From: Isosphaera sp.
GTDB taxonomy: Bacteria > Planctomycetota > Planctomycetia > Gemmatales > Gemmataceae
Direction: 5' to 3'
Assembly: GCA_013822345.1 (NCBI GenBank)
Contig: PNKH01000020.1
Coordinates: 1 to 64,000, forward strand
DNA length: 64,000 nucleotides
The translations under genes were made by a program, and so were the position numbers. Positions within the stretch are counted from its first letter, which is position 1. Every line of letters starts with the position of its first letter. Below are positions 1-64,000 of the stretch, in pieces. The notes under the pieces were generated by a model that was given only the letters and a program-made list of their open reading frames with translations, was not told the origin of the DNA and ran no database searches.

Positions 1-28
1 GCCGGCGGCCGCGGTTAGCATCGCCGGC

Positions 29-706
29 ATGAACCGGCTCGCCCGGCGGAAGTTCCTGCTCCTGTTCGTCACCCTCCTGGGGGTGGTGGTCGGGTACCCG
101 CTCCTGCGCACGGCGGCCGACGCCCGGCTGCTGATCGACCTCCTCATCTCGGCGATCTTCCTGGCCGCGCTGCGGGTGGTGTTCACCGACGCCAAGCTCC
201 GGGCGGCGGCGGTGCTGCTCGGGGTCCCGGCCCTGGGCGGGATGTGGGCCGCGTACCTCGTCCCCGGCGCCCCGCGGCTGTCCGAGTCGGTGGTCCTGCA
301 CCTGTGCGCCGCCGTGTCCTTCGGGTTCACGATCGGGGCGGTCCTGCGGGGCGTGTTCCGGGAGGACGGGGTCACGGTGGACGACGTGTACGGGGCGTTC
401 TGCGGGTACCTGCTGCTCGGGCTGCTGTTCGGCCACCTGTACGCGGCGGTGGAGCTCGTCCGCCCCGGCTCGTTCCAGGGGGCCGGGATGTCCGCCCCGG
501 CCCGCGACGACCACCACTTCCTGCTCACCTACTTCAGCTTCCTGACGCTCACCACGGTCGGGTACGGGGACGTGGTGCCGGCCGCGGACGCGGCCCGCGG
601 GCTGGTGGTGGCGGAGGCGGTGGCCGGGCAGTTCTACCTGGCCGGGCTGATCGCCGAGGTGATCGGCCGGCGGGTCGGCCAGGCCCGGCGGAAGGCGGAC
701 CCGTAG
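29..706 (+). CDS. Potassium channel family protein, ion transport 2 domain
   Basis: This is an integral inner-membrane protein of 225 residues that should conduct K+ passively. The selectivity filter TVGYGD lies at about residues 176-181, between a pore helix (DDHHFLLTYFSFLTLT) and a last membrane helix, as in the Ion_trans_2 family. Four or five hydrophobic segments precede it at about residues 8-27, 33-50, 57-77, 88-106 and 121-140, so there are about six membrane spans. No charged S4-like voltage sensor is evident, and no cytoplasmic RCK/TrkA-N regulatory domain follows. The start is the first ATG, 28 bases into the window; the promoter lies outside or is not visible. It converges with the HAD gene, only 5 bases away. 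Confidence 0.88.
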   Translation: MNRLARRKFLLLFVTLLGVVVGYPLLRTAADARLLIDLLISAIFLAALRVVFTDAKLRAAAVLLGVPALGGMWAAYLVPGAPRLSESVVLHLCAAVSFGFTIGAVLRGVFREDGVTVDDVYGAFCGYLLLGLLFGHLYAAVELVRPGSFQGAGMSAPARDDHHFLLTYFSFLTLTTVGYGDVVPAADAARGLVVAEAVAGQFYLAGLIAEVIGRRVGQARRKADP

Positions 707-711
707 CCGGG

Positions 712-1353
712 TCAGCGCGGCGGCAGCAGGTCGAGCAGCTCGGCGAAGTCGGCCAGGACGCGGGCCGGGCCGGCGGCCACCGCCTCGTCCCAGGCCCCTG
801 CCCCGCCCGGCACCAGCCACACCGGCACCCCGGCCGCCGCCCCGGTCCGGACGTCGATGTCCATGTCCCCGACGTACACCGCGTCCGCGGCGGTCGCCCC
901 GAGCCGGGACAGCCCCTCGAGCAGCATCGCCGGGTCCGGCTTCGCCCGCCCGCCGACGTCGTCCGGCCCGAGGACGCACCCGAAGTGCGGGCCGAGGCCG
1001 AGGGCGTCCACCAGCCGGCGGGTGAACTCGACCCGCTTGTTGCTGCACACCCCGAGCCGGTACCCGCGGCGGGCGAGTTCGAGGATCGTGTCGGCGACCC
1101 CGGGCATGAGGCGGGTGCCGGACTCCATGACCGCCTCGTGGTGCCGGCGGTAGACGGCCACCGCGTCGGCGACCGGGGCGGCCGGGACGAGCGCGGCCAT
1201 CAGGTGGTCGAGCCCGTGCCCGACGTACCGGCGGACCCGGCCTTCCGGCAGCGGCGGGAGGCCGTAGGCGGCGCGGGCGTGGTTGGTGCTGGCGGCGATG
1301 GCGGGGAAGCTGTCGGCCAGGGTGCCGTCGAAGTCGAACAGGGCGGCGCGCAT
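712..1353 (-). CDS. HAD-family hydrolase, phosphoglycolate phosphatase-like
   Basis: A cytoplasmic HAD superfamily phosphohydrolase of 213 residues from the chosen ATG. Motif I is FDFDGTLAD, with the nucleophilic Asp at about residue 7. Motif II is the Ser of VCSNKR, motif III the Lys in AKPDPAML, and motif IV VGDMDIDV. A helical cap occupies roughly residues 15-85. The order and spacing match the Gph/PGP-like branch, whose members dephosphorylate 2-phosphoglycolate or other small sugar phosphates; substrate cannot be read from sequence. A GTG 42 bases further upstream would add 14 Pro/His-rich residues before the motif, so the ATG directly before the nucleophile strand was preferred. The gene is convergent with the channel gene. 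Confidence 0.88.
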   Translation of the reverse strand: MRAALFDFDGTLADSFPAIAASTNHARAAYGLPPLPEGRVRRYVGHGLDHLMAALVPAAPVADAVAVYRRHHEAVMESGTRLMPGVADTILELARRGYRLGVCSNKRVEFTRRLVDALGLGPHFGCVLGPDDVGGRAKPDPAMLLEGLSRLGATAADAVYVGDMDIDVRTGAAAGVPVWLVPGGAGAWDEAVAAGPARVLADFAELLDLLPPR

Positions 1354-1401
1354 CGGGTGGGGTGGCGGGTGGCGGGTGGCGGGGGTGGTGACCACCCCGT
1401 T

Positions 1402-1479
1402 TAGCCGCGACGCGGAGTCTTCGGAGCGGAGCGCGGGGGAGCCGCCGCGCTCCGCTCCGAAGACTCCGCGTCGCGGCTA
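1402..1479. repeat. Intergenic palindrome, family R1 copy 1
   Basis: Two 34-base perfectly complementary arms (1402-1435 and 1446-1479) are separated by 10 bases. The outer ends read TAGCCGCGAC and GTCGCGGCTA. Related copies are at 12556-12640 and 30461-30521. It sits between the divergent HAD and sigma factor genes, upstream of both, so it is not a simple terminator. Confidence 0.85.
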
Positions 1480-1612
1480 CGCGGGGCGATGTTCATGGTA
1501 GGGCGGCGAACCCTTTCCGGGGCGGGGGGCCTCTGACCGGACGAGGCCGCTGACGCGGCGCGCGGTTCGCGGTATGTTGGGGGTGTCCGCCCTCTGCCGC
1601 GAGCCGCCGCCG

Positions 1613-2185
1613 ATGTTCGACCCCCCGCCGGACCCGCCGGAGACGCTGACGCCCGAGGTGGTGTTCCGGGACTACGCCCCGCGGATCTACAACCTCGCCC
1701 GGCGGATGCTCGGGAACGACGCGGACGCCGAGGACGTGACCCAGGACGTGCTCCTGCAGGTGGTGCGGAAGCTGGACACGTTCCGCGGGGACAGCCAGCT
1801 CGGGACGTGGCTCCACCGGGTGACGGTGAACGCCGCCCTGGCCCACCGGGAGAAGCGGGCGAACCGGCAGAAGCGGGAGGCCGGGGAGGCGGACGACGAC
1901 CTGGCGTCGGACGGGCCGGGCGGGGCGGTGCGGCGGTGGGACGTGGCCCCGGACGAGCCGGTCCTGGCGGCCGAGCGGGCAGGGATCATCGAGGCGGCGA
2001 TCAACGCCCTGCCGGAGCCGTTCCGGGACGTGTACGTGCTGGCCGACGTGGAGCAGCTGCCGAACGCGGAGATCGGGGAGATGCTGGGGCTGAGCGTGCC
2101 GGCGGTGAAGAGCCGGCTGCACCGGGCCCGGCTGCGGATGCGGGAGGCGTTGGCCCCGCACTTCGAACAGGGGGTGGCGTCGTGA
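1613..2185 (+). CDS. ECF-type RNA polymerase sigma factor (sigma-70 family)
   Basis: A 190-residue sigma factor of extracytoplasmic-function type that would direct RNA polymerase to a dedicated promoter set. Region 2 includes YNLARRMLGNDADAEDVTQD, the core-binding and -10 recognition segment, with the conserved DAEDVTQDV. Region 4 has LPEPFRDVYVLADVEQLPN followed by the helix-turn-helix LSVPAVKSRLHRARLRMRE. The linker is acidic and short. An ATG 39 bases upstream is possible but adds a low-complexity MLGVSALCREPPP stretch, so the ATG at 1613 was chosen. The stop codon overlaps the GTG of the next gene (GTGA), showing translational coupling to a probable anti-sigma factor. Confidence 0.9.
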   Translation: MFDPPPDPPETLTPEVVFRDYAPRIYNLARRMLGNDADAEDVTQDVLLQVVRKLDTFRGDSQLGTWLHRVTVNAALAHREKRANRQKREAGEADDDLASDGPGGAVRRWDVAPDEPVLAAERAGIIEAAINALPEPFRDVYVLADVEQLPNAEIGEMLGLSVPAVKSRLHRARLRMREALAPHFEQGVAS

Positions 2186-2418
2186 CCTGCGCGGAGCTGG
2201 CCGAGGCGCTGCACGACTACGTCGGCGGCGACCTGGTCCTGGCGGTGCACGAGACGTTCGAGGTGCACGTCGCCGGGTGCCCGGAGTGCGGGGCGCTGGT
2301 GCGGACGTACCGGTACACGGTGCGGCTGGCCGCGGCGCTGCCGAAATGCGGGCCGCTCCCGCCGGCGGTCGAGGCCCGGCTGCGGGCGGCGCTGGCGGCC
2401 GAGCTGGAGGACGGGTGA
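2182..2418 (+). CDS. Small zinc-finger anti-sigma factor (zf-HC2-like)
   Basis: A 78-residue protein begun by GTG inside the stop region of the sigma gene (GTGA overlap). The N-terminal helix TCAELAEALHDYVGGDL and the H-x3-C-x2-C signature HVAGCPECGAL match the anti-sigma zinc finger (ZAS/zf-HC2) fold that binds and holds its sigma factor. Unlike full-length transmembrane anti-sigma factors it has no membrane segment; it ends soon after a helix rich in Arg and Ala. By position and motif it is the regulator of the sigma factor directly upstream. This pairing is inferred from overlap and family knowledge. Confidence 0.82.
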   Translation: MTCAELAEALHDYVGGDLVLAVHETFEVHVAGCPECGALVRTYRYTVRLAAALPKCGPLPPAVEARLRAALAAELEDG

Positions 2419-2440
2419 CGCGGGTCCGGGGGCCGTTCGC

Positions 2441-2623
2441 GTGGTGCCCCTCACCCGGCCCCGCGAAGCGCGGGGCCGACCTCTCCCCGGCGGGGAGAGG
2501 TGGGGCTACAGCGGCCTCTCGAAACGCGCCCGACCCGGGTAGCGACCGAGAAGACCGGGCGCCCCCACCTCTCCCCGCCGGGGAGAGGTCGCCGGCGCTT
2601 CGCCGGCGGGTGAGGGGCACCAC
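2441..2623. repeat. Large modular intergenic repeat, family R3 copy A
   Basis: The 16-base outer arms GTGGTGCCCCTCACCC and GGGTGAGGGGCACCAC enclose two inner inverted blocks: ACCTCTCCCC/GGGGAGAGGT-type stems and GC hairpins such as GGCCCCGCGAAGCGCGGGGCC. The centre is unique to each copy. Other copies are at 39130-39303, 45564-45887 and 47821-48006. It fills the gap between the anti-sigma gene and the ferritin-like gene. Confidence 0.85.
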
Positions 2624-2666
2624 CTCCCGTGAAATCCGGCCGCATCCGCCCTTCCGAGGCCCACCC

Positions 2667-4109
2667 ATGTCCGCCCCGATCCCGCTCGCCGACTACCGCC
2701 CGTACAAGGACCTGCCGCCGCTCGCCGGCCTCTGCACCCTCGAAGAAGCCGCCAAGCCGGGGCTGTCGGTGGAGGAGTGCGTCCGCCGGTTGAAGCGGTT
2801 CCACTACGCGTTTAAGCGGCTGCACCAGATCCTGACCGCCCGCATCACGGCGGAGCCGATCTACGAGCTGAAGACCGCCTTCGCACACCACGCCTACCTG
2901 TGCGCCGAGCACGTCGCGGCGCTGCGGACGCGGATCGGCGAGATGCGCGAGCCGCCGCTCGGGCTGGAGGACGTGCCGCACCCGGCGCTGGAGGCGTTCT
3001 TCGACGAGATCCTCGCCGCCCCGACGACGGGCGAGTTACTCTGCGGGCTGGGGATCGCCGTCCTGGAACTGTCGGGCGCGTGCGAGCGGTACGTTGCGCA
3101 GACCAACCCACTCACCGACGCCCCGAGCCATCGCGTCCTTCGGTTCGCGTTGCTGGAACTGGGCGATATCGAGCGGTGGTGGGATCAAGTGGCCGTCGCC
3201 CTCGCCGAGCCGGAACTGCCAGCCCCCCCTGCCGGGGAGGAATACTGGGCGAACTACCTCGCCCGGTTCCTCGCGAGCGCCGGCCTCCTCGACGGAACCG
3301 CTCCCGAATCCGGCGACCCCATCAACCGCCGGTACTCCGCGAACCCCTACGTCTACGACCCCGTCCCGCGGCGCGACGAGCGGTTCGCCGACCCGTGGAA
3401 CCAGGGCGTGAACGCCGAGAGCTTCCTCTACAACGAGGCGTTCCCGGCCCGGGCCAAGGCCCTGATGATGCTGTACAAGCGGCTCCGCGAGATCGACGTG
3501 CCGGAGATGATGGCCTCCATCATCTCCCAGACGCCGGGCAAGCCGTGGGGGTACTACCGCGACATGTCCCGGCAGCTCTGGGACGAGGCCCGGCACGCGA
3601 TGATGGGCGAGGTCGGGTTCGTCGCCCTCGGCGTCGACTGGACCAAGGCCCGGATCACCTTCAACTGGTCGTACCGGCTGAACACCGAGTGCACCCCGAT
3701 GGAGCGGCACGGGGTGCTGTACTTCATCGAGCAGGGGCTGATGCCGCGGACCGGCAAACGCTACGAGTTCGAGACCGGCCAGGCGTCCGGGCTGCCGCTG
3801 ATCGCCACCCTCCAGGACTTCGACTGGGCCGACGAGGTGTTGCACTCGCAGATCGGTCGGCTGTGGTACGTGCCGGAGTTCGGCAGCCTGAAGGAAGCGC
3901 TCGACTACGGCGACCGGGCGTGGTCGAAGATCCTGAGCAACTGGGCGGCGGTGAAGGACCAGGGGCTGACCGCCCACGAGAACTGGTGGCCGGCGGTGTA
4001 CGCGATGGCGTGCCGGGCGGACGGGGTCGAGCCGGACCCGGCGGTGCTGGCGTTCGCCGAGACGTACGAGGGGAAGCGGGCCGACCTCCAGCGCGTCGCG
4101 GCGGAGTGA
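2667..4109 (+). CDS. Ferritin-like helical-bundle protein, function unknown
   Basis: A soluble protein of 480 residues with no signal peptide. Two largely helical halves are visible. The first (about residues 30-180) contains HHAYLCAEHVAALRTRIGEM; the second (about 250-330) contains YNEAFPARAKALMMLYKRLRE and the Glu-x2-His motif in LWDEARHAMMGEVG, typical of ferritin-like carboxylate-bridged metal sites. A C-terminal third rich in aromatic residues follows. The family resembles DUF455-like or oxygenase-like ferritin relatives, but I cannot name a reaction. The ATG at 2667 follows the R3 repeat directly; upstream in-frame sequence is repeat-derived and was excluded. It is probably monocistronic, with an R2 palindrome 9 bases after its stop. 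Confidence 0.72.
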   Translation: MSAPIPLADYRPYKDLPPLAGLCTLEEAAKPGLSVEECVRRLKRFHYAFKRLHQILTARITAEPIYELKTAFAHHAYLCAEHVAALRTRIGEMREPPLGLEDVPHPALEAFFDEILAAPTTGELLCGLGIAVLELSGACERYVAQTNPLTDAPSHRVLRFALLELGDIERWWDQVAVALAEPELPAPPAGEEYWANYLARFLASAGLLDGTAPESGDPINRRYSANPYVYDPVPRRDERFADPWNQGVNAESFLYNEAFPARAKALMMLYKRLREIDVPEMMASIISQTPGKPWGYYRDMSRQLWDEARHAMMGEVGFVALGVDWTKARITFNWSYRLNTECTPMERHGVLYFIEQGLMPRTGKRYEFETGQASGLPLIATLQDFDWADEVLHSQIGRLWYVPEFGSLKEALDYGDRAWSKILSNWAAVKDQGLTAHENWWPAVYAMACRADGVEPDPAVLAFAETYEGKRADLQRVAAE

Positions 4110-4118
4110 CGGCACCCC

Positions 4119-4212
4119 GTAGGGTGGGCCGAGTCCGGCGCTTCGCCGGGCGAGTCCCACCGGGTCACGAGTGGTGGGACTCGCCCGCAGGGCCGGGCTC
4201 GGCCCACCCTAC
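4119..4212. repeat. Intergenic palindrome, family R2 copy 1
   Basis: It begins GTAGGGTGGGCCGAG and ends CTCGGCCCACCCTAC, with an imperfect inner part (GGCGAGTCCCACC and GGTGGGACTCGCC). It lies between two convergent genes and supplies the TAG stop of the minus-strand gene at 4209. Related copies are at 7856-7948 and 31992-32132. It could act as a bidirectional terminator, although it lacks a U tract. Confidence 0.85.
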
Positions 4213-4538
4213 TTCATCCGCCGGAGGTCGTCGAGGTTGGCCTGGCAGTACGGGCAGCCGATCTCCTCCAAATGAAACCGGACGTACTCCAGGAACTCCG
4301 GGTCGCCGGCCCCCAGCACGAACCCGCCGAGCTCGTCACGACTCGGACAGCTCGCCCGCTCCCGCCGCCAGATCGCCCCGGCGGTGTGCTCGCCGCGGTC
4401 CTCCTGCCCCATCACCTCGGTCAGCAACTCCCGCAGCTCGGCCGACCCCCGCAGGGCCCGCTCGACGGCCGCCAGCTCGGCGTCCGGCAGGGCGTCGTGC
4501 AGGTAGTCCCGCAACACTTCCCGGGTGATCGGGGCCAT
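4209..4538 (-). CDS. Conserved small planctomycetal protein with CPYC motif
   Basis: A 109-residue protein starting MAPITREVLRDYLHDALPD. It is helical and acidic through residue 50, then carries RERASCPSRDELGGFVLG and ends with a HLEEIGCPYCQANLDDL segment, where Cys-x2-Cys plus a nearby His and the earlier Cys could bind zinc. The pattern of a helical head plus a zinc-like tail resembles planctomycetal proteins that accompany sigma factors or kinases, so a regulatory, anti-sigma-like role is possible but unproven. It diverges from the TPR gene at 4677, and its stop codon lies in an R2 palindrome. Confidence 0.72.
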   Translation of the reverse strand: MAPITREVLRDYLHDALPDAELAAVERALRGSAELRELLTEVMGQEDRGEHTAGAIWRRERASCPSRDELGGFVLGAGDPEFLEYVRFHLEEIGCPYCQANLDDLRRMK

Positions 4539-4676
4539 CGGCGGGTCCCAGCGGACGCGGAGGCGCTCGGTTCACTATACACGCCCGCCGCCCGGCGGTC
4601 GCCCCGGCCCCGTGTTGCACCCCGCCCGGTCGGAGGGGATAATCCGGTCGTGACGGTTCCCCGGGGAGGGCGGGCG

Positions 4677-5630
4677 ATGCGGCGGACCATCCTCGCGGCG
4701 GCGGTCCTGGCGTGGTCGGCGGCCCCGGCGCGGGCGCAGTTCGTCTGCGGCCCGGCCTGCCCGCCGGGGTACGGCGGGTTCGGGTATACGGCCGGGTTCG
4801 GGTTCGCGTTCGGCGGGGGGAAGCCGAAGGTCAAGTTCGGCGGGTTCGCCGGCGGGTTCTACTCCTCACGGTCGGTGGTCGTCGAGTCGTTCGGGTTCGC
4901 CGGCCCGGTGGTGGTGGCCCGGCCGGTCGTGGTGGTCGTGAACCCCGGCCCGTACCGGGACCCGGACGCGGTGCCGCCCCGGCCGCCGGCCCCCGACCCG
5001 ATTCCGGCCGGGCCGTTCGGCGGGCAGTTCCTGGTGATCGAGCCGCGGAAGCCGCTGCCGCCGCCCGGGGTGATCGTCCCGGATGTCGACCGGGTGGCCC
5101 CGCGCCTCCCGCTCCCGCCGCCGCCGGGCCGGGACCTGTTCGCCGACCCGGTGCCGGCGAAGGTCGACCGCCCCGACCCGGACCCGGTGAAGGAGGCGGC
5201 CCGGCTGTTGCGGCTCGGCCGGGAGGCGTTCGCGGCCGGGGACTACGGGCGGGCGGCTGAGCAGTTCGGGCGGGCGGCCGGGCTCGACCCGAAGGCGGCG
5301 GGGCCGCTGTTCCTGAAGGGCCAGGCGGCGTTCGCCTCGGGCGGGTACGGGGACGCGGTGGCGGCGGTCCGGGCCGGGCTGGAGCTGGACCCGGCGTGGC
5401 CGGCCGGGGTGTTCGACCCGAAGGAGCCGTACGGGGCGAACGCGGCGGCGTTCGCGGTCCACCTGGCGGACCTGCGGAAGGCGGTGGCGGCGAACCCCGG
5501 GGAGCCGGCGCTGGAGTTCCTGCTGGGCTACCAGTTGTGGTTCGTCGGGGAGCAGGCGGAGGCGAAGAAGTGGTTCGCGGCGGCCGCGAAGCGGCTCCCG
5601 GCCCCCGGCCCGATCGCGCTGTTCAAGTGA
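4677..5630 (+). CDS. Secreted TPR-repeat protein
   Basis: A 317-residue exported protein. The ATG at 4677 begins a clear signal peptide (MRRTILAAAVLAWS, AxA-type site near ARAQ at about residue 20); an upstream GTG at 4650 would bury it. Residues 25-65 are rich in Gly and Phe, 65-165 in Pro and Val with spaced Arg-Pro, and about 175-310 hold TPR-like helices, for example LGREAFAAGDYGRAAEQFGR and QAAFASGGYGDAVAAVRAGL. TPRs mediate protein contacts, so this is probably a periplasmic or cell-surface scaffold. It is divergent from the CPYC gene. Function is otherwise unknown. Confidence 0.78.
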   Translation: MRRTILAAAVLAWSAAPARAQFVCGPACPPGYGGFGYTAGFGFAFGGGKPKVKFGGFAGGFYSSRSVVVESFGFAGPVVVARPVVVVVNPGPYRDPDAVPPRPPAPDPIPAGPFGGQFLVIEPRKPLPPPGVIVPDVDRVAPRLPLPPPPGRDLFADPVPAKVDRPDPDPVKEAARLLRLGREAFAAGDYGRAAEQFGRAAGLDPKAAGPLFLKGQAAFASGGYGDAVAAVRAGLELDPAWPAGVFDPKEPYGANAAAFAVHLADLRKAVAANPGEPALEFLLGYQLWFVGEQAEAKKWFAAAAKRLPAPGPIALFK

Positions 5631-5639
5631 CCCCGGCCG

Positions 5640-5925
5640 GCGGAACAGGTCGGAGGTCGCGGTTACTCCGCCGCCGGCCGCCGGGGGTTGCGCTCGGGAG
5701 CCTCCGCCGTAGGCCGCCAGGGGTGGAGCGGAGGCCCGCGAGGGCCGGAGCGCAACCCCTGGCGGGCGTACCCGGACGACCCGTGGCGAGCGCGACCCCC
5801 GGCGGGCGTACCCGGACGACCCGGAGCACCCCCGGGGCGGGCTCCGGGTCGTCCGCCCATAAAATGCCCCCGCCGGAACCGGGGCGGCCGGGATTCCGCA
5901 TTCCGCACTCCGCACTCCGCGTTCC
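5640..5925. repeat. Repeat-rich gap: 40-base tandem unit, hairpin and heptamer run
   Basis: This 300-base gap holds no gene. A 23-base unit GGCGGGCGTACCCGGACGA(CCCG) occurs at 5761-5783 and 5801-5823. GGACGACCCGGAGC pairs with GCTCCGGGTCGTCC (about 5814-5855), a possible terminator of the TPR gene. From 5891 a heptamer-like run reads ATTCCGC ATTCCGC ACTCCGC ACTCCGC, ending just upstream of the next ATG. Confidence 0.7.
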
Positions 5926-5930
5926 CACCG

Positions 5931-7850
5931 ATGCTCCTGCTGTCCTGCACCGACGTGTCCCGCGGGTACGACGCCACCCCGCTGTTCGAGGGCGTGTCGT
6001 TCGAGGTCCACGCCGGCGACCGGGTCGGGTTCGTCGGCCCGAACGGGGCCGGCAAGACCACCCTCCTCAAGATCCTCGCCGGGCTCGACGAGCCGGACTC
6101 CGGCAAGGTCACCCTCCACGCCGGCGCCCGCCTCGGCACCCTCGTCCAGGTCGCCGACTTCCCGCCCGGCCGCACCCTGTTCGCCGAGGCCAAGAGTGCG
6201 TTCGACGAACTGATCGCCGCCCAGGGCGAGTTCCAGCAGGTCGCGGAGGACCTCGCCGCCTGTTCCGACGAGGCCCGCCGCAAGCAGCTGAGCGCGAAGT
6301 TCGACCGGCTCGGCGAACTGCTCAGCCACCACGACGCCTACGAGCTCGACCACAAGGTCGAGACGGTCCTCGGCGGGCTGGGCTTCAAGCCCGCCGACTT
6401 CGACCGCGACGCGAACACCTTCTCCGGCGGCCAGCAGCGGCGGTTGCTCCTCGCCAGGCTCCTCCTGTCCGCCCCGGACGTGATGCTCCTCGACGAGCCG
6501 AGCAACCACCTCGACATCGACACCACCCGGTGGCTCGAGAACTACCTCGCCCAGCAGCCGGAGGGGATGCTGATCGTCAGCCACGACCGGTACTTCCTCG
6601 ACAAGGTGACGAACAAGACGTTCGAGTTGCACGCCCGGAAGGTGACCAGCTACCCCGGGAGCTACCGCCAGTACGTCCGGCTCCGGGACGAGCGGTTCGA
6701 GCGGGAGCTGAAGGAGTACGAGGCCCAGCGGGAGTACATCCTGAAGCAGGAGGAGTACATCCGCCGGGCGAGCTACGGCCAGCTCGCCAAGCAGGCCCAG
6801 TCGCGGGTCAAGGCCCTCGACCGGGTCGAGCGGGTCGACAAGCCGACCAAGGTGAGCGGGCCGAACATCCGGTTCTCCGAGGTGACGCGGTCCGGCGACA
6901 ACGTGTTTCACGTCGAGGGCCTGGCGAAGCGGTACGGGGACAAGGTGCTGTTCGAGGGGCTGAGCTTCGACGTGCCGCGCGGCAAGCGGCTCGGGATCAT
7001 GGGGCCGAACGGGTGCGGGAAGACGACCCTGCTCCGCATCCTCCTCGGGGACGAGGAGCCGTCGGCCGGCGAGGTGCAGCGCGGGCACCTGGTGTTCCCG
7101 GGATACCTGGACCAGCACCTCGCCCTGCTCGACCCGGACAAGTCGGTGATGCGGGCGGTCTGGCCGGACGACGAGCCGGACCACACCGAGCAGAAGATGC
7201 GCGACCTGCTCGGCGGGTTCGGCCTGCACGGCGAGCTGGTCGAGCAGCCGGTCCGGCAGCTGTCCGGCGGGGAGCGGTCGCGGGCGGCGCTGGCGAAGTT
7301 GACGGTGAACGGGGCGAACCTGCTGGTCCTGGACGAGCCGACCAACCACCTCGACATCTGGGCGTGCGACTCACTCGAAGAGGCGGTCAAGGCCTACGAG
7401 GGGACGGTGGTCGTGGTGAGCCACGACCGGTACTTCCTGAACCGCGTCTCGGACCTGCTGATCGTGTTCGCCGACGGCACCACCGAGGTGGTGTACGGGA
7501 ACTACGACACCTACGAGCTGCTCCGGCAGTCCCGGGAGAAGGCGGGGGCGGGCGTCGGGCCGTCAGGCCGACGTGCTCCCGATGCCGCGTCGGGCTCACG
7601 CCCCGACGCCCGCCCGGAGCCGCCGGCGAAGCGGAAGCGGAAGTTCCCGTACCGGAAGGTGCCCGACCTGGAGGCGGACATCGCGAAGGCGGAGAAGCGG
7701 GTGGCCGACCTGGAGGCGGCGCTGCAGACCCCGGACGTGTACAAGGACGCGACCCGGCTGCGGGACACGATGAAGGACCTGGAGAAGCAGAAGGACGCGC
7801 TCGCCCGGCTGTACCAGCACTGGGAAGAGGCGGTCGAGCTGAACGGCTGA
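5931..7850 (+). CDS. ABC-F family ATPase (ribosome-associated, Uup-like)
   Basis: A cytoplasmic protein of 639 residues with two ATP-binding cassettes and no membrane segments, the ABC-F layout. Members bind the ribosomal E site and relieve stalled translation or confer antibiotic protection. Cassette 1 has Walker A GPNGAGKTT, signature FSGGQQRR and Walker B VMLLDEPSNHLD; the charged P-site tether helices follow (about residues 235-300); cassette 2 has GPNGCGKTT, LSGGERSRAAL and LLVLDEPTNHLD. A C-terminal basic linker leads into a coiled coil (about residues 575-635), as in Uup. The ATG at 5931 starts directly before the first cassette strand. The linker contains an inserted palindrome (7546-7615). 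Confidence 0.9.
   Translation: MLLLSCTDVSRGYDATPLFEGVSFEVHAGDRVGFVGPNGAGKTTLLKILAGLDEPDSGKVTLHAGARLGTLVQVADFPPGRTLFAEAKSAFDELIAAQGEFQQVAEDLAACSDEARRKQLSAKFDRLGELLSHHDAYELDHKVETVLGGLGFKPADFDRDANTFSGGQQRRLLLARLLLSAPDVMLLDEPSNHLDIDTTRWLENYLAQQPEGMLIVSHDRYFLDKVTNKTFELHARKVTSYPGSYRQYVRLRDERFERELKEYEAQREYILKQEEYIRRASYGQLAKQAQSRVKALDRVERVDKPTKVSGPNIRFSEVTRSGDNVFHVEGLAKRYGDKVLFEGLSFDVPRGKRLGIMGPNGCGKTTLLRILLGDEEPSAGEVQRGHLVFPGYLDQHLALLDPDKSVMRAVWPDDEPDHTEQKMRDLLGGFGLHGELVEQPVRQLSGGERSRAALAKLTVNGANLLVLDEPTNHLDIWACDSLEEAVKAYEGTVVVVSHDRYFLNRVSDLLIVFADGTTEVVYGNYDTYELLRQSREKAGAGVGPSGRRAPDAASGSRPDARPEPPAKRKRKFPYRKVPDLEADIAKAEKRVADLEAALQTPDVYKDATRLRDTMKDLEKQKDALARLYQHWEEAVELNG
7546..7615. repeat. Palindrome inserted in the ABC-F linker
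   Basis: Fourteen-base perfect arms GGGCGGGCGTCGGG (7546-7559) and CCCGACGCCCGCCC (7602-7615) enclose 42 bases with weaker inner pairing. It lies in coding sequence, between the second cassette and the C-terminal coiled coil, and encodes a Gly/Pro/Arg-rich linker. Confidence 0.75.
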
Positions 7851-7855
7851 CAGGT

Positions 7856-7948
7856 GTAGGGTGGGCCGAGCCGGCGCCCCGCCGGCGAGTCCCACCGCGG
7901 CTGAACAGGTGGGACTCGCCGGCGGGGCGCCGGCTCGGCCCACCCTAC
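7856..7948. repeat. Intergenic palindrome, family R2 copy 2
   Basis: It starts GTAGGGTGGGCCGAGCCGG and ends with the exact complement at 7948; the arms are close to 40 bases with a short CGCGGCTGAACA-type loop. It lies 5 bases after the ABC-F stop and ends just before the ribosome-binding site of the LOG gene. It may act as a transcription attenuator between co-directional genes. Confidence 0.87.
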
Positions 7949-7964
7949 GGGTGGCGGAGGCGTG

Positions 7965-8549
7965 ATGAAGCGGGTGTGCGTGTTCTGCGGGTCGGCGGCG
8001 GGGGCGAACCCGGGGTACGCGGCGGCGGCCCGCGACCTCGGGCGGGCGCTGGCCGGCCGCGGGCTGGGGCTGGTGTACGGCGGCGGCCGGGTCGGGCTGA
8101 TGGGGGAGGTGGCGACGGCGGCGCTGGCGGCCGGCGGGGAGGTGGTCGGGGTGATCCCGCACGCGCTCGCCGGGAAGGAGATCGCGCTGGCCGAATGCAC
8201 CGAGCTGGTCGTGGTCGACACGATGCACGAGCGGAAGGCGCTGATGGCCGACCGCTCGGATGCGTTCGTCGCTTTACCCGGCGGGTTCGGGACGTGCGAC
8301 GAGCTGTTCGAGATCCTGACGTGGGCCCAACTCGGCATCCACTGCAAGCCGGTCGGGCTGTTGAACGTGTACGGGTTCTTCACCCCGCTGCTGGCGTGGC
8401 TCGACCACGTCGTCCGCGAGGGGCTGCTGCGGCCGAAGCACCGCGAGTTGGTGCTCGTCGCCGACGCCGTCCCGGAGCTGTTGGCGAAGCTGGCGGGGTG
8501 GACGCCGCCGGCCCCGGTGACGAAGTGGGTGGAGCCGGGCGAGCGGTGA
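7965..8549 (+). CDS. LOG-family protein (nucleoside 5'-monophosphate phosphoribohydrolase type)
   Basis: A Rossmann-fold protein of 194 residues of the TIGR00730/LOG family, which hydrolyses the N-glycosidic bond of (cytokinin) nucleoside 5'-monophosphates to the base and ribose 5-phosphate. The hallmark PGGFGTCDELFE is present at about residues 105-116, preceded by the MHERKALM segment (about 88-95) and an N-terminal CVFCGSAAGANPGY loop, as expected. Length is normal. The start is the ATG at 7965 with GGAGG at 7956-7960; an adjacent upstream GTG is less likely. The gene is co-directional with the ABC-F gene but separated from it by a palindrome. Actual substrate in a bacterium without cytokinin signalling is uncertain. 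Confidence 0.9.
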   Translation: MKRVCVFCGSAAGANPGYAAAARDLGRALAGRGLGLVYGGGRVGLMGEVATAALAAGGEVVGVIPHALAGKEIALAECTELVVVDTMHERKALMADRSDAFVALPGGFGTCDELFEILTWAQLGIHCKPVGLLNVYGFFTPLLAWLDHVVREGLLRPKHRELVLVADAVPELLAKLAGWTPPAPVTKWVEPGER

Positions 8550-8551
8550 AG

Positions 8552-8905
8552 TCACAGGGGCAGGTACTCGACGCGGTCCGACCAGTCGGCCTGTGCAGTC
8601 AGGTCATCGATCAGCAACAGGTCATCGATGATCCGCCGGAACGGGGCGGTGTTGTCCGCGACGAACACACCCGGCATCGCCAGACCGGCCGCCACGCGAC
8701 CGGTTGCGAACCCGACCATCGTGTTCCGGTCGTGGGTCAGCACGATGCGGTCGTTCTGGGCGGCCCACTCCAAGAGGTCCGGATCGGGTGTGTCCTGTGC
8801 GAGGCCGGTGTCCTGAACCCGGATCAAGTCGAAGCCGGGCCGTACGCGGAGCACCCCGCGCACGACCCGGCCGTTGAAGTCGAAGTCCGTCACCACCCGC
8901 ACCAT
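8552..8905 (-). CDS. DUF5615-type PIN-like protein (putative toxin)
   Basis: A 117-residue protein with the acidic layout of Mut7-C/DUF5615 PIN-like nucleases: an early Asp pair (VTDFDFNGRVVRG), a middle acidic stretch (DTPDPDLLEWAAQNDRIVLT), then HDRNTMVGF and late acidic residues (IIDDLLLIDD). The preceding gene is a DUF433 protein, the usual antitoxin-like partner, so this is probably the effector of a type II toxin-antitoxin-like pair acting on RNA. The ATG at 8905 follows a GGGGTGA ribosome-binding site; a GTG at 8911 overlapping the upstream stop is also possible. It converges with the LOG gene, 2 bases away. Nuclease activity is inferred only from family. Confidence 0.75.
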   Translation of the reverse strand: MVRVVTDFDFNGRVVRGVLRVRPGFDLIRVQDTGLAQDTPDPDLLEWAAQNDRIVLTHDRNTMVGFATGRVAAGLAMPGVFVADNTAPFRRIIDDLLLIDDLTAQADWSDRVEYLPL

Positions 8906-8907
8906 GT

Positions 8908-9345
8908 TCACCCCCCGGCGGGATGCCCCGCAACGGGGTTGTCACCAGTATCGCCCACACGGCGACCGACGGGCGGAGCTTCTCCCGAATGTAACCCGTT
9001 GGGTTGCGACGCCTCCGCCCTGGCGCGGGCGGCCAGGAGGCGAGCCCGGATGTCCGGCAGGTGGCGCTGGGACGCCTCGATCCTCTTGCGCAGTTCCTCC
9101 CCCTCCCGGGCGCGCTCCGCGAGGTACGCGTCCACCTCGACCCGGTGCCGCAGATAATAGCCGACCACCGAGTACACGTCGGCCAGGTCGAGGGTGTCGT
9201 AGTCCTGAACGATCTGTTCCGGCGTCGCCCCGTCCCGGAACGCGTGGACGACGAGTTCCAGAATCACCCGGGTCGCGCCGACCCGGACGGTCCCGGTTTC
9301 GTCCACCCGCAACGGCGGGGCTTCCGGCTGGATGTTCAGGGGCAT
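8908..9345 (-). CDS. DUF433 domain protein (putative antitoxin)
   Basis: A 145-residue protein. The DUF433 core covers about residues 8-75: an N-terminal strand pair (PPLRVDETGTVRVGATRV), then the helix-turn-helix-like segment HAFRDGATPEQIVQDYDTLD and DLADVYSVVGYYLRHR. A charged helix follows (about 80-120). The C-terminal 25 residues are low-complexity and Gly/Pro-rich, which makes the protein longer than typical members. It lies immediately upstream of the DUF5615 gene in the same operon, with stop and start codons in contact. The likely role is DNA binding and neutralisation of the PIN-like partner. Confidence 0.75.
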   Translation of the reverse strand: MPLNIQPEAPPLRVDETGTVRVGATRVILELVVHAFRDGATPEQIVQDYDTLDLADVYSVVGYYLRHRVEVDAYLAERAREGEELRKRIEASQRHLPDIRARLLAARARAEASQPNGLHSGEAPPVGRRVGDTGDNPVAGHPAGG

Positions 9346-9435
9346 GGCTCCGGCCTCCGGGCGTCCGCGTAGGCTTTCCCGACACCCATCTTACAATACC
9401 CGCACCCCGTCCCCCCCTCCACCGCGAGCCCCGCC

Positions 9436-11031
<1,596 letters not shown>

Positions 11032-11037
11032 CGGCGG

Positions 11038-11397
11038 ATGACCTACTACCGCTGCGGGGCGTGCGGCGAGGAAGTCGTCCGCGGGTGGCTGCCGCCGTTC
11101 CGCACCCTGTACTACCCCATCCTCATGGCCGCCCTGGCGGTCGGCGTCCTGTACCCGATCGCCTGGTGGGTGCGGCAGTCGCTCCCCCCGCCGCCCGCCG
11201 AGCCGCCCCCGCCGGCCCCGTGGTGGGTCGAGGCGCTGATGCTCGGCGGCGTGCTGCTGGTCATCCTGGTCGTGGCGACCCTCATCGGCTTCGGGTTGTC
11301 GTGGGCCGAGGACCGGATCGTCCGGCCGAAGTCGTGTCCGAAGTGCGGGGCGCGGCGGTGGTCGCGGGTGCCGATCCGCGGCGGGTTCGGGCTGTGA
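11038..11397 (+). CDS. Small zinc-ribbon membrane protein
   Basis: A 119-residue protein. The Cys-x2-Cys at residues 6-9 (YRCGACGEEV) and another near the C terminus (KSCPKCGARRW) could form one zinc ribbon, split by two membrane segments at about residues 27-46 and 64-88 and a Pro-rich loop between them. Both termini would face the cytoplasm. It starts 6 bases after fumC and is likely co-transcribed with it. No family name is evident; a role in membrane-linked assembly or sensing is only a guess. Confidence 0.7.
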   Translation: MTYYRCGACGEEVVRGWLPPFRTLYYPILMAALAVGVLYPIAWWVRQSLPPPPAEPPPPAPWWVEALMLGGVLLVILVVATLIGFGLSWAEDRIVRPKSCPKCGARRWSRVPIRGGFGL

Positions 11398-11602
11398 GGC
11401 GGGCGGAACGAACACCGCCCGGCGGTGCGGGGACACCACCGGGCGGCAGGAGATCACGCCATGCGCGGCGCGACCTGACGCATAAACTAAACCCCGGCCG
11501 CCGGCGGTTCAACCGGGCGCGAACGATTTTTCCGCCGCCGCCCCATCCGCCGCCCGCCCGGCCTCGTCTTAGCAGAATCGGCCCCTCTCCCCGGAGACCC
11601 CC

Positions 11603-12547
11603 ATGCGAACCCTCCTGCGACCCGCGGCATTCGCCGCCGCCGCCGCCGTCCTCCTCATCCCGACCGACGCCCCCGGGCTGATGATCGCCTTCCAGCCGCC
11701 CGTCCAGCGGGCCCTCACCGCCGAGACCGTCGTCGTCGGCAAGGTGACCGCGGTCGGGGCCGCGGATGTCGAGGTCCCGTCCCCGTTCCCCGGGGCCAGG
11801 GACAAGATGAAGTACCGGGTCGCCACCGTGAAGGTCTCGGCCGGCCTCCTCGGGGCGGACAAGCTCACCGAGGTGAAGGTCGGGTTCGTCCCCCCGCCGA
11901 AGGTCGACCCGAACGCCAAGCCGCCGGTCGGCGGGGTCCGCCCGATCCCGCCGCGCGGCCGGTTCGGCCAGCCGGAGCTGAAGGAGGGCCAGGAACTCGT
12001 CCTGTTCCTGTCCAAGCACCCGACCGGCGACTTCTTCATCCTCCCGGGGATGAGCCCGCCGCTCGACCTGGCCACCGACGAGGGGAAGAAGGAGCTGGAG
12101 GCGGTGAAGAAGGTCGCCGCCGTCCTCGCCGACCCGATGAAGGGGCTGAAGAGCGACAAGCCGGATGTCCGGGCCGAGACCGCCGCCGCCGTCGTGATGA
12201 AGTACCGGGCCCGGCCGGAGTTCGCCGCCGACGTGGACCAGGTCGCGATCCCGGCCGAGGAGAGCAAGCTGCTGCTGAGGGGCCTGGCCGACGGCGAGTG
12301 GTCGAACACCTTCCGGCCCGGGCTCCCCGGGCGGGCCGGCGGGCCGACCGCCATGCAGGCGTTCTACGCCCTCCAGCTGACCGTCAAGGACGGGTGGGTG
12401 CCGCCGGCCATCGTCCGCCCGGCCCCCGGCCAGCCGCAGGTCGACCAGGGGGCGGTGCTGAAGGACGCGTTCCAGAAGTGGCTCGACGGCCCCGGCAAGG
12501 AGTACGTCGTCAAGAAGGTCGTGGCGAAGAAGGCCGCCGAGAAGTGA
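11603..12547 (+). CDS. Secreted protein, paralogue of the next gene
   Basis: A 314-residue exported protein. The N terminus (MRTLLRPAAFAAAAAVLLI) is a signal peptide. A conserved ETVVVGKVTAVGAADVEVPS segment opens the mature domain, with FVPPPKVDPNAKPP and KEGQELVLFLSKHPTGDFF in the middle and a C-terminal LKDAFQKWLDGPGKEYVVKK. The gene at 12663 shares all these blocks in order, so the two are tandem duplicates separated by an R1 palindrome. The fold and function are not recognised. The approximately 200 bases upstream hold a weak GC hairpin (CACCGCCCGGCGGTG) and no gene. Confidence 0.78.
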   Translation: MRTLLRPAAFAAAAAVLLIPTDAPGLMIAFQPPVQRALTAETVVVGKVTAVGAADVEVPSPFPGARDKMKYRVATVKVSAGLLGADKLTEVKVGFVPPPKVDPNAKPPVGGVRPIPPRGRFGQPELKEGQELVLFLSKHPTGDFFILPGMSPPLDLATDEGKKELEAVKKVAAVLADPMKGLKSDKPDVRAETAAAVVMKYRARPEFAADVDQVAIPAEESKLLLRGLADGEWSNTFRPGLPGRAGGPTAMQAFYALQLTVKDGWVPPAIVRPAPGQPQVDQGAVLKDAFQKWLDGPGKEYVVKKVVAKKAAEK

Positions 12548-12555
12548 CCCGTCCC

Positions 12556-12640
12556 GCGTAGCCGCGACGCGGAGTCCTCGGAGCGGAGCGCGGGCGCAGA
12601 CCCCGCGCTCCGCTCCGAGGACTCCGCGTCGCGGCTACGC
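12556..12640. repeat. Intergenic palindrome, family R1 copy 2
   Basis: Perfect 39-base arms (12556-12594 and 12602-12640) flank a 7-base loop. Compared with copy 1 at 1402-1479, the GTCTTCGG segment reads GTCCTCGG here and the opposite arm carries the matching change, so pairing is conserved. It sits between the two paralogous secreted-protein genes. Confidence 0.9.
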
Positions 12641-12662
12641 CATTCCCACACCGGAGACACCC

Positions 12663-13538
12663 GTGTTACGCATTCTCTCCCTGGCGGCCGCCGCGGTCGC
12701 CCTGTGTGCCGCCCCGGCCGGCGCCAAGCGGATCGCCCCGCTCCCCGGCCTGGTCGAGAAGGTCGCCCGGTCCGAGGCGGTGGTCGTCGGCAAGGTGACC
12801 GCCGTCGAGAAGGACCGGGTGATGCTCCCGCAGTACCCCGGGGCCAAGGACAAGGTGGCCCACGCGGTCGCCGTCGTGACCGTCGAGAAGGGCCTGCTCG
12901 GGGCCGGGGCGGCGAAGGAGTTCAAGGTCGCGTTCGTCCCCCCGCCGAAGCCGGACCCGAACGTCCCCGTCCGCCCGGTCCGCGGCCGCGGGCCGGTCGA
13001 CCTGCCGGTCGGCCTGGAGGGCGTGTTCTTCCTCACCGCCCACCCGGGCGGCACCTACCACGCGGTCGAGCCGGACCTCCCCCCGCTCGACGCCAAGGCC
13101 GAGAACTATAAGGGCCAGGTCGAGGTCGTCGGCAAGGCGGCCGCCGCCGTCGCCGACCCGATGGCGGCGCTCAAGGCCGGCAAGCCGGAGGACCGGTTCC
13201 TGGCCGCCGCCGCCCTGGTCATCCGGTACCGGACGGTCCCGAACGGGGTCGAGACGGAGGTGGTGAAGGTCCCGGCCGACGAGAGCCGGCTGATCCTCAA
13301 GGGCCTGGCCGAGGGCGACTGGTCGCGGTACGACCCGAACGGGGCGAACGGGTCGCAGACGTTCTACCGGCTCGGGCTGACCGCCGCCGACGGGTGGGTC
13401 CAGCCGGCGGTGAGCAACCCGGCCGGGGCCCCGGTCGACTTCACCGCCATCCTCAAGGACGCGTTCGGGAAGTGGGTCGACGGCCCCGGCAAGGACTACC
13501 GGGTCAACAAGGTCGTGCCGAAGGCCCCGAAGAAGTGA
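12663..13538 (+). CDS. Secreted protein, paralogue of the preceding gene
   Basis: A 291-residue exported protein, started by GTG at 12663, giving a signal peptide (LRILSLAAAAVALCAAPAG) that aligns with that of its paralogue. Shared blocks include EAVVVGKVTAVEKDRVMLP, KVAFVPPPKPDPNVPVRPV, a VFFLTAHPGGTYHAV segment and LKDAFGKWVDGPGKDYRV at the C terminus. Likely exported to the periplasm or cell envelope; the two copies may form a pair, but nothing in the sequence gives a reaction. Confidence 0.76.
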   Translation: MLRILSLAAAAVALCAAPAGAKRIAPLPGLVEKVARSEAVVVGKVTAVEKDRVMLPQYPGAKDKVAHAVAVVTVEKGLLGAGAAKEFKVAFVPPPKPDPNVPVRPVRGRGPVDLPVGLEGVFFLTAHPGGTYHAVEPDLPPLDAKAENYKGQVEVVGKAAAAVADPMAALKAGKPEDRFLAAAALVIRYRTVPNGVETEVVKVPADESRLILKGLAEGDWSRYDPNGANGSQTFYRLGLTAADGWVQPAVSNPAGAPVDFTAILKDAFGKWVDGPGKDYRVNKVVPKAPKK

Positions 13539-13703
13539 GCCCGGCCCCGGTTCGGGCGGGTCGCCGCTTCGCCCCGGCCCTTGACGCCCGCGCCGGGTGA
13601 GGCAGAATCACATCTGTGGAACCGGACGGCCGACTCGCCCGTCTAAGCCCCCGCCCCCGCCCGATCCGGTCGCCCGCCGCCCCGCCCGCCCGGGAGTCCC
13701 CGC

Positions 13704-16700
13704 ATGTCGGCCCGCGCCTGCCTCTCCGCCGCCGCCGTCCTCCTCGCGGCCGCCGCCCCGGCCGCCGCCCAGCCCGACTCCCCGCTCCGACTGGTCCGCG
13801 GGATCCGCGAGGCCGGGATGCCGGACCTCGCCCTGGAGTACCTCGCGGACGTCGAGAAGAGGCTGTCCCCGGCCGACCAGGTGCTGGTCCCGCTGGAGCG
13901 GGCCCGGTGCCAGCTCGACGCGGCCGAGGACGAGCCGGACGAGGGGACCCGGGCCGGGATGGTGAACGCCGCCAAGGTCGGGTTCAACACCTTCCTGGCG
14001 TCCGCCCCGAAGCACCCGCGGGCGGCCGAGGCGTCCCTGTCCCTGGCCCGGCTGACCGCGGTCGAGGCGAAGGCCCAGCTGAACCGGGCCCGGCGGATGG
14101 ACATCCCCCCGGCGCCCCCGGCCGACGCCCCGGACCGGGCCCGGAAGGAGGCCGAGCGGGACCGGGCCCTGAAGCTGCAGCGGGAGGAGGCGGACAAGGC
14201 CCGGCCGCTGTTCCAGCGCGCCAGCGGGCTGTTCGCCGACGCCGCCGCCCTGATCAAGACCCGGCTGGAGGACAAGTCCCTCGACCCGGTCGCCCGGCAG
14301 GCCCTGGAGCGGGAGAAGTTCGACGCCGACCTCGCCGCCGCCATCAACGTGTACAACCAGGCCGACACCGTGCTGGCGACCGGGGCCAAGGTCGGGCTGG
14401 AGCGGAACGCCCTGCTGGAGCGGGCCCAGAAGATGTTCGCCGAGCTGGCCAAGGGGCCGGTCTCCAGCCGGACGGTGTGGGTCGCCCGGGCCTGGATGGG
14501 CGAGCTGCTCGGGGACATGGGCCGGCCGAAGGACCAGGAGGCGGAGTTCGCGGCCATCGTCACCGCCCGGCAGGCGGAGGCCGACGAGGGGCGGCGGCTG
14601 GTCCAGTTCTTCCAGGTCCGGCGGCTGTACCTGGACGCCCTCCGGGAGGGGAACCCGACGAAACTCCCGACCGTGGTCACCGCCCTCCGCGGGTGGCTGG
14701 CCCGGCACGGGAACCTGCGGAAGCCGACCCCCGAGGCGCTCGCCACCCGGTACTACCTGGCGTTCACGCTGGAGCAGCAGGCCCTGTTCGCGACCGCCAA
14801 GCTGAAGCCGAACCCGGCGACCGGGGTGGTCGACCTGCCGGGCGACGCCCGGAGGCAGTACGAGGAGGCGGAGCGGCTGTACCGGGCCCTGACCCAGTCC
14901 GACCACGACTACACCGCCCGGGCCACCCAGCACCGGATGTTCGTCGTCCGCCGGCTGATCGGGGAGGCGGACAAGCCGGCCTCCGAGTACGCCACGTTCG
15001 AGACCGCCCAGATGGCGTCGCTCATCCAGATGGCCAAGCTGGCCGACGCCGAGGCGGTCCTCCGGGCGGCCGACGAGCCGGACGAGAACGACCCGTTCTG
15101 GGCCGGGGCCCGGGCCGCCCTGTCAACCGTCCGGGTGGCCGCCGAGGTGAAGGACCGGAAGGTGCGGGTGGTCGCCCTCCTGGAGCGGGCCCGGGAGCTG
15201 GCGACCGACAAGGACGCCCCGGCGGACGTGGCCGACACCCTGCTGAGGCTCGTCTACTTCTACCAGACGACGGACCAGCCGCACCAGGCGGCGGTGCTCG
15301 GGGAGCACGTCGCCCGGACGGTCCGGGCGGCCGGCGGGAAGGGGGCCCGGGCCGGGCTGCTGGCCCTGTTCGCGTTCACCGCCGCCGCCCCGCAGGTGAG
15401 GGCCGAGGCGGCCAACGACCCGGAGGCCCAGAAGGCGGTCGAGGCCCTCCGGGCGGTCGACCGGAGGCGGGCGATCGCGGTCGCCACGTTCGTCGACGAG
15501 GCGTTCCCGAAGGACCCGCTGGCCGACGCCGTCCGGCACCGGCTGGCCCTCCTGCTGGCGGCCGAGGGGCAGACGGACGCGGCGTTCGAGGCGGCGGCGA
15601 AGGTCGGCCCCGGGTACGCCGACGCCCTGACCGCCCGGCAGCTCCAGGCGGCCTTGGCCGGGGCCATCGTCCGCCCGGACAGCCCGGCCCCGGCGGACCG
15701 GAAGAAGGCGGTGTTCGGGCGGGCGGTGGCCGACCTGTCCCGGGTCCCGCGGCCGGCCCCGAACGCGTCCGAGGCGGACGTCCGCGGGTACCTCGGGTGC
15801 CGGCTCCGGCTGGCCGGGCTGTACCTGCTCCAGGCCCGGGTCGACCCGGGGGCGGAGGCCAAGGCCCCGGGGTACGGGGAGGCGCTGAGGATCGCCGACG
15901 AGGCCCTGGCCGCGGTCGGGCGGTTCGACGAGCTGGTGGAGAAGGGGAAGGGGCTGAACCTGGACGGGCTGGACCTGCACGCCCAGGCCCTGGAGCTGCG
16001 GACCCGCACCCTGTTCCTCCAGGCCCGCACCCAGGCCGACGCCGGGAAGGCGGACGAGGCGGCGGCGGCGGTCGAGGCGGCGGCCGCCGACGCGGCCCGG
16101 GGGCCGGTCCTGGACGACCGGGCGCGGAAGCTGACCCAGCCGGCCGACACCGACCCGCCCGAGGCGGCCACCCAGAAGGCCCGGGTGCAGGCCAACGCGG
16201 TGGCGGTCGACCGGTTCCGCCAGGACATCATCCTGGTCGGGTTCAAGCTCCGGTGCCTGCAGGGGAACGTGAAGGAGGCCCAGGCGATGCTCGACCGGCT
16301 GAAGGGGGCCGGCGGGGTGGAGGGGAACCAGAAGGCGCTGGAGGGGGTGACCCGGGAGCTGGCGGCGAAGATCGCCGACCTGAAGAAGCAGGGGATGGCG
16401 AAGGAGGCGGACGGGGTCGGGGCCGGCCTGGCCCTGTTGATCAAGGAGGTGTCCGCCCTGCCGAAGCTGGAGTCGACCACCGTCCTGTTCCTCGGCCAGA
16501 CCCTGGCCGCGGTCGGCCGGTACGACGAGGCGGTGGCCGAGTTCAAGAAGATCCCGGTCCCGAGCGAGCCGGACTGGCCGACCCGGAACCCGGACGAGTA
16601 CCCGCAGGAGAAGCGGGGGCAGATCCTGAAGGAGATCCGGGAGTACCGGTTCGCCCAGCTCAGCATCGCCAAGGCGTACCGCGGGGGCGGCAAGTTCGCG

Positions 16701-17348
16701 GAGGCCGAGGCCCTGCTGACGGGGGCGATCGGGGCCCCGGACAAGCAGGGGTACGCGTACCGCAGCCTGGACTTCAAGAAGGAGCTGGCCACCCTGTACG
16801 AGGCGAAGGGGGCGGCGGCCGCGGACCCGAAGGCGGCCGGGGCGGAGTGGGGCAAGGCGATGCGGGAGTGGACCGCCCTGACCAAGGTCGCCCAGGCGGT
16901 GATGGAGCTGCACCAGGGGCAGGAGCCGAAGCTGCCGGACCCGGCGAAGCGGCCGCCCGACGCGGAGAAGGAGAAGCAGGCGGCGTTCGACAAGGAGGTG
17001 GCGTCGTTCCCGGACCGGAAGAAGGGGTGGGACGAGCGGCGGCGGCAGCTCCAGGGGAACTACCTGGACGCGTTCTTCGAGACCAACCGGGTGGAGGTGG
17101 CGGCCAACACCCAGCTGGTCAAGGCCGGGCCGCGGATGGACGCCACCTACGAGCGGGTGGTGAAGAGTTGGATGTTCTTCGAGAACTCGTACAAGCTGGC
17201 CGAGCAGGAGGCGAAGGGGGAGGGGGTGGTGGCCCCGGCCGTCCGGGTCCGGTACGCCGACCTGCTCGACGCCCACCCCGGGCTGAAGGCCGCGTACAAG
17301 GCGGCCGGCGGGAAGTTCTTCCTGGACCGGCCGAAGCCGGCCGACTGA
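13704..17348 (+). CDS. Large secreted TPR/helical-repeat protein
   Basis: A 1214-residue protein with a signal peptide (MSARACLSAAAVLLAAAAP, cleavage near AAAQ at about residue 23). The mature chain is almost wholly helical with TPR-like units throughout, for example AGMPDLALEYLADVEKRLSP near the start, GQTDAAFEAAAKVGPGYADA in the middle and LAAVGRYDEAVAEFKKIPVP near residue 940. No catalytic motif is visible. Such proteins act as scaffolds; export suggests an envelope role. It is followed after 72 bases by another secreted helical-repeat gene on the same strand, probably the same transcript. Confidence 0.8.
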   Translation: MSARACLSAAAVLLAAAAPAAAQPDSPLRLVRGIREAGMPDLALEYLADVEKRLSPADQVLVPLERARCQLDAAEDEPDEGTRAGMVNAAKVGFNTFLASAPKHPRAAEASLSLARLTAVEAKAQLNRARRMDIPPAPPADAPDRARKEAERDRALKLQREEADKARPLFQRASGLFADAAALIKTRLEDKSLDPVARQALEREKFDADLAAAINVYNQADTVLATGAKVGLERNALLERAQKMFAELAKGPVSSRTVWVARAWMGELLGDMGRPKDQEAEFAAIVTARQAEADEGRRLVQFFQVRRLYLDALREGNPTKLPTVVTALRGWLARHGNLRKPTPEALATRYYLAFTLEQQALFATAKLKPNPATGVVDLPGDARRQYEEAERLYRALTQSDHDYTARATQHRMFVVRRLIGEADKPASEYATFETAQMASLIQMAKLADAEAVLRAADEPDENDPFWAGARAALSTVRVAAEVKDRKVRVVALLERARELATDKDAPADVADTLLRLVYFYQTTDQPHQAAVLGEHVARTVRAAGGKGARAGLLALFAFTAAAPQVRAEAANDPEAQKAVEALRAVDRRRAIAVATFVDEAFPKDPLADAVRHRLALLLAAEGQTDAAFEAAAKVGPGYADALTARQLQAALAGAIVRPDSPAPADRKKAVFGRAVADLSRVPRPAPNASEADVRGYLGCRLRLAGLYLLQARVDPGAEAKAPGYGEALRIADEALAAVGRFDELVEKGKGLNLDGLDLHAQALELRTRTLFLQARTQADAGKADEAAAAVEAAAADAARGPVLDDRARKLTQPADTDPPEAATQKARVQANAVAVDRFRQDIILVGFKLRCLQGNVKEAQAMLDRLKGAGGVEGNQKALEGVTRELAAKIADLKKQGMAKEADGVGAGLALLIKEVSALPKLESTTVLFLGQTLAAVGRYDEAVAEFKKIPVPSEPDWPTRNPDEYPQEKRGQILKEIREYRFAQLSIAKAYRGGGKFAEAEALLTGAIGAPDKQGYAYRSLDFKKELATLYEAKGAAAADPKAAGAEWGKAMREWTALTKVAQAVMELHQGQEPKLPDPAKRPPDAEKEKQAAFDKEVASFPDRKKGWDERRRQLQGNYLDAFFETNRVEVAANTQLVKAGPRMDATYERVVKSWMFFENSYKLAEQEAKGEGVVAPAVRVRYADLLDAHPGLKAAYKAAGGKFFLDRPKPAD

Positions 17349-17420
17349 GGGGCGGTTCCCCGTCCGCCTTCCGACGAGACACCCCGGGTGCCGGGCGGCA
17401 CCCACACCGAGGAGCACCCG

Positions 17421-18503
17421 ATGATCCGGTCGGCGGCGCGCGGGCTGGTGGCGATGACGGCGGTCGGCCTGGTCCTGCCGGCGGCGGCCCAGCCGCCGGC
17501 CGGGCCGGCGGACAAGGTCGTGGTCGCCCAGAAGGGCGGGACGACGAAGACGTTCGACGGGTACCTGAAGTTCACCCCGGCCGGGCTGCAGGTGGTCGGG
17601 ACGGACGGGAAGTCGACCCCGGTCGCCCCGGCGGACGTGCTGAAGGTGACCCCGGCGGACTTCGGGCCGGTGGACACGACGGCGGTGCGGGCGGCGGAGC
17701 AGGCGGAGGAGAAGAAGACGAAGGCGGACTACGAGCGGGCGCACCAGATGTACCGGGACCTGCGGGCGAAGGCGGCCGGGGCCCCGGAGCGGGTGCAGCG
17801 GTACCTGGACTACAAGGCGGCGCTGACCAAGGGCCGGGCGGCGGACGAGACCGGGTACGACGAGCGGTGGGCGGAGGCGGCGGACGGGGCGGCGAAGGAG
17901 TGGGCGGCGTTCGTGGCCGGGGCGAAGGGGTGGGAGGTGTGGCCGGCGACCCGGGCGGCGGCCCGGGTGTACGCCGAGCTGGGGAAGCACAACGAGGCGG
18001 CCGGGGTGTGGGGGCGGCTGGCGAAGAACCCGGAGGTGTCCCCGGACCTGCGGCTGGAGGCGGCGATCCAGCAGGTCGACGCCCAGGTGCGGGCGAAGGC
18101 GTACGCCCCGGCGTCGACGGCCGCGAAGGCCCTGCTCGGGGCGACCCCGGCCCCGCCGGGCCAGGCCCGGGACCGGCTGCAGGTGCTGGAGGCGGCGGCG
18201 GCGGCGGCCGGGAACGGCGACTTCGCGAAGGGGGTGGCGGACGTGGGGAAGCTGGTGGCCGGGACGAAGGACCCGGTGGTGCGGGGGGTGGGGCACGGGA
18301 TGCTGGGCGAGCTGCACCTGGCGGCCGGGAAGCCGCGGGAGGCGATGTGGGAGTTCCTGTGGGTGGAGACGGTGTACAACGCGGACCGGGACGAGGCGTT
18401 CAAGGCGATGTGCCGGCTGCCGGGGCTGTTCAAGGCGCAGGGGGACGAGGACCGGGAGAAGGCGTACCACGAGAAGCTGCGGCGGGCGCGCGGGGCGTTC
18501 TGA
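17421..18503 (+). CDS. Secreted helical-repeat protein
   Basis: A 360-residue exported protein. The ATG at 17421 begins the signal peptide MIRSAARGLVAMTAVGLVLP. Residues 35-85 form a small beta region (FDGYLKFTPAGLQVVGTDGK then DVLKVTPADFGPVD); the rest is helical and Ala-rich with TPR-like spacing, for example YAELGKHNEAAGVWGRLAKN and AAGKPREAMWEFLWVETVYN. It lies just downstream of the 1214-residue helical-repeat gene and probably works with it. An upstream GTG at 17388 would hide the signal and was rejected. The terminal region leads directly into tRNA-Ala. Confidence 0.78.
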   Translation: MIRSAARGLVAMTAVGLVLPAAAQPPAGPADKVVVAQKGGTTKTFDGYLKFTPAGLQVVGTDGKSTPVAPADVLKVTPADFGPVDTTAVRAAEQAEEKKTKADYERAHQMYRDLRAKAAGAPERVQRYLDYKAALTKGRAADETGYDERWAEAADGAAKEWAAFVAGAKGWEVWPATRAAARVYAELGKHNEAAGVWGRLAKNPEVSPDLRLEAAIQQVDAQVRAKAYAPASTAAKALLGATPAPPGQARDRLQVLEAAAAAAGNGDFAKGVADVGKLVAGTKDPVVRGVGHGMLGELHLAAGKPREAMWEFLWVETVYNADRDEAFKAMCRLPGLFKAQGDEDREKAYHEKLRRARGAF

Positions 18504-18570
18504 CGGGGCCGGCCGGCGGGTCGACTCCCCTTGCCGCGGCCCCGCCCGCCCTTAGAATGAACCGTCTTGG

Positions 18571-18643
18571 GGGGCGGTAGCTCAGCTGGTAGAGCGCTTC
18601 GTTCGCAACGAAGAGGCCGGGAGTTCGACTCTCCTCCGCTCCA
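18571..18643 (+). tRNA. tRNA-Ala (anticodon CGC)
   Basis: It folds into a complete cloverleaf: acceptor GGGGCGG (18571-18577) pairs with CCGCTCC (18636-18642) and contains G3-U70, the alanine identity pair. The D arm is GCTCAGCTGGTAGAGC. The anticodon stem CTTCG/CGAAG encloses the loop TTCGCAA, giving anticodon CGC for the codon GCG. The T arm is GGGAG-TTCGACT-CTCCT. The discriminator base is A; CCA is not encoded. The codon suits this high-GC genome. Confidence 0.95.
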
Positions 18644-18760
18644 CTGTGCCGGCCCGGGGTGACCCGGGCCGCCCGCGTTCCCGGCCCAGCCGAAGCCCTA
18701 CAATTCCAAGCGCTTTCCGGCTCGACCAACCTCCCGCCCCGCGCCGCCCGGGGTGGGAGT

Positions 18761-19003
18761 TTACCAGCCCGCCGGGGGTTGTTCCGGCGTGGTTTGGTGC
18801 CAGTTTGGTGCCACCCCGGTCTGCCCGCCGCGGGTGCCGGTCCGGACCCTCCGCCGCGGCTCCGAGCGGTTTCCGTTCTGCTCGGCCCGGGTGGCCCAGC
18901 GGCAGTTCCCGGGCTCGTACCCGCGGCCGTTGTCGACCCGGTCGAGGCCCCGCCCGCCGCCCGGGTGGGGGGCCACGGGGCCCCGGAACGGCGGGTGCCG
19001 GTC
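18761..19003 (-). pseudogene. Remnant of a phage-type HNH endonuclease
   Basis: A minus-strand open stretch encodes GLDRVDNGRGYEPGNCRWAT followed by RAEQNGNR, the diagnostic C-terminal block of phage-associated HNH/homing endonucleases (L-D-R-x-D-N, Y-x-P-x-N-C-x-W-A-T). The upstream catalytic HNH part is absent: the frame closes with a stop at 19004-19006 about 25 codons before the block, and no good start exists. Downstream residues (VAPNWHQTTPEQPPAG) are unrelated tail. It lies 117 bases from the 3' end of tRNA-Ala, a common integration target, so it is probably debris of a mobile element. The surrounding 500 bases hold no intact gene. Confidence 0.7.
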
Positions 19004-19014
19004 CTACCGGGGAA

Positions 19015-19136
19015 CGAAGCAATCGCACACGGATAAAGATGATGAAGACCGGATCAAAGGGATCAGACAGAATATTGATTTTGTCTGATCCTCTGCATCC
19101 TGCCTGAATCGTCTTTATCCGTGTGCGATTGCTTCG
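19015..19136. repeat. AT-rich nested palindrome in the nitrate operon leader
   Basis: The outer perfect 25-base arms (19015-19039 and 19112-19136) carry the core AATCGCACACGGATAAAGA. An inner hairpin has 10-base arms GGATCAGACA (19060-19069) and TGTCTGATCC (19082-19091). It is far more AT-rich than the surroundings and ends at the GAGGAG ribosome-binding site of the Rieske gene. It may be a MITE-like insert or a leader regulatory hairpin. Confidence 0.88.
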
Positions 19137-19147
19137 AGGAGCTACCC

Positions 19148-19477
19148 ATGACCGTGTCCGCCGTCCGCGTCCGCCTGTGCGTCCTCGACGACATCGCCAC
19201 CGGGCTGGGCCGGGCGTTCGCGGTCGGCGGCCGGCGGCTGGCCGTGTTCCGCGGGCGGGCCGGGGAGGTGTTCGCGGTGGACGCGGAGTGCCCGCACAAG
19301 GGCGGGCCGCTGGCCGACGGGATGCTGGTCGGCGGCCAGGTCGTCTGCCCGCTCCACACCGCCAGGTTCGACGGCCGGACCGGGGCGTGCGACCAGCCGG
19401 GGCTGTGCGGGGCGGTCGGGGCGTACCCGGCGGAGGTGCGCGACGGGGCGGTGTACGTCACGGTGCCGGCCGAATGA
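19148..19477 (+). CDS. Rieske [2Fe-2S] protein, NirD-like small subunit
   Basis: A 109-residue soluble Rieske protein. The cluster ligands are CPHKGG (about residues 43-48) and CPLHTARFD (about 62-70), the Cys-x-His ... Cys-x2-His arrangement of NirD-type ferredoxin subunits. NirD proteins normally partner NirB nitrite reductase, but here the protein heads a nitrate reductase operon with no nitrite reductase gene visible, so it may deliver electrons to the molybdoenzyme. Start: the ATG at 19148 with GAGGAG at 19136-19141. Its stop overlaps the next start (ATGA). A palindrome occupies the leader directly upstream. Confidence 0.87.
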   Translation: MTVSAVRVRLCVLDDIATGLGRAFAVGGRRLAVFRGRAGEVFAVDAECPHKGGPLADGMLVGGQVVCPLHTARFDGRTGACDQPGLCGAVGAYPAEVRDGAVYVTVPAE

Positions 19478-20097
19478 CGCCCGCCCCGCTAGCCCTGGCC
19501 GACGCCGCGCCCGCCGGGCTCGCGGTCCGCACCCACTGCCCGTACTGCGCGTTCCAGTGCGGGGTGCGGATCGGCGAGGGGTTCGGGACGGACGAGCTGA
19601 GCGTGTCCGGCGACCCGCACTTCCCGGTGAACAACGGCGAACTCTGCATCAAGGGGTGGACCTCGGCCGCGCTGCTCGGCCACCCGCGGCGGGTCACGTC
19701 GCCGCAGCTCCGGGCCGCGGACGGGTCGTGGCAGGCGGCGTCGTGGGACCAGGCCCTCGACTTCGTCGCCGACCGGATGCGCGACCTCCGCGACCGGCAC
19801 GGGCCGGACGCGAACGGCGTGTTCGGGTCGGGGGCGCTGACGAACGAGACGGCGTACCTGCTCGGGAAGTTCGCCCGGGTGGCCCTGGGCACCGCGAACA
19901 TCGACTACAACGGCCGGTACTGCATGTCGTCCGCGGCGGCGGCCCAGAACCGGGCGTTCGGCCTCCACCGCGGGCTGCCGTTCCCGGTCGCCGACGTCGA
20001 GCACGCCGGGGTGGTGCTCCTCGCCGGGGCGAACCCGGCCGACACCCTCCCGCCGATGACCCAGTGGTTCGACCGGCGGCGGCGGGCGGCCGGATGA
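19474..20097 (+). CDS. nasA: Assimilatory nitrate reductase, N-terminal part ([4Fe-4S] domain)
   Basis: A 207-residue N-terminal third of a NasA/NarB-type molybdopterin oxidoreductase, which reduces nitrate to nitrite in the cytoplasm. The [4Fe-4S] ligands are in THCPYCAFQCGVRI (Cys-x2-Cys-x3-Cys) with the fourth Cys in ELCIKGWTS. The molybdopterin domain begins with VTSPQLRAADGSWQAASWDQ and includes GSGALTNETAYLLGKFAR and NIDYNGRYCMSSAAAA. The frame ends by TGA within CGGATGATCG just after MTQWFDRRRRAAG; the continuing sequence of the family is found in the next ORF, whose ATG overlaps this stop. Together the pieces give the usual full length. Either a frameshift or a true two-subunit split. 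Confidence 0.85.
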   Translation: MTPAPLALADAAPAGLAVRTHCPYCAFQCGVRIGEGFGTDELSVSGDPHFPVNNGELCIKGWTSAALLGHPRRVTSPQLRAADGSWQAASWDQALDFVADRMRDLRDRHGPDANGVFGSGALTNETAYLLGKFARVALGTANIDYNGRYCMSSAAAAQNRAFGLHRGLPFPVADVEHAGVVLLAGANPADTLPPMTQWFDRRRRAAG

Positions 20098-21596
20098 TCG
20101 TCGCCGACCCGCGCCGGACCGCCACCGCCCGCGCCGCCGACCTGTTCCTGCAACTCACCCCCGGCACCGACCTGGCTCTGGCGAACGGGCTCCTCTTCCT
20201 CGCGATCGAAGAGAACCTGGTCGACCGCCGGTACGTCGCCGACCGGACGACCGAGTTCGATGCCGCCCGGCGGGTCGCGCTGACGTACGACCCGGCGCGG
20301 GTCGAGCGGCTGACCGGCGTCCCGGAACTCGACCTGCGGAAGGCGGTGCGGTGGCTGGCCGCGGCGCGCGGGGCGATGATCCTGACCGGCCGCGGGGCGG
20401 AGCAGCATAGCAAGGGCGTGGACACGGTCCACGCCTGGATCAACCTGGCCCTGGCGCCCGGCAAGGTCGGTAAGCCGAACGGCGGGTACGGGTGCCTGAC
20501 CGGGCAGGGGAACGGGCAGGGCGGCCGCGAGCACGGGCAGAAGGCTGACCAACTCCCCGGTTACCGGCTGATCGAGAACGACGCCCACCGCGAGGCGGTG
20601 GCGCGGGTGTGGGGTGTCAGCTCGGTGTCACTGCCCCGGAAGGGGAAGAGCGCGTTCGAGTTGCTGGACGACGCGGCTGTCCGCGGGCTGTTCGTCATGG
20701 GGTCGAACGTGGCGGTCGCGTCGCCGCACCTGGCCCGCATCGAGCAGCGGCTGAAGGCGCTCGACCTGCTCGTCGTCTGTGACGCCTTCCCGAACGAGAC
20801 ATCGGACCTCGGCCACGTCTTCCTGCCGGTCCACCAGTGGGCGGAGCAGGAGGGGACGATGACCAACCTCGAGGGCCGGGTGATCCGCCGACGCGTGGTC
20901 GCCGACGCTCCCCGTGGGGTCGCCGGCGACCTCGACGTGCTGCGGGAGTTGGCCGAGCGCCTCGGCTGCGGCGAGCGGTTCGCGTTCCACACCCCGCGCG
21001 CGGTGTTCGACGAGTTCCGCCGCGCCACCGCCGGCCCGGCCGACTACGCGGGCATCACCTACGAGCGGATCGACGCCGAGGACGGCGTCTTCTGGCCGTG
21101 CCCGGCGGAAGACCACCCCGGCACCCCGCGGCTGTTCGCGGACCGGTTCGCCCACCCCGACGGGCGGGCCAGGTTCTTCGCGGTCGAGCACCGGCCGGCG
21201 GGCGAGGAGCCGGACCCCGAGTACCCGCTGTTCCTGACCACCGGGCGGTACAAGGAGCACTACAACTCCGGCGCCCAGACGCGGCTCGTCGAGAAGCTGC
21301 GGCGGGCGAAGCCGGTGCCGCGGCTGCAACTCCACCCGCGGCTCGCCCGGCAGCACGCGATCCGCCCGAACAGCCGGGTGGCGGTCGAGAGCCGGCGCGG
21401 GCGGGTCGAGTTCGCGGCCGAGGTGACGGCGGACATTCGGCCCGACACGGTGTTCGCCCCGTTCCACTGGGGCGGGCGGGAGGCGGCGAACCGGCTCACC
21501 GGGGCGGCCCTCGACCCGGTCAGCCGGATGCCGGAGTTCAAGCTGGCGGCGGTCCGGATCGCCGGCGTCCGCCCGGCCGCGGAGGGCGACCGGTGA
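20094..21596 (+). CDS. nasA: Assimilatory nitrate reductase, C-terminal part (molybdopterin domains)
   Basis: A 500-residue remainder of the NasA/NarB-type enzyme. It begins MIVADPRRTATARAADLFLQ, the strand that in intact homologues follows directly on the end of the previous ORF. It then has GRGAEQHSKGVDTVHAWINL, NGGYGCLTGQGNGQGGREHG, MGSNVAVASPHLARIEQRLK, the EGTMTNLEGRV segment, and a C-terminal molydopterin dinucleotide-binding domain (LFLTTGRYKEHYNSGAQTR). No residues appear lost at the junction. The ATG overlaps the upstream stop as ATGA, the same geometry as the other junctions in this operon, so it could be translated by coupling. It ends in GTGA with the reductase gene. Confidence 0.85.
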   Translation: MIVADPRRTATARAADLFLQLTPGTDLALANGLLFLAIEENLVDRRYVADRTTEFDAARRVALTYDPARVERLTGVPELDLRKAVRWLAAARGAMILTGRGAEQHSKGVDTVHAWINLALAPGKVGKPNGGYGCLTGQGNGQGGREHGQKADQLPGYRLIENDAHREAVARVWGVSSVSLPRKGKSAFELLDDAAVRGLFVMGSNVAVASPHLARIEQRLKALDLLVVCDAFPNETSDLGHVFLPVHQWAEQEGTMTNLEGRVIRRRVVADAPRGVAGDLDVLRELAERLGCGERFAFHTPRAVFDEFRRATAGPADYAGITYERIDAEDGVFWPCPAEDHPGTPRLFADRFAHPDGRARFFAVEHRPAGEEPDPEYPLFLTTGRYKEHYNSGAQTRLVEKLRRAKPVPRLQLHPRLARQHAIRPNSRVAVESRRGRVEFAAEVTADIRPDTVFAPFHWGGREAANRLTGAALDPVSRMPEFKLAAVRIAGVRPAAEGDR

Positions 21597-23011
21597 GGCG
21601 GCGACTCGCGATCCTCGGGAACGGCCCGGCCGCCGGCCGGCTGCTCGACGACTTGGCCACCCGCGGCGGGCTCGGGGCGTTCGACGTGGCCGTGTACGGC
21701 GAGGAGCCGCACGGGAACTACAACCGCATCCTGGTCGGCCGGGTGGTGACCGGGGCCGGGGTGGACGAGATCACGACGAAGCCGGCGGACTGGTACGCGA
21801 CCCGCGGCGTCACGTTCCACCGCGGGGTGAAGGTCGAGCGGCTCGACCCCGCCGCCCGCCGGCTCGTCACCTCGACCGGCGAAGAACACCCCTACGACAC
21901 CGCGGTGTTCGCGACCGGCAGCGCGGCGGCGGTCCCGCCGGTGGACGGGTTGCGCCAGCCCGACGGGTCGCCGCGCGGCGGGGTGCACGTCTTCCGCACC
22001 GCCGCCGACTGCGAGGCGATCCGCGGGCGGTCGCGGCCGGGGGCGAGTGCGGTGGTGGTCGGCGGCGGGCTGCTCGGGCTGGAGGCGGCGAAGGCGCTGT
22101 CGGACATCGGGCTGCACGTGACGGTGCTGCACCGCGGCGAGACGCTGATGAACGCCCAACTCGACCGGTTCGGCGGCGGGCTGCTGCGGCGGGCGATCGA
22201 GGGCGTCGGGGTGTTCGTCCGGACCGGGACGACGGCCGCGGAGGTGATCGGGAACGGGAAGGTCGAGGCGGTCCGGCTGGACGCCGGCGGGGTGCTGCCG
22301 GCGGACCTGGTGGTGTTCGCGTGCGGGGTGGTGCCGCGGGTCGAGGCGGCGAAGGCGTCGGGGGTGCCGGTCGGGCGGGGCATCCTGGTGAACGACCGGC
22401 TGGCGACGGCGGTGCCGGGGGTGTACGCGGTCGGCGAGTGCGCGGAGCACGCCGGGGTGGTGTACGGGCTGGTCGCGCCGATCTGGGAGCAGGCGGCGGT
22501 GCTGGCCGACGTGCTGACCGGGGCGAACCCGCAGGCCCGATACCGCGGGTCGAAGATGTACGCCCGGCTGAAGGTGGCCGGGGTCGAGGTGGCGAGCATG
22601 GGCCGGGTCGAGCCGGAGTTCGACTCGGACGAGGTGGTGCAGGTGTTCGAGGACCGCCGCGGGGTGTACCGGAAGCTGATCGTCCGGGACGGCCGGCTGG
22701 TCGGGGCGATGCTCGTCGGGTGCACGGCGGCGGCCCCCGGCCTGGTGCAGCTGTTCGACCGCGGCGACCCGCTCCCGCCGAACCGCCTCGACGTGCTGGC
22801 GACCGCCGGCGGGTCGGCCGCTGACCCGGAGGTGTGCAACTGCCACCGGGTGACCGAGTCGGCGCTGGTGGCCGCGGTCCGCGGCGGGTGTTCTACCCTC
22901 CCGATGTTGGCCGACGCGACCCGGGCCGGGACCGGGTGCGGGTCGTGCCGCGGCCGGCTCGCCGGGCTGATCGCCGAGCACGCCCCGGGCGTTCCCACGA
23001 GGACGACATGA
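21593..23011 (+). CDS. FAD/NAD(P)H reductase with BFD-like [2Fe-2S] domain (NasB-like)
   Basis: A 472-residue flavoprotein begun by GTG in a GTGA overlap with the nitrate reductase stop. The FAD-binding Rossmann motif LAILGNGPAAGRLLDDLA is N-terminal, the NAD(P)H site VVVGGGLLGLEAAKALSDIG lies near residue 155, and the GVYAVGECAEH flavin block near 275. A NirB-type middle domain follows, and the C terminus carries the four-cysteine BFD-like [2Fe-2S] site in EVCNCHRVTE and GTGCGSCRGRL. This matches the electron-transfer subunit of assimilatory nitrate reductase, passing electrons from NAD(P)H to the molybdoenzyme. No sirohaem domain is present, so it is not a nitrite reductase. Confidence 0.88.
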   Translation: MRRRLAILGNGPAAGRLLDDLATRGGLGAFDVAVYGEEPHGNYNRILVGRVVTGAGVDEITTKPADWYATRGVTFHRGVKVERLDPAARRLVTSTGEEHPYDTAVFATGSAAAVPPVDGLRQPDGSPRGGVHVFRTAADCEAIRGRSRPGASAVVVGGGLLGLEAAKALSDIGLHVTVLHRGETLMNAQLDRFGGGLLRRAIEGVGVFVRTGTTAAEVIGNGKVEAVRLDAGGVLPADLVVFACGVVPRVEAAKASGVPVGRGILVNDRLATAVPGVYAVGECAEHAGVVYGLVAPIWEQAAVLADVLTGANPQARYRGSKMYARLKVAGVEVASMGRVEPEFDSDEVVQVFEDRRGVYRKLIVRDGRLVGAMLVGCTAAAPGLVQLFDRGDPLPPNRLDVLATAGGSAADPEVCNCHRVTESALVAAVRGGCSTLPMLADATRAGTGCGSCRGRLAGLIAEHAPGVPTRTT

Positions 23012-24261
23012 CCGAAGCCCCCGACTCCGACGCCGGCCCGCGGACCCGCGTGCTGTGGCTGTCCACGACCGCGTTCACCCTGCTGTTCGCCGTCTGGCTG
23101 ATGCTCGGCGTCCTCGGCGTCCGGGTGCGCGACGAACTCCACCTCAGCCCGGCGCAGTTCGGCTGGCTCCTCGCCACCGCGATCCTGGCCGGGTCGCTGC
23201 CGCGGCTCCACTTCGGCATCTGGGCCGACCGGTACGGCGGCCGGCTCGTCCTCACCCTGCTGCTGCTCGGCTGCGCCGTCCCGACGGCCCTGCTGGCGTG
23301 GGCCACCACCTACCCGGAACTGCTGGTCTGTGCGGCGCTGTTCGGGCTGGCGGGGAACTCGTTCACGGCCGGCATCTCGTGGGTGTCGGCATGGTACCCG
23401 CAGCGGTCGAAGGGGACGGCGCTGGGGGTGTTCGGGGCGGGGAACGTCGGGGCGGCGGCGACGAAATTCCTCGGGCCGGTGATCCTGGCGGCGGTGCCGG
23501 CGGCGGGGTTCTTCGGCGGCCTGCTCCCGGGCGGGTGGCGGTTCGTCCCGGTCGCCTACGCGGTGATGCTGGTGGGGATGGCGGCGGCGGTGTGGTTCCT
23601 GAGCCCGCGTCCGGACCGGTGCCCCGGCCGCGGCCGGACGACGCGGGAACTCTTGGCCCCGATCCGGCACGCCCGGGTGTGGCGGTTCAGCCTGTACTAC
23701 GTGATGGTGTTCGGGGCGTACGTGGCGCTGGCGGCGTACCTGCCGCGGTACTACGTGGACGTGTACGGGCTGCCGCTGGCGACCGCCGGGTACCTGACGG
23801 CGCTGTTCATCTTCCCGGCAAGCCTGCTGCGTCCGCTCGGGGGGTGGTTGTCGGACCGGTACGGGCCGCGGGCGGTGACGTACACGGTGTTCGTGACGAT
23901 GGCGGCGGCGCTGGCGGTGGTATCGGCGGTGGACCCGGGGCCGTGGGGGTTCACGGCGCTGATGGTGGTGGTCGGGTGCGGGATGGGGGTCGGCAAGGCG
24001 TCGGTGTTCAAGTACGTGCCGGACTACTTCCCGCGGGACGTGGGGGCGGTGGGGGGCCTGGTGGGGATGCTCGGGGCACTGGGCGGGTTCGTCTTGCCGC
24101 CGGCGTTCGGGGCGCTGGGCCGGGCGACCGGGTCGCCGCAGGCGGCGTTCCTGGCGCTGTTGGGGCTGACGCTGGCGAGCCTGGGGTGGCTGCACCTGGC
24201 GGTCCGCCGTCTGACGGCCGCGGCGCGGGCGACCCCGGCGGCCGAGCCGGTCGCGGCCTGA
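23008..24261 (+). CDS. NarK/NasA-family nitrate/nitrite MFS transporter
   Basis: An inner-membrane major facilitator of 417 residues with about 12 hydrophobic segments. The nitrate/nitrite porter hallmarks are visible: PRLHFGIWADRYGGR between helices 2 and 3, with its Arg, and the Gly-rich helix GVFGAGNVGAAATKFLGP, plus GCGMGVGKASVFKYVPDYFP in the second half. It imports nitrate (possibly exporting nitrite) for the reductase encoded upstream. The ATG overlaps the upstream stop (ATGA). This ends the operon; the approximately 190 bases downstream hold nothing recognisable before the AT-rich leader of the ATPase gene. Confidence 0.92.
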   Translation: MTEAPDSDAGPRTRVLWLSTTAFTLLFAVWLMLGVLGVRVRDELHLSPAQFGWLLATAILAGSLPRLHFGIWADRYGGRLVLTLLLLGCAVPTALLAWATTYPELLVCAALFGLAGNSFTAGISWVSAWYPQRSKGTALGVFGAGNVGAAATKFLGPVILAAVPAAGFFGGLLPGGWRFVPVAYAVMLVGMAAAVWFLSPRPDRCPGRGRTTRELLAPIRHARVWRFSLYYVMVFGAYVALAAYLPRYYVDVYGLPLATAGYLTALFIFPASLLRPLGGWLSDRYGPRAVTYTVFVTMAAALAVVSAVDPGPWGFTALMVVVGCGMGVGKASVFKYVPDYFPRDVGAVGGLVGMLGALGGFVLPPAFGALGRATGSPQAAFLALLGLTLASLGWLHLAVRRLTAAARATPAAEPVAA

Positions 24262-24458
24262 CCCGTGCCACGGCCGGACAGGGTGAAGGGGGCCCAGTGC
24301 GGGGGTTGCCGGACGCTGGGGCCTTCCGGTCAGTCCTCAGCGGCACCCCGGTCAGGTCCTATACCCCGGACTCGAACCCGCGGGCCGTGCTGAATTTGCC
24401 TCTATTGCACCTGCTCCACGTCTGGTTCGGCCGCCCGCTCGGGCCGGGAACCGATTTC

Positions 24459-24508
24459 TAGTGATTTATTCAGTAAAATCGCTATAATTCACTACAAGTC
24501 GGTATAAT
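24459..24508 (+). promoter_or_regulatory. AT-rich promoter region of the AAA ATPase gene
   Basis: An abrupt AT-rich patch holds two TATAAT boxes (24483-24488 and 24503-24508) and the inverted pair TAGTGA (24459-24464) and TCACTA (24489-24494). No good -35 box is seen. The second box lies 6 bases before the ATG at 24515, so transcription from it would give a leaderless mRNA. Confidence 0.5.
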
Positions 24509-24514
24509 GCCTCC

Positions 24515-25699
24515 ATGGACCCAATCAAGAATCCGTTCTCACCGGGCGCCGGCTCCCCGCCACCGGAACTCGTCGGGCGAGATCCGATCCTGAACCAAGC
24601 CCGCACCCTCCTCGGCCGGGTGCGGGCGAAGAGGCCGGAAAAGAGCTTGATGTTGACCGGCCTCCGGGGGGTGGGCAAGACGGTCCTGCTGAACGAGATC
24701 GAGCGGCTGGCCAAGCAACAGGACTACCGGACCGTCTTCATCGAGGCGCACGAGGATAAGCCGCTCGGCGCCCTATTCGCCCCTCACCTCCGCACTCTTC
24801 TGTTCGAGCTGAACCGGGTGAAAGGCGCGCTCGACAAGGTGAAGCGGGCGTGGGCGGCTTTCCGCAGCTTCGTCGGGGCCATCAAACTGAACGTGGGCGA
24901 CATCTCGCTCGGGTTGGATGTGGAGCCGGAGAAGGGGTTGGCCGACAGCGGAGACCTCGAGGTCGACCTACCGGCCCTGTTCGTCGCGATCGGGGAGGCG
25001 GCGGAAGACCGGGCGTCGGCGGTCGCCGTCCTGATCGACGAGGTGCAGTACTTCAGCGCGAAGGAACTCGGCGCGCTGATCATGGCGATGCACAAGATGC
25101 AGCAGCGGCAGCTGCCGGTCGTGCTGCTCGGGGCCGGACTGCCGATCCTCCCCGCCCTGGCCGGGGAATCGAAGTCTTACGCCGAACGGTTGTTCGGCTT
25201 CCCGGATGTCGGGGCCCTCTCCGAAGTCGACGCGGCGAAGGCCCTGCAGGACCCGGCCCGGGCGGCCGGCGTGGCGTTCGACGCCGACGCCCTCGAGGAG
25301 GTCTACCGGCTGACCAAGGGGTATCCGTACTTCATCCAGGAGTGGGGCTACCAAGCCTGGAACCACGCCGCCGACAGTCCGATCACCCGGGTAGACGTGG
25401 CGCAGGCGACCGCCACGGTCATCGACCGGCTCGACCGGAACTTTTTCCGCGTCCGATTCGACCGGCTGACGCCCAGCGAGAAGACCTTCCTGAGGGCGAT
25501 GGCCGACCTGGGCCCGGGCCCGTACCGAACAGGAGACATCGCGGCCAAGCTCAAGGTCAAGGTGACGAGTCTTGGTCCGAACCGAGCCAAGCTGATGAAG
25601 AAGGGGGCCGTGTACAGCCCGGCCCACGGCGAAATGGCCTTCACCGTCCCGCTGTTCGACGAGTTCATGACCCGGGCGATCCCGGAGTTTAACCCGTAG
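24515..25699 (+). CDS. AAA/STAND-like ATPase with C-terminal winged helix
   Basis: A 394-residue soluble P-loop ATPase. Walker A is LTGLRGVGKTVLLNEIERLA (about residues 47-66), Walker B VAVLIDEVQYFSAKELGAL (about 170-188), and a sensor-like LPVVLLGAGLPILPAL follows. A lid region with YRLTKGYPYFIQEWGYQAWN resembles archaeal-type ATPase_2 and Orc1/Cdc6-like proteins. The C terminus (about 310-394) looks like a winged helix (FLRAMADLGPGPYRTGDIAA then KLKVKVTSLGPNR). It stands alone, with an AT-rich leader unlike its neighbours, beside a decayed kinase gene. A DNA-binding or signalling role is possible; the cellular function is unknown. Confidence 0.8.
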   Translation: MDPIKNPFSPGAGSPPPELVGRDPILNQARTLLGRVRAKRPEKSLMLTGLRGVGKTVLLNEIERLAKQQDYRTVFIEAHEDKPLGALFAPHLRTLLFELNRVKGALDKVKRAWAAFRSFVGAIKLNVGDISLGLDVEPEKGLADSGDLEVDLPALFVAIGEAAEDRASAVAVLIDEVQYFSAKELGALIMAMHKMQQRQLPVVLLGAGLPILPALAGESKSYAERLFGFPDVGALSEVDAAKALQDPARAAGVAFDADALEEVYRLTKGYPYFIQEWGYQAWNHAADSPITRVDVAQATATVIDRLDRNFFRVRFDRLTPSEKTFLRAMADLGPGPYRTGDIAAKLKVKVTSLGPNRAKLMKKGAVYSPAHGEMAFTVPLFDEFMTRAIPEFNP

Positions 25700-25700
25700 G

Positions 25701-26388
25701 TCATCGCCCGCTCCTGGGGACCGGGCGGGCCCTGCCCCCCCCGGCGGTGACCCCGGCAGGTTGGTCACCTTGGCGCCGAACCTGCTCCCGCCGCTGTACG
25801 ACCGGTTCGACCGCGTCCGGACCCACCGCCGCCGTCGGCTTCCGCCGCGCCCACTTCGCCGCCCGCACGCTCACCGGCTCGCCCGCCAGGACCCGGCCCA
25901 GGTCCGCCGACACCTCCGCCGCCGTCGGGTACCGGTCCGCCGGGTCCTCCTCCAAACACTTCAGGCAGACCAACTCCAGCGCCCGCGGCACCGCCGGCAC
26001 CACCTCCCGCGGCCGCACCGGGGCGGCGTGCAGCACCAGCGACAGGATCGACATCAGGTTCCCGCCGTCGAACCGCGGCCGGCCGGCAGGCACTCGTACA
26101 GCAGCACCCCCAGCGCCCACACGTCGGCCGGCGGGCCGGCGAACTTCGACCGGCCCCCGGCCTGCTCCGGGGCCATGTACTGCGGCGTCCCCAGGGCCAC
26201 CGCCGTCCGCGTCAGGTCCGCCCCCGCCCCCGCTTCGCCAGCCCGAAGTCCGCCGCGGGGAAGTCGCCGCGGGCGGGCTCGGCCGGCGGGTCGGGCGGGG
26301 AGGTGGAGAGCTTGCCGGGCGGGGCGGAGAGGTCGAGGTAGCGGGCGGCGGGGTCGTCGGCCGAACGGCTCGGGTCGGGGGCGGACAT
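25701..26388 (-). pseudogene. Decayed eukaryotic-like Ser/Thr protein kinase gene
   Basis: Pieces of one kinase lie in three minus-strand frames. An intact-looking start at 26388 gives [20 protein letters not shown], then runs straight into [10 protein letters not shown], so the N-lobe and catalytic loop are deleted. A frame change near 26220 leads to [15 protein letters not shown] and [16 protein letters not shown]. Another change near 26090 leads to [20 protein letters not shown] and LKCLEEDPADRYPTAAEVSA, ending after WARRKPTA. The invariant Lys and HRD motif are missing, so no active kinase can be made. The 750-base stretch between neighbours holds nothing else. Confidence 0.85.
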
Positions 26389-26450
26389 CGGCCGACTCCG
26401 GTTGGGGGTCGGGGACGATCATACCCGGCCCGGCCCCGGGGTTCAAACGG

Positions 26451-27455
26451 TCACCCGGCCGCCGCCCGCACCCGGCCGAGCAGCCACGGCAGCAGCGTCC
26501 CCTCCCCGAACCGTCGCACCGCCTTGGCCGCCAGCACCGCCGCGTGCCGGGGCAGCCACCGCACCCGCTCCCACCCCCGGACGTTCCGCCAGAACACCCG
26601 CTCCTCGTTGCACGACTGCCGCTCCACCGCCCGCCACCCCCGGCCGGCCCCGTAACTCGACGACACCCGGTGCCACACCACCGACGCCGGGTCGTACACC
26701 ACCCCGTACCCGAGCCGCCGCAGCCGGAACGACAGGTCCACGTCCTCGAAGTACGCCCGGAAGTGCTCCGGGAACCCACCCGCGGCCAACAGTGCGGCCC
26801 GGCGGTAGAACGCCGCCGCCGCCGACGCGCCCCACACCGGGCCGGCCACGCCGAGGTCCGTCCGAGCCGGACGCGTGAGCGACGGAAGAGGCAAGACCCG
26901 TCGCTCACGCGTCCGGCTCGGAAAGGCCAGGCCCGACCCGCGCTTCCGGGCGAACCCGCCCATGTCGTACTCGTCCCCGGCGGTGTCGATCCGCGGCGGC
27001 AGGCCGCGCGCCGCCCGGTCCGGCTCGGTCCGCAGCACCAGCGGGGCCACCGCCCCGACCCCCGGGTCCGCGAACCACCGCACCGCGGCCTCGGCCCACC
27101 CGGCCGTCACCTCCGCGTCGTCGTTCAGCAACTCCACCACCGGGGCCGTCGCCGCCGCCACCCCCGCGTTCGCCGCCGCACAGAACCCGCCCGCGTTCGC
27201 CCGCCGCACCACCCGCACCGCCGCGAACTCCGCCGCCGCCCGCGACACCACCGCCCCCCTCGACCCGTCGTCCACGACGACCACCTCGGTCCGCGGCGGG
27301 GCGAACCGGGCGACGCTCGCCAGGCACAGCCGGAGGAGGTCGGGGCGGGAGTGGGAGGGAATGACGATGGAGAGTGGGCAGTGGGCAGTGGGCAGTGGGC
27401 AGTGCGGAGACTCGGCCGGGGTTTCCTCTTCGGTCTTCAACTGTCCACTCCCCAC
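26451..27455 (-). CDS. Family 2 glycosyltransferase with repeat-derived N terminus and insert
   Basis: A GT-A fold transferase of about 334 residues. The core starts [33 protein letters not shown] and [14 protein letters not shown] supply the nucleotide-sugar and metal-binding acidic motifs, and [20 protein letters not shown] the ED catalytic region. It would add a sugar to a surface polysaccharide or lipid carrier. The first ~28 residues are encoded by heptamer-repeat sequence (for example [11 protein letters not shown]), so the GTG start at 27455 is uncertain. Around residues 180-200 a palindrome encodes a foreign-looking Arg/Pro stretch. It lies 13 bases downstream of another glycosyltransferase, forming an operon. 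Confidence 0.8.
26861..26922. repeat. Palindrome family R4 inside a glycosyltransferase gene
   Basis: Perfect 25-base arms (26861-26885 and 26898-26922; outer sequence TCCGAGCCGGACGCGTGAGC) with a 12-base loop, located within an open reading frame that stays open through it. Intergenic relatives are at 36565-36625 and 49018-49084. Confidence 0.9.
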
Positions 27456-27470
27456 TGTCCACTGCCCACT
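27373..27470. repeat. Heptanucleotide repeats at the glycosyltransferase junction
   Basis: Four tandem AGTGGGC units (27373-27400) plus a variant AGTGCGG. About 40 bases away the inverted series CCACTCC CCACTGT CCACTGC CCACT (27445-27470) follows. Together they form an imperfect inverted repeat spanning the stop of one glycosyltransferase and the start of the next. Confidence 0.85.
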
Positions 27471-28596
27471 ACGATGTGCGTCCGTCCTGCTCGGCGGCGA
27501 CCGGGTCGAGGAACGCGGCGGCGTACCGGATCCGCCGGCGGGCGTCCTTGTCCCGGCCGGCGGCCACGTCCCCGACGAGGCGGCGGAGCTGGGCGTAGCA
27601 CCGGCCGGCGTCCCAGTCCCCGCGGGCCGCCGCCCACGCCTGCCGCAGGCTCGCCTCCGCCCACACCACCGCCGACAACACCCGCGCCCGCCACCCGCCC
27701 CAGTGCTTCTTCCCGTAGGTCAGGAGGGCGTGCCGGGTCATCAGCCGCAAGGGCGCCGGCACCCGCCGGGCGTGCAGCGGCCAGTGGTGCGTCACCTCCA
27801 GCGACGGGTCGAACCACACCCCCCACCCGGCCGCCGCCGCCCGCCGGCAGAAGTCCACGTCCTCGTAGTAGAGGAAGAACGACTCGTCCAACCCGCCGAG
27901 CTGGCGGAAGCAGTCGCGGCGGACCAGCAGGCACCCGCCGGTCACCCAGTCGACCGGCTGGCGGGTCGGCTCCGGGCGGTGCGTGCAGCGCCGCCGCGAC
28001 CGCGGCAGGAACAGCCCGCCGACCGTCCGCCCGAGCGTCGGGTACGGCCCGCTCGACGCCTGGTCCGACCCGTCCCGGTTCCGCAGCCGGAACCCGACCA
28101 CCCCCGCCGACGGGTCCTGGGCGGTCAGCCGCTCGACCGCCGCCGACACGTCGTCCAGGAACTCGTCCGCGACCGTCACGTCCGGGTTCAAGAGCAGCAC
28201 CCAGTCGCTCCCGTCACGGGACCGGCGGCGGCCCGGCGGGCCGACCCCCTCGGTCACCCCGCGGTTCACCGCCCGGGCGAACCCGAGGTTCCGGCCGAAC
28301 CGCCGGACCGTCACCCCGTGCAGCTTCTCGAGCTTCCGCGCCGCCGGGTGCGACGGGGAGTGGTTGTCGACGACGACGACCTCGGCCTCGCCGGCGCGGA
28401 CGGCGACCGACCGGCGGAGCTGGCCGACCAGCCGGGCGGTGTTCTTCCACTGGCAGAAGTTGACGATGACGACGCGGACGGCGGGGGCGGGCGGTGCGGG
28501 CCGGCGGTGCGGGGCGAGGGGGCGGGGCGCGAGGGCGGGTTCCGGCGCGGGCGGGGCGGACCCCGGGGTGCCGCCGGGCGGGACTGCCAGAGCCAT
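27469..28596 (-). CDS. Family 2 glycosyltransferase, rhamnosyltransferase-like
   Basis: A 375-residue GT-A transferase. After a Pro/Ala-rich N-terminal ~40 residues the domain begins VRVVIVNFCQWKNTARLVGQ; VVVVDNHSPSHPA, LLLNPDVTVADEFLDDV and ESFFLYYEDVDFCRRAAAAG are the family motifs, and VDWVTGGCLLVRRDCF the acceptor-side loop. Such enzymes use dTDP-rhamnose or similar donors for surface polysaccharides. The ATG at 28596 is the first in a plausible position; the long upstream open frame is a shadow of the SUMF1-like gene. It is the first gene of a two-glycosyltransferase operon. Confidence 0.85.
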   Translation of the reverse strand: MALAVPPGGTPGSAPPAPEPALAPRPLAPHRRPAPPAPAVRVVIVNFCQWKNTARLVGQLRRSVAVRAGEAEVVVVDNHSPSHPAARKLEKLHGVTVRRFGRNLGFARAVNRGVTEGVGPPGRRRSRDGSDWVLLLNPDVTVADEFLDDVSAAVERLTAQDPSAGVVGFRLRNRDGSDQASSGPYPTLGRTVGGLFLPRSRRRCTHRPEPTRQPVDWVTGGCLLVRRDCFRQLGGLDESFFLYYEDVDFCRRAAAAGWGVWFDPSLEVTHHWPLHARRVPAPLRLMTRHALLTYGKKHWGGWRARVLSAVVWAEASLRQAWAAARGDWDAGRCYAQLRRLVGDVAAGRDKDARRRIRYAAAFLDPVAAEQDGRTS

Positions 28597-28710
28597 GCCG
28601 GATTCCTTCCCTGCTGCCGGGCACACCGGTCGCGGGTCCGTCCGCGAGGTGGGCGATTCTAGGCGCGAAATCCGGGCCGTGCAACCGCAACCCGGGCGGC
28701 CGGGCGACTT

Positions 28711-28746
28711 GGGCGAACCCGGGGCGTCAGCGACGGGGTGGCGGGG
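28711..28746. repeat. Dispersed intergenic repeat shared with 45304-45340
   Basis: The sequence starting GGGCGAACCCGGGGCGTCAG recurs with few changes at 45304-45340 (GGGCGAACCCGGAGCGTCGG). Both lie just past gene ends. Only half of a possible palindrome is present. Confidence 0.6.
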
Positions 28747-28748
28747 AG

Positions 28749-29669
28749 TTACCGATCCGGGCGGAAGCAGACCCGAAGCCCGATGAAGTCGTAGGCGGTG
28801 ACGGGCGGGGTCCAGTGGCGGAACGCGGTGCGGCAGTCCACGCCGCCGGTGCCCCACGACCCGCCGCGGAGTACGCGGCGATCTTTTGAATATTCGTTCT
28901 CGCACCATTCCCAAATATTCCCGATCATGTGCTGTAGCCCCCACGGGTGCCGCTCGTACTTCCCGCCGTTCGTGTCCTCCACCTGGCACGGGCGCTCCAG
29001 GTAACGCCCTTTCGTGTCTGTCCCATAGGGGTAGTTCCCGTTGCAGTTCGCCTCCGTCCCGTTCAGCCGGTCCCCCCAGTAGAACGCCTGCTTGTTGCCC
29101 TTGCCGCCGCGGGCGGCGTACTCCCACTCGTCCTCGTGCGGCAGGGCGAACGTCCCCGCCCCGCCGAACACCTTGGCCGCCCCCGCCCGCCCGTTCACCT
29201 TCGTCAGAAACCCCTGGCAGTCGTTCCAGCTCACCTGCTCGACCGGGAACCGGGCCGCGTCCAGCCCCTTCGCCTTGTTGTCCTGCTTCCCGTCGAAGTA
29301 GCTCGGGTTTTTGCCGGTGACGGCCGCCCACTCGGCCTGGGTGACCTCGTACTTGCCGAGCCAGAACCCCCTCGCCGTGTACTTCCCGCGCTTGTCCTCG
29401 GCCTCCGCCGCCAGCCAGTCCGGCTCCTTCGCATCGCTGAGTCGCTTCAGAACGGCGTCCCGCTCGGCCTTCGGGCTGCCGAGCTGGGCCTCGCCGGGCG
29501 GGATCCAGCAGAACACCATCTTCACCCCGTCCGCGATCTCGAAAGACCGCTCCTCCCCGGCCTTCGGCTCCGCCTTTTCCTTCGGCGCGTCCTGCGGTAG
29601 GGCCGCGAGCGGGAACAGCAGCACCGGGAACAGGACCACGGCGGCGCGGAGGGCGCGGGCATAGAACAT
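28749..29669 (-). CDS. SUMF1/FGE-like domain protein, exported, probably non-catalytic as FGE
   Basis: A 306-residue protein with a signal peptide (MFYARALRAAVVLFPVLLFP). The FGE-sulfatase fold is clear: GKYEVTQAEWAAVTGKNPSY, FPVEQVSWNDCQGFL, FALPHEDEWEYAARGG, MIGNIWEWCENEYSKD and RRVLRGGSWGTGGVDCRTAF. In true formylglycine-generating enzymes two cysteines lie just after GGSW; here the first is Thr and only the second Cys remains. Planctomycetes carry many such proteins whose role is binding or assembly instead of sulfatase maturation. The ATG at 29669 was chosen because it opens the signal peptide; an upstream start would precede it with 21 unrelated residues. Confidence 0.85.
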   Translation of the reverse strand: MFYARALRAAVVLFPVLLFPLAALPQDAPKEKAEPKAGEERSFEIADGVKMVFCWIPPGEAQLGSPKAERDAVLKRLSDAKEPDWLAAEAEDKRGKYTARGFWLGKYEVTQAEWAAVTGKNPSYFDGKQDNKAKGLDAARFPVEQVSWNDCQGFLTKVNGRAGAAKVFGGAGTFALPHEDEWEYAARGGKGNKQAFYWGDRLNGTEANCNGNYPYGTDTKGRYLERPCQVEDTNGGKYERHPWGLQHMIGNIWEWCENEYSKDRRVLRGGSWGTGGVDCRTAFRHWTPPVTAYDFIGLRVCFRPDR

Positions 29670-29747
29670 GGCGAACCCCCGTCGGGAAGTCGGGACCCGG
29701 GTCAGAGTACCACCCGGGCCACGGTCCCACAACGGCCGACCGCCGCG

Positions 29748-30416
29748 TCACCACGCCACCTTGCGGAGGTTAGGCATACCGTCGGCGAACTTGTCGGCCG
29801 CGTCCCCGGTCACCCGGCTGCCGCGGACGCTCAGCGTCCGCAGCCCGTCCAGCGACCGCAGCTCGGCCAGGCCCTTGTCGGTGACCGCCGTCTTGTTCAG
29901 GTTCAGCACCCGCAGCCGGTCGAACCCCTTCACCGTCGTCAGCCCCTTGTCGGTCACCAGCGGGTTGTCGGGAAGGGCGAGGTGCTCCAGCTTGGTCAGG
30001 TCCTTCAGCCCGGCGAGTTCGGCGTCGGCCACCCCGCACCCGACGAAGGCCAGGTGCCGCAGCTCCTTGCACTGCCCGACCGCCGCGACGGACGCCGGGG
30101 CCAGGGTCGCCTTCTCGACCGTCAGCTTCCGGAGGTGCGGCAGTTCCTTCAGCACCGCGAACCCCTTGTCCGACAGCCGGGTGGCGTCGAACACCCCGAC
30201 CGCCCCGACCTGCGGCAGCTTCCGCAGCGCGAAGAAGGTGGCGTCGGTCGGGCCGTCGAACGTCGCCGCCACCCGGGCGTCCGCCGACAGCTTCGGGTCC
30301 ACGACCGCCTTCCCGCCGAGCCGGGTCACGGCGTCGATCGCGGCCCGCTCGTCGGCGGGGTCGGCCGGGCGGGCGGTCGGGGCGACGACGAGAACGGCGA
30401 ACGCGGCGGAACGCAT
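29748..30416 (-). CDS. Exported leucine-rich repeat protein
   Basis: A 222-residue protein starting MRSAAFAVLVVAPTARPADP, a short signal peptide. From about residue 60 regular LRRs of roughly 24 residues follow, for example LKELPHLRKLTVEKATLAP, LTKLEHLALPDNPLVTDKGL and VKGFDRLRVLNLNKTAVTDK, ending with LDGLRTLSVRGSRVTG. These resemble the planctomycetal internalin-like LRRs with L-x-x-L-x-L and T-D-x-G-L. It probably acts in protein binding in the envelope. The gene is divergent from the DUF1501 gene; an R1-type palindrome lies upstream at 30461-30521. Confidence 0.82.
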   Translation of the reverse strand: MRSAAFAVLVVAPTARPADPADERAAIDAVTRLGGKAVVDPKLSADARVAATFDGPTDATFFALRKLPQVGAVGVFDATRLSDKGFAVLKELPHLRKLTVEKATLAPASVAAVGQCKELRHLAFVGCGVADAELAGLKDLTKLEHLALPDNPLVTDKGLTTVKGFDRLRVLNLNKTAVTDKGLAELRSLDGLRTLSVRGSRVTGDAADKFADGMPNLRKVAW

Positions 30417-30460
30417 GGCTCTCTCCGGCGACGGGCGGTCGGTGACAGTGTAGTACACGG

Positions 30461-30521
30461 CGTAGCCGCGACCCGAAGGGGAGCGCGTGCCTCCCGCGCT
30501 CCCCTTCGGGTCGCGGCTACG
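30461..30521. repeat. Intergenic palindrome, family R1 variant copy 3
   Basis: Perfect 27-base arms (30461-30487 and 30495-30521) and a 7-base loop. The ends CGTAGCCGCGAC and the inner GAGCGCG match copies 1 and 2, but the middle of both arms is replaced by CCGAAGGG/CCCTTCGG, which keeps the pairing. Located between divergent genes. Confidence 0.88.
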
Positions 30522-30632
30522 CTTTCCGCTTGCCTTCGCCCCGCCCCGGCGGCAAACTGAGGTGGTCCGCCCGCCTGCCGCGACCGACCGAACACACCCT
30601 CCCACCTGGCACCTCCCCCGTCGGAGAACGGT

Positions 30633-31985
30633 ATGCTGCGCGTCGTCGGCGGTTCCGGCTCGGACTGCACCGGCCTGACCCGGCGGAACTTCGTCCAGGC
30701 CGGGCTGCTCGGCGGCCTCGGCCTCGGCGACCTCCTCCGCGCCCGGGCCGCGAACCCGGCCCCCGCCCGCCGCGACACCAGCGTCATCCTGTTCTGGATG
30801 AGCGGCGGCCCCGGGCACATGGAGACGTGGGACCCGAAGCCGGACGCCGTCGCCCAGTTCCGCGGCCCGTTCGGCTCGGTCCCGACCACCCTGCCCGGCG
30901 TCCGGTTCGGCGAACTCTGCCCCGAGCAGGCGAAGATCGCCGACAAGCTGGCGGTGGTGCGGTCGGTCACCCACGGGTCCGGCGACCACACCAAGGGCAA
31001 CCACTGGATGCTGACCGGGTTCGAGGGGCCGGCGTTCAACGCCCCGGACTTCATGACCCAGCGGCGGCCGAGCATGGGGTCGGCGGCGGCGAAGCTCCGC
31101 GGCCCGAACGCCCCCGGCATGCCCGCCTACGCCGCCGTCCCGCACCTCAAGGGCGGGACCGACAACTTCTTCCACTACGCCGCCTACCTCGGCCGCGGGT
31201 CCAACCCGTTCAACACCGAGTCCGACCCGAACCTCCCCGAGTTCAGGGTGCGGAACCTGGCCCTCCCGGCCGACATGCCGATGGCCCGGCTGGAGGACCG
31301 CCGCACCCTGCTCGACACCCTCGACGCCCGCCGCCGGGCGGCCGACGCCCGCACCCCCGACCCCGACCCGTTCCGCGAGAAGGCGTTCGGCCTGCTCACC
31401 AGCCCGGCCGCCGCCAAGGCGTTCGACATCTCGGCCGAGCCGGCCAAGGTCCGCGACCGGTACGGCCGGCACACCTACGGCCAGAGCGCCCTGCTCGCCC
31501 GCCGGCTGGTCGAGGCCGGGGTCACGTTCGTGACGGTGAACTGCGTCCCGTGGGACCACCACGGGACCGCGAACCGGCTGAGCACCACCGACGGCGGCAA
31601 CCAGTGCATCCCGCCGTTCGACCGGGCGTTCGCGGCGCTGGTCCGCGACCTGATCGACCGCGGGCTGTACGGGAAGACGCTGGTGGTGGCGATGGGCGAG
31701 TTCGGCCGGACCCCGCGGATGAACCCGGAGGGCGGCCGCGACCACTGGGGGAACGTATTCAGCCTGGTGATGGGCTGCGGGTCGATGAACATGGGCCGGA
31801 CGGTCGGCCGGAGCAGCCCGAAGGGGGAGTACGTCGCGGACCGCCCGGTGACGCCGCAGGACGTGACCGCGACGGTGTTCCACCACCTCGGGGTCGACGC
31901 CCGGGCGGTCCACTTCCCGGACACCGAGGGCCGCCCGACCGCCCTGGTCGAGACCGGCGCCCCGGTCCGCGAGTTGGTGGGGTGA
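30633..31985 (+). CDS. DUF1501 domain-containing protein, Tat-type leader
   Basis: A 450-residue protein of the DUF1501 family, abundant in planctomycetes and usually co-encoded with DUF1549/DUF1553 cytochrome-like proteins; no such partner lies next to it here. The N terminus TRRNFVQAGLLGGLGLGDLL is a twin-arginine-like signal. Core blocks are SVILFWMSGGPGHMETWDPK, RSVTHGSGDHTKGNHWMLTG, TFVTVNCVPWDHHG and VVAMGEFGRTPRMNPEGGRD, related to the alkaline-phosphatase/sulfatase fold. The biochemical role is unknown. It is followed by an R2 palindrome and then a Ser/Thr kinase gene. Confidence 0.92.
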   Translation: MLRVVGGSGSDCTGLTRRNFVQAGLLGGLGLGDLLRARAANPAPARRDTSVILFWMSGGPGHMETWDPKPDAVAQFRGPFGSVPTTLPGVRFGELCPEQAKIADKLAVVRSVTHGSGDHTKGNHWMLTGFEGPAFNAPDFMTQRRPSMGSAAAKLRGPNAPGMPAYAAVPHLKGGTDNFFHYAAYLGRGSNPFNTESDPNLPEFRVRNLALPADMPMARLEDRRTLLDTLDARRRAADARTPDPDPFREKAFGLLTSPAAAKAFDISAEPAKVRDRYGRHTYGQSALLARRLVEAGVTFVTVNCVPWDHHGTANRLSTTDGGNQCIPPFDRAFAALVRDLIDRGLYGKTLVVAMGEFGRTPRMNPEGGRDHWGNVFSLVMGCGSMNMGRTVGRSSPKGEYVADRPVTPQDVTATVFHHLGVDARAVHFPDTEGRPTALVETGAPVRELVG

Positions 31986-31991
31986 AGGGGT

Positions 31992-32132
31992 GTAGGGTGG
32001 GCCGAGCCGGCGCCTCGCCGGCGAGTCCCACCACCCCAGGCGCGGTGGGACTCGCCGGCGAGGCGCCGGCTCGGCCCACCTCCTCAGGCGCGGTGGGACT
32101 CGCCGGCGAGGCGCCGGCTCGGCCCACCCTAC
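31992..32132. repeat. Intergenic palindrome, family R2 copy 3 with duplicated right arm
   Basis: The left arm GTAGGGTGGGCCGAGCCGG is followed by two tandem copies of the right arm (each starting AGGCGCGGTGGGACTCGCC and ending CGGCTCGGCCCACC), the second ending CCCTAC. The left arm could pair with either. It lies between the DUF1501 and kinase genes. Confidence 0.88.
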
Positions 32133-32157
32133 TACGGGACCGTCCGGAGCCGGACCG

Positions 32158-33852
32158 ATGTCGGACGCCCCGCCCGCCCCGCCGACCGCCGCCCCGCCCG
32201 ACCTGACCGGCCGGACGCTGGGCGACTACCACCTGCTCCGCCGGCTCGGGGCCGGCGGGATGGGCCAGGTGTACCTCGCCCGGCAGCTGTCGCTGAAGCG
32301 GGACGTGGCGGTCAAGCTCTTGCGGAACGACCTCGCCGCCGACCCGACCGCCCTGGCCCGGTTCCAGGCCGAGGCCGAGGCGGTCGCCCGGCTGAACCAC
32401 CCGAACATCGTCCACATCCACCAGGTCGGGGAGCACGACGGGCTGCGGTACATGGTGCTGGAGTACGTCGACGGGCGGAACCTGCGCGACTACCTCGCCC
32501 GCAAGGGGCCGCCCGAGCTGGGGGTGGCGGTGGCCGTCGCCCGGCAGGTCGCCCTGGCCCTCCAGAAGGCCCACGACCGCGGGATCGTCCACCGGGACGT
32601 GAAGCCGGAGAACATCCTGGTCACCCGCCGGGCCGAGGTGAAGGTGACCGACTTCGGGCTGAGTCGGTTCTTCGCCCCGACCGACCGGCCGGTCAACCTG
32701 ACCCAGAGCGGGGTGACCGTCGGCACCCCGCTGTACATGTCCCCGGAGCAGGTCCAGGGGAAGCCGACGGACCACCGGACGGACCTGTACTCCCTCGGGG
32801 TGACGTGCTACCACCTGCTCGCCGGCGAGCCGCCGTTCACCGGGGCGACGGCGTTCGACGTGGCCCTGAAGCACGTCCAGGAGCACCCCCGGCCGCTCGC
32901 CGACCTCCGCCCGGACCTCCCCCCCGAGCTGTGCGCCCTGGTCCACAAGCTGATGGCCAAGGACCCGGCCGACCGGTACCCGTCGGCCCGGGACGTGATC
33001 CGCGACCTGGCGAAGGTGCGGGACGGGCTGTCCGCCGCCCCCGGGGCGACGGCCGGGCTCGCCCTGTCCGGGCCGCACCCGAACGGGGTGCCGGCGGACG
33101 GGGCCGCGTCGGCGGCGCTGTCCGGGGCGGTGCCGCCGGGCCGGCCGGCCCGGCGGGGGCGGTGGGCGCTGGCCGCCCTGGCCTGTGCGGCGGCCGCCGC
33201 CGGCGGGGTGCTCGGGTACGTGGTCACCAACCCGGGCCCCGGCCCGGCCCCGGCCGCCGCGGCCGGCCTCCCGGACGTCCGCCCGACGGAGAAGTTCGTC
33301 ACCGCCCGGGAGCGGGAGCTGCTGGCCCTGCTCGGGAACCGGGAGAAGACGCCGCCGGAGGAGGTCGTCCGGGCGTCGGTCGAGCTCGGGCTGTTGTACG
33401 CCCGGGACCCGCGCCGGCAGGACGACGCCGAGTACCGGTTCAAACGGCTGGAGGGGGAGAACTTCGTCCCGCCGTCCGGGCTGAAGAAGGGCGACCCGGA
33501 GCTGGTGAAGCTGACCCGGACCGCCGCCCTGGCCGGGGCGCTGGGGCGGGCGGTGGTGCTGGCCCACAAGGACACCCCGGGCGCGGCCAAGGATTCGAAC
33601 GACGCGGTGATGAAGGCGATGGCCGACGCGGCCGCCCGGGTGCCGGCCGACAAGCTCCCGAAGGCGGACAAGCTGGACAAGTACGAGCGGGGATACCCGG
33701 TGGTGGCCGGGCTGTTGCTGAGGTACCCGGACCTGGCGCAGGCGGTGGCCGAGGGCCTGAACCGGAACGCCCTGACCCTCGGGGTCGCCACCCTCCCGGC
33801 CCCGCAGCTGGAGCTGCTCCGCTCCCCGCCGAAGGCCGGCAAGCGGGAGTGA
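32158..33852 (+). CDS. Membrane-anchored Ser/Thr protein kinase (Hanks type)
   Basis: A 564-residue kinase. The catalytic domain spans about residues 20-285: Gly loop RRLGAGGMGQVYLAR, catalytic Lys in DVAVKLLRN, HRDVKPENILV, DFGLSR and GTPLYMSPEQVQG are all intact, with KDPADRYPSARDVIRDLAKV closing the domain. A single membrane helix follows (ALAALACAAAAAGGVLGYVV, about residues 340-360), then a 200-residue extracytoplasmic helical domain without known similarity, which may sense envelope signals. The ATG at 32158 opens directly after the R2 palindrome. It is convergent with the lipoprotein gene. Confidence 0.92.
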   Translation: MSDAPPAPPTAAPPDLTGRTLGDYHLLRRLGAGGMGQVYLARQLSLKRDVAVKLLRNDLAADPTALARFQAEAEAVARLNHPNIVHIHQVGEHDGLRYMVLEYVDGRNLRDYLARKGPPELGVAVAVARQVALALQKAHDRGIVHRDVKPENILVTRRAEVKVTDFGLSRFFAPTDRPVNLTQSGVTVGTPLYMSPEQVQGKPTDHRTDLYSLGVTCYHLLAGEPPFTGATAFDVALKHVQEHPRPLADLRPDLPPELCALVHKLMAKDPADRYPSARDVIRDLAKVRDGLSAAPGATAGLALSGPHPNGVPADGAASAALSGAVPPGRPARRGRWALAALACAAAAAGGVLGYVVTNPGPGPAPAAAAGLPDVRPTEKFVTARERELLALLGNREKTPPEEVVRASVELGLLYARDPRRQDDAEYRFKRLEGENFVPPSGLKKGDPELVKLTRTAALAGALGRAVVLAHKDTPGAAKDSNDAVMKAMADAAARVPADKLPKADKLDKYERGYPVVAGLLLRYPDLAQAVAEGLNRNALTLGVATLPAPQLELLRSPPKAGKRE

Positions 33853-33863
33853 CACGGGTCCCG

Positions 33864-34301
33864 TCACTCCAGGTTGATGTCGATCGTGTTCGGCCCCGGC
33901 TTGACCGGGTACGTCAGCCCGGACTTGTGCGGGGTGTCGTACCTCCCGGGGATCGGGAACCACCCCTTGACCTCCGGCCGGGGCGGCGGGGGCGGGGCCC
34001 CCTCGCGCTGGATGACCTGGAAGTCGGAACTCTTCGGGTTGACGCTGCTGACGGCCACCTTCGCCTCGCCCGCCAGCACCCCCTGGACGGAGTAGGTGCC
34101 GTCGCTCCCGATGGTGCTCTGCTTCAGCCCGCCGTCGGGCCCCTCGAACTGCACCGTCCCCCACACCACCGTCTTCCCCTGGTAGGTGACCTTCCCGGTC
34201 ACGTCGCCCCGGCCCGGCCCGCACCCGGCCAGCGCGAGCAGCACGGCCGCGGCCGCCGGTCGGCACGCGGCCCGCACCCGGGCCGAACCTCGTGACCTCA
34301 T
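33864..34301 (-). CDS. Lipoprotein with carboxypeptidase-regulatory-like fold
   Basis: A 145-residue lipoprotein. The signal ends in a lipobox, AVLLALAGCGPG, with the acylated Cys at about residue 27. The mature part, beginning GDVTGKVTYQGKTVVWGTVQ, has the beta pattern of planctomycetal CarboxypepD_reg-like lipoproteins, with SDGTYSVQGVLAGEAKVAV and a C-terminal PVKPGPNTIDINLE strand. The ATG at 34301 has GGAGG 7 bases upstream. It lies just downstream of a DUF1559 gene on the same strand, a pairing common in this phylum. Substrate or partner is unknown. Confidence 0.82.
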   Translation of the reverse strand: MRSRGSARVRAACRPAAAAVLLALAGCGPGRGDVTGKVTYQGKTVVWGTVQFEGPDGGLKQSTIGSDGTYSVQGVLAGEAKVAVSSVNPKSSDFQVIQREGAPPPPPRPEVKGWFPIPGRYDTPHKSGLTYPVKPGPNTIDINLE

Positions 34302-34331
34302 CGACACCCCTCCGGGCGAGCGGGCGGGCCG

Positions 34332-35297
34332 TCAGTCGACCCGGACGACCTCGCCCCCCGCCCGGGTGGCCAGGGCGGCCTGGGTGGAGGTCGGGGTGTT
34401 GTAGCTCAGGAACCGGACCGACCCGTCGGCGAACGCCCAGTTCCCGCCGCCGGGGTGCTTGCTCCAGTAGTGGTGGGCGTCGCACCCGTTCGCCGGGTCC
34501 CCCGGCCCGAACCACTGGTTCCCGCTCGGGCACGGCCCCCCGGCCGGGTTCCGGGCCGCCATCCACAGCCGCGAGTTCGGCAACCCCATCGCGCTGTCCA
34601 GCTCGTTGTACCCCCAGAACCCGCTGAACGACCCGCCGGCGGCGGCCAGGTCCGGGTACGACGGCCGCTCCCCCACCATCAGGGTAGTCGACGTCCCGTC
34701 GGTGATCGACGGGAGGGTGACCACGAAGTCCCACACGGCCGTCGTCCGGGTGCCGTCGGTGAAGTGGCCCCAGTACGCGAACACCCCCTGGACGTTCCGG
34801 TTGTGGCTGTCCCGCTGGTCCGTGTTCGGGGCGTTCACCGCGAGGTAGTTCCCCAGCCCGAACGTCCCGGTCGTCTTCCGCCCGTCGGACGGGCAGACGA
34901 GGAGTTTGGCGACGTAGTCGTTGCCGACCGCGTCGTTCCGGACGTGCGACCCGCTCGGGGCGTTCAGCCCCGGCCCGTAGGTGGTCGGCGGGGCCAGCTC
35001 GGTCGCCCGGAACGGCTGCTCGAAGTACGGGAACAGGAGGGCGAGCCAGTTGCACCGCGGGCTGTTGTTGATGTGGGTGTTCTCGGGCGGGAACTTCCCG
35101 AACGTGTCGTGGTAGTTGTGCAGGGCGACCCCGAGCTGCTTCAGGTTGTTCTGGCAGGTGCCGCGGGCGGCGGCCTCCCGCACCTTCTGCACCGCCGGCA
35201 GCAGCAGCCCGACCAGCACCGCGATGATGGCGATGACGACCAGCAGCTCGATCAGGGTGAAGGCCCTCGCCGGCCTCCGACGACACGGCCGCGGCAT
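34332..35297 (-). CDS. DUF1559 domain-containing protein (pseudopilin-like)
   Basis: A 321-residue protein with a type IV prepilin-like leader: basic head [12 protein letters not shown] followed by [20 protein letters not shown], the prepilin peptidase recognition and N-methylation site. The DUF1559 body follows ([39 protein letters not shown]) and ends with the conserved [19 protein letters not shown]. Planctomycetes hold dozens of these; they are thought to be envelope or pseudopilus-like proteins. A lipoprotein gene follows after 30 bases, probably co-transcribed. It is divergent from the GntR/LacI-like regulator. Confidence 0.93.
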
Positions 35298-35433
35298 GAC
35301 GGCGCCTCCGAAAGGGACGGACCGGGGATGACGGCGACCCGCCCGGGCCGGGGCGGTCGGGGAGCGGTCCGGGCCGGCGGGGGAGGTGACCGGCCGGAGT
35401 CACCCTAGCCGGGCGGCGGCCGGGGTGCTAGGC

Positions 35434-35462
35434 GTATCGCCATTACACCACCGGGTTGTCAA
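35434..35462 (-). promoter_or_regulatory. Possible promoter for the DUF1559 gene
   Basis: A minus-strand TTGACA (35462-35457), a 17-base spacer and a weak CGATAC (-10 like, 35439-35434) lie in a short lower-GC patch between divergent genes. The box faces the DUF1559 gene and would leave a leader of about 130 bases. The same patch could carry an operator for the divergent regulator. Confidence 0.3.
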
Positions 35463-35493
35463 TGTGTCATTCGCCCCGCCCCGGAGGCCCCGA

Positions 35494-36582
35494 GTGGACG
35501 ACACCCCGCCCCTCGACCGCCCGCCGAGCCTGGTCGTCCAGGTCGAGCGGCTCCTCCGCCGGCAGGTCGCCGAGGGCCGGTTCCCCGGCGGCCGGCTCCC
35601 GACCGTGGTCGAGCTGGCCGAGCGGCTCGGGGTCAGCCGGGAGACGGTCCGGCTCGCCCAGGGGGTGCTCCAGCGGGACGGGCTGTTGGTCAAGACCCGC
35701 CGCCGCGGGACGTTCGTCCGGGCGGCCGCCCCGCCCCCGGCCGACCCGGCCCCCCGGGCGGTCGGGTACGTCCAGGCCGGGTACGCCGCCCGGGACGGGG
35801 AGGAGGGCGTCCTCGGGGTGGTCGACGGGCTGATGCTCCAGGGGGCGGTCGAGGAGGCCGGGCGGGCCGGGCTCGGGGTGCTCGTCCGCCACGTCCTGAA
35901 CACCGAGGCCGGGCGGCTCCTCCCGCAGTTGGCCGGCTCGCCCCTGTGCGGGGTGGTGTTCGCCTCGTTCGGCGAGGAGAAGGTGCTCCGCCGGGCGGCC
36001 GGGCTCGGGCTGCCGATTGTCCTGCTCGACCACTCCGACCCGCGGGCCGGGGTGCCGTCCGTCCGGGACGACTCGTTCGCCGGGACCCGGGCGGCGGTCG
36101 CCCACCTGCTCGGCCTCGGGCACCGGCGGGTGGCGTTCGTGAACTGGGCCCGGACCGAACTGAACCCGTGGCGGGCCCGGGGCTACCGGCAGGCGTTCCG
36201 GGACGCCGGGGTGGCGCGCCGGCGGGCGTGGGAGTTGGCCGCCGAGGTCACCCCGGCCGGCGCCCGCCGGGCCGTCCGGGAGGTGCTCGCCCTCAACCCC
36301 CGGCCGACCGCGGTCTACTGTTTCAACAACACCCTGGCCGCGCTGGTGGTGGCCGCCCTGTGGGACGCCGGGGTGCGGGTGCCGGCGGACGTGAGCGTGG
36401 TCGGCGGCGGCGGGGCGGCGGTCCCCGGGCTGGCCTGCCACCAGGCCGACTGGCAGGAGCTGGGGCGGGCGGCCGTCCGGCTGCTGTTGCGGTCCGCGGC
36501 CGGGCCGCCGCCACAGGTTCTCGGCCCGCACACCTTCCACACGGGGGAGACGGCCGCCCCGCCGTCCGAGCCGGAAACGTGA
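35494..36582 (+). CDS. Transcriptional regulator, GntR-type HTH fused to LacI-like sensor
   Basis: A 362-residue regulator. Residues 10-75 form a GntR-type winged helix (VERLLRRQVAEGRFPGG, ELAERLGVSRETVRLAQGVL, RRRGTFVRAA). Residues ~90-350 form a periplasmic-binding-protein-like domain as in LacI/GalR (GVVFASFGEEKVLRR, PIVLLDHSDPRAG, AHLLGLGHRRVAFVNW, PTAVYCFNNTLAALVV). It presumably binds a sugar-like ligand and controls a carbohydrate or envelope gene set. GTG at 35494 has GGAGG at 35483-35487; an earlier GTG (35464) is possible. The last residues and stop fall inside an R4 palindrome. Confidence 0.85.
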   Translation: MDDTPPLDRPPSLVVQVERLLRRQVAEGRFPGGRLPTVVELAERLGVSRETVRLAQGVLQRDGLLVKTRRRGTFVRAAAPPPADPAPRAVGYVQAGYAARDGEEGVLGVVDGLMLQGAVEEAGRAGLGVLVRHVLNTEAGRLLPQLAGSPLCGVVFASFGEEKVLRRAAGLGLPIVLLDHSDPRAGVPSVRDDSFAGTRAAVAHLLGLGHRRVAFVNWARTELNPWRARGYRQAFRDAGVARRRAWELAAEVTPAGARRAVREVLALNPRPTAVYCFNNTLAALVVAALWDAGVRVPADVSVVGGGGAAVPGLACHQADWQELGRAAVRLLLRSAAGPPPQVLGPHTFHTGETAAPPSEPET

Positions 36583-36625
36583 GTGACGGACCCCGGCCCC
36601 CCGTCGCTCACGCGTCCGGCTCGGA
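36565..36625. repeat. Palindrome family R4 overlapping a gene end
   Basis: The right arm CCGTCGCTCACGCGTCCGGC (36601 onward) is intact; the left arm (36565-36589) has three changes. The left arm encodes the last residues of the regulator and provides its TGA. Relatives are at 26861-26922 and 49018-49084. Confidence 0.82.
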
Positions 36626-36633
36626 CGGCCCGC

Positions 36634-37749
36634 CTACGCCTTGTCGAGGTGCGACTGGAACGGCTCGTCGCAGGCGTCGGCGACCTTCCGGGCGGCCATC
36701 AGCCCGGCGAACACGCACCCGCTCAGGACCGCGTACGTCCCCATCCGGATGGTGGTGAACATCACCTTGGCGAACGTCCCCGACCCGGCGTGCGTCTCGA
36801 CCACGACGACGGCGAACACCAGCACCCCGAGGGCCAGGAACCCGGGCCCGATCGTCGAGATCCCGGCCGCCCGGGTGCACTCGTGGCTCAGATCCTCGTC
36901 CCCGGTCGCCCGGGCCAGGCACGACAGGAGCATCAGCAGCAGCATCGTCCGCACCAGCTCCGCCAGCCCGACCGCGATCGACAGCCCCATCTCCCCCTTC
37001 GGCACCAGCTCCTGGTCCCGGTACACCGCCAGGGTGAGGTAGAAGGTGACGGCGTCCAGCCGGGTCGGGACGAGGCCCCACACGGCGGCCGGGCCGTTCG
37101 CCTCCGCCTCCCGCCCGGGGTTGTAGTCCGTCCCCTTCGCCACCGCCGCCCCGAGCAGGACGAGGTGGAGCCCGACGGCGACGGCGGCGGCGATCCCGTA
37201 CCCCCAGTGGCCCGGGCTCGGCGGGCCGGACAGGCACAGCCCGACCCCGACCGCCCCCAGCACCCACCCGACCGCCCCGACCGCCCCGGCCCCGACGATG
37301 AACGCCGGGCTCGGGTCGCTGACCGCCGACTGGAACCAGAACGCGATGATCAGCATCATCGACAGGGTGAACAGGACGAGCGACCCCCAGACCAGCTTGC
37401 ACCCGACCGCCGCCCGGCCGAACGCCGCCCGCAGGGCCGCCCGCTCGGCCGCCGAGAGCCCGTCGTCCTCGTCGGCCCGCCGCCGCTTCCGCGGCTTCTC
37501 GGCCGGGTCGATCGGGTCGAAGTCGCGGTTCTCCGGGGTCGCCGCCGGGGCCTTGGTGGGGGCGGGCTTCTTCCGCGGCGGGGCGGGCCGGCGGGCCGGC
37601 TTCCGCACCGGCTCCGGCGGCTCCTCCACCTCCTCCGCCTCCGGCGGGTCCGGGGCGAACACCTCCCGGCACGCCGGGCAGCGGACCAGGTCGGTGGTCC
37701 CGTCGGGCACCTCGAGTCCGGTCCGGCAGGTCGGGCAGGTGAGCCGCAC
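36634..37749 (-). CDS. MJ0042-type zinc-ribbon polytopic membrane protein
   Basis: A 371-residue protein. The N-terminal zinc ribbon is LTCPTCRTGLEVPDGT with VRCPACREVFAP (two Cys-x2-Cys pairs). An acidic, Pro/Lys-rich linker (about residues 35-115) leads to about six hydrophobic segments from residue 120 on. The layout is the same as in the next gene, suggesting paralogues in one operon. Function is unknown. Confidence 0.78.
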   Translation of the reverse strand: MRLTCPTCRTGLEVPDGTTDLVRCPACREVFAPDPPEAEEVEEPPEPVRKPARRPAPPRKKPAPTKAPAATPENRDFDPIDPAEKPRKRRRADEDDGLSAAERAALRAAFGRAAVGCKLVWGSLVLFTLSMMLIIAFWFQSAVSDPSPAFIVGAGAVGAVGWVLGAVGVGLCLSGPPSPGHWGYGIAAAVAVGLHLVLLGAAVAKGTDYNPGREAEANGPAAVWGLVPTRLDAVTFYLTLAVYRDQELVPKGEMGLSIAVGLAELVRTMLLLMLLSCLARATGDEDLSHECTRAAGISTIGPGFLALGVLVFAVVVVETHAGSGTFAKVMFTTIRMGTYAVLSGCVFAGLMAARKVADACDEPFQSHLDKA

Positions 37750-37767
37750 GGGCGGCCTCCGAGTGGG

Positions 37768-39051
37768 TTACCCGCGGCGGGCCTTCCGGGCCAGCCGGGC
37801 CAGGCTGTCCTTGGCCGACATGGCGGCGAACACGGCCGGCAGGTTCATCAGGGCGTACCCGACGCACACCGCGGTCGCGGCCAGCCCGACGAGGTACTGG
37901 GCGGACGAGCCCATCTTCGCCTCGCTGACCAGGACGATGACGAGCAGGAAGAGGAGGGCGGCGGCGCCGCAGACGACCGCGGTGATCAGCACCCCGGTCC
38001 CGGCCTTCTGGGCCGCGTCGTGGTCCTTGGCCGCGGCCGCCGCCCCCTTCACCGCCACGTTCAGCATGATGCACCGGGCCACCTCGACGAGCCCGGCCAG
38101 GGCGAACAGGAACCCCTCCCCGCCGAGGCTCGCCCCCTTCGGCAGGTAGATCAGGGCCGGCAGGATCAGGTCGGTGATGACCAGGCTGTTCCCGAGGACG
38201 ATCCAGTCGAACGGCAGGAGCCCGAGCCCGCCCCGCCCGCCCAGCCCGTCGGACACCTTGCTGTAGCAGATGACGACCACGATCAGGTGGACGGCGGCGA
38301 CGCTCACCGCCCCGATCGCCACCCCCTTCGCCCGGGCCGGCCCGGCGATGAGGAAGCTCAGCCCGACCAGGGCCAGGACCATGCTCCCGGCCCCGGTCAG
38401 CCCGGACACCGCGAACAGCCCATCCGGCAGCTTCGAGAACATCCCGATCAGGCTGAGCACGGCGAGCAGGCTGAACGACCCGACGTACAGCCACTGCCCG
38501 ATCGTCAGCAGCAGCATCCCGGTCGAGGCCGGGCCGTACCCCCCGCCGCCCTTCGCCGGCCGGCGGTCGTAGTCGTCGTCGTAGTCGTCCTCGTCGTCCC
38601 GCCGCCGGCCCCGGCCCCGCCGCGGCCGGCCGTCGTAGTCGTCCTCGTCGTCGTCCCGGCGGCCCCGGCCCCGCGACCGCGGGCGGTCGTCCTCGTCCTC
38701 CTCGTCGTCCCGCCGCCGCTTCCGCGGGCGGTCCCGGTCGTCGTCCTCCTCGTCCTCGTCGCGCCGCTTCTTCTTCCGCGGCGAGTCCTCGTCGAACTCG
38801 AACTCGGCCTTGCTCGGCGGTGGGGGCGGGGGCGGGGGCGGCGCGGCGGCCGACCTGGCCGTGGCGGCGGACTTCGGGGCGGCCCGGGGCGGGGGAGGTG
38901 GGGGGGCCGGCTCGTCGTCCACCACCTCGAACGCCGGAGCGGCGGGGACGGCCGGGAACACGGCTTGGCACTTCGGGCACCGGACGTTCCCCTTCGACCC
39001 GTCCGGGACGCGGAGCTTCGTCGGGCACTTCGGGCAGGCGACGACGGGCAC
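37768..39051 (-). CDS. Zinc-ribbon polytopic membrane protein with charged linker
   Basis: A 427-residue protein starting by GTG at 39051, directly before the zinc ribbon (VACPKCPTKLRVPDGSKGN and VRCPKCQAVFPAV). Residues 40-170 are a low-complexity linker: Pro runs followed by long Asp/Arg/Lys stretches (RKKKRRDEDEEDDDRDRPRK type). About eight membrane segments follow from residue 185. The open frame continues upstream into repeat sequence but has no ribosome-binding site there. It lies upstream of its smaller paralogue, 18 bases away, in the same operon. Confidence 0.8.
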   Translation of the reverse strand: MPVVACPKCPTKLRVPDGSKGNVRCPKCQAVFPAVPAAPAFEVVDDEPAPPPPPPRAAPKSAATARSAAAPPPPPPPPPSKAEFEFDEDSPRKKKRRDEDEEDDDRDRPRKRRRDDEEDEDDRPRSRGRGRRDDDEDDYDGRPRRGRGRRRDDEDDYDDDYDRRPAKGGGGYGPASTGMLLLTIGQWLYVGSFSLLAVLSLIGMFSKLPDGLFAVSGLTGAGSMVLALVGLSFLIAGPARAKGVAIGAVSVAAVHLIVVVICYSKVSDGLGGRGGLGLLPFDWIVLGNSLVITDLILPALIYLPKGASLGGEGFLFALAGLVEVARCIMLNVAVKGAAAAAKDHDAAQKAGTGVLITAVVCGAAALLFLLVIVLVSEAKMGSSAQYLVGLAATAVCVGYALMNLPAVFAAMSAKDSLARLARKARRG

Positions 39052-39129
39052 GGGAGGGACCTCGGGGGGTGAACGAGGGCGGGTCGGAACCGCGTGTCTT
39101 CGGGCCGCGGGTGGATCCGTGTCGCGGAA

Positions 39130-39303
39130 CCCCTCACCCGGCCCCGCGCTTCGCGGGGCCGACCTCTCCCCGCTGGGGAGAGGTGGGGGCCGCGGGGTTC
39201 CTCGGCAGCTTCCCGAGTCGGCCTTCGGAGGGGCCGCACCGCCCCCACCTCTCCCCGCTGGGGAGAGGTCGCCGCCGGCGCCTCGCCGGCGGCGGGTGAG
39301 GGG
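39130..39303. repeat. Large modular intergenic repeat, family R3 copy B
   Basis: Outer arms CCCCTCACCC (39130-39139) and GGGTGAGGGG (39294-39303), with inner GACCTCTCCCCGCTGGGGAG blocks facing each other, a GGCCCCGCGCTTCGCGGGGCC hairpin and a unique centre. Fills most of the 330-base gap between the zinc-ribbon operon and the peptidase gene; no gene is seen there. Confidence 0.87.
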
Positions 39304-39381
39304 CGCCACCTGCCGAGCCGACCCGGGTGGCACCCCACCCCGCGGCACGAGCAAGGACGCTTGTGCGACGGGACCGCGGGG

Positions 39382-41607
39382 TCACTTCCCGCCGGGCGGG
39401 GCGTACTTCGCCAGCCAGCCGAACACCTCCCGGTGCCAGAACTGGCCGTTCTTCGGCTTCAGCACCCAGTGGCCCTCGTCCGGGAAGTTGACGAACCGCG
39501 ACGGCACCCCCTGCCGCTGGAGGGCGCTGAACAGCTCGTGACCTTGACCGATCGGGCACCGGAAGTCCAGGTCGTTGTGGATCACCAGCATCGGCGTCTT
39601 GTGCTTCGCCAGGTTCCCGGCTTTCTTGTGCGGGGAGAACTCGGCGTACTTCCCCGGCTTCTCCCACGGCAGCCCGCCGTGCTCCCACTCGTCGAACCAC
39701 AGCTCGTCGGTCGTCCCCCACATGCTCTCGAAGTTCCAGACCGAGCAGTGGGTGACCAGACACTTGAACCGCGGGGCGACGTCGCTGACGGCGAACCAGT
39801 TCATCATGTACCCGCCGAAGCTGCCGCCGGCGGACGCGATCCGCCCCTTATCCACGTAGGGCAACTTTTCGACGTAGTCCAGCCCGGCGACGAGGTCGCG
39901 GTAGCACTTCCCGCCCCAGTCGCCGGTGATCTCGTCGACGAACTTCTGTCCGAACCCGGTGCTTCCGCGCGGGTTCGGCAGGACGACGACGTAGCCTTGG
40001 GCGGCCCACACCTGCGGGTTCCAGCGGAAGCTCCAGTTGTCCTCCCACGCCCCCTGCGGCCCGCCGTGAACGAGGTACGCGACCGGCCACTTCTTCTTGT
40101 CGTCGAACCCCGGCGGCTTCAGGACCCACATCTGCATCCCGCGGTCGCCTTCGACCTCGACCGAGGCCGGCTCCGGCCGGGCCAGATCGAGGTCGGCGAG
40201 CAACGCGTCGTTCGCGCGGCTGAGGTTGAGGTTCGGGATCGCCAAGTCCCCGGGGGACGGCTTTCCCGTCCCGTCCCACTTCGGCTTCCCGGTGACGAAC
40301 ACCTCGGCAGGGCGCGACATGGTGGCGTTGGTGAACGCGACCGTGCCGTCCTTGGCCGCGGTGAGGGACCCGTAACTGCCGACCGCGGAGCCGACCCCGT
40401 TCGCGTGCAAGTGGGTGTTCTCCCCGACACCGGGGGACTCGGGGTACGCTCCGTAGACTCGGGTGGAGCCGTCCCAGTCGGCCGTCAGCCAGATTTCCTT
40501 GTCGGTCTTCCAGACGAATTCGTTGGCCGATCGGTCGAACGGCTGTCGACGGGGTTTAGCTCCGGGGGGCAGACCGGGCGGGTTCGGAAACTCCGCCTCG
40601 CGCGTCAGCCCGACCACCTTCCCCGCGAGCGTCCCGTCCGGCTTGCACTCCGCCACGAGGATGTCCCACTTGTCGGCCTCGTACCCGGCCGTCTTCTGGG
40701 CGCGCCACGCCAGCTTCTTGCCGTCCGGGCTGAACTTCGGCCCGCCGTCGGCGGCCGGGTTGTCCTTCGTCAGCGTCTCCCACTTCGGCGACGTGTTCGT
40801 GACCGAGACGCGGCACAGGTCGTAGTTGGTGCTCCACGCCTCGTCCTTCTCCGGGACGGCGGTGAACACCAGGTGCTTCGAGTCCGGGGTGAAGGTGAAG
40901 TCGTCGCCACTGGAGAACGTCGTGCTGGTCGGGTAGGCGTCGCGGTCGCCGGGGGTCACGTCCCGGCAGTCGTTCCCGTCGACGGTGACGACGAACAGGT
41001 GCTGCCGCTTGTCGTCCACGTACTCGACCCAGTGGCGGTAGAACAGCCGGGTGAACACCTTCGCCTTCACCGGCGACTTCTCCCGCTCGTCGTCCTTCGC
41101 CTTGTTCAGCTTGTCGCTCTCGCGGAACGGCTTCTCGCTGTACTCCGGGTAGACCGCCGACACGAACGCGACCGACCGGCCGTCCGGCGAGAAGATGCCG
41201 GTGCCGGCCCCGGTGGAGATGTCGGTCAGCTGCCTGGGCTCGCCGCCGTCGGCCGACACGGTCCAGAGCTGGCCGGTGCCGGTGCGGGTCGACTCGAACA
41301 GGATCGTCCGGCCGTCCGGCGACCACCGCGGGCCGGTGTCCTTCTTCCCCTTCGGGTCGGTCAGCTGCTTCGGCGGAGTCTTCCCGTCGGTCGCCGCGAC
41401 CCACAGGGCGGTCGTCGACTTGTTCTCGTCCAGGCTGACGGTGGTGACCTGGTAGACGACGTGCTTGCCGTCCGGGCTGATCTGCGGGGCGGCGACCCGC
41501 TTGAACGCGTACAGGTCCTCGACCGTCATCGGCCGCTTGTCGGCGGCGGCGAGGGCGGCGGGGATGAGGAGTGCGGCGACGACGGCCGCCCGGAGCGACG
41601 GGTGCAT
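39382..41607 (-). CDS. Exported S9-family (prolyl oligopeptidase-like) peptidase
   Basis: A 741-residue serine peptidase with a signal peptide (MHPSLRAAVVAALLIPAALA). The N-terminal ~430 residues form a beta-propeller with TolB/WD-like repeats (PQISPDGKHVVYQVTT, PRWSPDGRTILFESTRTG, GTGIFSPDGRSVAFVSA). The C-terminal alpha/beta-hydrolase domain has the nucleophile in ASAGGSFGGYMMNWFAV, the Asp in LVIHNDLDFRCPIGQ and the His in NFPDEGHWVLKPKN, so the triad is complete. Likely trims peptides in the periplasm (dipeptidyl- or acylaminoacyl-peptidase activity). Divergent from the BNR/PDZ gene, with a 207-base gap between the start codons. Confidence 0.92.
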   Translation of the reverse strand: MHPSLRAAVVAALLIPAALAAADKRPMTVEDLYAFKRVAAPQISPDGKHVVYQVTTVSLDENKSTTALWVAATDGKTPPKQLTDPKGKKDTGPRWSPDGRTILFESTRTGTGQLWTVSADGGEPRQLTDISTGAGTGIFSPDGRSVAFVSAVYPEYSEKPFRESDKLNKAKDDEREKSPVKAKVFTRLFYRHWVEYVDDKRQHLFVVTVDGNDCRDVTPGDRDAYPTSTTFSSGDDFTFTPDSKHLVFTAVPEKDEAWSTNYDLCRVSVTNTSPKWETLTKDNPAADGGPKFSPDGKKLAWRAQKTAGYEADKWDILVAECKPDGTLAGKVVGLTREAEFPNPPGLPPGAKPRRQPFDRSANEFVWKTDKEIWLTADWDGSTRVYGAYPESPGVGENTHLHANGVGSAVGSYGSLTAAKDGTVAFTNATMSRPAEVFVTGKPKWDGTGKPSPGDLAIPNLNLSRANDALLADLDLARPEPASVEVEGDRGMQMWVLKPPGFDDKKKWPVAYLVHGGPQGAWEDNWSFRWNPQVWAAQGYVVVLPNPRGSTGFGQKFVDEITGDWGGKCYRDLVAGLDYVEKLPYVDKGRIASAGGSFGGYMMNWFAVSDVAPRFKCLVTHCSVWNFESMWGTTDELWFDEWEHGGLPWEKPGKYAEFSPHKKAGNLAKHKTPMLVIHNDLDFRCPIGQGHELFSALQRQGVPSRFVNFPDEGHWVLKPKNGQFWHREVFGWLAKYAPPGGK

Positions 41608-41814
41608 GCGGGGTCCTTGTCGGGTCGGGGTGCGGCCCCGGAGGGCAGAGTGTGTTGTACCCGACGGCGGCGACGGGCGGAAGTCGGCACGGCGGCACAA
41701 CCCGCACGACCGCCCCGCCTCTTCCGCCTTCCCCAGCTTCCGCCGCTGGCGTCGCCGTCCGCCCCCGCCTACAATCGGCGCAACCCGAGCGCCCGCAACC
41801 CCGAGAGCCGCACC

Positions 41815-44800
41815 GTGAGCCCCCGCACGCCCCGCACCGGCCGCCGGCCGGCGTTCGCCCTCCTCGCCGCCGTCCTCCTCCTCGCCCCGACCACCCGGGC
41901 CGACGAGCTGGACGATGTCCGCAAGGAGATCGCCGACACCGAGAAGCAGCTCGCCGCCCTCCAGAAGAGGCTCGACGAGCTGAAGTCCCGCACCCCCGCG
42001 GCCGCCGGCACCGTCCCGACCGACGCCGTCAAGAAGATGGCCTGGCGGTGCATCGGCCCGGCGAACATGGGCGGCCGCGTCACCGCCCTCGCCGTCGTCG
42101 AGAGCGACCCGACCACCTACTACGTCGCCACCGCCTCCGGCGGCCTCCTCAAGACCACCAACAACGGCACCACCTTCTCCCACCTGTTCGACAAGGAAAC
42201 CACCGTCTCCATCGGCGACGTGGCCGTCGCCCCGTCCGACCCGAAGATCGTCTGGGTCGGCACCGGCGAGGCCAACCCGCGCAACTCCGTCTCCTACGGC
42301 GACGGCGTCTACAAGAGCACCGACGGCGGGCTGAAGTGGGAGAACATGGGGCTGAAGAAGTCGTTCCAGGTCGGCAAGATCATCATCCACCCGAAGGACC
42401 CGAACACCGTCTACGTCGCCGCCCTCGGCCGGCTGTACGGCCCGAACGACGAGCGCGGGGTGTTCAAGACGACCGACGGCGGGAAGACGTGGGCCAAGGT
42501 CCTGTACGTCGACGACAAGACCGGGGCCGTCGAGCTGGCGATGGACCCGTTCGACCCGAACGTCCTGCTCGCCGGGATGTGGGAGCGGAAGCGCGACGGG
42601 TTCGACGGGGTGTACGGCGACGCGTCCACCTGGCCGAGCCCGGACCAGTACGGACCGGAGGTCACCTACGGCCCCGGCGGCGGCCTCTTCCGCACCGCCG
42701 ACGCCGGCAAGACGTGGGCGAAGCTCACCGGCGCGAAGGCCGCCGCCGGCCTGCCGACGGTCAACACCGGGCGCATCGGCCTCGACTTCTCCCGCAAGAC
42801 GAAGGGCCTGGTGTACGCGATCATCGACACCGAGAACGTCGGCAAGGGCCGCACCCCGCTGACCGTGTACATGGGGATGACCAGCGACACCGCCAAGGGC
42901 GGCGGGGTGCGGGTCGAGGAGGAGCCGGAGGCCGACACCCCGGTCGGCAAGGCCGGGCTGAAGAAGGGCGACGTGATCACCGCCCTCGATGGCACCACGG
43001 TCGCCGACTACGACGACCTGATGGACTTCATGACCAAGAAGAAGCCGGACGACGTGGTCAAGTTCACGGCGAGGCGGGGCGACAAGGAGCAGGCGTTCGA
43101 CGTGAAGCTCGACGCCAAGAAGGACGACCGACCGGCGGCCCCGCCGGTCATCGGGGTGCGGTTCGTCCGCCCCGGGCTGACCGTCGACCAGGTGACCGAG
43201 GGCGGGCCGGCGGCCAAGGCCGGGGTCAAGGCCGGGGACGTGGTCACCGCCGTCGGCGGGGCCAAGGTGGCCGACCAGAAGGAGGTGACCGTCGCCCTCG
43301 GGAAGCTGAAGGCCGGGGAGAAGGTGAAGGTCGCCCTGAACCGCGGCGGCACCCCGGTCGAGGTCGAGGTGGTGCCGACCGCCGGCCCGGTCCGGATCCC
43401 GCCGACCCGCCCGTTCCAGCTCGCCGCGGTCGTCGGCGGGCAGCAGCCGAACGTCCAGAAGGACCAGGGGAAGCAGGGGTTCCAGACCGGCGGGGTGTAC
43501 CAGAGCGGCGACGGCGGGAAGACGTGGAAGCGGGCGAACAGCCTGAACCCCCGGCCGTTCTACTTCAGCCAGGTCCGGTGCGACCCGAACGACGAGAAGG
43601 TGGTGTACGCCCTCGGCGACCTGCAGGTGTGGCGGTCGAGCAACGGCGGGGAGAAGTTCGCCGCGTCCCCGGCCCGCGGCGTCCACCCGGACCACCACGC
43701 CCTGTGGATCAACCCGAAGGACAGCCGGCACATGATCCTCGGGTGCGACGGCGGGTTCTACGCCACCTACGACCGGGGCGACAACTGGGACCACCTGAAC
43801 GTGCTGGCCCTCGGCCAGTTCTACCACGTCGCGGTCGACAACAAGAAGCCTTACAACGTGTACGGCGGCTTGCAGGACAACGGCAGTTGGGGCGGGCCGA
43901 GCCGGACGCTCCGCGGCACCGGCCCGGTGAACGACGACTGGCTGTTCCTCCTCGGCGGGGACGGGTTCACCTGCCGGGTCGACCCGTCGGACCCGGACGT
44001 GGTCTACGCCACCAGCCAGAACGGCGGGATGAACCGCCGCAACCTCCGGACCGGGGAGAGCCGCGGGATCGGCCGCGGGCCGGTGAAGGCGGACGAGCCG
44101 CTCCGGTGGAACTGGAACACCCCGTTCATCGTGTCGGCCCACAACCCCGGGATCTTCTACTGCGGGGCCCAGTACGTGTTCCGGTCGGTGAAGCGGGGCG
44201 AGGACCTGAAGGCGGTCAGCCCGGACCTGACGGCGTCGAAGAAGGGGACGCTGACGGCGATCGCCGAGAGCCCGCGGAACCCGGACGTGCTGTGGGCCGG
44301 GACCGACGACGGGAGCGTGTGGGTGACGAAGGACGGCGGCGGGAAGTGGGAGAACGTGCTGGACAAGCTGAAGGCGGCCGGGCTGCCGGGGCCGCGGTGG
44401 GTGTCGAGCATCGAGCCGAGCCGCCAGGCCGAGGGCCGGTGCTACGTCTGCCTGGACGGCCACCGGTCGGACGACGACAAGCCGTACCTGTACCTGACCG
44501 AGGACTACGGGGCGACGTGGAAGCCGGTTGTCGGGAACCTGCCGGCGTTCGGCTCGACCCGGGTGCTGCGGGAGGACACCACGAACCCGAGCGTGCTGTA
44601 CTGCGGGACGGAGTTCGGGGTGTGGGCGTCGGTGAACCGCGGGACGAGTTGGGCGAACATCAACGGGAACCTGCCGACGGTGGCGGTGCACGAGGTGGCC
44701 CAGCCGACGACGGCGAGCGAGATCGTGGTGGCGACGCACGGGCGGAGCGTGTGGGTGGTGGACGTGGCGAGCCTGCGGCAGATGTCGGCGAGGACGGTGA

Positions 44801-45294
44801 AGGCGGAGAAGGGCGAGACGACGGTGGACCCGCTGAAGGAGGCGGTGACGCTGTTCGCCCCGCCGGTCGCGACGCGGTGGAAGCTGGAGGGCGGGCGGGA
44901 GTCGCCGTACTCGAAGGAGCTGCGGAAGTTCTACGGGACGAACCCGGCCCCGGGGGTGGCGTTCGAGTACCTGGTGACGAAGCCGGGGAAGGCGGCTTCC
45001 TTGAAGGTGACGGACGCCGGCGGGGCGGTGGTGCGGGAGTTCCGGACGGCCCCGGCGGAGGCCGGGTTCCACCGGCTGGCGTGGAACCTGGCCGGGCCGG
45101 GCGGGACGGTCTCGGCCGGGACGTACCGGGTGGTGCTGACGGTGGACGGGAAGGAGTACGCGAGGACGCTGGTGGTCGAGAACGACCCGAAGGCGGACCC
45201 GAAGGCGGTGATCGGGTACGACATCCGGGTCCCGGGGACGGAGGACGACGAGGAGGAGGCGGTGCCGGCCCCGCGGGCGAAGGGGAAGGACTGA
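41815..45294 (+). CDS. Secreted BNR/sortilin-like propeller protein with two internal PDZ domains
   Basis: A 1159-residue exported protein. GTG at 41815 opens the signal peptide (RRPAFALLAAVLLLAPTTRA), followed by a short coiled coil (KEIADTEKQLAALQKRLDEL). Large propeller repeats with BNR Asp boxes follow (KTTNNGTTF, KSTDGGLKWE, KTTDGGKTW, YQSGDGGKTW, VTKDGGGKWE). Between blades, residues ~352-528, lie two PDZ domains, each with a Gly-rich loop and VxxGDVxTAxxG (AGLKKGDVITALDG and AGVKAGDVVTAVGG). The C-terminal 150 residues are beta-rich. Homologues are called glycosyl hydrolase or VPS10-like without proven activity. No sialidase catalytic set is evident. Confidence 0.88.
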   Translation: MSPRTPRTGRRPAFALLAAVLLLAPTTRADELDDVRKEIADTEKQLAALQKRLDELKSRTPAAAGTVPTDAVKKMAWRCIGPANMGGRVTALAVVESDPTTYYVATASGGLLKTTNNGTTFSHLFDKETTVSIGDVAVAPSDPKIVWVGTGEANPRNSVSYGDGVYKSTDGGLKWENMGLKKSFQVGKIIIHPKDPNTVYVAALGRLYGPNDERGVFKTTDGGKTWAKVLYVDDKTGAVELAMDPFDPNVLLAGMWERKRDGFDGVYGDASTWPSPDQYGPEVTYGPGGGLFRTADAGKTWAKLTGAKAAAGLPTVNTGRIGLDFSRKTKGLVYAIIDTENVGKGRTPLTVYMGMTSDTAKGGGVRVEEEPEADTPVGKAGLKKGDVITALDGTTVADYDDLMDFMTKKKPDDVVKFTARRGDKEQAFDVKLDAKKDDRPAAPPVIGVRFVRPGLTVDQVTEGGPAAKAGVKAGDVVTAVGGAKVADQKEVTVALGKLKAGEKVKVALNRGGTPVEVEVVPTAGPVRIPPTRPFQLAAVVGGQQPNVQKDQGKQGFQTGGVYQSGDGGKTWKRANSLNPRPFYFSQVRCDPNDEKVVYALGDLQVWRSSNGGEKFAASPARGVHPDHHALWINPKDSRHMILGCDGGFYATYDRGDNWDHLNVLALGQFYHVAVDNKKPYNVYGGLQDNGSWGGPSRTLRGTGPVNDDWLFLLGGDGFTCRVDPSDPDVVYATSQNGGMNRRNLRTGESRGIGRGPVKADEPLRWNWNTPFIVSAHNPGIFYCGAQYVFRSVKRGEDLKAVSPDLTASKKGTLTAIAESPRNPDVLWAGTDDGSVWVTKDGGGKWENVLDKLKAAGLPGPRWVSSIEPSRQAEGRCYVCLDGHRSDDDKPYLYLTEDYGATWKPVVGNLPAFGSTRVLREDTTNPSVLYCGTEFGVWASVNRGTSWANINGNLPTVAVHEVAQPTTASEIVVATHGRSVWVVDVASLRQMSARTVKAEKGETTVDPLKEAVTLFAPPVATRWKLEGGRESPYSKELRKFYGTNPAPGVAFEYLVTKPGKAASLKVTDAGGAVVREFRTAPAEAGFHRLAWNLAGPGGTVSAGTYRVVLTVDGKEYARTLVVENDPKADPKAVIGYDIRVPGTEDDEEEAVPAPRAKGKD

Positions 45295-45371
45295 CGGGGA
45301 CCCGGGCGAACCCGGAGCGTCGGCGACGGGGTGGCGGGTGGTGAGAACCGGTTGCCCGGGTCCGGCTTGGT

Positions 45372-45490
45372 GATTGTTGATGACGGCCATACCCCTGGGT
45401 TTGGGGGTATCATCAATAAGAACCCGACCCGGTTCTTTTATTGATGACGCCCCGAACCCCAGGGGTGTGGACGTCATCAATAAAAGAACC
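45372..45490. repeat. Two related AT-rich hairpins in tandem
   Basis: Unit 2 has perfect 19-base arms (GGTTCTTTTATTGATGACG at 45431-45449 and its complement at 45472-45490), enclosing ACCCCAGGGGT. Unit 1 (about 45372-45420) has ATTGTTGATGA/TCATCAATA-type arms enclosing ATACCCC/GGGGTAT. The units are clearly related but diverged. The gap 45295-45970 has no gene; it holds this element, the dispersed repeat at 45304-45340 and an R3 array. Confidence 0.85.
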
Positions 45491-45563
45491 GGCCGGATTC
45501 TTCCCCCGTCAAAATCCGGGCCGCCGGGCGGGGTTCGCCCCCGACTTGCCTCCCGACGCGCCC

Positions 45564-45887
45564 CCCCTCACCCGCCGGCGAGGCGCCGGCGACCTCTCCC
45601 CCGAAGCAGGGGCGAGGTGGGGGCACCGCGGCCCCTCTTCAGGTCACCGACCCGGGAGGCTGATGAGTGGACCGGCGGCCCCCACCTCGCCCCGCGCCGG
45701 CGGGGAGAGGTCGGCCGCGAGTCCGCGAGCGGCCGGGTGAGGGGCGCCACGCAGACGGTCGCCCGGCCGCCGACCCCGCCCACAACAGTCCCCGGCCCGG
45801 GAAGCTCCCGAGAAGACCGGAAGCCCCCACCTCGCCCCCGCTTCGGGGGAGAGTTCGGCCCGGCGCCCCGCCGGGCCGGGTGAGGGG
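45564..45887. repeat. Compound R3 repeat, copy C
   Basis: CCCCTCACCC (45564-45573) and GGGTGAGGGG (45735-45744) bound a first unit; a second half-unit with CCCCACCTCGCCCCCGC-type sequence ends GGGTGAGGGG at 45878-45887. The inner GC hairpins differ from copies A, B and D. Located ahead of the first WD40 gene. Confidence 0.85.
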
Positions 45888-45970
45888 GAACCACCTCCCG
45901 GGACGACCCGCGCGACAGCCCACCCCGGCCGCCCGCGGTACAATGGGGCCGGCCCGGGCGGGGGTCGGTC

Positions 45971-46870
45971 ATGCGGGTGCTGTCGGCGGGGAAGCGGGAG
46001 GTGGTGGCGGTCGGGTTCGCCCCGGGCGGGGCGGCCCTGGTCGGGCTGTACGACTGGGACGGGGCGTTCGTCTGGGACCCGGGTTCGGCCGACCCGCCGC
46101 GCCGGTGCCTCCCGGCCGGGCACTTCTACCCGCGCGCCCTCGTCTTCACCCCGGCCGGCGGCCTGGTCCGCCCGGCCGGGCCCCGGCTGGTCGCGGTCGA
46201 CCCGGCGACCGGCGACCGCTCGCCGCTGGGGCCGGTGGCCGACCGGTCGCCGGTCAACGACTTCGCCCTCGCCGACGGGCGGGTGGTCCTCCAGGCCGGG
46301 TCGTGGCACGCCCCGTCCCTGTCCGCGTGGCACCCGGCCGGGGACGGGTGGCGGCCGGGCTGGGCGGAGGACGTGGGCGGGCAGGCGGGCGGGCTGGCCC
46401 TGTCCCCGGCCGGGGACCGGTTGGCCTACCTGCGGCTCCGGTCGTACCGGCCGTGGCGGTACGAGCTGGCCGTCCGGGACGCCGCGACCGGGGACCCGGT
46501 CGCGGCCCGGGACTACCCGTACCGGTCCTTCCGCCGGCTCCACTTCCGCCCCGACGGCCGGCAGCTGGTCGCCGTCTGCGAGATGACCCTCTTGGTCTGG
46601 GACCTCGACCGGGACGGCCCGCCGCGGGCCGTCCGGAACGACTCCCGGAAGCACTTCACCGCGGCCGCGTTCCACCCGTCCGGGCGGCACCTGTTCACCA
46701 CCAGCAACGACACCACGGTGACCGTCTGGGACGCCGCGACCTGGTCGCCGGTCGCCCGGTACACCTGGGAGGTCGGCCGGCTGCGGAGCGTGGCGGTCAG
46801 CCCGGACGGGGCGGTGGCGGCCGCCGGGAGCGACAAGGGCCAGGTGGTGGTGTGGGACGTGGACCTGTGA
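45971..46870 (+). CDS. WD40-repeat propeller protein
   Basis: A 299-residue cytoplasmic protein without a signal peptide. It starts MRVLSAGKREVVAVGFAPGG and has degenerate WD40 units ending in W-D or equivalent: AALVGLYDWDGAFVWDPG, LHFRPDGRQLVAVCEMTLLV, FHPSGRHLFTTSNDTTVTVW, VAVSPDGAVAAAGSDKGQVV, closing with VVWDVDL. About six or seven blades fit the length. WD40 propellers mediate protein contacts; stand-alone bacterial copies have no fixed function. First of a tandem pair; the next WD40 gene begins 51 bases later. Confidence 0.85.
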   Translation: MRVLSAGKREVVAVGFAPGGAALVGLYDWDGAFVWDPGSADPPRRCLPAGHFYPRALVFTPAGGLVRPAGPRLVAVDPATGDRSPLGPVADRSPVNDFALADGRVVLQAGSWHAPSLSAWHPAGDGWRPGWAEDVGGQAGGLALSPAGDRLAYLRLRSYRPWRYELAVRDAATGDPVAARDYPYRSFRRLHFRPDGRQLVAVCEMTLLVWDLDRDGPPRAVRNDSRKHFTAAAFHPSGRHLFTTSNDTTVTVWDAATWSPVARYTWEVGRLRSVAVSPDGAVAAAGSDKGQVVVWDVDL

Positions 46871-46921
46871 CCTCCACAGATAGCGGCGGGCTTGCCCGCC
46901 GTGCCGCGGGGGCGGTGACCG

Positions 46922-47782
46922 ATGCGGGTGATCGAGGCGTTCGACAGGCCGGTGCGGGCGGTCGCGTTCTCCCCGGACGGGCGGTTCCTGGCCGCCGCGG
47001 ACCGGTACGAGGTGGCCGTCTGGCCGTGGCCGGCGGGCGCCCCCGCGGCTCGCGCCCGGTCCCCGGCCCCGGTCGGCCAAGTGGCGTTCACCGCCGACGG
47101 CGCCTGGGTGGTGTCGGCCGGCGACGCGGGGTTGTACTGTCACCCGACCGGGCCGGGCGACCGGGTCCTGCTGGCCACCTCCCGCCTCTCCGGCGGGGTC
47201 GCCGCGTCCCCGGACGGGAAGACCGTGGCCGCCACCCGGGCCGGGCACCGCCGGCAGGTCCGGTTGGAGCGGTGGGGCCTGCCGGGGTTCGCCCCGAAGA
47301 CCGGGTTCGACTTCTGGTCCCCGTTCGCCCGGCTGGCGTTCAGCCCGAACGGGGAGTTCCTGGCCGGGATCGGGCCGGACACGTTCGAGCTGCGGGTCGC
47401 GGTCAGCGGCGGGCTGAACGGGCGGCACCAGGTGCGGTACGTCGGGGACGGGTTCCTGGCGTTCTCCCGGGACAGCCTGACCGTGGTATTCGGGTGGGAG
47501 ACGGACCTGCACGTGATGGAGACGCGGGCCGGGAACCTGCTGCGGCGGGTGGCGTCGCCGGGGGAGGCGTTCCGGGGCGCGGCGTTCGTCGGCGGGCGGC
47601 ACCTGGCGACGGTCGACGGGACGCCGGAGCTGCGGGTGTGGTCGGCGGAGGGGTGGAAGGTGGAGCGCGGGTACGACTGGGGGGCCGGCGGGCTGACGTG
47701 CGTCGCCGCGGCCGCCGACGGGCTGGCCGGGGTGTGCGGGACGGAGGGCGGGAGCCTGGTCGTGTTCGACGTGGACGAGTAG
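46922..47782 (+). CDS. WD40-repeat propeller protein
   Basis: A 286-residue relative of the preceding protein, beginning MRVIEAFDRPVRAVAFSPDG. Visible repeats are FLAAADRYEVAVWPWPAGA, VAFTADGAWVVSAGDAGLY, RLAFSPNGEFLAGIGPDTF and the final TCVAAAADGLAGVCGTEGG before VVFDVDE. It lacks an export signal. Probably co-transcribed with the upstream WD40 gene. Partner unknown. Confidence 0.84.
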   Translation: MRVIEAFDRPVRAVAFSPDGRFLAAADRYEVAVWPWPAGAPAARARSPAPVGQVAFTADGAWVVSAGDAGLYCHPTGPGDRVLLATSRLSGGVAASPDGKTVAATRAGHRRQVRLERWGLPGFAPKTGFDFWSPFARLAFSPNGEFLAGIGPDTFELRVAVSGGLNGRHQVRYVGDGFLAFSRDSLTVVFGWETDLHVMETRAGNLLRRVASPGEAFRGAAFVGGRHLATVDGTPELRVWSAEGWKVERGYDWGAGGLTCVAAAADGLAGVCGTEGGSLVVFDVDE

Positions 47783-47820
47783 CGGCCCGAACCGGGGCGG
47801 GCGTCCGGGCGTCCGTCTGC

Positions 47821-48006
47821 GTGGCGCCCCTCACCCGCCGGCGAAGCGCCGGCGACCTCTCCCCAGCGGGGAGAGGCGGGGGCTGGCTGGCCTTCTCGCC
47901 GGCTTCCCGAGTCGGGTGCGTGCGGAGGGGCCGCCCGGCCCCCACCTCTCCCCGCTGGGGAGAGGTCGGCTCCGGCGCTTCGCCGGAGCCGGGTGAGGGG
48001 CGCCAC
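47821..48006. repeat. Large modular intergenic repeat, family R3 copy D
   Basis: The outer arms GTGGCGCCCCTCACCC (47821 onward) and GGGTGAGGGGCGCCAC (to 48006) enclose two hairpin modules (CCGGCGAAGCGCCGG and CTCCGGCGCTTCGCCGGAG) and GACCTCTCCCC/GGGGAGAGGTC blocks. It separates the second and third WD40 genes. Confidence 0.88.
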
Positions 48007-48048
48007 CCACCGAGTACCCCGGAGAGCCTCCCGCCCCGGAGGGCCGCC

Positions 48049-49014
48049 ATGTTCGCCGCCGCGACCGCGTCCACCCACCCGGTCACCCACCTCGCGTTCG
48101 ACCCGGCCGGCACCACGCTCGCGGTCGGCCAGCCGAACTACGGCGTCACCCTGTTCGACCGGGCCACCGGCCTCCCGGCCCGCACCCTGCCGCTGCCGCG
48201 GGTCGCGGGGTACGGGTCGGTCGTGTTCTGCGCCGGCGGGGCGCGGCTGGCGGTCGGGTCGCTGAAGGGCGTCCACCTGTTCGACGCGGCCACCGGCGAC
48301 CTGGTCGGGCACGGGGGCGGGTGGACGATGGCCGGGGCGGTGCTGGCCGAGGGCGGGGACGGGCTGGTGGCCGCGGTCCGGGGCGGGCTGCGGGACGTGC
48401 GGCCGTCCCCGCCCGCCGCCCGGTCGCTGTGGTCGCACGCCCGGCCGCTCCAGAGCCGGGCGGCGGTGGTCGCCCTGTCGCCGTGCGGGCGGTGGGGGTT
48501 CGGCGTCTACGAGCGGGTCCGGCCGTCGCTCATCGACCTCCGCACCGGCCGCGTCGCGGCCGCCCTCGACCACCGGTACCGGAGCCGGGCCGGGGTGGCG
48601 GTCACCTTCTCCCCCGACGGCGGGCGGTTCGCAGTGGCCGACGGGACCGACGTGACCGTCTTCGACACCCCCGCCGAGCCCGGGGCCGAGCCGGACGGCG
48701 ACGACGACGACGCGCCGCCGACCGTCGCCCCGCCGCCGCGGAAGCTGATCGAGCCGGTGTTCGTGCTGGGGCGGGCGGACGGGGAGCGGGGGCGGGAGTG
48801 GCGGCCGGCGGTGGCGTTCACCCCGGGCGGGGGCGGGCTCTTGGTGCGGCGGCCGCGGAACCGGGTGCAGCTGTGGGACGTGGCGGCCGGGGCGAGGGCG
48901 GCCGAGTGGGGCTGGCGGCTCGACTCGGTGACCTGCCTGGCGGTCGCCCCGGACGGGCTGACGGCGGTCGCCGGGGCGCGGTTCGGCCGGGTGGTGGCGT
49001 GGGACCTGGAGTGA
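48049..49014 (+). CDS. WD40-repeat propeller protein
   Basis: A 321-residue WD40 protein, beginning MFAAATASTHPVTHLAFDPA. Blades include LAVGQPNYGVTLFDRATGL, LAVGSLKGVHLFDAATGDL, VTFSPDGGRFAVADGTDVTV and LDSVTCLAVAPDGLTAVAGA, ending FGRVVAWDLE. An acidic loop with DGDDDDAPP at about residues 213-221 is an insertion. No signal peptide. It may form a functional set with the two WD40 proteins upstream, although a repeat intervenes. Confidence 0.84.
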   Translation: MFAAATASTHPVTHLAFDPAGTTLAVGQPNYGVTLFDRATGLPARTLPLPRVAGYGSVVFCAGGARLAVGSLKGVHLFDAATGDLVGHGGGWTMAGAVLAEGGDGLVAAVRGGLRDVRPSPPAARSLWSHARPLQSRAAVVALSPCGRWGFGVYERVRPSLIDLRTGRVAAALDHRYRSRAGVAVTFSPDGGRFAVADGTDVTVFDTPAEPGAEPDGDDDDAPPTVAPPPRKLIEPVFVLGRADGERGREWRPAVAFTPGGGGLLVRRPRNRVQLWDVAAGARAAEWGWRLDSVTCLAVAPDGLTAVAGARFGRVVAWDLE

Positions 49015-49017
49015 CGG

Positions 49018-49084
49018 GGCGAGCCGGGAGCGTGAGCGACCGGAGGGCCTGACGTTCTCCGGCCGCTCACGCTCCCGGCTCGCC
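49018..49084. repeat. Intergenic palindrome, family R4 copy 3
   Basis: Twenty-six-base arms (49018-49043 and 49059-49084) with one mismatch around a 15-base loop; outer sequence GGCGAGCCGGGAGCGTGAGC. It lies between convergent genes (WD40 and ATP-grasp), consistent with a terminator-like position. Confidence 0.87.
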
Positions 49085-49101
49085 GCCGGAGTCCCGGCCG
49101 C

Positions 49102-49833
49102 TCACGCCGGGACCGCCGCGTACCGCAACACCTCCAGCACCTCGGCCGGGTCGCAGCCGTAGATGCCGGCCCCCCACGCCGCGTTCTGCTCGACCACCGC
49201 CCAGCCGCGGCCGGCGATCACGCCGACGTCGAGCACCGCCGCCCGCGGCAGGTCGACCCGCCCGTCCGCGAGCACCGCCCGGACGAACGCCCCGGCCTCC
49301 GCCAGTTCCGCCCCGGACGCCTCGAACCCGTTGTCGCGCTGGAGTTCGCCGTCCCGCAGGTACACCGACAGCGCCCGGGCCTGGCGGTCGAGGACGAAGC
49401 AGCGGAACTCCTTCTCCCACCGCACGACCTCGGCGACGAGGACCGGGCCGTCCTCGTCGTACCCGTCGGGCAGGTTCGGGCCGGCGTACACCCGGGCGGG
49501 GAAGCTCTTGTCGTTCGGCGGCTTGACGAACGCCGGCTCGGCGAGTTGGCGGGCGGCGCGGAGGGTGGTGAGCGACACCCGCCGCTTGCGGAACTCGTCG
49601 GGGAGGCGCGGCAGCCAGTCGGTGGCCGGTTCGAGGAGTCGGAGGCCGAACTGCTCGGCGAGGGTCGGGCCGAACAGGGTTTCGAGGTAGAGGACGGGGT
49701 CGGGGACGGAGCGGAGTACGTCCGGGACGCGCCAGGTCGTGAGCCGTTCGACGCCCCAGCCGAGGCGGCCGGCGGCGCGCCACAGGGCCTGGGCGTCGTC
49801 GGTGAACCGGGGGGTGAGGATCAGGGTCGGCAT
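49102..49833 (-). CDS. ATP-grasp domain protein (DUF4343-like)
   Basis: A 243-residue protein starting MPTLILTPRFTDDAQALWRA, with the small N-terminal domain to about residue 85 and the ATP-grasp core after it: AEPAFVKPPNDKSFPARVY carries the nucleotide-binding Lys, VLVAEVVRWEKEFRCFVLD follows, and the metal-binding end is AAVLDVGVIAGRGWAVVEQN then AAWGAGIYGCDP. Such enzymes join a carboxylate and an amine or thiol using ATP; the substrate is unknown. The gene is 16 bases downstream of a 78-residue ORF on the same strand, in a likely operon. Confidence 0.8.
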   Translation of the reverse strand: MPTLILTPRFTDDAQALWRAAGRLGWGVERLTTWRVPDVLRSVPDPVLYLETLFGPTLAEQFGLRLLEPATDWLPRLPDEFRKRRVSLTTLRAARQLAEPAFVKPPNDKSFPARVYAGPNLPDGYDEDGPVLVAEVVRWEKEFRCFVLDRQARALSVYLRDGELQRDNGFEASGAELAEAGAFVRAVLADGRVDLPRAAVLDVGVIAGRGWAVVEQNAAWGAGIYGCDPAEVLEVLRYAAVPA

Positions 49834-49849
49834 CGGATCCGGCACCCGC

Positions 49850-50086
49850 TCAAGCGCGCCTTTGCCACAGCGGCAGTTCGCCCGGCTCGGCCGGGCGCCA
49901 AGCCGACGGGTCCACTCCCCACTCGTCTTCGGCGCAGAGCAGACCCGTCGGCAGGTCGGGCTGGAGGTAGTCGTGGGTGTTCCGCCCGGCGGCGTAGCGG
50001 TAGACCAGCACACCCTCCCCGCCGCCGTCGTCGACGATCTCGAACCGCTCGTCCCCGCGCTCGGCGACGAGCAACACCTTTTCCAC
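49850..50086 (-). CDS. Small conserved hypothetical protein next to ATP-grasp
   Basis: A 78-residue acidic protein (MEKVLLVAERGDERFEIVDD at the start). It has an N-terminal beta-rich half (VLVYRYAAGRNTHDYLQPDL) and an LLCAEDEWGVDPSAW segment. No signal, transmembrane segment or Cys-rich region. It precedes the ATP-grasp gene closely and may be its partner or substrate, but there is no peptide-precursor motif, so this is speculation. Confidence 0.65.
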   Translation of the reverse strand: MEKVLLVAERGDERFEIVDDGGGEGVLVYRYAAGRNTHDYLQPDLPTGLLCAEDEWGVDPSAWRPAEPGELPLWQRRA

Positions 50087-50134
50087 CTCGTAGCCCCCCA
50101 GACCCGGAAGCGGGCGGCGGTGCCGGGCGGCCGG

Positions 50135-50350
50135 TCACCCCTCGGCGGGGGCGTCGCCCGCCGAGGGGTCGGGGATCAGGCCGAGTTGCTTGCGGATGAC
50201 CTGGCCGAGGGTGTCCGCGACCTCCCGGTGCCGCGGGACGGGGGCCTGCGCCCCGGTCGCCGGGTTCCGGTACACGTCGTGCCGCCGGCCGTGGCGGACG
50301 AGCACGCACCCGGCCTGCTCCAACTCCCGGATCAGGTCCCGGCGCTTCAC
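50135..50350 (-). CDS. hicA: HicA-type mRNA interferase toxin
   Basis: A 71-residue double-stranded-RNA-binding-like protein. KRRDLIRELEQAGCVLVRHG then RRHDVYRNPATGAQAPVPRH holds the HicA catalytic His in the conserved position (G-x-x-H) and the loop that ends AQAPVPRH. HicA cleaves mRNA when free. It begins at a GTG overlapping the hicB stop (GTGA), and antitoxin-first order is seen here. C-terminal GDAPAEG is an unconserved tail. Confidence 0.87.
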   Translation of the reverse strand: MKRRDLIRELEQAGCVLVRHGRRHDVYRNPATGAQAPVPRHREVADTLGQVIRKQLGLIPDPSAGDAPAEG

Positions 50351-50553
50351 ACCTCGAGCTCCACCGGCTCCCGCTCGGCGCCGGCCGGGGCCGGCGTGCG
50401 CTCCTGCGTCACCATCAGGTCGTAGGCGTCCTGGATGTTCTCCCGGAGTTCGTCCAGGGTCTCGCCCTGGCTGAACACCCCGGGCACCTCCAGCAGCCGG
50501 CCGACGTAGAAGTCGCCATCCCGCCAGAACTCGAGCGTGAACCGTCCGCTCAT
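50347..50553 (-). CDS. hicB: HicB-type antitoxin
   Basis: A 68-residue partial-RNase-H-fold antitoxin: FTLEFWRDGDFYVGRLLEVP GV-type start, then FSQGETLDELRENIQDAYDL, the conserved HicB segment. It neutralises HicA and, in longer relatives, represses the operon through a C-terminal DNA-binding domain; here the chain ends after EREPVELEV with no such domain. It is located directly upstream of hicA. Confidence 0.87.
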   Translation of the reverse strand: MSGRFTLEFWRDGDFYVGRLLEVPGVFSQGETLDELRENIQDAYDLMVTQERTPAPAGAEREPVELEV

Positions 50554-50594
50554 GACCTCCCCCTCGGAACCTCGGGTCGCCACGGGTGACAGGG

Positions 50595-53500
50595 TCACGG
50601 CCGGGCGGCGGTCAGGGCGTCGCGGACCGGGCCCTGGATCGGCGCCAACGCCGCGTTCACCACCCGCGTCGGGACCGTCGACGCCAGCTCCCGCACCGCA
50701 CCCTGCCGGAAGTCGTCCCGGGCCTGGTCCGTCGAGCCGAGCCCCCACCGCGCCGCACCCAGGAAGTACCACCCCAGCGCGTCCGTCGGGTCGGCGTCCA
50801 CCGCCGCCGCCAGGCTCGCCGCCGCGTCCGAATACCGCCCCAACTTGTACGCCGTGATCCCCGCGTCCAGAGCCCGCGCCGCCGCCGCCGCGTCCCGCCG
50901 CGGCAACTCCACCGGCCGACGGAACGGCGCCTGACGGTCCGTCACCGACGCCAGCCCGACGTCCGCCGCCGTCGCCCACAACACCTTCTCCCGCGCCGCC
51001 GGGCCGTGCGCCGGGTTCGCCCGGGCCGCCTCGAACTCCGCCTTCGCCCCCGCCAGGTCGCCCTTGAACAGCAGCGCCAGCCCGGCGACGGTGCGGGCCT
51101 TCCCCGCGTCCGCCGACCCCGGCGGGGCCGCCGCCTGCGCCTTCCGGGCGGTCCTCAGCGCCTCCTCCGCGTCCGACGCCCGCCGCAGCTCCACCAGGAT
51201 CGGCAGCCACAGGTCCAGCGCCTGCCCCGGGCTGACCGCGTTCTCCCGGTCGGCCGCGATCTGCTTGTCCTTCTCGGCCACCCGCACCTTCTCCGCCGCC
51301 ACCGCGGCGTTCAGCACCCGCACCTTCTCCTCGAACCCCGCCGTCAGCTTCTTCGCGTCGGCCACGTACTTCTCGGCCGCCGCCTTCAGCTCCGCCGTCT
51401 GGTCGTCCTTCAGCTTGCCGACGGCCGCGGCGTGCCCCTCGGCCAGCTTCTTCATCGCCAGGGTGTGGTCGGCCGCCAGCCGCTTCGTCTCGGCCTCCAG
51501 CTTCGCGTCCGCCGCCCGGACCGCCGCCTCGGACTTCGTCAGCCGGCCGGCCAGGTCGAGCAGTTGGGCGGAACTCAGCCCGCCCCCGCCGACCGCCATC
51601 ATCCCCGGCGGGACCAGGGCGGACAGGGTCGGCCCGGTCGCCCGCTCGGCCGCCACCTTCTGGGCCGCCCGCAGCTCGTCCGGGCCGAACTTCTCGCCCA
51701 GCAGCTTCGCCCCCTGCAGCTCCTTCGCCACCGCCGCCACCAGGTCGTCGGCCGCCTTCCGCGCCTTCTCCTCGGCGTCCAGCTTCTTCTCGGCCGCCGC
51801 CTTCGCGTCGGCCTCCTTCTTCACCTCCCCCTTCAGGTCCGTCGCCAGGTCGCCGGCCACCTTCAGCTCCTTCATCGCGACGCCCAGCTTGTCGGACGTG
51901 TCCTTCAGGTCCTTCGTCGCGATGGCCAGTTTGTCGGACGCGTCCTTGAGGTCGGTCTTCAGCCCCGGCACCCCGGCGGCGGCGGCCCGGTCGGCGGCCA
52001 GGGCGGCCACCGCCTTGTCCGCCCCGTCCTTCTTGAACAGGTCGGCGACCGGCTTGCTCCCGTAGATCGCCGCCCGCAGTTCCCAGTACGCCTTCAGGTC
52101 GTCGCAGGACCGGGCGAAGATCTGCTCCAGCGGGTCCGACAGCGGGTTCAGCCCGCGGCCGGGGTTCGCCTTCGCCTGCTTCAGGTGCGCCGCCTTCGCC
52201 TTCACGATCTCGGCGGCCGCCTCGGCGAACTTCTCGCCCGCCGCCAGGTTCACCGCCTTCCAGAAGTGCACCCCGGCCTCCACCTCATCGGCCCCGGCCT
52301 TCGGGTCCGGCTGGAGCAGGGTGACGGCGAGGAGCAGTTGGTGGGCGTCGGCCGGGGCGAGCCGGCGGGCAGCCCCTTCCGGCGGCGGGGGCGGGGCCGC
52401 CGCCGGGGCGGTCGCGGCGAGCCGGTCGAGGGCGGCGTCGAAGGTGGCGGCGTAGGCCGGGAACCGGGCCCGGGCGTCCTCGTACGCCTTACGGGCGGCG
52501 TCCCGGTCGCCGGCCAACTCGTGGGCCACCCCGACCTGCACCGCGGCCTTGACCGCCATCCGCACGTCCGCCTTGGCGTCGGCCGCCACCGCCTGCAGCT
52601 TCTCCCGGGCCGCCTTCAGCCCGGCGGCGTCCGGCTTCCCGGCCTGGACGACGGCGAACAGCTCGGCCTCGCCGACCGCCGCCCGGACCTCCGGGTCCGT
52701 GTCCGGGAGGGCGGCGGCGATCTTCCGGGCCCCGGCGAAGTCCCCGGCCCGGACGGCGGCCGTCACGTCGGCCGGCTTCGGCGGCGGGGCCTCGGGGGTC
52801 TTGGGGTCGGGGTCGGTCTTCCCGGGCTGCGGGCGGGGTTGGGGCGCCTGGGCGGTCGGCTCGGCGTTCGGCACCAGCCCGCCGAAGTACACCCCGGCGC
52901 ACGCCCCGGCGGCCACCACCGCCCCGACCAGGGTGCCGCCGGCCCACGCCCCGGCCCGCCCGCGGGCCGGGCGGGCGACGGCCGCCGGGGCCGGGGCCGG
53001 GCGGGCGACGGCCACCGCCCGCGCCCGCCGCGCCGGGGCCGGCGCCGGCGCCGGGGGCGGGGTCGGCGGGGCGTCGGCCGGGACGACCGGGCCCTCGGCC
53101 GACGACCCGGACAGCCAGTCGATCTCGACCGACGGGTCGTCCTCGTCCCCCGGGCCCGGCCCGGTCTTGCCGGCCGGGGTCTTCGGCCCGGCCGACCCCT
53201 TGCCGCGGCCGCTCAGCACCCCGGTCGGCGGGCCGGCGGCGGCGGCCGGGTCGGCCCCGAGCACGTCCGCCTCGCCCGCCCCCCAGTCGAGCATCCCGGC
53301 AATCGGGTCCGGTTCCGGCTCGGGGACCGGGGTCTTCCGCGGGACCGACCGGGACGGGCTGGGCGGCCCGAAGATCCGGGACGCGGCCGCCTCGTCCTCG
53401 GCCGACGGGTGGTCGGAGAACTCGACCGACGAGTCGTCCTCGGCCGGGACCACCGAGGACTCGCCGAGGGCGACATCAGACGACCCGCCCCGGGGCTTCG

Positions 53501-54650
53501 GCCCGGCCCCGGCGAAGATGCTCGACCGGGGGGCCGGCTGCTCGTCCGTCCGGTCCTCGTCCGGGTCGTGCAGCCCGAGGTCCGGGGCGGTCCGGCCGCC
53601 GGCCAGCGGGTCGGCCCCGCCGGCCGCGGCCGCCAGCTCCGGCGGGACCGGCAGGTCGTCGACCGGGGTCAGGTCGAACTCCGTCCCGCCCGGGTCGGGG
53701 AAGGTCCGCCCGACCCCCGGGGCCTCGATCCGGACGGCCGACCCGTCCGAGTCCACCTCCGGGCGGCCCGGCTCGGCCAGGTCGCCGAGGATGCTGGACG
53801 CGTCGTGGGTCGGGTCCGGGGTGGCCCCGTAGTCCGGGGCGTCGGCCCCCGGCGGGGGCGTCTCGACCGGGCCGAACGGCAGCTCGGCCGACGGCCCCAG
53901 GTCGAACAGGCTGTCCCCCTCCGGGAAGTCGTCCGCCTCCGGCAGGTCGTCGGCCAGCGGCAGGTCGTCCCCGGCCAGCTCGACCGGGACGGTGCTCCCG
54001 CCGGCCGGCGGGTCGAACAGCAGGGCGACCTCGGACGACCGCGGCCCGGCCGCCGCGGTGCCGGACGTGGACTCGTCGGCCGCCGCCACGATCACGTCCG
54101 ACCCGCCGGTGACCGGGGGCGGGGCCGGGTGCGGGTACTGGTCGGCGAGCACGTCCGAGCTCTCGACCGCCGGCGGCGGGCTCTTGGCGATGTCCGCCTC
54201 CGGGGCGTCCGGCGGGGCGGCCGGGGGCGGCTGCCGCGTCCCGCTGTCCGAGGTCAGCCACCCGGACGCCGGGGCCACCGGCCGGACCGCCCCGCCCAGC
54301 AGGTTGAGCGAGGACGGGTCGGCCGGCAGCGCCTCGGGGATGATGTCGCTGGACGACTCGGCCAGGAACGGGTCGGACGCGTTGGCGCCGAGCTGCACCC
54401 CGGACGACCGCCCGAGGTCGATCTCCTCCGACGCGGACTGGCCGGCGACCGGGACGTCGGCCCAGCTGTCCGCGGCCGCGGCCGCGGGCGGCCCGAAGTC
54501 GATCTCCTCCGACCCCGACAGGCCGGCGACCGGGACGTCGGCCCAGCTGTCCTCGGGCGGCGGCGGGGCGAGCGGGGCGGTCTCGTCGGTCGGGTCGTCC
54601 TTCGGGTCCGAGGCGGGCTTCCGGTCCGGGTCGTTCGGGTTGTTCGGCAT
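50595..54650 (-). CDS. Large single-span membrane protein with acidic N-terminal and TPR C-terminal parts
   Basis: A 1351-residue protein starting MPNNPNDPDRKPASDPKDDP. Residues 1-540 are low-complexity, acidic and Pro/Asp-rich, with two near-identical motifs near residues 35-53 and 62-80 (DSWADVPVAGLSGSEEID / DSWADVPVAGQSASEEID) and later degenerate SSDV-like copies. A single membrane helix lies at about 570-592 (GGTLVGAVVAAGACAGVYFG). Beyond it are long helical, coiled-coil regions (LKDASDKLAIATKDLKDTSD) and C-terminal TPRs (AYKLGRYSDAAASLAAAVDA). The N-terminal part is probably cytoplasmic. Function unknown; likely an envelope scaffold. Confidence 0.8.
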   Translation of the reverse strand: MPNNPNDPDRKPASDPKDDPTDETAPLAPPPPEDSWADVPVAGLSGSEEIDFGPPAAAAADSWADVPVAGQSASEEIDLGRSSGVQLGANASDPFLAESSSDIIPEALPADPSSLNLLGGAVRPVAPASGWLTSDSGTRQPPPAAPPDAPEADIAKSPPPAVESSDVLADQYPHPAPPPVTGGSDVIVAAADESTSGTAAAGPRSSEVALLFDPPAGGSTVPVELAGDDLPLADDLPEADDFPEGDSLFDLGPSAELPFGPVETPPPGADAPDYGATPDPTHDASSILGDLAEPGRPEVDSDGSAVRIEAPGVGRTFPDPGGTEFDLTPVDDLPVPPELAAAAGGADPLAGGRTAPDLGLHDPDEDRTDEQPAPRSSIFAGAGPKPRGGSSDVALGESSVVPAEDDSSVEFSDHPSAEDEAAASRIFGPPSPSRSVPRKTPVPEPEPDPIAGMLDWGAGEADVLGADPAAAAGPPTGVLSGRGKGSAGPKTPAGKTGPGPGDEDDPSVEIDWLSGSSAEGPVVPADAPPTPPPAPAPAPARRARAVAVARPAPAPAAVARPARGRAGAWAGGTLVGAVVAAGACAGVYFGGLVPNAEPTAQAPQPRPQPGKTDPDPKTPEAPPPKPADVTAAVRAGDFAGARKIAAALPDTDPEVRAAVGEAELFAVVQAGKPDAAGLKAAREKLQAVAADAKADVRMAVKAAVQVGVAHELAGDRDAARKAYEDARARFPAYAATFDAALDRLAATAPAAAPPPPPEGAARRLAPADAHQLLLAVTLLQPDPKAGADEVEAGVHFWKAVNLAAGEKFAEAAAEIVKAKAAHLKQAKANPGRGLNPLSDPLEQIFARSCDDLKAYWELRAAIYGSKPVADLFKKDGADKAVAALAADRAAAAGVPGLKTDLKDASDKLAIATKDLKDTSDKLGVAMKELKVAGDLATDLKGEVKKEADAKAAAEKKLDAEEKARKAADDLVAAVAKELQGAKLLGEKFGPDELRAAQKVAAERATGPTLSALVPPGMMAVGGGGLSSAQLLDLAGRLTKSEAAVRAADAKLEAETKRLAADHTLAMKKLAEGHAAAVGKLKDDQTAELKAAAEKYVADAKKLTAGFEEKVRVLNAAVAAEKVRVAEKDKQIAADRENAVSPGQALDLWLPILVELRRASDAEEALRTARKAQAAAPPGSADAGKARTVAGLALLFKGDLAGAKAEFEAARANPAHGPAAREKVLWATAADVGLASVTDRQAPFRRPVELPRRDAAAAARALDAGITAYKLGRYSDAAASLAAAVDADPTDALGWYFLGAARWGLGSTDQARDDFRQGAVRELASTVPTRVVNAALAPIQGPVRDALTAARP

Positions 54651-55360
54651 GGGGTGTCCGCTCCGCGGGTCGCGGGGTCCGCCGGGCGGCGGTCGGGGCG
54701 GGGCGCCGCGCCTGAAATGCTATCCCGCATTGTCTCCCGCCGCGACGCCCGGGCCAACACCTTTCGCGCATTTCTCCGCACCCCCGGCGGAACCGTCGGA
54801 ACCTCCCGCCCCCCCGCCGCCTCCCGGCCCCGCCCACCCCGCCAGGCTCCGGGGCCGGCACCTTCCCTCGGTCCGGGTCTGGTCTCGGTGTGGGAGGGCG
54901 AGGCTCCCGCCGAGCCGAAACGCCCGGCTCGGCGGGAGCCTCGCCTTCCACACCGGGGAGCCACCCCGGTCCGGGACGGATTGCCTAACCCCCCGGCAGG
55001 TCGTACACTCGTCCCGTCTGGCAGAGTCGAACCCGGCCGAATGCCCGAACGGAAACACCGTTTGCAATTGCTTTGGGCATCGCAACGGCGGCCGGACGGG
55101 AGGAGGGTCCGTCGACTCGAACTAACCCTAACTCGGAGAAGCGGTTGCCTCGAACGCCAACGCCCCAGGGGTTTCTGGCATCACGGTTGCTTTAAGAGGA
55201 TTAGCCAATCGGACCCGAACTCCCCGGTCGGTCAGGCCGCCACCACCAGCCTCAGTGGTACGGGGGGTTCGACGGACGGGACGGTCACCCGGCGCCGCCG
55301 GCGCCCCAACGGTTCGGACGGCAGGCCCGCGCCGCCCGGCCCTCACCCGCAGGTGACAAC
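54651..55360. other. 700-base gap with palindrome, no recognisable gene
   Basis: It holds the upstream region of the 1351-residue protein, the R5 palindrome at 54886-54955 and a moderately AT-richer stretch (about 55050-55220) with no long ORF of normal codon use. No RNA fold could be assigned; a T-arm-like GAGTCGAACCCGG at about 55025 does not build a tRNA. Confidence 0.5.
54886..54955. repeat. Intergenic palindrome, family R5 copy 1
   Basis: Arms of 31-32 bases (54886-54917 and 54925-54955) beginning CGGTGTGGGAGGGCGAGGCT, with one mismatch and a 7-base loop. A second copy is at 56679-56750, with the same TCTCGGTGTG left edge and co-varying inner bases. Confidence 0.88.
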
Positions 55361-55561
55361 GTGCAACCGCTGTTCGACGCCATTTCGGCCGACGGCCCCC
55401 GGGCCGACCAGGAAGTGGTGGAGCTGCCGCTGCTGCTCCCCCGCTGGCAAGCGATGGAACTGGAGGCCGCCGCCAGCCGCCGCGGGATGACGACCGGGCA
55501 GATGCTCCGGCGGGTGATCGGCGAGCTGCTGGCCGCCCGCCCGGCCCCCGCCCGCTCCTGA
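55361..55561 (+). CDS. Small ribbon-helix-helix-like protein
   Basis: A 66-residue protein opened by GTG (AGGTG a few bases upstream). The segment VVELPLLLPRWQAMELEAAA, then RRGMTTGQMLRRVIGELLAA, has the strand-helix-helix pattern of RHH transcription factors and antitoxins. No partner toxin is adjacent. A small stand-alone regulator is the best guess. Confidence 0.6.
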   Translation: MQPLFDAISADGPRADQEVVELPLLLPRWQAMELEAAASRRGMTTGQMLRRVIGELLAARPAPARS

Positions 55562-55645
55562 CCGGCCCGAGGCCCCGGGGCGCCACCTCCACCCCGCGCC
55601 CCGGCTGGACCGCCCGTCCCGTTCCCCTACGCTATCCCCGCGCCC

Positions 55646-55707
55646 TCCCGTAGCAGTCGCCGCTTGCGGCGTTGCGCGCAACGCCGCAAGCGGCGACTGC
55701 TACGGGA
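55646..55707. repeat. Perfect loop-free palindrome, family R6
   Basis: A 62-base sequence that equals its own reverse complement (31 + 31 bases, centre TTGCGCGCAA; outer TCCCGTAGCAGTCGCCGC). It lies 30 bases upstream of the alpha/beta-hydrolase start. The outer GTAGCAG is shared with 59840-59909. Confidence 0.92.
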
Positions 55708-55736
55708 GAACACCCCCTCCCGCGGACGAGTCCCCC

Positions 55737-56624
55737 ATGTTCGCCGTCCTCCTCTCCCTGGCCGCGGCCCAGCCGCCGGCCCACCCGGTCGTCCCGCTCT
55801 GGCCCGGCAAGGCCCCGCACGCGGTCGGCGACTCCGACGCGGACAAGCCGAGCCTGACGGTGTTCGCGGCCCCGAAGGGGAAGGCGAACGGGGCGGCGGT
55901 GGTGGTCTGCCCGGGCGGCGGGTACGGGGTGCTAGCCGCCGACCACGAGGGGAAGCAGGTGGCCGAGTGGCTGAACGGGATCGGGGTGTCGGCGTTCGTG
56001 CTGAAGTACCGGATCGCGACCAAGGACCGGCCCGGCCCGCTCCACCCGGCCCCGCTGGCCGACGCCCAGCGGGCGATCCGGCTGGTCCGGGCCAAGGCCG
56101 CCGACTACGGGGTCGACCCGGCCCGGGTCGGGGTCTGGGGGTTCTCGGCCGGCGGGCACCTGGCGAGCACCGCCGCCACCCACTTCGACGCCGGGCGGAA
56201 GGACGGCGACGAGGTGGAGCGGCAGAGCTGCCGCCCGGACTTCGCCATCCTCGCGTACCCGGTGGTCACGATGGAGGCGGGGGTGACGCACGGCGGGTCG
56301 CGGCGGAACCTGATCGGGGACAAGCCGGACGAGAAGCTGGTGGAGTTGCTGTCGAACGAGAAGCAGGTGACGAAGGAGACGCCGCCGGTGTTCCTGTTCC
56401 ACACGTCGGAGGACAAGGCGGTGGTGCCGGAGCACGCGACGCGGTTCTACCTGGCGTGCAAGAGGGCGGGGGTGCCGGTCGAGCTGCACATCTACGAGAA
56501 GGGGCGGCACGGGGTCGGGCTGGGCCGCGACCCGAAGTGGACCGGGGGCGAGGCGTCGGTGGCGACGTGGCCGAACCGGCTGGCCGACTGGATGAAGTCG
56601 CGCGGACTGCTGGAGAAGAAGTGA
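55737..56624 (+). CDS. Exported alpha/beta hydrolase (esterase/lipase, BD-FAE-like)
   Basis: A 295-residue hydrolase with a short signal peptide (MFAVLLSLAAAQPPAHP). The oxyanion-loop motif is VVVCPGGGYGVLAADHEG, the nucleophile sits in VGVWGFSAGGHLASTAATHF, the Asp in FLFHTSEDKAVVPEH and the His in YEKGRHGVGLG. Homologues deacetylate or de-esterify plant polysaccharides such as acetylxylan. Length and order fit the family. It is followed by an R5 palindrome. Confidence 0.88.
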   Translation: MFAVLLSLAAAQPPAHPVVPLWPGKAPHAVGDSDADKPSLTVFAAPKGKANGAAVVVCPGGGYGVLAADHEGKQVAEWLNGIGVSAFVLKYRIATKDRPGPLHPAPLADAQRAIRLVRAKAADYGVDPARVGVWGFSAGGHLASTAATHFDAGRKDGDEVERQSCRPDFAILAYPVVTMEAGVTHGGSRRNLIGDKPDEKLVELLSNEKQVTKETPPVFLFHTSEDKAVVPEHATRFYLACKRAGVPVELHIYEKGRHGVGLGRDPKWTGGEASVATWPNRLADWMKSRGLLEKK

Positions 56625-56678
56625 CCGACCACCACCGACTCGGGTCGCGAGCGACCAGGCGGTCGGTGGGTCGTGTCT

Positions 56679-56750
56679 CGGTGTGGGAGGGCGGGGCTCC
56701 GGCCGAGCCGGTGGCGCCCGGCTCGGCCGGAGCCCCGCCCGCCCGCACCG
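56679..56750. repeat. Intergenic palindrome, family R5 copy 2
   Basis: Arms of 32 bases (56679-56710 and 56719-56750) starting CGGTGTGGGAGGGCGGGGCT. Compared with copy 1, GGCTCCCGCC becomes GGCTCCGGCC with the compensating change on the other arm; a few mismatches remain near the tip. Confidence 0.85.
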
Positions 56751-56907
56751 GGGTGCGATCGGTCGGCGGCCGGGATCGGAACGGCTTGATCCGTGTCGTC
56801 AACTTCTTGCTGGCGGCCCTCTGCCGGGGTAATCTGCTCTCTGCCGAGATTCGCACTCCCCGAGGCGTTCGCCCAGGGAGATCGGCAGAAGTGAGAAAGG
56901 ACATCCC

Positions 56908-57699
56908 GTGACTTCGGTTTCGAGAATCTGTCTCGCGGCGCTCCTCTGCGCGGCCTCCGTGCAGGCGGCGGCACCCGTGCCCCTGTTCACCCAGAAGGGC
57001 ACCGACCCCTCGTTCGCCGACGTGCTGAAGAGCGGCAAGCTGCCGCAAGGGAAGAACTCGACGACCGGCGTGACCGGGTCCACCATCGACGTGATGAATC
57101 AGCTCGTGGAACTCACCCCGGAAGCCCGGCGGCCGATCGCGAAGGACATCCGGATCCACACCCTGGGGAACAGCTTCATCCCGCGCAAGGATTTCGCGAA
57201 GTGGTCGAGGTGGTATCAGGAGGACGGCAGCACCCAGGTGTTCAGGCTGTTCGTGGGCGAGGAGAACGTGCGCAACACGCGCGAGAAGGCCGCGCGGATC
57301 GAAGCCTTCACTGCGCTGAACTGGAAGCGCGGCGCCTGGCACGAGTGGAGCGGCACCTACACCGTCGTCAAGCCGCACGGCGCGGCGGTTCTCCAGGTGA
57401 TGAACAACGTCAACGAGTGGGCGATGCAACTCGGCATGAACGCACAAGGCGACATCACCCTCAACCACCGCCGGGCGGCGGACCAGGTGATCGCAACGGG
57501 CATGGTGGGAAGACCGTTCCACATCCGGGTCCGGGACAACGGGCACGACTACGAGGTCTACCTGGACGGACGGAAGGTCGGCGAGGGTATCTATGCGCGA
57601 CCGGAGGGCGAGACGAATTTCCGTTGGGGCATGTACGTAGGAGGTACCGACGTGCGACAGGACGCCATGATCTTCGTTTCGGGTGCCACCGTCCGGTAA
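56908..57699 (+). CDS. Secreted jelly-roll (lectin/lyase-like) protein, compositionally distinct
   Basis: A 263-residue protein; GTG at 56908 follows an AAAGGA ribosome-binding site. A signal peptide (SRICLAALLCAASVQAAAPV) precedes a beta-rich domain with RIEAFTALNWKRGAWHEWSG, GHDYEVYLDGRKVGEGIYAR and RWGMYVGGTDVRQDAMIFVS, resembling concanavalin-like lyases or lectins (YLDG, RxGMY). No active site can be assigned with confidence. Codon use is visibly less GC3-biased than that of its neighbours, and it sits between an R5 palindrome and the stump of a WD40 gene, so it may be acquired. Confidence 0.75.
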   Translation: MTSVSRICLAALLCAASVQAAAPVPLFTQKGTDPSFADVLKSGKLPQGKNSTTGVTGSTIDVMNQLVELTPEARRPIAKDIRIHTLGNSFIPRKDFAKWSRWYQEDGSTQVFRLFVGEENVRNTREKAARIEAFTALNWKRGAWHEWSGTYTVVKPHGAAVLQVMNNVNEWAMQLGMNAQGDITLNHRRAADQVIATGMVGRPFHIRVRDNGHDYEVYLDGRKVGEGIYARPEGETNFRWGMYVGGTDVRQDAMIFVSGATVR

Positions 57700-57734
57700 G
57701 CGACCGGGACATCGGGAAGCCGAAGTCGGTCGCG

Positions 57735-57782
57735 TTCGACCCTTCTCGCCGCCGGCCGCGGCCGGCGGCGAGAAGGGTCGAA
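57735..57782. repeat. Perfect loop-free palindrome, family R8
   Basis: A 48-base self-complementary sequence (24 + 24 bases, TTCGACCCTTCTCGCCGCCG outward). The right half overlaps the residual WD40 coding end at 57768-57808, so one arm may be a copy of the other. Confidence 0.9.
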
Positions 57783-57808
57783 TCGTCGTCTGGGACGCGG
57801 ACGGGTGA
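57768..57808 (+). pseudogene. C-terminal stump of a WD40 gene
   Basis: The frame reads E-K-G-R-I-V-V-W-D-A-D-G-stop, the usual final strand of planctomycetal WD40 proteins (compare KGQVVVWDVDL at 46870). Nothing of the rest of the gene is present upstream, where the jelly-roll gene and palindrome now lie. Confidence 0.5.
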
Positions 57809-57912
57809 CGCCGGGACCCCGGCGGTTTTCCGGCTCACGCCGACCCGCCCGGCCCGTTACGTTACCGGCGGGTCACGTCCAGTGACCGACCGGCACGTCG
57901 CGAGGACCGGGG

Positions 57913-59835
57913 ATGAAACGGACACACGGCGGCGCGGCCGCCCTCACGCTCGCCCTGGCCGCGGGGGTCGCCGGGCTGCGGCCGGCCGGGGCCGCCCCCG
58001 ACGACGAGCCGGCGGCCGCCCCGCCGCCGCGGGCCTCGGCCCTGGCCGGCAGCGCGGTCGCCGCCGTCCTCGACGCCAACGGCGGGAAGCCGCCGGCCAC
58101 CGGCGAGGACCTGGTCAAGGCCCTCGGCAAGCTCGGGACGTTCGCCCAACTGCCGGTCGTGTTCTCGGGCGTCCGGCTCGACTCCGGGGTCGGCAACCCG
58201 CGGGTCGTCATCGCCCAGGTGGTGGACGGGCTGGGGGACGCCGGCCCGGCCGACCCGAACCTGACCGGCCGGCTGTTCCTCGCGGCGAACATGGAGCGGG
58301 ACCCGAAGGGCGGCGACCCGCGGGTCCGGTCGGTCGAGTTCATCTCCTGGAACACCCTCCGCCGGCGGTTCGACTTCGGGGTGATCGACGGGATGGGCGG
58401 GGACGCCGCCCCGGAGCTGCGGGTGGTGGACGGCGGGCGGTGCTTCGCCTGCCACAAGAACAAGGGGCCGATCCTCGGGGCCGCCCCGTGGACGAACTCC
58501 ACCCACCACACCGGCCTCCGCACCCTCACGATCAACCGGCTGCGGCTGGACCCGGCCGTCCCCGGGGGCCGGGACCGGGTCGACGGGATGGCCCTGGCCG
58601 CCCCGGCGGCGGCGGCGGTGGACGGGGCGGTCCGGACCGGGGCGTCGCTCCGCCTGGCCCGGGAGACGTTCCGGCTGATGAACCGGTCGGACGGCGGGCG
58701 GAAGGCGTTCGTCGCCCTGCTGGTGGCGGTCGCCGCCCCGGGGCCGCTCGACCCGAACGACAAGCCGGTCCGGGCGGTGGTGGACGCCTGGGGGAACGAC
58801 CCGTCGTGGACCCGGTTCGTCACCGACTGGGTGGCCGTCGCCCGGGGGACGAACACCGGCACCCTGGTCGACTTCGCCCCGATCCCGAAGCCGCTGTACG
58901 CCGGGTGGGGGACGCACTTCGCGACGATCCAGCCGGTCCCCCAGCCCCCGCCCGGCGGGTTCCCGTCCCCGCAGGCCGCCGCCGCGTTCGCCAAGAAGGT
59001 GGAGACGGTCGTCGCCAGCAACCAGCGGGTCGAGCAGCAGCACCAGGACCGGCTGCGGCAGCTCGCCCTGTTCGACGCGGCCCGGGCGGCCGGGGTGCAC
59101 GGGGTCCCGAGCGTGGCCCAGCCGAGCAACCCGCGGGCGTTCGTCCCGCCGCAGCCGAAGGTCTCCCAGCGGCCGAGCGGGATGGTCAACCCGTACCTGC
59201 TGGCCGGGACGATCGGCCTGTCCGGCGGGGACCGGAAGTTCCTGTGGGAGTCGCTGGCCGCGGCGGCCGGGCGGGTGAAGAACCCGAAGGTGACGGCGGC
59301 GGTGCTGGCCCGGGCGGTGTTCGAGGGGGAGGAGTTCGCGGACGTGCTGGCCGGCGGCCCGCTCCCGGACCGGGACGAGTTCAAGGACCGGTTCGTCGCC
59401 GGGCTGGACGCGGTGCTGAGGACCCGGCACGGGCTGGCCGGCGGGTTCGCCCCGGACCGGGCGGAGTACGCGGGCGGGCCGCGGCACGACCCGAAGGCGG
59501 CGGAGTCGGCCGAGGCGGCGGTGGTGCCGACGTCCGCGTGCCTGCGGTGCCACGACATCCGCCCGGCCGGCACGGCCCGCCCGTTCGAGCCGATCCCGGA
59601 CCTGGCGTTCGACCCGTTCGACAAGGCCGGGCGGGCGGCGTGGCTGGCCGGGGTGGCGGACCGGGCCCGGCGGAAGGCGGTGCTCGGGCGGCTGCTGGAG
59701 CGGATGGCGACGGACGCGGACATGCCGCCGGAGGACGCCCCGGAGCACGATCTGTTCCGGGTGAAGGGGGCGGCCGCGTTCGCCGAGGCGCGGGCGTTCC
59801 TGGAGGCGGAGCTGGAGAAAATCAAGAAGCCGTGA
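57913..59835 (+). CDS. Exported protein with two CxxCH haem-binding motifs
   Basis: A 640-residue protein with a signal peptide (AAALTLALAAGVAGLRPAGA). Two c-type cytochrome motifs are visible: GGRCFACHKNKGPILG at about residue 178-190 and SACLRCHDIRPAG at about 540, each Cys-x2-Cys-His; a candidate distal Met is MPPEDAPEH near residue 610. The middle is a helical domain rich in conserved aromatic and Pro residues (FATIQPVPQPPPGGFP). Probably a periplasmic di-haem redox protein. No partner gene is adjacent. Identity beyond this is unknown. Confidence 0.8.
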   Translation: MKRTHGGAAALTLALAAGVAGLRPAGAAPDDEPAAAPPPRASALAGSAVAAVLDANGGKPPATGEDLVKALGKLGTFAQLPVVFSGVRLDSGVGNPRVVIAQVVDGLGDAGPADPNLTGRLFLAANMERDPKGGDPRVRSVEFISWNTLRRRFDFGVIDGMGGDAAPELRVVDGGRCFACHKNKGPILGAAPWTNSTHHTGLRTLTINRLRLDPAVPGGRDRVDGMALAAPAAAAVDGAVRTGASLRLARETFRLMNRSDGGRKAFVALLVAVAAPGPLDPNDKPVRAVVDAWGNDPSWTRFVTDWVAVARGTNTGTLVDFAPIPKPLYAGWGTHFATIQPVPQPPPGGFPSPQAAAAFAKKVETVVASNQRVEQQHQDRLRQLALFDAARAAGVHGVPSVAQPSNPRAFVPPQPKVSQRPSGMVNPYLLAGTIGLSGGDRKFLWESLAAAAGRVKNPKVTAAVLARAVFEGEEFADVLAGGPLPDRDEFKDRFVAGLDAVLRTRHGLAGGFAPDRAEYAGGPRHDPKAAESAEAAVVPTSACLRCHDIRPAGTARPFEPIPDLAFDPFDKAGRAAWLAGVADRARRKAVLGRLLERMATDADMPPEDAPEHDLFRVKGAAAFAEARAFLEAELEKIKKP

Positions 59836-59839
59836 GATG

Positions 59840-59909
59840 GTAGCAGGCGCACTCCGTGTGCCGTCCGCCGGGCTCGGCGTGCGGACGGCACACGGCGTGC
59901 GCCTGCTAC
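59840..59909. repeat. Intergenic palindrome, family R7
   Basis: Twenty-nine-base arms (59840-59868 and 59881-59909) with one mismatch and a 12-base loop, starting GTAGCAGGCGCACTCCGTGT. It lies between convergent genes and ends just before the DUF4198 stop. Confidence 0.88.
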
Positions 59910-59915
59910 GCCCGG

Positions 59916-60722
59916 TCACGGGACGGCGAACGTAACCGCCGCCCAGAAGCTCTCCCAGTCGGCCGGCGGGTCGGGGTTCTTCTCCGCGACCCGCCGCATG
60001 AACACCGCCCGCACCACCCACGCCCCCGACTTCGTCAACTTCAGGCTCGCCTGGCCGGCGCGGTCGGTGGTCGCGGTCGCGGCGGTGAGCGCGTCGCCGT
60101 CGCGGTGCCAGGCGGTCACCTTCGCCCCGGCGAGTGGCTTCCCGTCGAACGTCACCGTCACCGGCAGCGCGTCGCCGCCCTTCAGGGCGAACGGGTTCTT
60201 CGCCGGAGTGATCTCGAACCGCTGGCCGAGCGGCTTGGTCGGGGTGTCGTCGCCGTCCGGGCCGACCTGCACGACGGTCTTGAGGTAGCGGCGGTACCGC
60301 TCGCGGCCGTCGGCGCCGGCCTCGCCGGCCGCGTCCCGGGCCTTGAGCACGTCGTCGAACCCTTCCTCCTTCAGGTACGCGGCGAACTTGTCCGGCTTGA
60401 GGGCGATGCTGGACCAGTCGCGGTCGACGCGGAGGACGGCGGTGCCGGCCTTCGGGGCGGGGAACGCGAACGCCGGCTTGGCGCCGTCCTTGAGGCCGGG
60501 GAAGTCGGCGGTCAGCTGCTTGCCGGCGTGGAGTTCGAGCCTGGCCGTCCGCTTCGGCTGGTAGGCGACCTCCTGTTCGGGCTTGAACGCCTCGCCGACG
60601 TACATCCGCACCGGCACGTCCGCCCCGGCCTTCGGGGTGAAGGTGTCGGGGACGAGCCAGTAGTCGTGGGCGGCGGCCGGGGCCGCGGCGAGGAGGACGG
60701 CGAGGAGCGCGGCGCGGGTCAC
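59916..60722 (-). CDS. DUF4198 domain-containing exported protein
   Basis: A 268-residue protein with signal peptide MTRAALLAVLLAAAPAAA and the DUF4198 opening HDYWLVPDTFTPKAGADV, followed by VRMYVGEAFKPEQEV and FDDVLKARDAAGEAG. The C-terminal Ig-like half is PLPVTV/FDGKPLAGAKVTAWHRDG and GQASLKLTKSGAWVVRAVFM. DUF4198 proteins are periplasmic and often linked to metal (Ni/Co) uptake, but no transporter is near. Minus-strand gene, possibly in one transcript with the two small genes upstream of it. Confidence 0.87.
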   Translation of the reverse strand: MTRAALLAVLLAAAPAAAHDYWLVPDTFTPKAGADVPVRMYVGEAFKPEQEVAYQPKRTARLELHAGKQLTADFPGLKDGAKPAFAFPAPKAGTAVLRVDRDWSSIALKPDKFAAYLKEEGFDDVLKARDAAGEAGADGRERYRRYLKTVVQVGPDGDDTPTKPLGQRFEITPAKNPFALKGGDALPVTVTFDGKPLAGAKVTAWHRDGDALTAATATTDRAGQASLKLTKSGAWVVRAVFMRRVAEKNPDPPADWESFWAAVTFAVP

Positions 60723-60731
60723 GGACCCTCC

Positions 60732-61073
60732 TCAGGCGGGGCGGCGCGCGAGGAACTGCTGCACCAGCGCGGCGAGTTGTTCGGCCGTCAGCCCGGTCGG
60801 CCGGGTGCGGACGTACTCGCTGACCCGGTCGGCCAGCTCCCGGGCGAACGCGGCGTCAGGGTCCGGCGCCCGTGGCCGATCCGGGGGGGCCGGCGGCGTC
60901 CCCGGCGGGGCGGACGGGTCGTCGAAGTCGACCAACGCCCCGTCCCGCATTTCCGTGTCCGGGTTGCCCTCGAACGACGGCCGGGGCGGGCGAGGTGCCG
61001 GCGGCGTGCCCGGGGGGTCGAGTTCGAACCTCGCCTCGAAGGTGACCAGCGGCGGGTCGTCGTCGGGCTTCAT
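60732..61073 (-). CDS. Small acidic Pro-rich protein, unknown
   Basis: A 113-residue protein. The middle is Pro/Asp-rich and contains two similar stretches with a P-P-G-T-P-P-A-P motif (about residues 20-27 and 57-64). The last 35 residues form a helix (FARELADRVSEYVRTRP then LTAEQLAALVQQFL). The start is the ATG at 61073; a GTG one codon earlier touches the stop of the upstream gene. Function unknown. Confidence 0.6.
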   Translation of the reverse strand: MKPDDDPPLVTFEARFELDPPGTPPAPRPPRPSFEGNPDTEMRDGALVDFDDPSAPPGTPPAPPDRPRAPDPDAAFARELADRVSEYVRTRPTGLTAEQLAALVQQFLARRPA

Positions 61074-61076
61074 CAC

Positions 61077-61487
61077 TCACCCCTGAGGTCCGTACACCTG
61101 GATGGGCTGGTCGTCGAAGAACTCGCCGTCGCAGAAGAACTCGACCGGGTACCGCCCGGCCGCGGGGAACACGACGTCTTCCAACAGGAACCGGCCGTAG
61201 ACGGAGGCGTTCGGGTCGGTGAAGTCGTACTCGGAAACCCGGGCGTGGCCGACCCGGGCGCCGGTCGCCGTGCGGATCAGGTCGATCCGGAACGTCACCC
61301 TCCCCCGGCCGCCGCGCAGCCACGCGAACACGCACAACTTCTTCAGCGTGTACGGGAACGTGCCCCCGGCGGGAACCCGGACGGCGTTCCACAGGTTCAC
61401 GACCATCGGCTTGCCGCCGGCCGGGTTGGCGACCACGTCGTCGCACACGTACACGCCCTTCAGGACGGGCTTGATCGCGCCGGCCAT
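61077..61487 (-). CDS. Small beta-rich protein (DUF6941-like)
   Basis: A 136-residue protein starting MAGAIKPVLKGVYVCDDVVA. The strands VNLWNAVRVPAGGTFPYTLK, GRVTFRIDLIRTATGARVGH and VEFFCDGEFFDDQPIQVYG make a beta-sandwich-like chain that resembles the DUF6941 family, in which C-D-D near the N terminus and a Q-P-x-x-V end recur. No catalytic motif. Immediately upstream of the Pro-rich gene, with which it probably forms an operon. Confidence 0.65.
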   Translation of the reverse strand: MAGAIKPVLKGVYVCDDVVANPAGGKPMVVNLWNAVRVPAGGTFPYTLKKLCVFAWLRGGRGRVTFRIDLIRTATGARVGHARVSEYDFTDPNASVYGRFLLEDVVFPAAGRYPVEFFCDGEFFDDQPIQVYGPQG

Positions 61488-61538
61488 GCCCGCCTCCTGA
61501 AGTTTACCCCGGCCCGCGACCGGCCCGCAACCGCCGGC

Positions 61539-62717
61539 TCACCCCTTCAGCGCCTCGTCGTGCTTCAGCCCGGACGGCGGCAGGTCCGCCTTCCGGCAGT
61601 TCGCCAGCGCCGCCCGCGCCCCCGCGAACTGGTCCGCGTCGTTGTCCTCCCACTCGATACTCACCGCCCCGTCGAACCCGACCCGGTTCAGCTCGATGAA
61701 GATCTCCTCCAAGGAGTTCGCGTCCCGCATCGTCCCCGCGGTCACGAACTTCCACCCGTTCGTCCAGTGCCCCATCCCCCGGTGCCCACCGAGCCGCCCG
61801 CCCCGGCAGTGCTCCCGCTCCACCTGCACCCCCTTCACGTGGGCGCAGTGGATGAACGGGGCGAACTCCCGGATGAACTGGACCACCGACACGTTCTGCC
61901 ACTCCATGTGGCTCCCGTCGAGGTTGAACCCGACCACCCCCTCGTACCCCGCCTTGCACATGTGGTTGATGTAGTCCGCCGCGCTCTCCAGGTCGCCCAT
62001 CGCCCGCTCGCTCGGGTGGCACTCCAGGTCGAACGTCACCCCGTACTTCTTGCACTCGTCCCACACCGGGCCGAACCGCTCGACCAGCAGCTCCAGCGAC
62101 ACCTGCCGGACGTCAGGCAGGTCGTACCCCTCGATGTTCCCCGGCAGCGGCGGGAACAGGAACCAGTGGCTCCAGCAGTTCGCCGGGCTGCCGACGAACC
62201 CCGGCAGGGCGACCTTCCGGCCCTGCAGCTTCGACAGGTGGCCGGCGACCCGGACGCACGCCAGCAGGTCCTTCTTCGCCTCCGCCTGGATCAGTTTGCC
62301 GACCTCCGGCGGGACGTAGTACGGGTCGGTGCGCGGCGGGGCGTTGCCGGCGGCGCGCCACGCCTTGTACGCCGCCCGGGCCTCGCCGGGGCGGCAGAAG
62401 TTCAGCGTCTTGGCGCTCGGCTCGTCGCCGAGCACCTGGCCCTGCAGGTGGGTCGCCAGCGTGAAGATCTCCAGCCCGTGGGCCTTGGCCGTCTCGTACC
62501 GCTGCCGGGCGAACGCGGCGGCCCCGGCGTCGGTGTCGGCCTGGCGGAGGTCGAACTGCCCTTCCCAGGTCGCCTCCTCGTACCCGTCGAACCCGGCCTC
62601 CTGGACGAACTTCAGCCACTTGGCGAAGTCGACCCCGCCGAACTGCCCGCGGACCAGCCCGATCTGGTGGTAGCTGCCCTTGCCGCTGCGGTGCGCGTCG
62701 GTCTGCTTGAAGCCCAT
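61539..62717 (-). CDS. Sugar phosphate isomerase/epimerase-like TIM barrel
   Basis: A 392-residue protein of the xylose-isomerase-like TIM-barrel superfamily (AP endonuclease family 2), acting on sugars or inositol. Visible metal and substrate residues: FDGYEEATWEGQFDLRQA, VTFDLECHPSERAMGDLES, VVGFNLDGSHMEWQNVSV, FIHCAHVKGVQVEREHC and AVSIEWEDNDADQFAGAR, with Glu, Asp, His and Glu in the expected order. The ATG at 62717 starts MGFKQTDAHRSGKGSYHQIG. No signal peptide. Substrate unknown. Divergent from the TIGR02996 protein. Confidence 0.87.
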   Translation of the reverse strand: MGFKQTDAHRSGKGSYHQIGLVRGQFGGVDFAKWLKFVQEAGFDGYEEATWEGQFDLRQADTDAGAAAFARQRYETAKAHGLEIFTLATHLQGQVLGDEPSAKTLNFCRPGEARAAYKAWRAAGNAPPRTDPYYVPPEVGKLIQAEAKKDLLACVRVAGHLSKLQGRKVALPGFVGSPANCWSHWFLFPPLPGNIEGYDLPDVRQVSLELLVERFGPVWDECKKYGVTFDLECHPSERAMGDLESAADYINHMCKAGYEGVVGFNLDGSHMEWQNVSVVQFIREFAPFIHCAHVKGVQVEREHCRGGRLGGHRGMGHWTNGWKFVTAGTMRDANSLEEIFIELNRVGFDGAVSIEWEDNDADQFAGARAALANCRKADLPPSGLKHDEALKG

Positions 62718-62855
62718 CGGGGAACTCCGGAGAGGGTCAGGCGAGCCGGGGACGTGAGTCCCCGGTGGCGGACACGGATTACCGCAGACTGTACGGCCGC
62801 CGCGGACGGCGGGCAAGCGGTTGCGGGCCGCGCCCGCCGCCGCCAGAATGGCGGC

Positions 62856-64000
62856 ATGGACGAGCGCGAGGCTCTGGTGGCCGCGGTCGCCGCCGACCCG
62901 GACGACGACACCCCCCGGCTGGCGTTCGCCGACTGGCTGGACGAGCACGACGAGCCGGACCGGGCCGAGTTCGTCCGGCTCCAGGTCGCGGCGGCCCGGT
63001 CCGACCTGCCCCGGCCGTGGGACCGGCGGAACACGCCCCCGCGGCGGCTGGAGTGGGACCGGCGGGCGGCGGAGCTGTTCGGCCCCGGGTGGCCGCGGTG
63101 GTTCGCCCCGTTCTTCGCCGCCCTCGGGATCGGGGCCGCCTGGCCCGGCCGGTACAAGACGCTGTTCCTGGACCGGGGGGCGTCCGACAAGGCGGTCCTT
63201 GCGGCCCGGGTGGACGAGGAATACCCGGCTGGCGGCCCGGTCCCGGCCGGCCGGCTGCACGTGAGCCGCGGGTTCGCGAGCTGGCTGATGCTTGACGTGC
63301 CCGGGGTGTCGCCGGCGGAAGCGTTCCGGCACGAGCCGCTGACCTCGGTCGGGTTCACCCTCACCCGGGCCGAGGAGTGGGCGCGGACGAGCGGGCCGGC
63401 CCTCCGCCAGGTCCGGACGATCGACCTGCGGTTCTCGTCCCGGGGCGACCCGGTCGCCCGGGTCGCCCCGGTGTTCGACGACCCGCACCTTTCCGGGGTC
63501 CGGGAACTGAGGCTCGGCCCGGCCTACCACTGGGTGGCCCCGGCGGCCCTCGACCGGCTGGTCCGGTCCCCGCTCGCGGCCCGGCTCCGGCGGGTCACCC
63601 TGACCACCGGGCCGGACGGGTTCGCCGCCCTGTCGGCCGCCCCGCCGGACCTGCCGTGGGAGGAGTTCGCCACCGAGTTCGGCGACTACGGGCTGTCGGC
63701 GGAGTCGGTCCGCCGACTGGTCGCCCTCCCGTTCCGCGGCAGCCTGCGGGAGCTCGCCCTGCCGAAGGCGTTTCTCGGGGACGCCGGGGTCGCGGCCCTG
63801 GCCGCGGCCGGCGGGTGGGACCGGTTGGAGCGACTCGACCTGACCAACACCCGGCTGACCGACGACGGCCTGCGGGCGCTGGCGGAAGCCCCGTTCGTCG
63901 GCCGGCTGACCCACCTGCGGGTCGGCCGGAACCGGGTGACCGCGGCCGGGGTGCGGGCCCTCGCCGCGGCCCTCGACCCGGCCCGGGTGCGGGAACTGGC
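62856..64000 (+). CDS. TIGR02996-domain leucine-rich repeat protein (3' end outside window)
   Basis: An open frame of at least 381 codons that runs off the end. It starts with the TIGR02996 domain of Gemmata-type planctomycetes (ALVAAVAADPDDDTPRLAFA then DWLDEHDEPDRAEFVRLQ). A helical segment follows to about residue 85, then LRRs: RTIDLRFSSRGDPVARVAPV, VRELRLGPAYHWVAP, LRELALPKAFLGDAGVAALA, LERLDLTNTRLTDDGLRALA and LTHLRVGRNRVTAAGVRALA. No signal peptide. Function unknown; it is a useful lineage marker. Confidence 0.9.
   Translation, partial: MDEREALVAAVAADPDDDTPRLAFADWLDEHDEPDRAEFVRLQVAAARSDLPRPWDRRNTPPRRLEWDRRAAELFGPGWPRWFAPFFAALGIGAAWPGRYKTLFLDRGASDKAVLAARVDEEYPAGGPVPAGRLHVSRGFASWLMLDVPGVSPAEAFRHEPLTSVGFTLTRAEEWARTSGPALRQVRTIDLRFSSRGDPVARVAPVFDDPHLSGVRELRLGPAYHWVAPAALDRLVRSPLAARLRRVTLTTGPDGFAALSAAPPDLPWEEFATEFGDYGLSAESVRRLVALPFRGSLRELALPKAFLGDAGVAALAAAGGWDRLERLDLTNTRLTDDGLRALAEAPFVGRLTHLRVGRNRVTAAGVRALAAALDPARVREL

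Follow-up and report, generated by a model that had tools for sequence, protein, structure and literature searches.

The closest described relatives of the enzyme considered here are the NasC-type nitrate reductase catalytic subunits of the DMSO reductase superfamily, represented by the NCBIfam profile NF047855. Within this superfamily, a molybdopterin enzyme distributed over two polypeptides is known from formylmethanofuran dehydrogenase, as FwdB/FwdD. Two further lines of work concern genes interrupted at an overlap. In bacteria and archaea, ribosomes are documented to terminate and reinitiate at overlaps of this sort (PMC6728339). Antonov et al., in their survey of prokaryotic frame transitions, expected that unclustered cases validated by similarity stem from sequencing errors and not from indel mutations (PMC3711429). 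Among the literature matches listed, none described a split or broken nitrate reductase or NasC protein in this group.

In the window (the whole stretch of 64,000 nucleotides that was analysed), a NasC-type gene lies in two frames of 207 and 500 codons joined at an ATGA, a layout that a first-pass annotation had noted and that is present in the sequence. The comparisons below indicate that this is very probably an ordinary single-chain gene carrying a frameshift specific to this genome, whether that arose by recent mutation or through an error in the assembly. The features of the operon are the following:

19121-19477, + strand: opening gene of the operon, a NirD/MocE-like Rieske [2Fe-2S] protein (PF00355, E 1.4e-16)
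19474-20097, + strand: ORF1 (207 aa), encoding the N-terminal portion of the NasC-type enzyme, ATG start and TGA stop; contains the Fe4S4 domain, the RYC motif and the first part of PF00384
20074-20093, + strand: site of the frame break, the CGG-rich linker of 20 nt that joins WFD to ORF2
20094-20097, + strand: ATGA overlap of the ORF1 stop with the ORF2 start
20094-21596, + strand: ORF2 (500 aa), encoding the C-terminal portion of the NasC-type enzyme, ATG start and TGA stop; contains what remains of PF00384 together with PF01568, a dinucleotide-binding domain
21593-23011, + strand: FAD/NAD(P) oxidoreductase with a BFD-type [2Fe-2S] domain, 472 aa, resembling the N-terminal half of NirB
23008-24261, + strand: MFS transporter, 417 aa (PF07690, E 5.9e-40)

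Domain content, family and neighbourhood

A Pfam search placed the Fe4S4 domain PF04879 at residues 18-63 of ORF1 and revealed that PF00384 is split mid-domain, with positions 1-126 in ORF1 and 140-353 in ORF2. The two halves match NF047855 at positions 21-206 and 212-707 of 708, bearing out the earlier remark that their combined length is the usual full one, with no domain lost. From the cut in PF00384 and this profile coverage, it follows that the break runs through one domain and that little is missing beyond the junction. The RYCMSS motif lies within ORF1, and its Cys, which presumably serves as the Mo ligand, is invariant across 28 aligned relatives. Neither half of the gene contains a further stop or shift, and no second close copy was found in this genome, where the other matches to either half were weak (27-32% identity).

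NF047855 was the top profile match for both ORF1 (186.3 bits) and ORF2 (564.5 bits), giving a sum of 751 bits, and four intact relatives tested against the same profile scored 779-835 bits. The curated equivalog cut-off of 1100 bits was reached neither by the window halves nor by these four relatives; since intact relatives also remain below it, the shortfall in the window is not caused by the frame break. On profile scores, the enzyme is assigned as NasC-type and not as a confirmed NasC equivalog. Its named homologues include proteins from Fimbriiglobus (68-69% identity) and Zavarzinella (65%; Gemmataceae), which points to a Gemmataceae-like planctomycete as the probable host.

The other junctions of the operon had been described as ATGA or GTGA, and this is what we observed, with ATGA at 19474, GTGA at 21593 and ATGA at 23008. 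The Rieske gene also matched TIGR02377 and TIGR02378 below their cut-offs, and its true start may be 19148. Across the 18 relative loci compared, a Rieske homologue was present at 16 (L013 and L014 gave no Rieske match) and a homologue of the FAD/NAD(P) oxidoreductase at all 18, counting for L032 a more distant upstream copy (45%), as the adjacent one is cut by the contig end. This oxidoreductase is the presumed electron donor, and the presumed substrate of the MFS transporter is nitrate/nitrite, judging from its place in the operon.

Just upstream of the operon lies a tRNA-Ala(CGC) gene (18571-18644), the sole tRNA found in the window. Two upstream ORFs, at 13704-17348 (1214 aa) and 17388-18503 (371 aa), had no Pfam match at E 0.001. 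Elsewhere in the genome, contig C9 carries a candidate nitrite/sulfite reductase of the NIR_SIR family.

The reading frame in relatives and the position of the break

The frame was compared at 110 relative loci, comprising 15 genus copies, 15 loci from the family, order and class, and the best 80 of 582 from named genomes. The 15 genus copies are carried by 14 of the 18 other genomes in the genus set. At one locus (L028) the match lies at a contig end and the N-terminal half was not found, which leaves 109 loci with both halves; 108 of these are distinct, as L036 and L002 represent a single contig. Comparison of the site in related genomes, a check proposed in the first-pass annotation, revealed a shared frame for the two halves across the junction at all 109 loci, whose identity to ORF2 ranges from 30 to 77%; this outcome comes near the refuting condition set in that annotation. 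All 15 genus copies (about 69-77% identity to ORF2 and 54-74% to ORF1) were continuous, and 14 of the 15 family, order and class loci likewise have the two halves in one frame, L028 being the one without its N-terminal half. The break seen in the window occurred in none of the 109 testable loci.

No stop separated the halves at 107 of the 109 loci; in the other two, L025 and L030, a TGA occupies the catalytic position. These two are formate dehydrogenase-like paralogues (36-37% identity) with no break at the junction. Their TGA lies 57-58 codons upstream of the start that matches ORF2, at the place of the catalytic Cys, in the context CNRT-TGA-HAPS (genomes G019 and G032), and is probably read as selenocysteine. 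In G001, G004 and G022 the open frames are short (546-547 aa), which suggests that these may be further cases of the kind.

Between the WF(D/E) motif and the residue at the ORF2 start, the linker measures 24 nt (eight codons) in 15 of 15 genus copies, compared with 20 nt in the window. The net deficit is therefore 4 nt, that is, one codon plus one base, within a CGG-rich stretch. The suggestion of a frameshift in the CGG run is supported, with the difference that the genus copies have four more bases and not one. In more distant relatives the length of the linker varies, indicating that the loop tolerates length change. The codon at the ORF2 start is ATG in two of the 110 loci counted, the window and L039, and encodes Leu in all 15 genus copies. 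Across the 36 columns that are Leu throughout the genus copies, the window has Leu in 34, Met only at the ORF2 start, and Pro once.

The break was placed on a structure predicted for L031, the homologue from Fimbriiglobus (28 sequences, mean pLDDT 85.8). In this model, the shortened linker maps to residues 201-208, covering the end of helix 193-204 and the following turn, and the first residue of ORF2 maps to residue 209, just inside the strand 208-212 that leads into the conserved D213-P-R. A chain break at this helix-end turn would, according to the model, be structurally tolerable in principle.

Chance junctions, constraint and assembly quality

How often a frameshift yields a tidy overlap by chance was estimated by placing random deletions in 520 ORFs of the same genome (at least 300 codons each; 20,800 trials per deletion size). 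With 1-nt deletions, the first stop in the old frame formed NTGA in 95% of trials, ATG, GTG or TTG followed by A in 49%, and ATGA in 8.5%. The results for 4-nt deletions were the same within 0.3 points (ATGA 8.5-8.6% across both sizes), and in the 2-nt control all three forms were absent. The high NTGA rate arises because a TGA in that frame always sits on an in-frame NTG codon. When the stop was also required to lie within 24 nt of the deletion, ATGA occurred in about 2% and start-capable NTGA in about 10% of the simulated cases. At most, the neat ATGA junction lends modest support to selected coupling.

Signs of decay were mixed. In trees restricted to the 17 sequences with all four genes (the window and 16 loci), the branch leading to the window accounted for 10.1% in ORF1, the highest share, 6.8% in ORF2, 7.7% in the Rieske protein and 6.0% in the FAD protein. 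The ORF2 share is thus ordinary and, like the lack of further stops or shifts, speaks against a dead gene. At genus-invariant columns the window departs in 13 of 322 (two of them at the junction) and each of the 15 relatives in 0-7 of 309-316, a count that favours relatives with close sisters by lowering their numbers. Of 220 columns that at least 95% of 91 relatives have in common, the window departs at 6, two of which sit at the junction or at a gap; the relatives average 2.03 such departures and reach 8 at most. These 91 were drawn from 95 relatives after dropping L036 as a duplicate of L002, and L046, L079 and L092, where the motif was not found. The window has three unique departures at otherwise invariant columns, joint highest among 92 sequences; they are D to H at ORF1 residue 165, and A to G and E to Q at ORF2 residues 240 and 252. 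A slight relaxation is therefore possible. The break, if real, is recent.

The source assembly consists of 226 contigs and is 95.2% complete. A frameshift survey covering 1.26 Mb of the 7.47 Mb was run against 1494 reference ORFs, which came from the 80 named loci and from another genome of the genus (1.2 Mb of it). It flagged the junction alone, with no other frameshift-like site in 151 testable conserved blocks (163 kb), and the reverse test gave none in 115 blocks. By the rule of three, other detectable frameshifts number fewer than about 2 per 100 kb, detectable meaning those that leave two scoring segments, as shifts near gene ends would escape. A generally poor assembly is unsupported, there being no further frameshift-like site in the 151 conserved blocks. 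If a single base were missing, the linker would still be one codon short of that in all 15 congeners; a pure 1-nt error would thus have to be joined by a real change of 3 nt. One event, whether real or erroneous, is a simpler explanation of the 4-nt deficit than a lone 1-nt error.

Weighing the explanations and comparison with known systems

The first-pass annotation had offered either a genuine split enzyme or a frameshift, and the relatives favour the latter, with one frame at 109 of 109 loci; a natural split, unseen in any relative examined, keeps a small probability for this one genome. A split inherited within the genus, with a separate Fe-S subunit, gained no support beyond the superfamily precedent of FwdB/FwdD, which is divided at another place in the description of PMC7331816. 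It is contradicted by the single frame in 15 of 15 genus copies and in 14 of 15 family, order and class loci. Shared by none of the relatives examined and refuted within the sampled genus, it was rejected, and its probability is negligible. Hardly better placed is recoding in the CGG run, be it programmed -1 frameshifting by the ribosome or slippage during transcription, through which a full-length protein would be produced. The -1 direction and the location in a CGG repeat run just 5' of the stop are what such a signal would offer, but no X_XXY_YYZ heptamer occurs in the ORF1 frame anywhere in ORF1, the longest homopolymer between 20040 and 20110 is 3, the fold of 20030-20110 is ordinary (z -0.96; DNA parameters), and the site is absent from all relatives examined (0 of 109 testable). 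With motif, long homopolymer and site conservation all absent, the slippage invoked in the first-pass annotation was discarded as very improbable.

A functional two-chain enzyme, produced by gene fission in this lineage, deserves more weight. Ribosomes would finish ORF1 at its TGA, restart at the overlapping ATG to translate ORF2, and the chains would reassemble through the domain they share. The ATGA junction sits in an operon whose remaining junctions are ATGA or GTGA, termination-reinitiation at overlaps of this kind is documented in the account cited above (PMC6728339), and the break falls at a helix-end turn in the relative's model, with ORF2 beginning just inside strand 208-212. Both halves remain 69-77% (ORF2) and 54-74% (ORF1) identical to the genus copies and show no further lesion. 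ORF2 also opens with Met at a position that is Leu in all 15 congeners, and random shifts give an ATGA within 24 nt in about 2% of cases; the two points are aspects of a single fact, on account of which the two-chain reading retains a small share of the probability. Against it, the arrangement is common to none of the 108 distinct relatives, the break passes through a single Pfam domain, departures from conserved columns are raised (13/322, 6/220 and three unique), and such shifts produce ATGA by chance alone in 8.5% of cases and a start-capable NTGA in 49%. On balance, two functional chains are unlikely. The more specific proposal of a recent functional fission of a bis-MGD nitrate reductase, divided inside its cofactor-binding domain, in which the 4-nt deletion was tolerated via a Leu-to-Met change creating the ATGA restart, is less likely again.

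The reading we prefer, a single-chain NasC-type gene with a genome-specific frameshift, would account for the layout in two steps. A net 4-nt deficit in the CGG-rich stretch, confined to this genome sequence, would shift the reading frame. The old frame would then end at the next NTGA, here ATGA, and the downstream half would come to mimic a coupled gene. On this reading, the nearby ATG and the sole Met among the 36 all-Leu columns are put down to chance. As to the origin of the shift, a local error in the consensus has close to an even chance; a recent real indel, disabling the enzyme or neutral in the sampled strain, is a serious possibility that we rate somewhat lower.

If the split were real, it would represent gene fission caught in the act, with a complex molybdoenzyme assembled from chains cut inside a domain. 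As it most likely is not, the locus chiefly carries a caution: since simulated shifts in this GC-rich genome gave NTGA in 95% and a start-capable form in half, little can be concluded about coupling from a tidy overlap between two parts of the same protein.

Compared with NasC-type catalytic subunits (NF047855; DMSO reductase superfamily), the protein is alike in its profile span, positions 21-707 of 708, and differs in that its coding frame is interrupted after residue 207. With FwdB/FwdD of formylmethanofuran dehydrogenase it shares the distribution of a superfamily molybdopterin enzyme over two polypeptides. In that system, as PMC7331816 outlines it, the separate chain resembles the fourth domain, whereas the break in the window lies inside PF00384 and no relative examined has it. 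A further parallel is with the fs-genes that Antonov et al. 2013 (GeneTack; PMC3711429) class as singletons: the window likewise holds an unclustered transition spanned by a protein domain. It differs from these in that the ORF2 start falls on the ORF1 stop, a coincidence that in their account supports coupling when a whole cluster conserves it.
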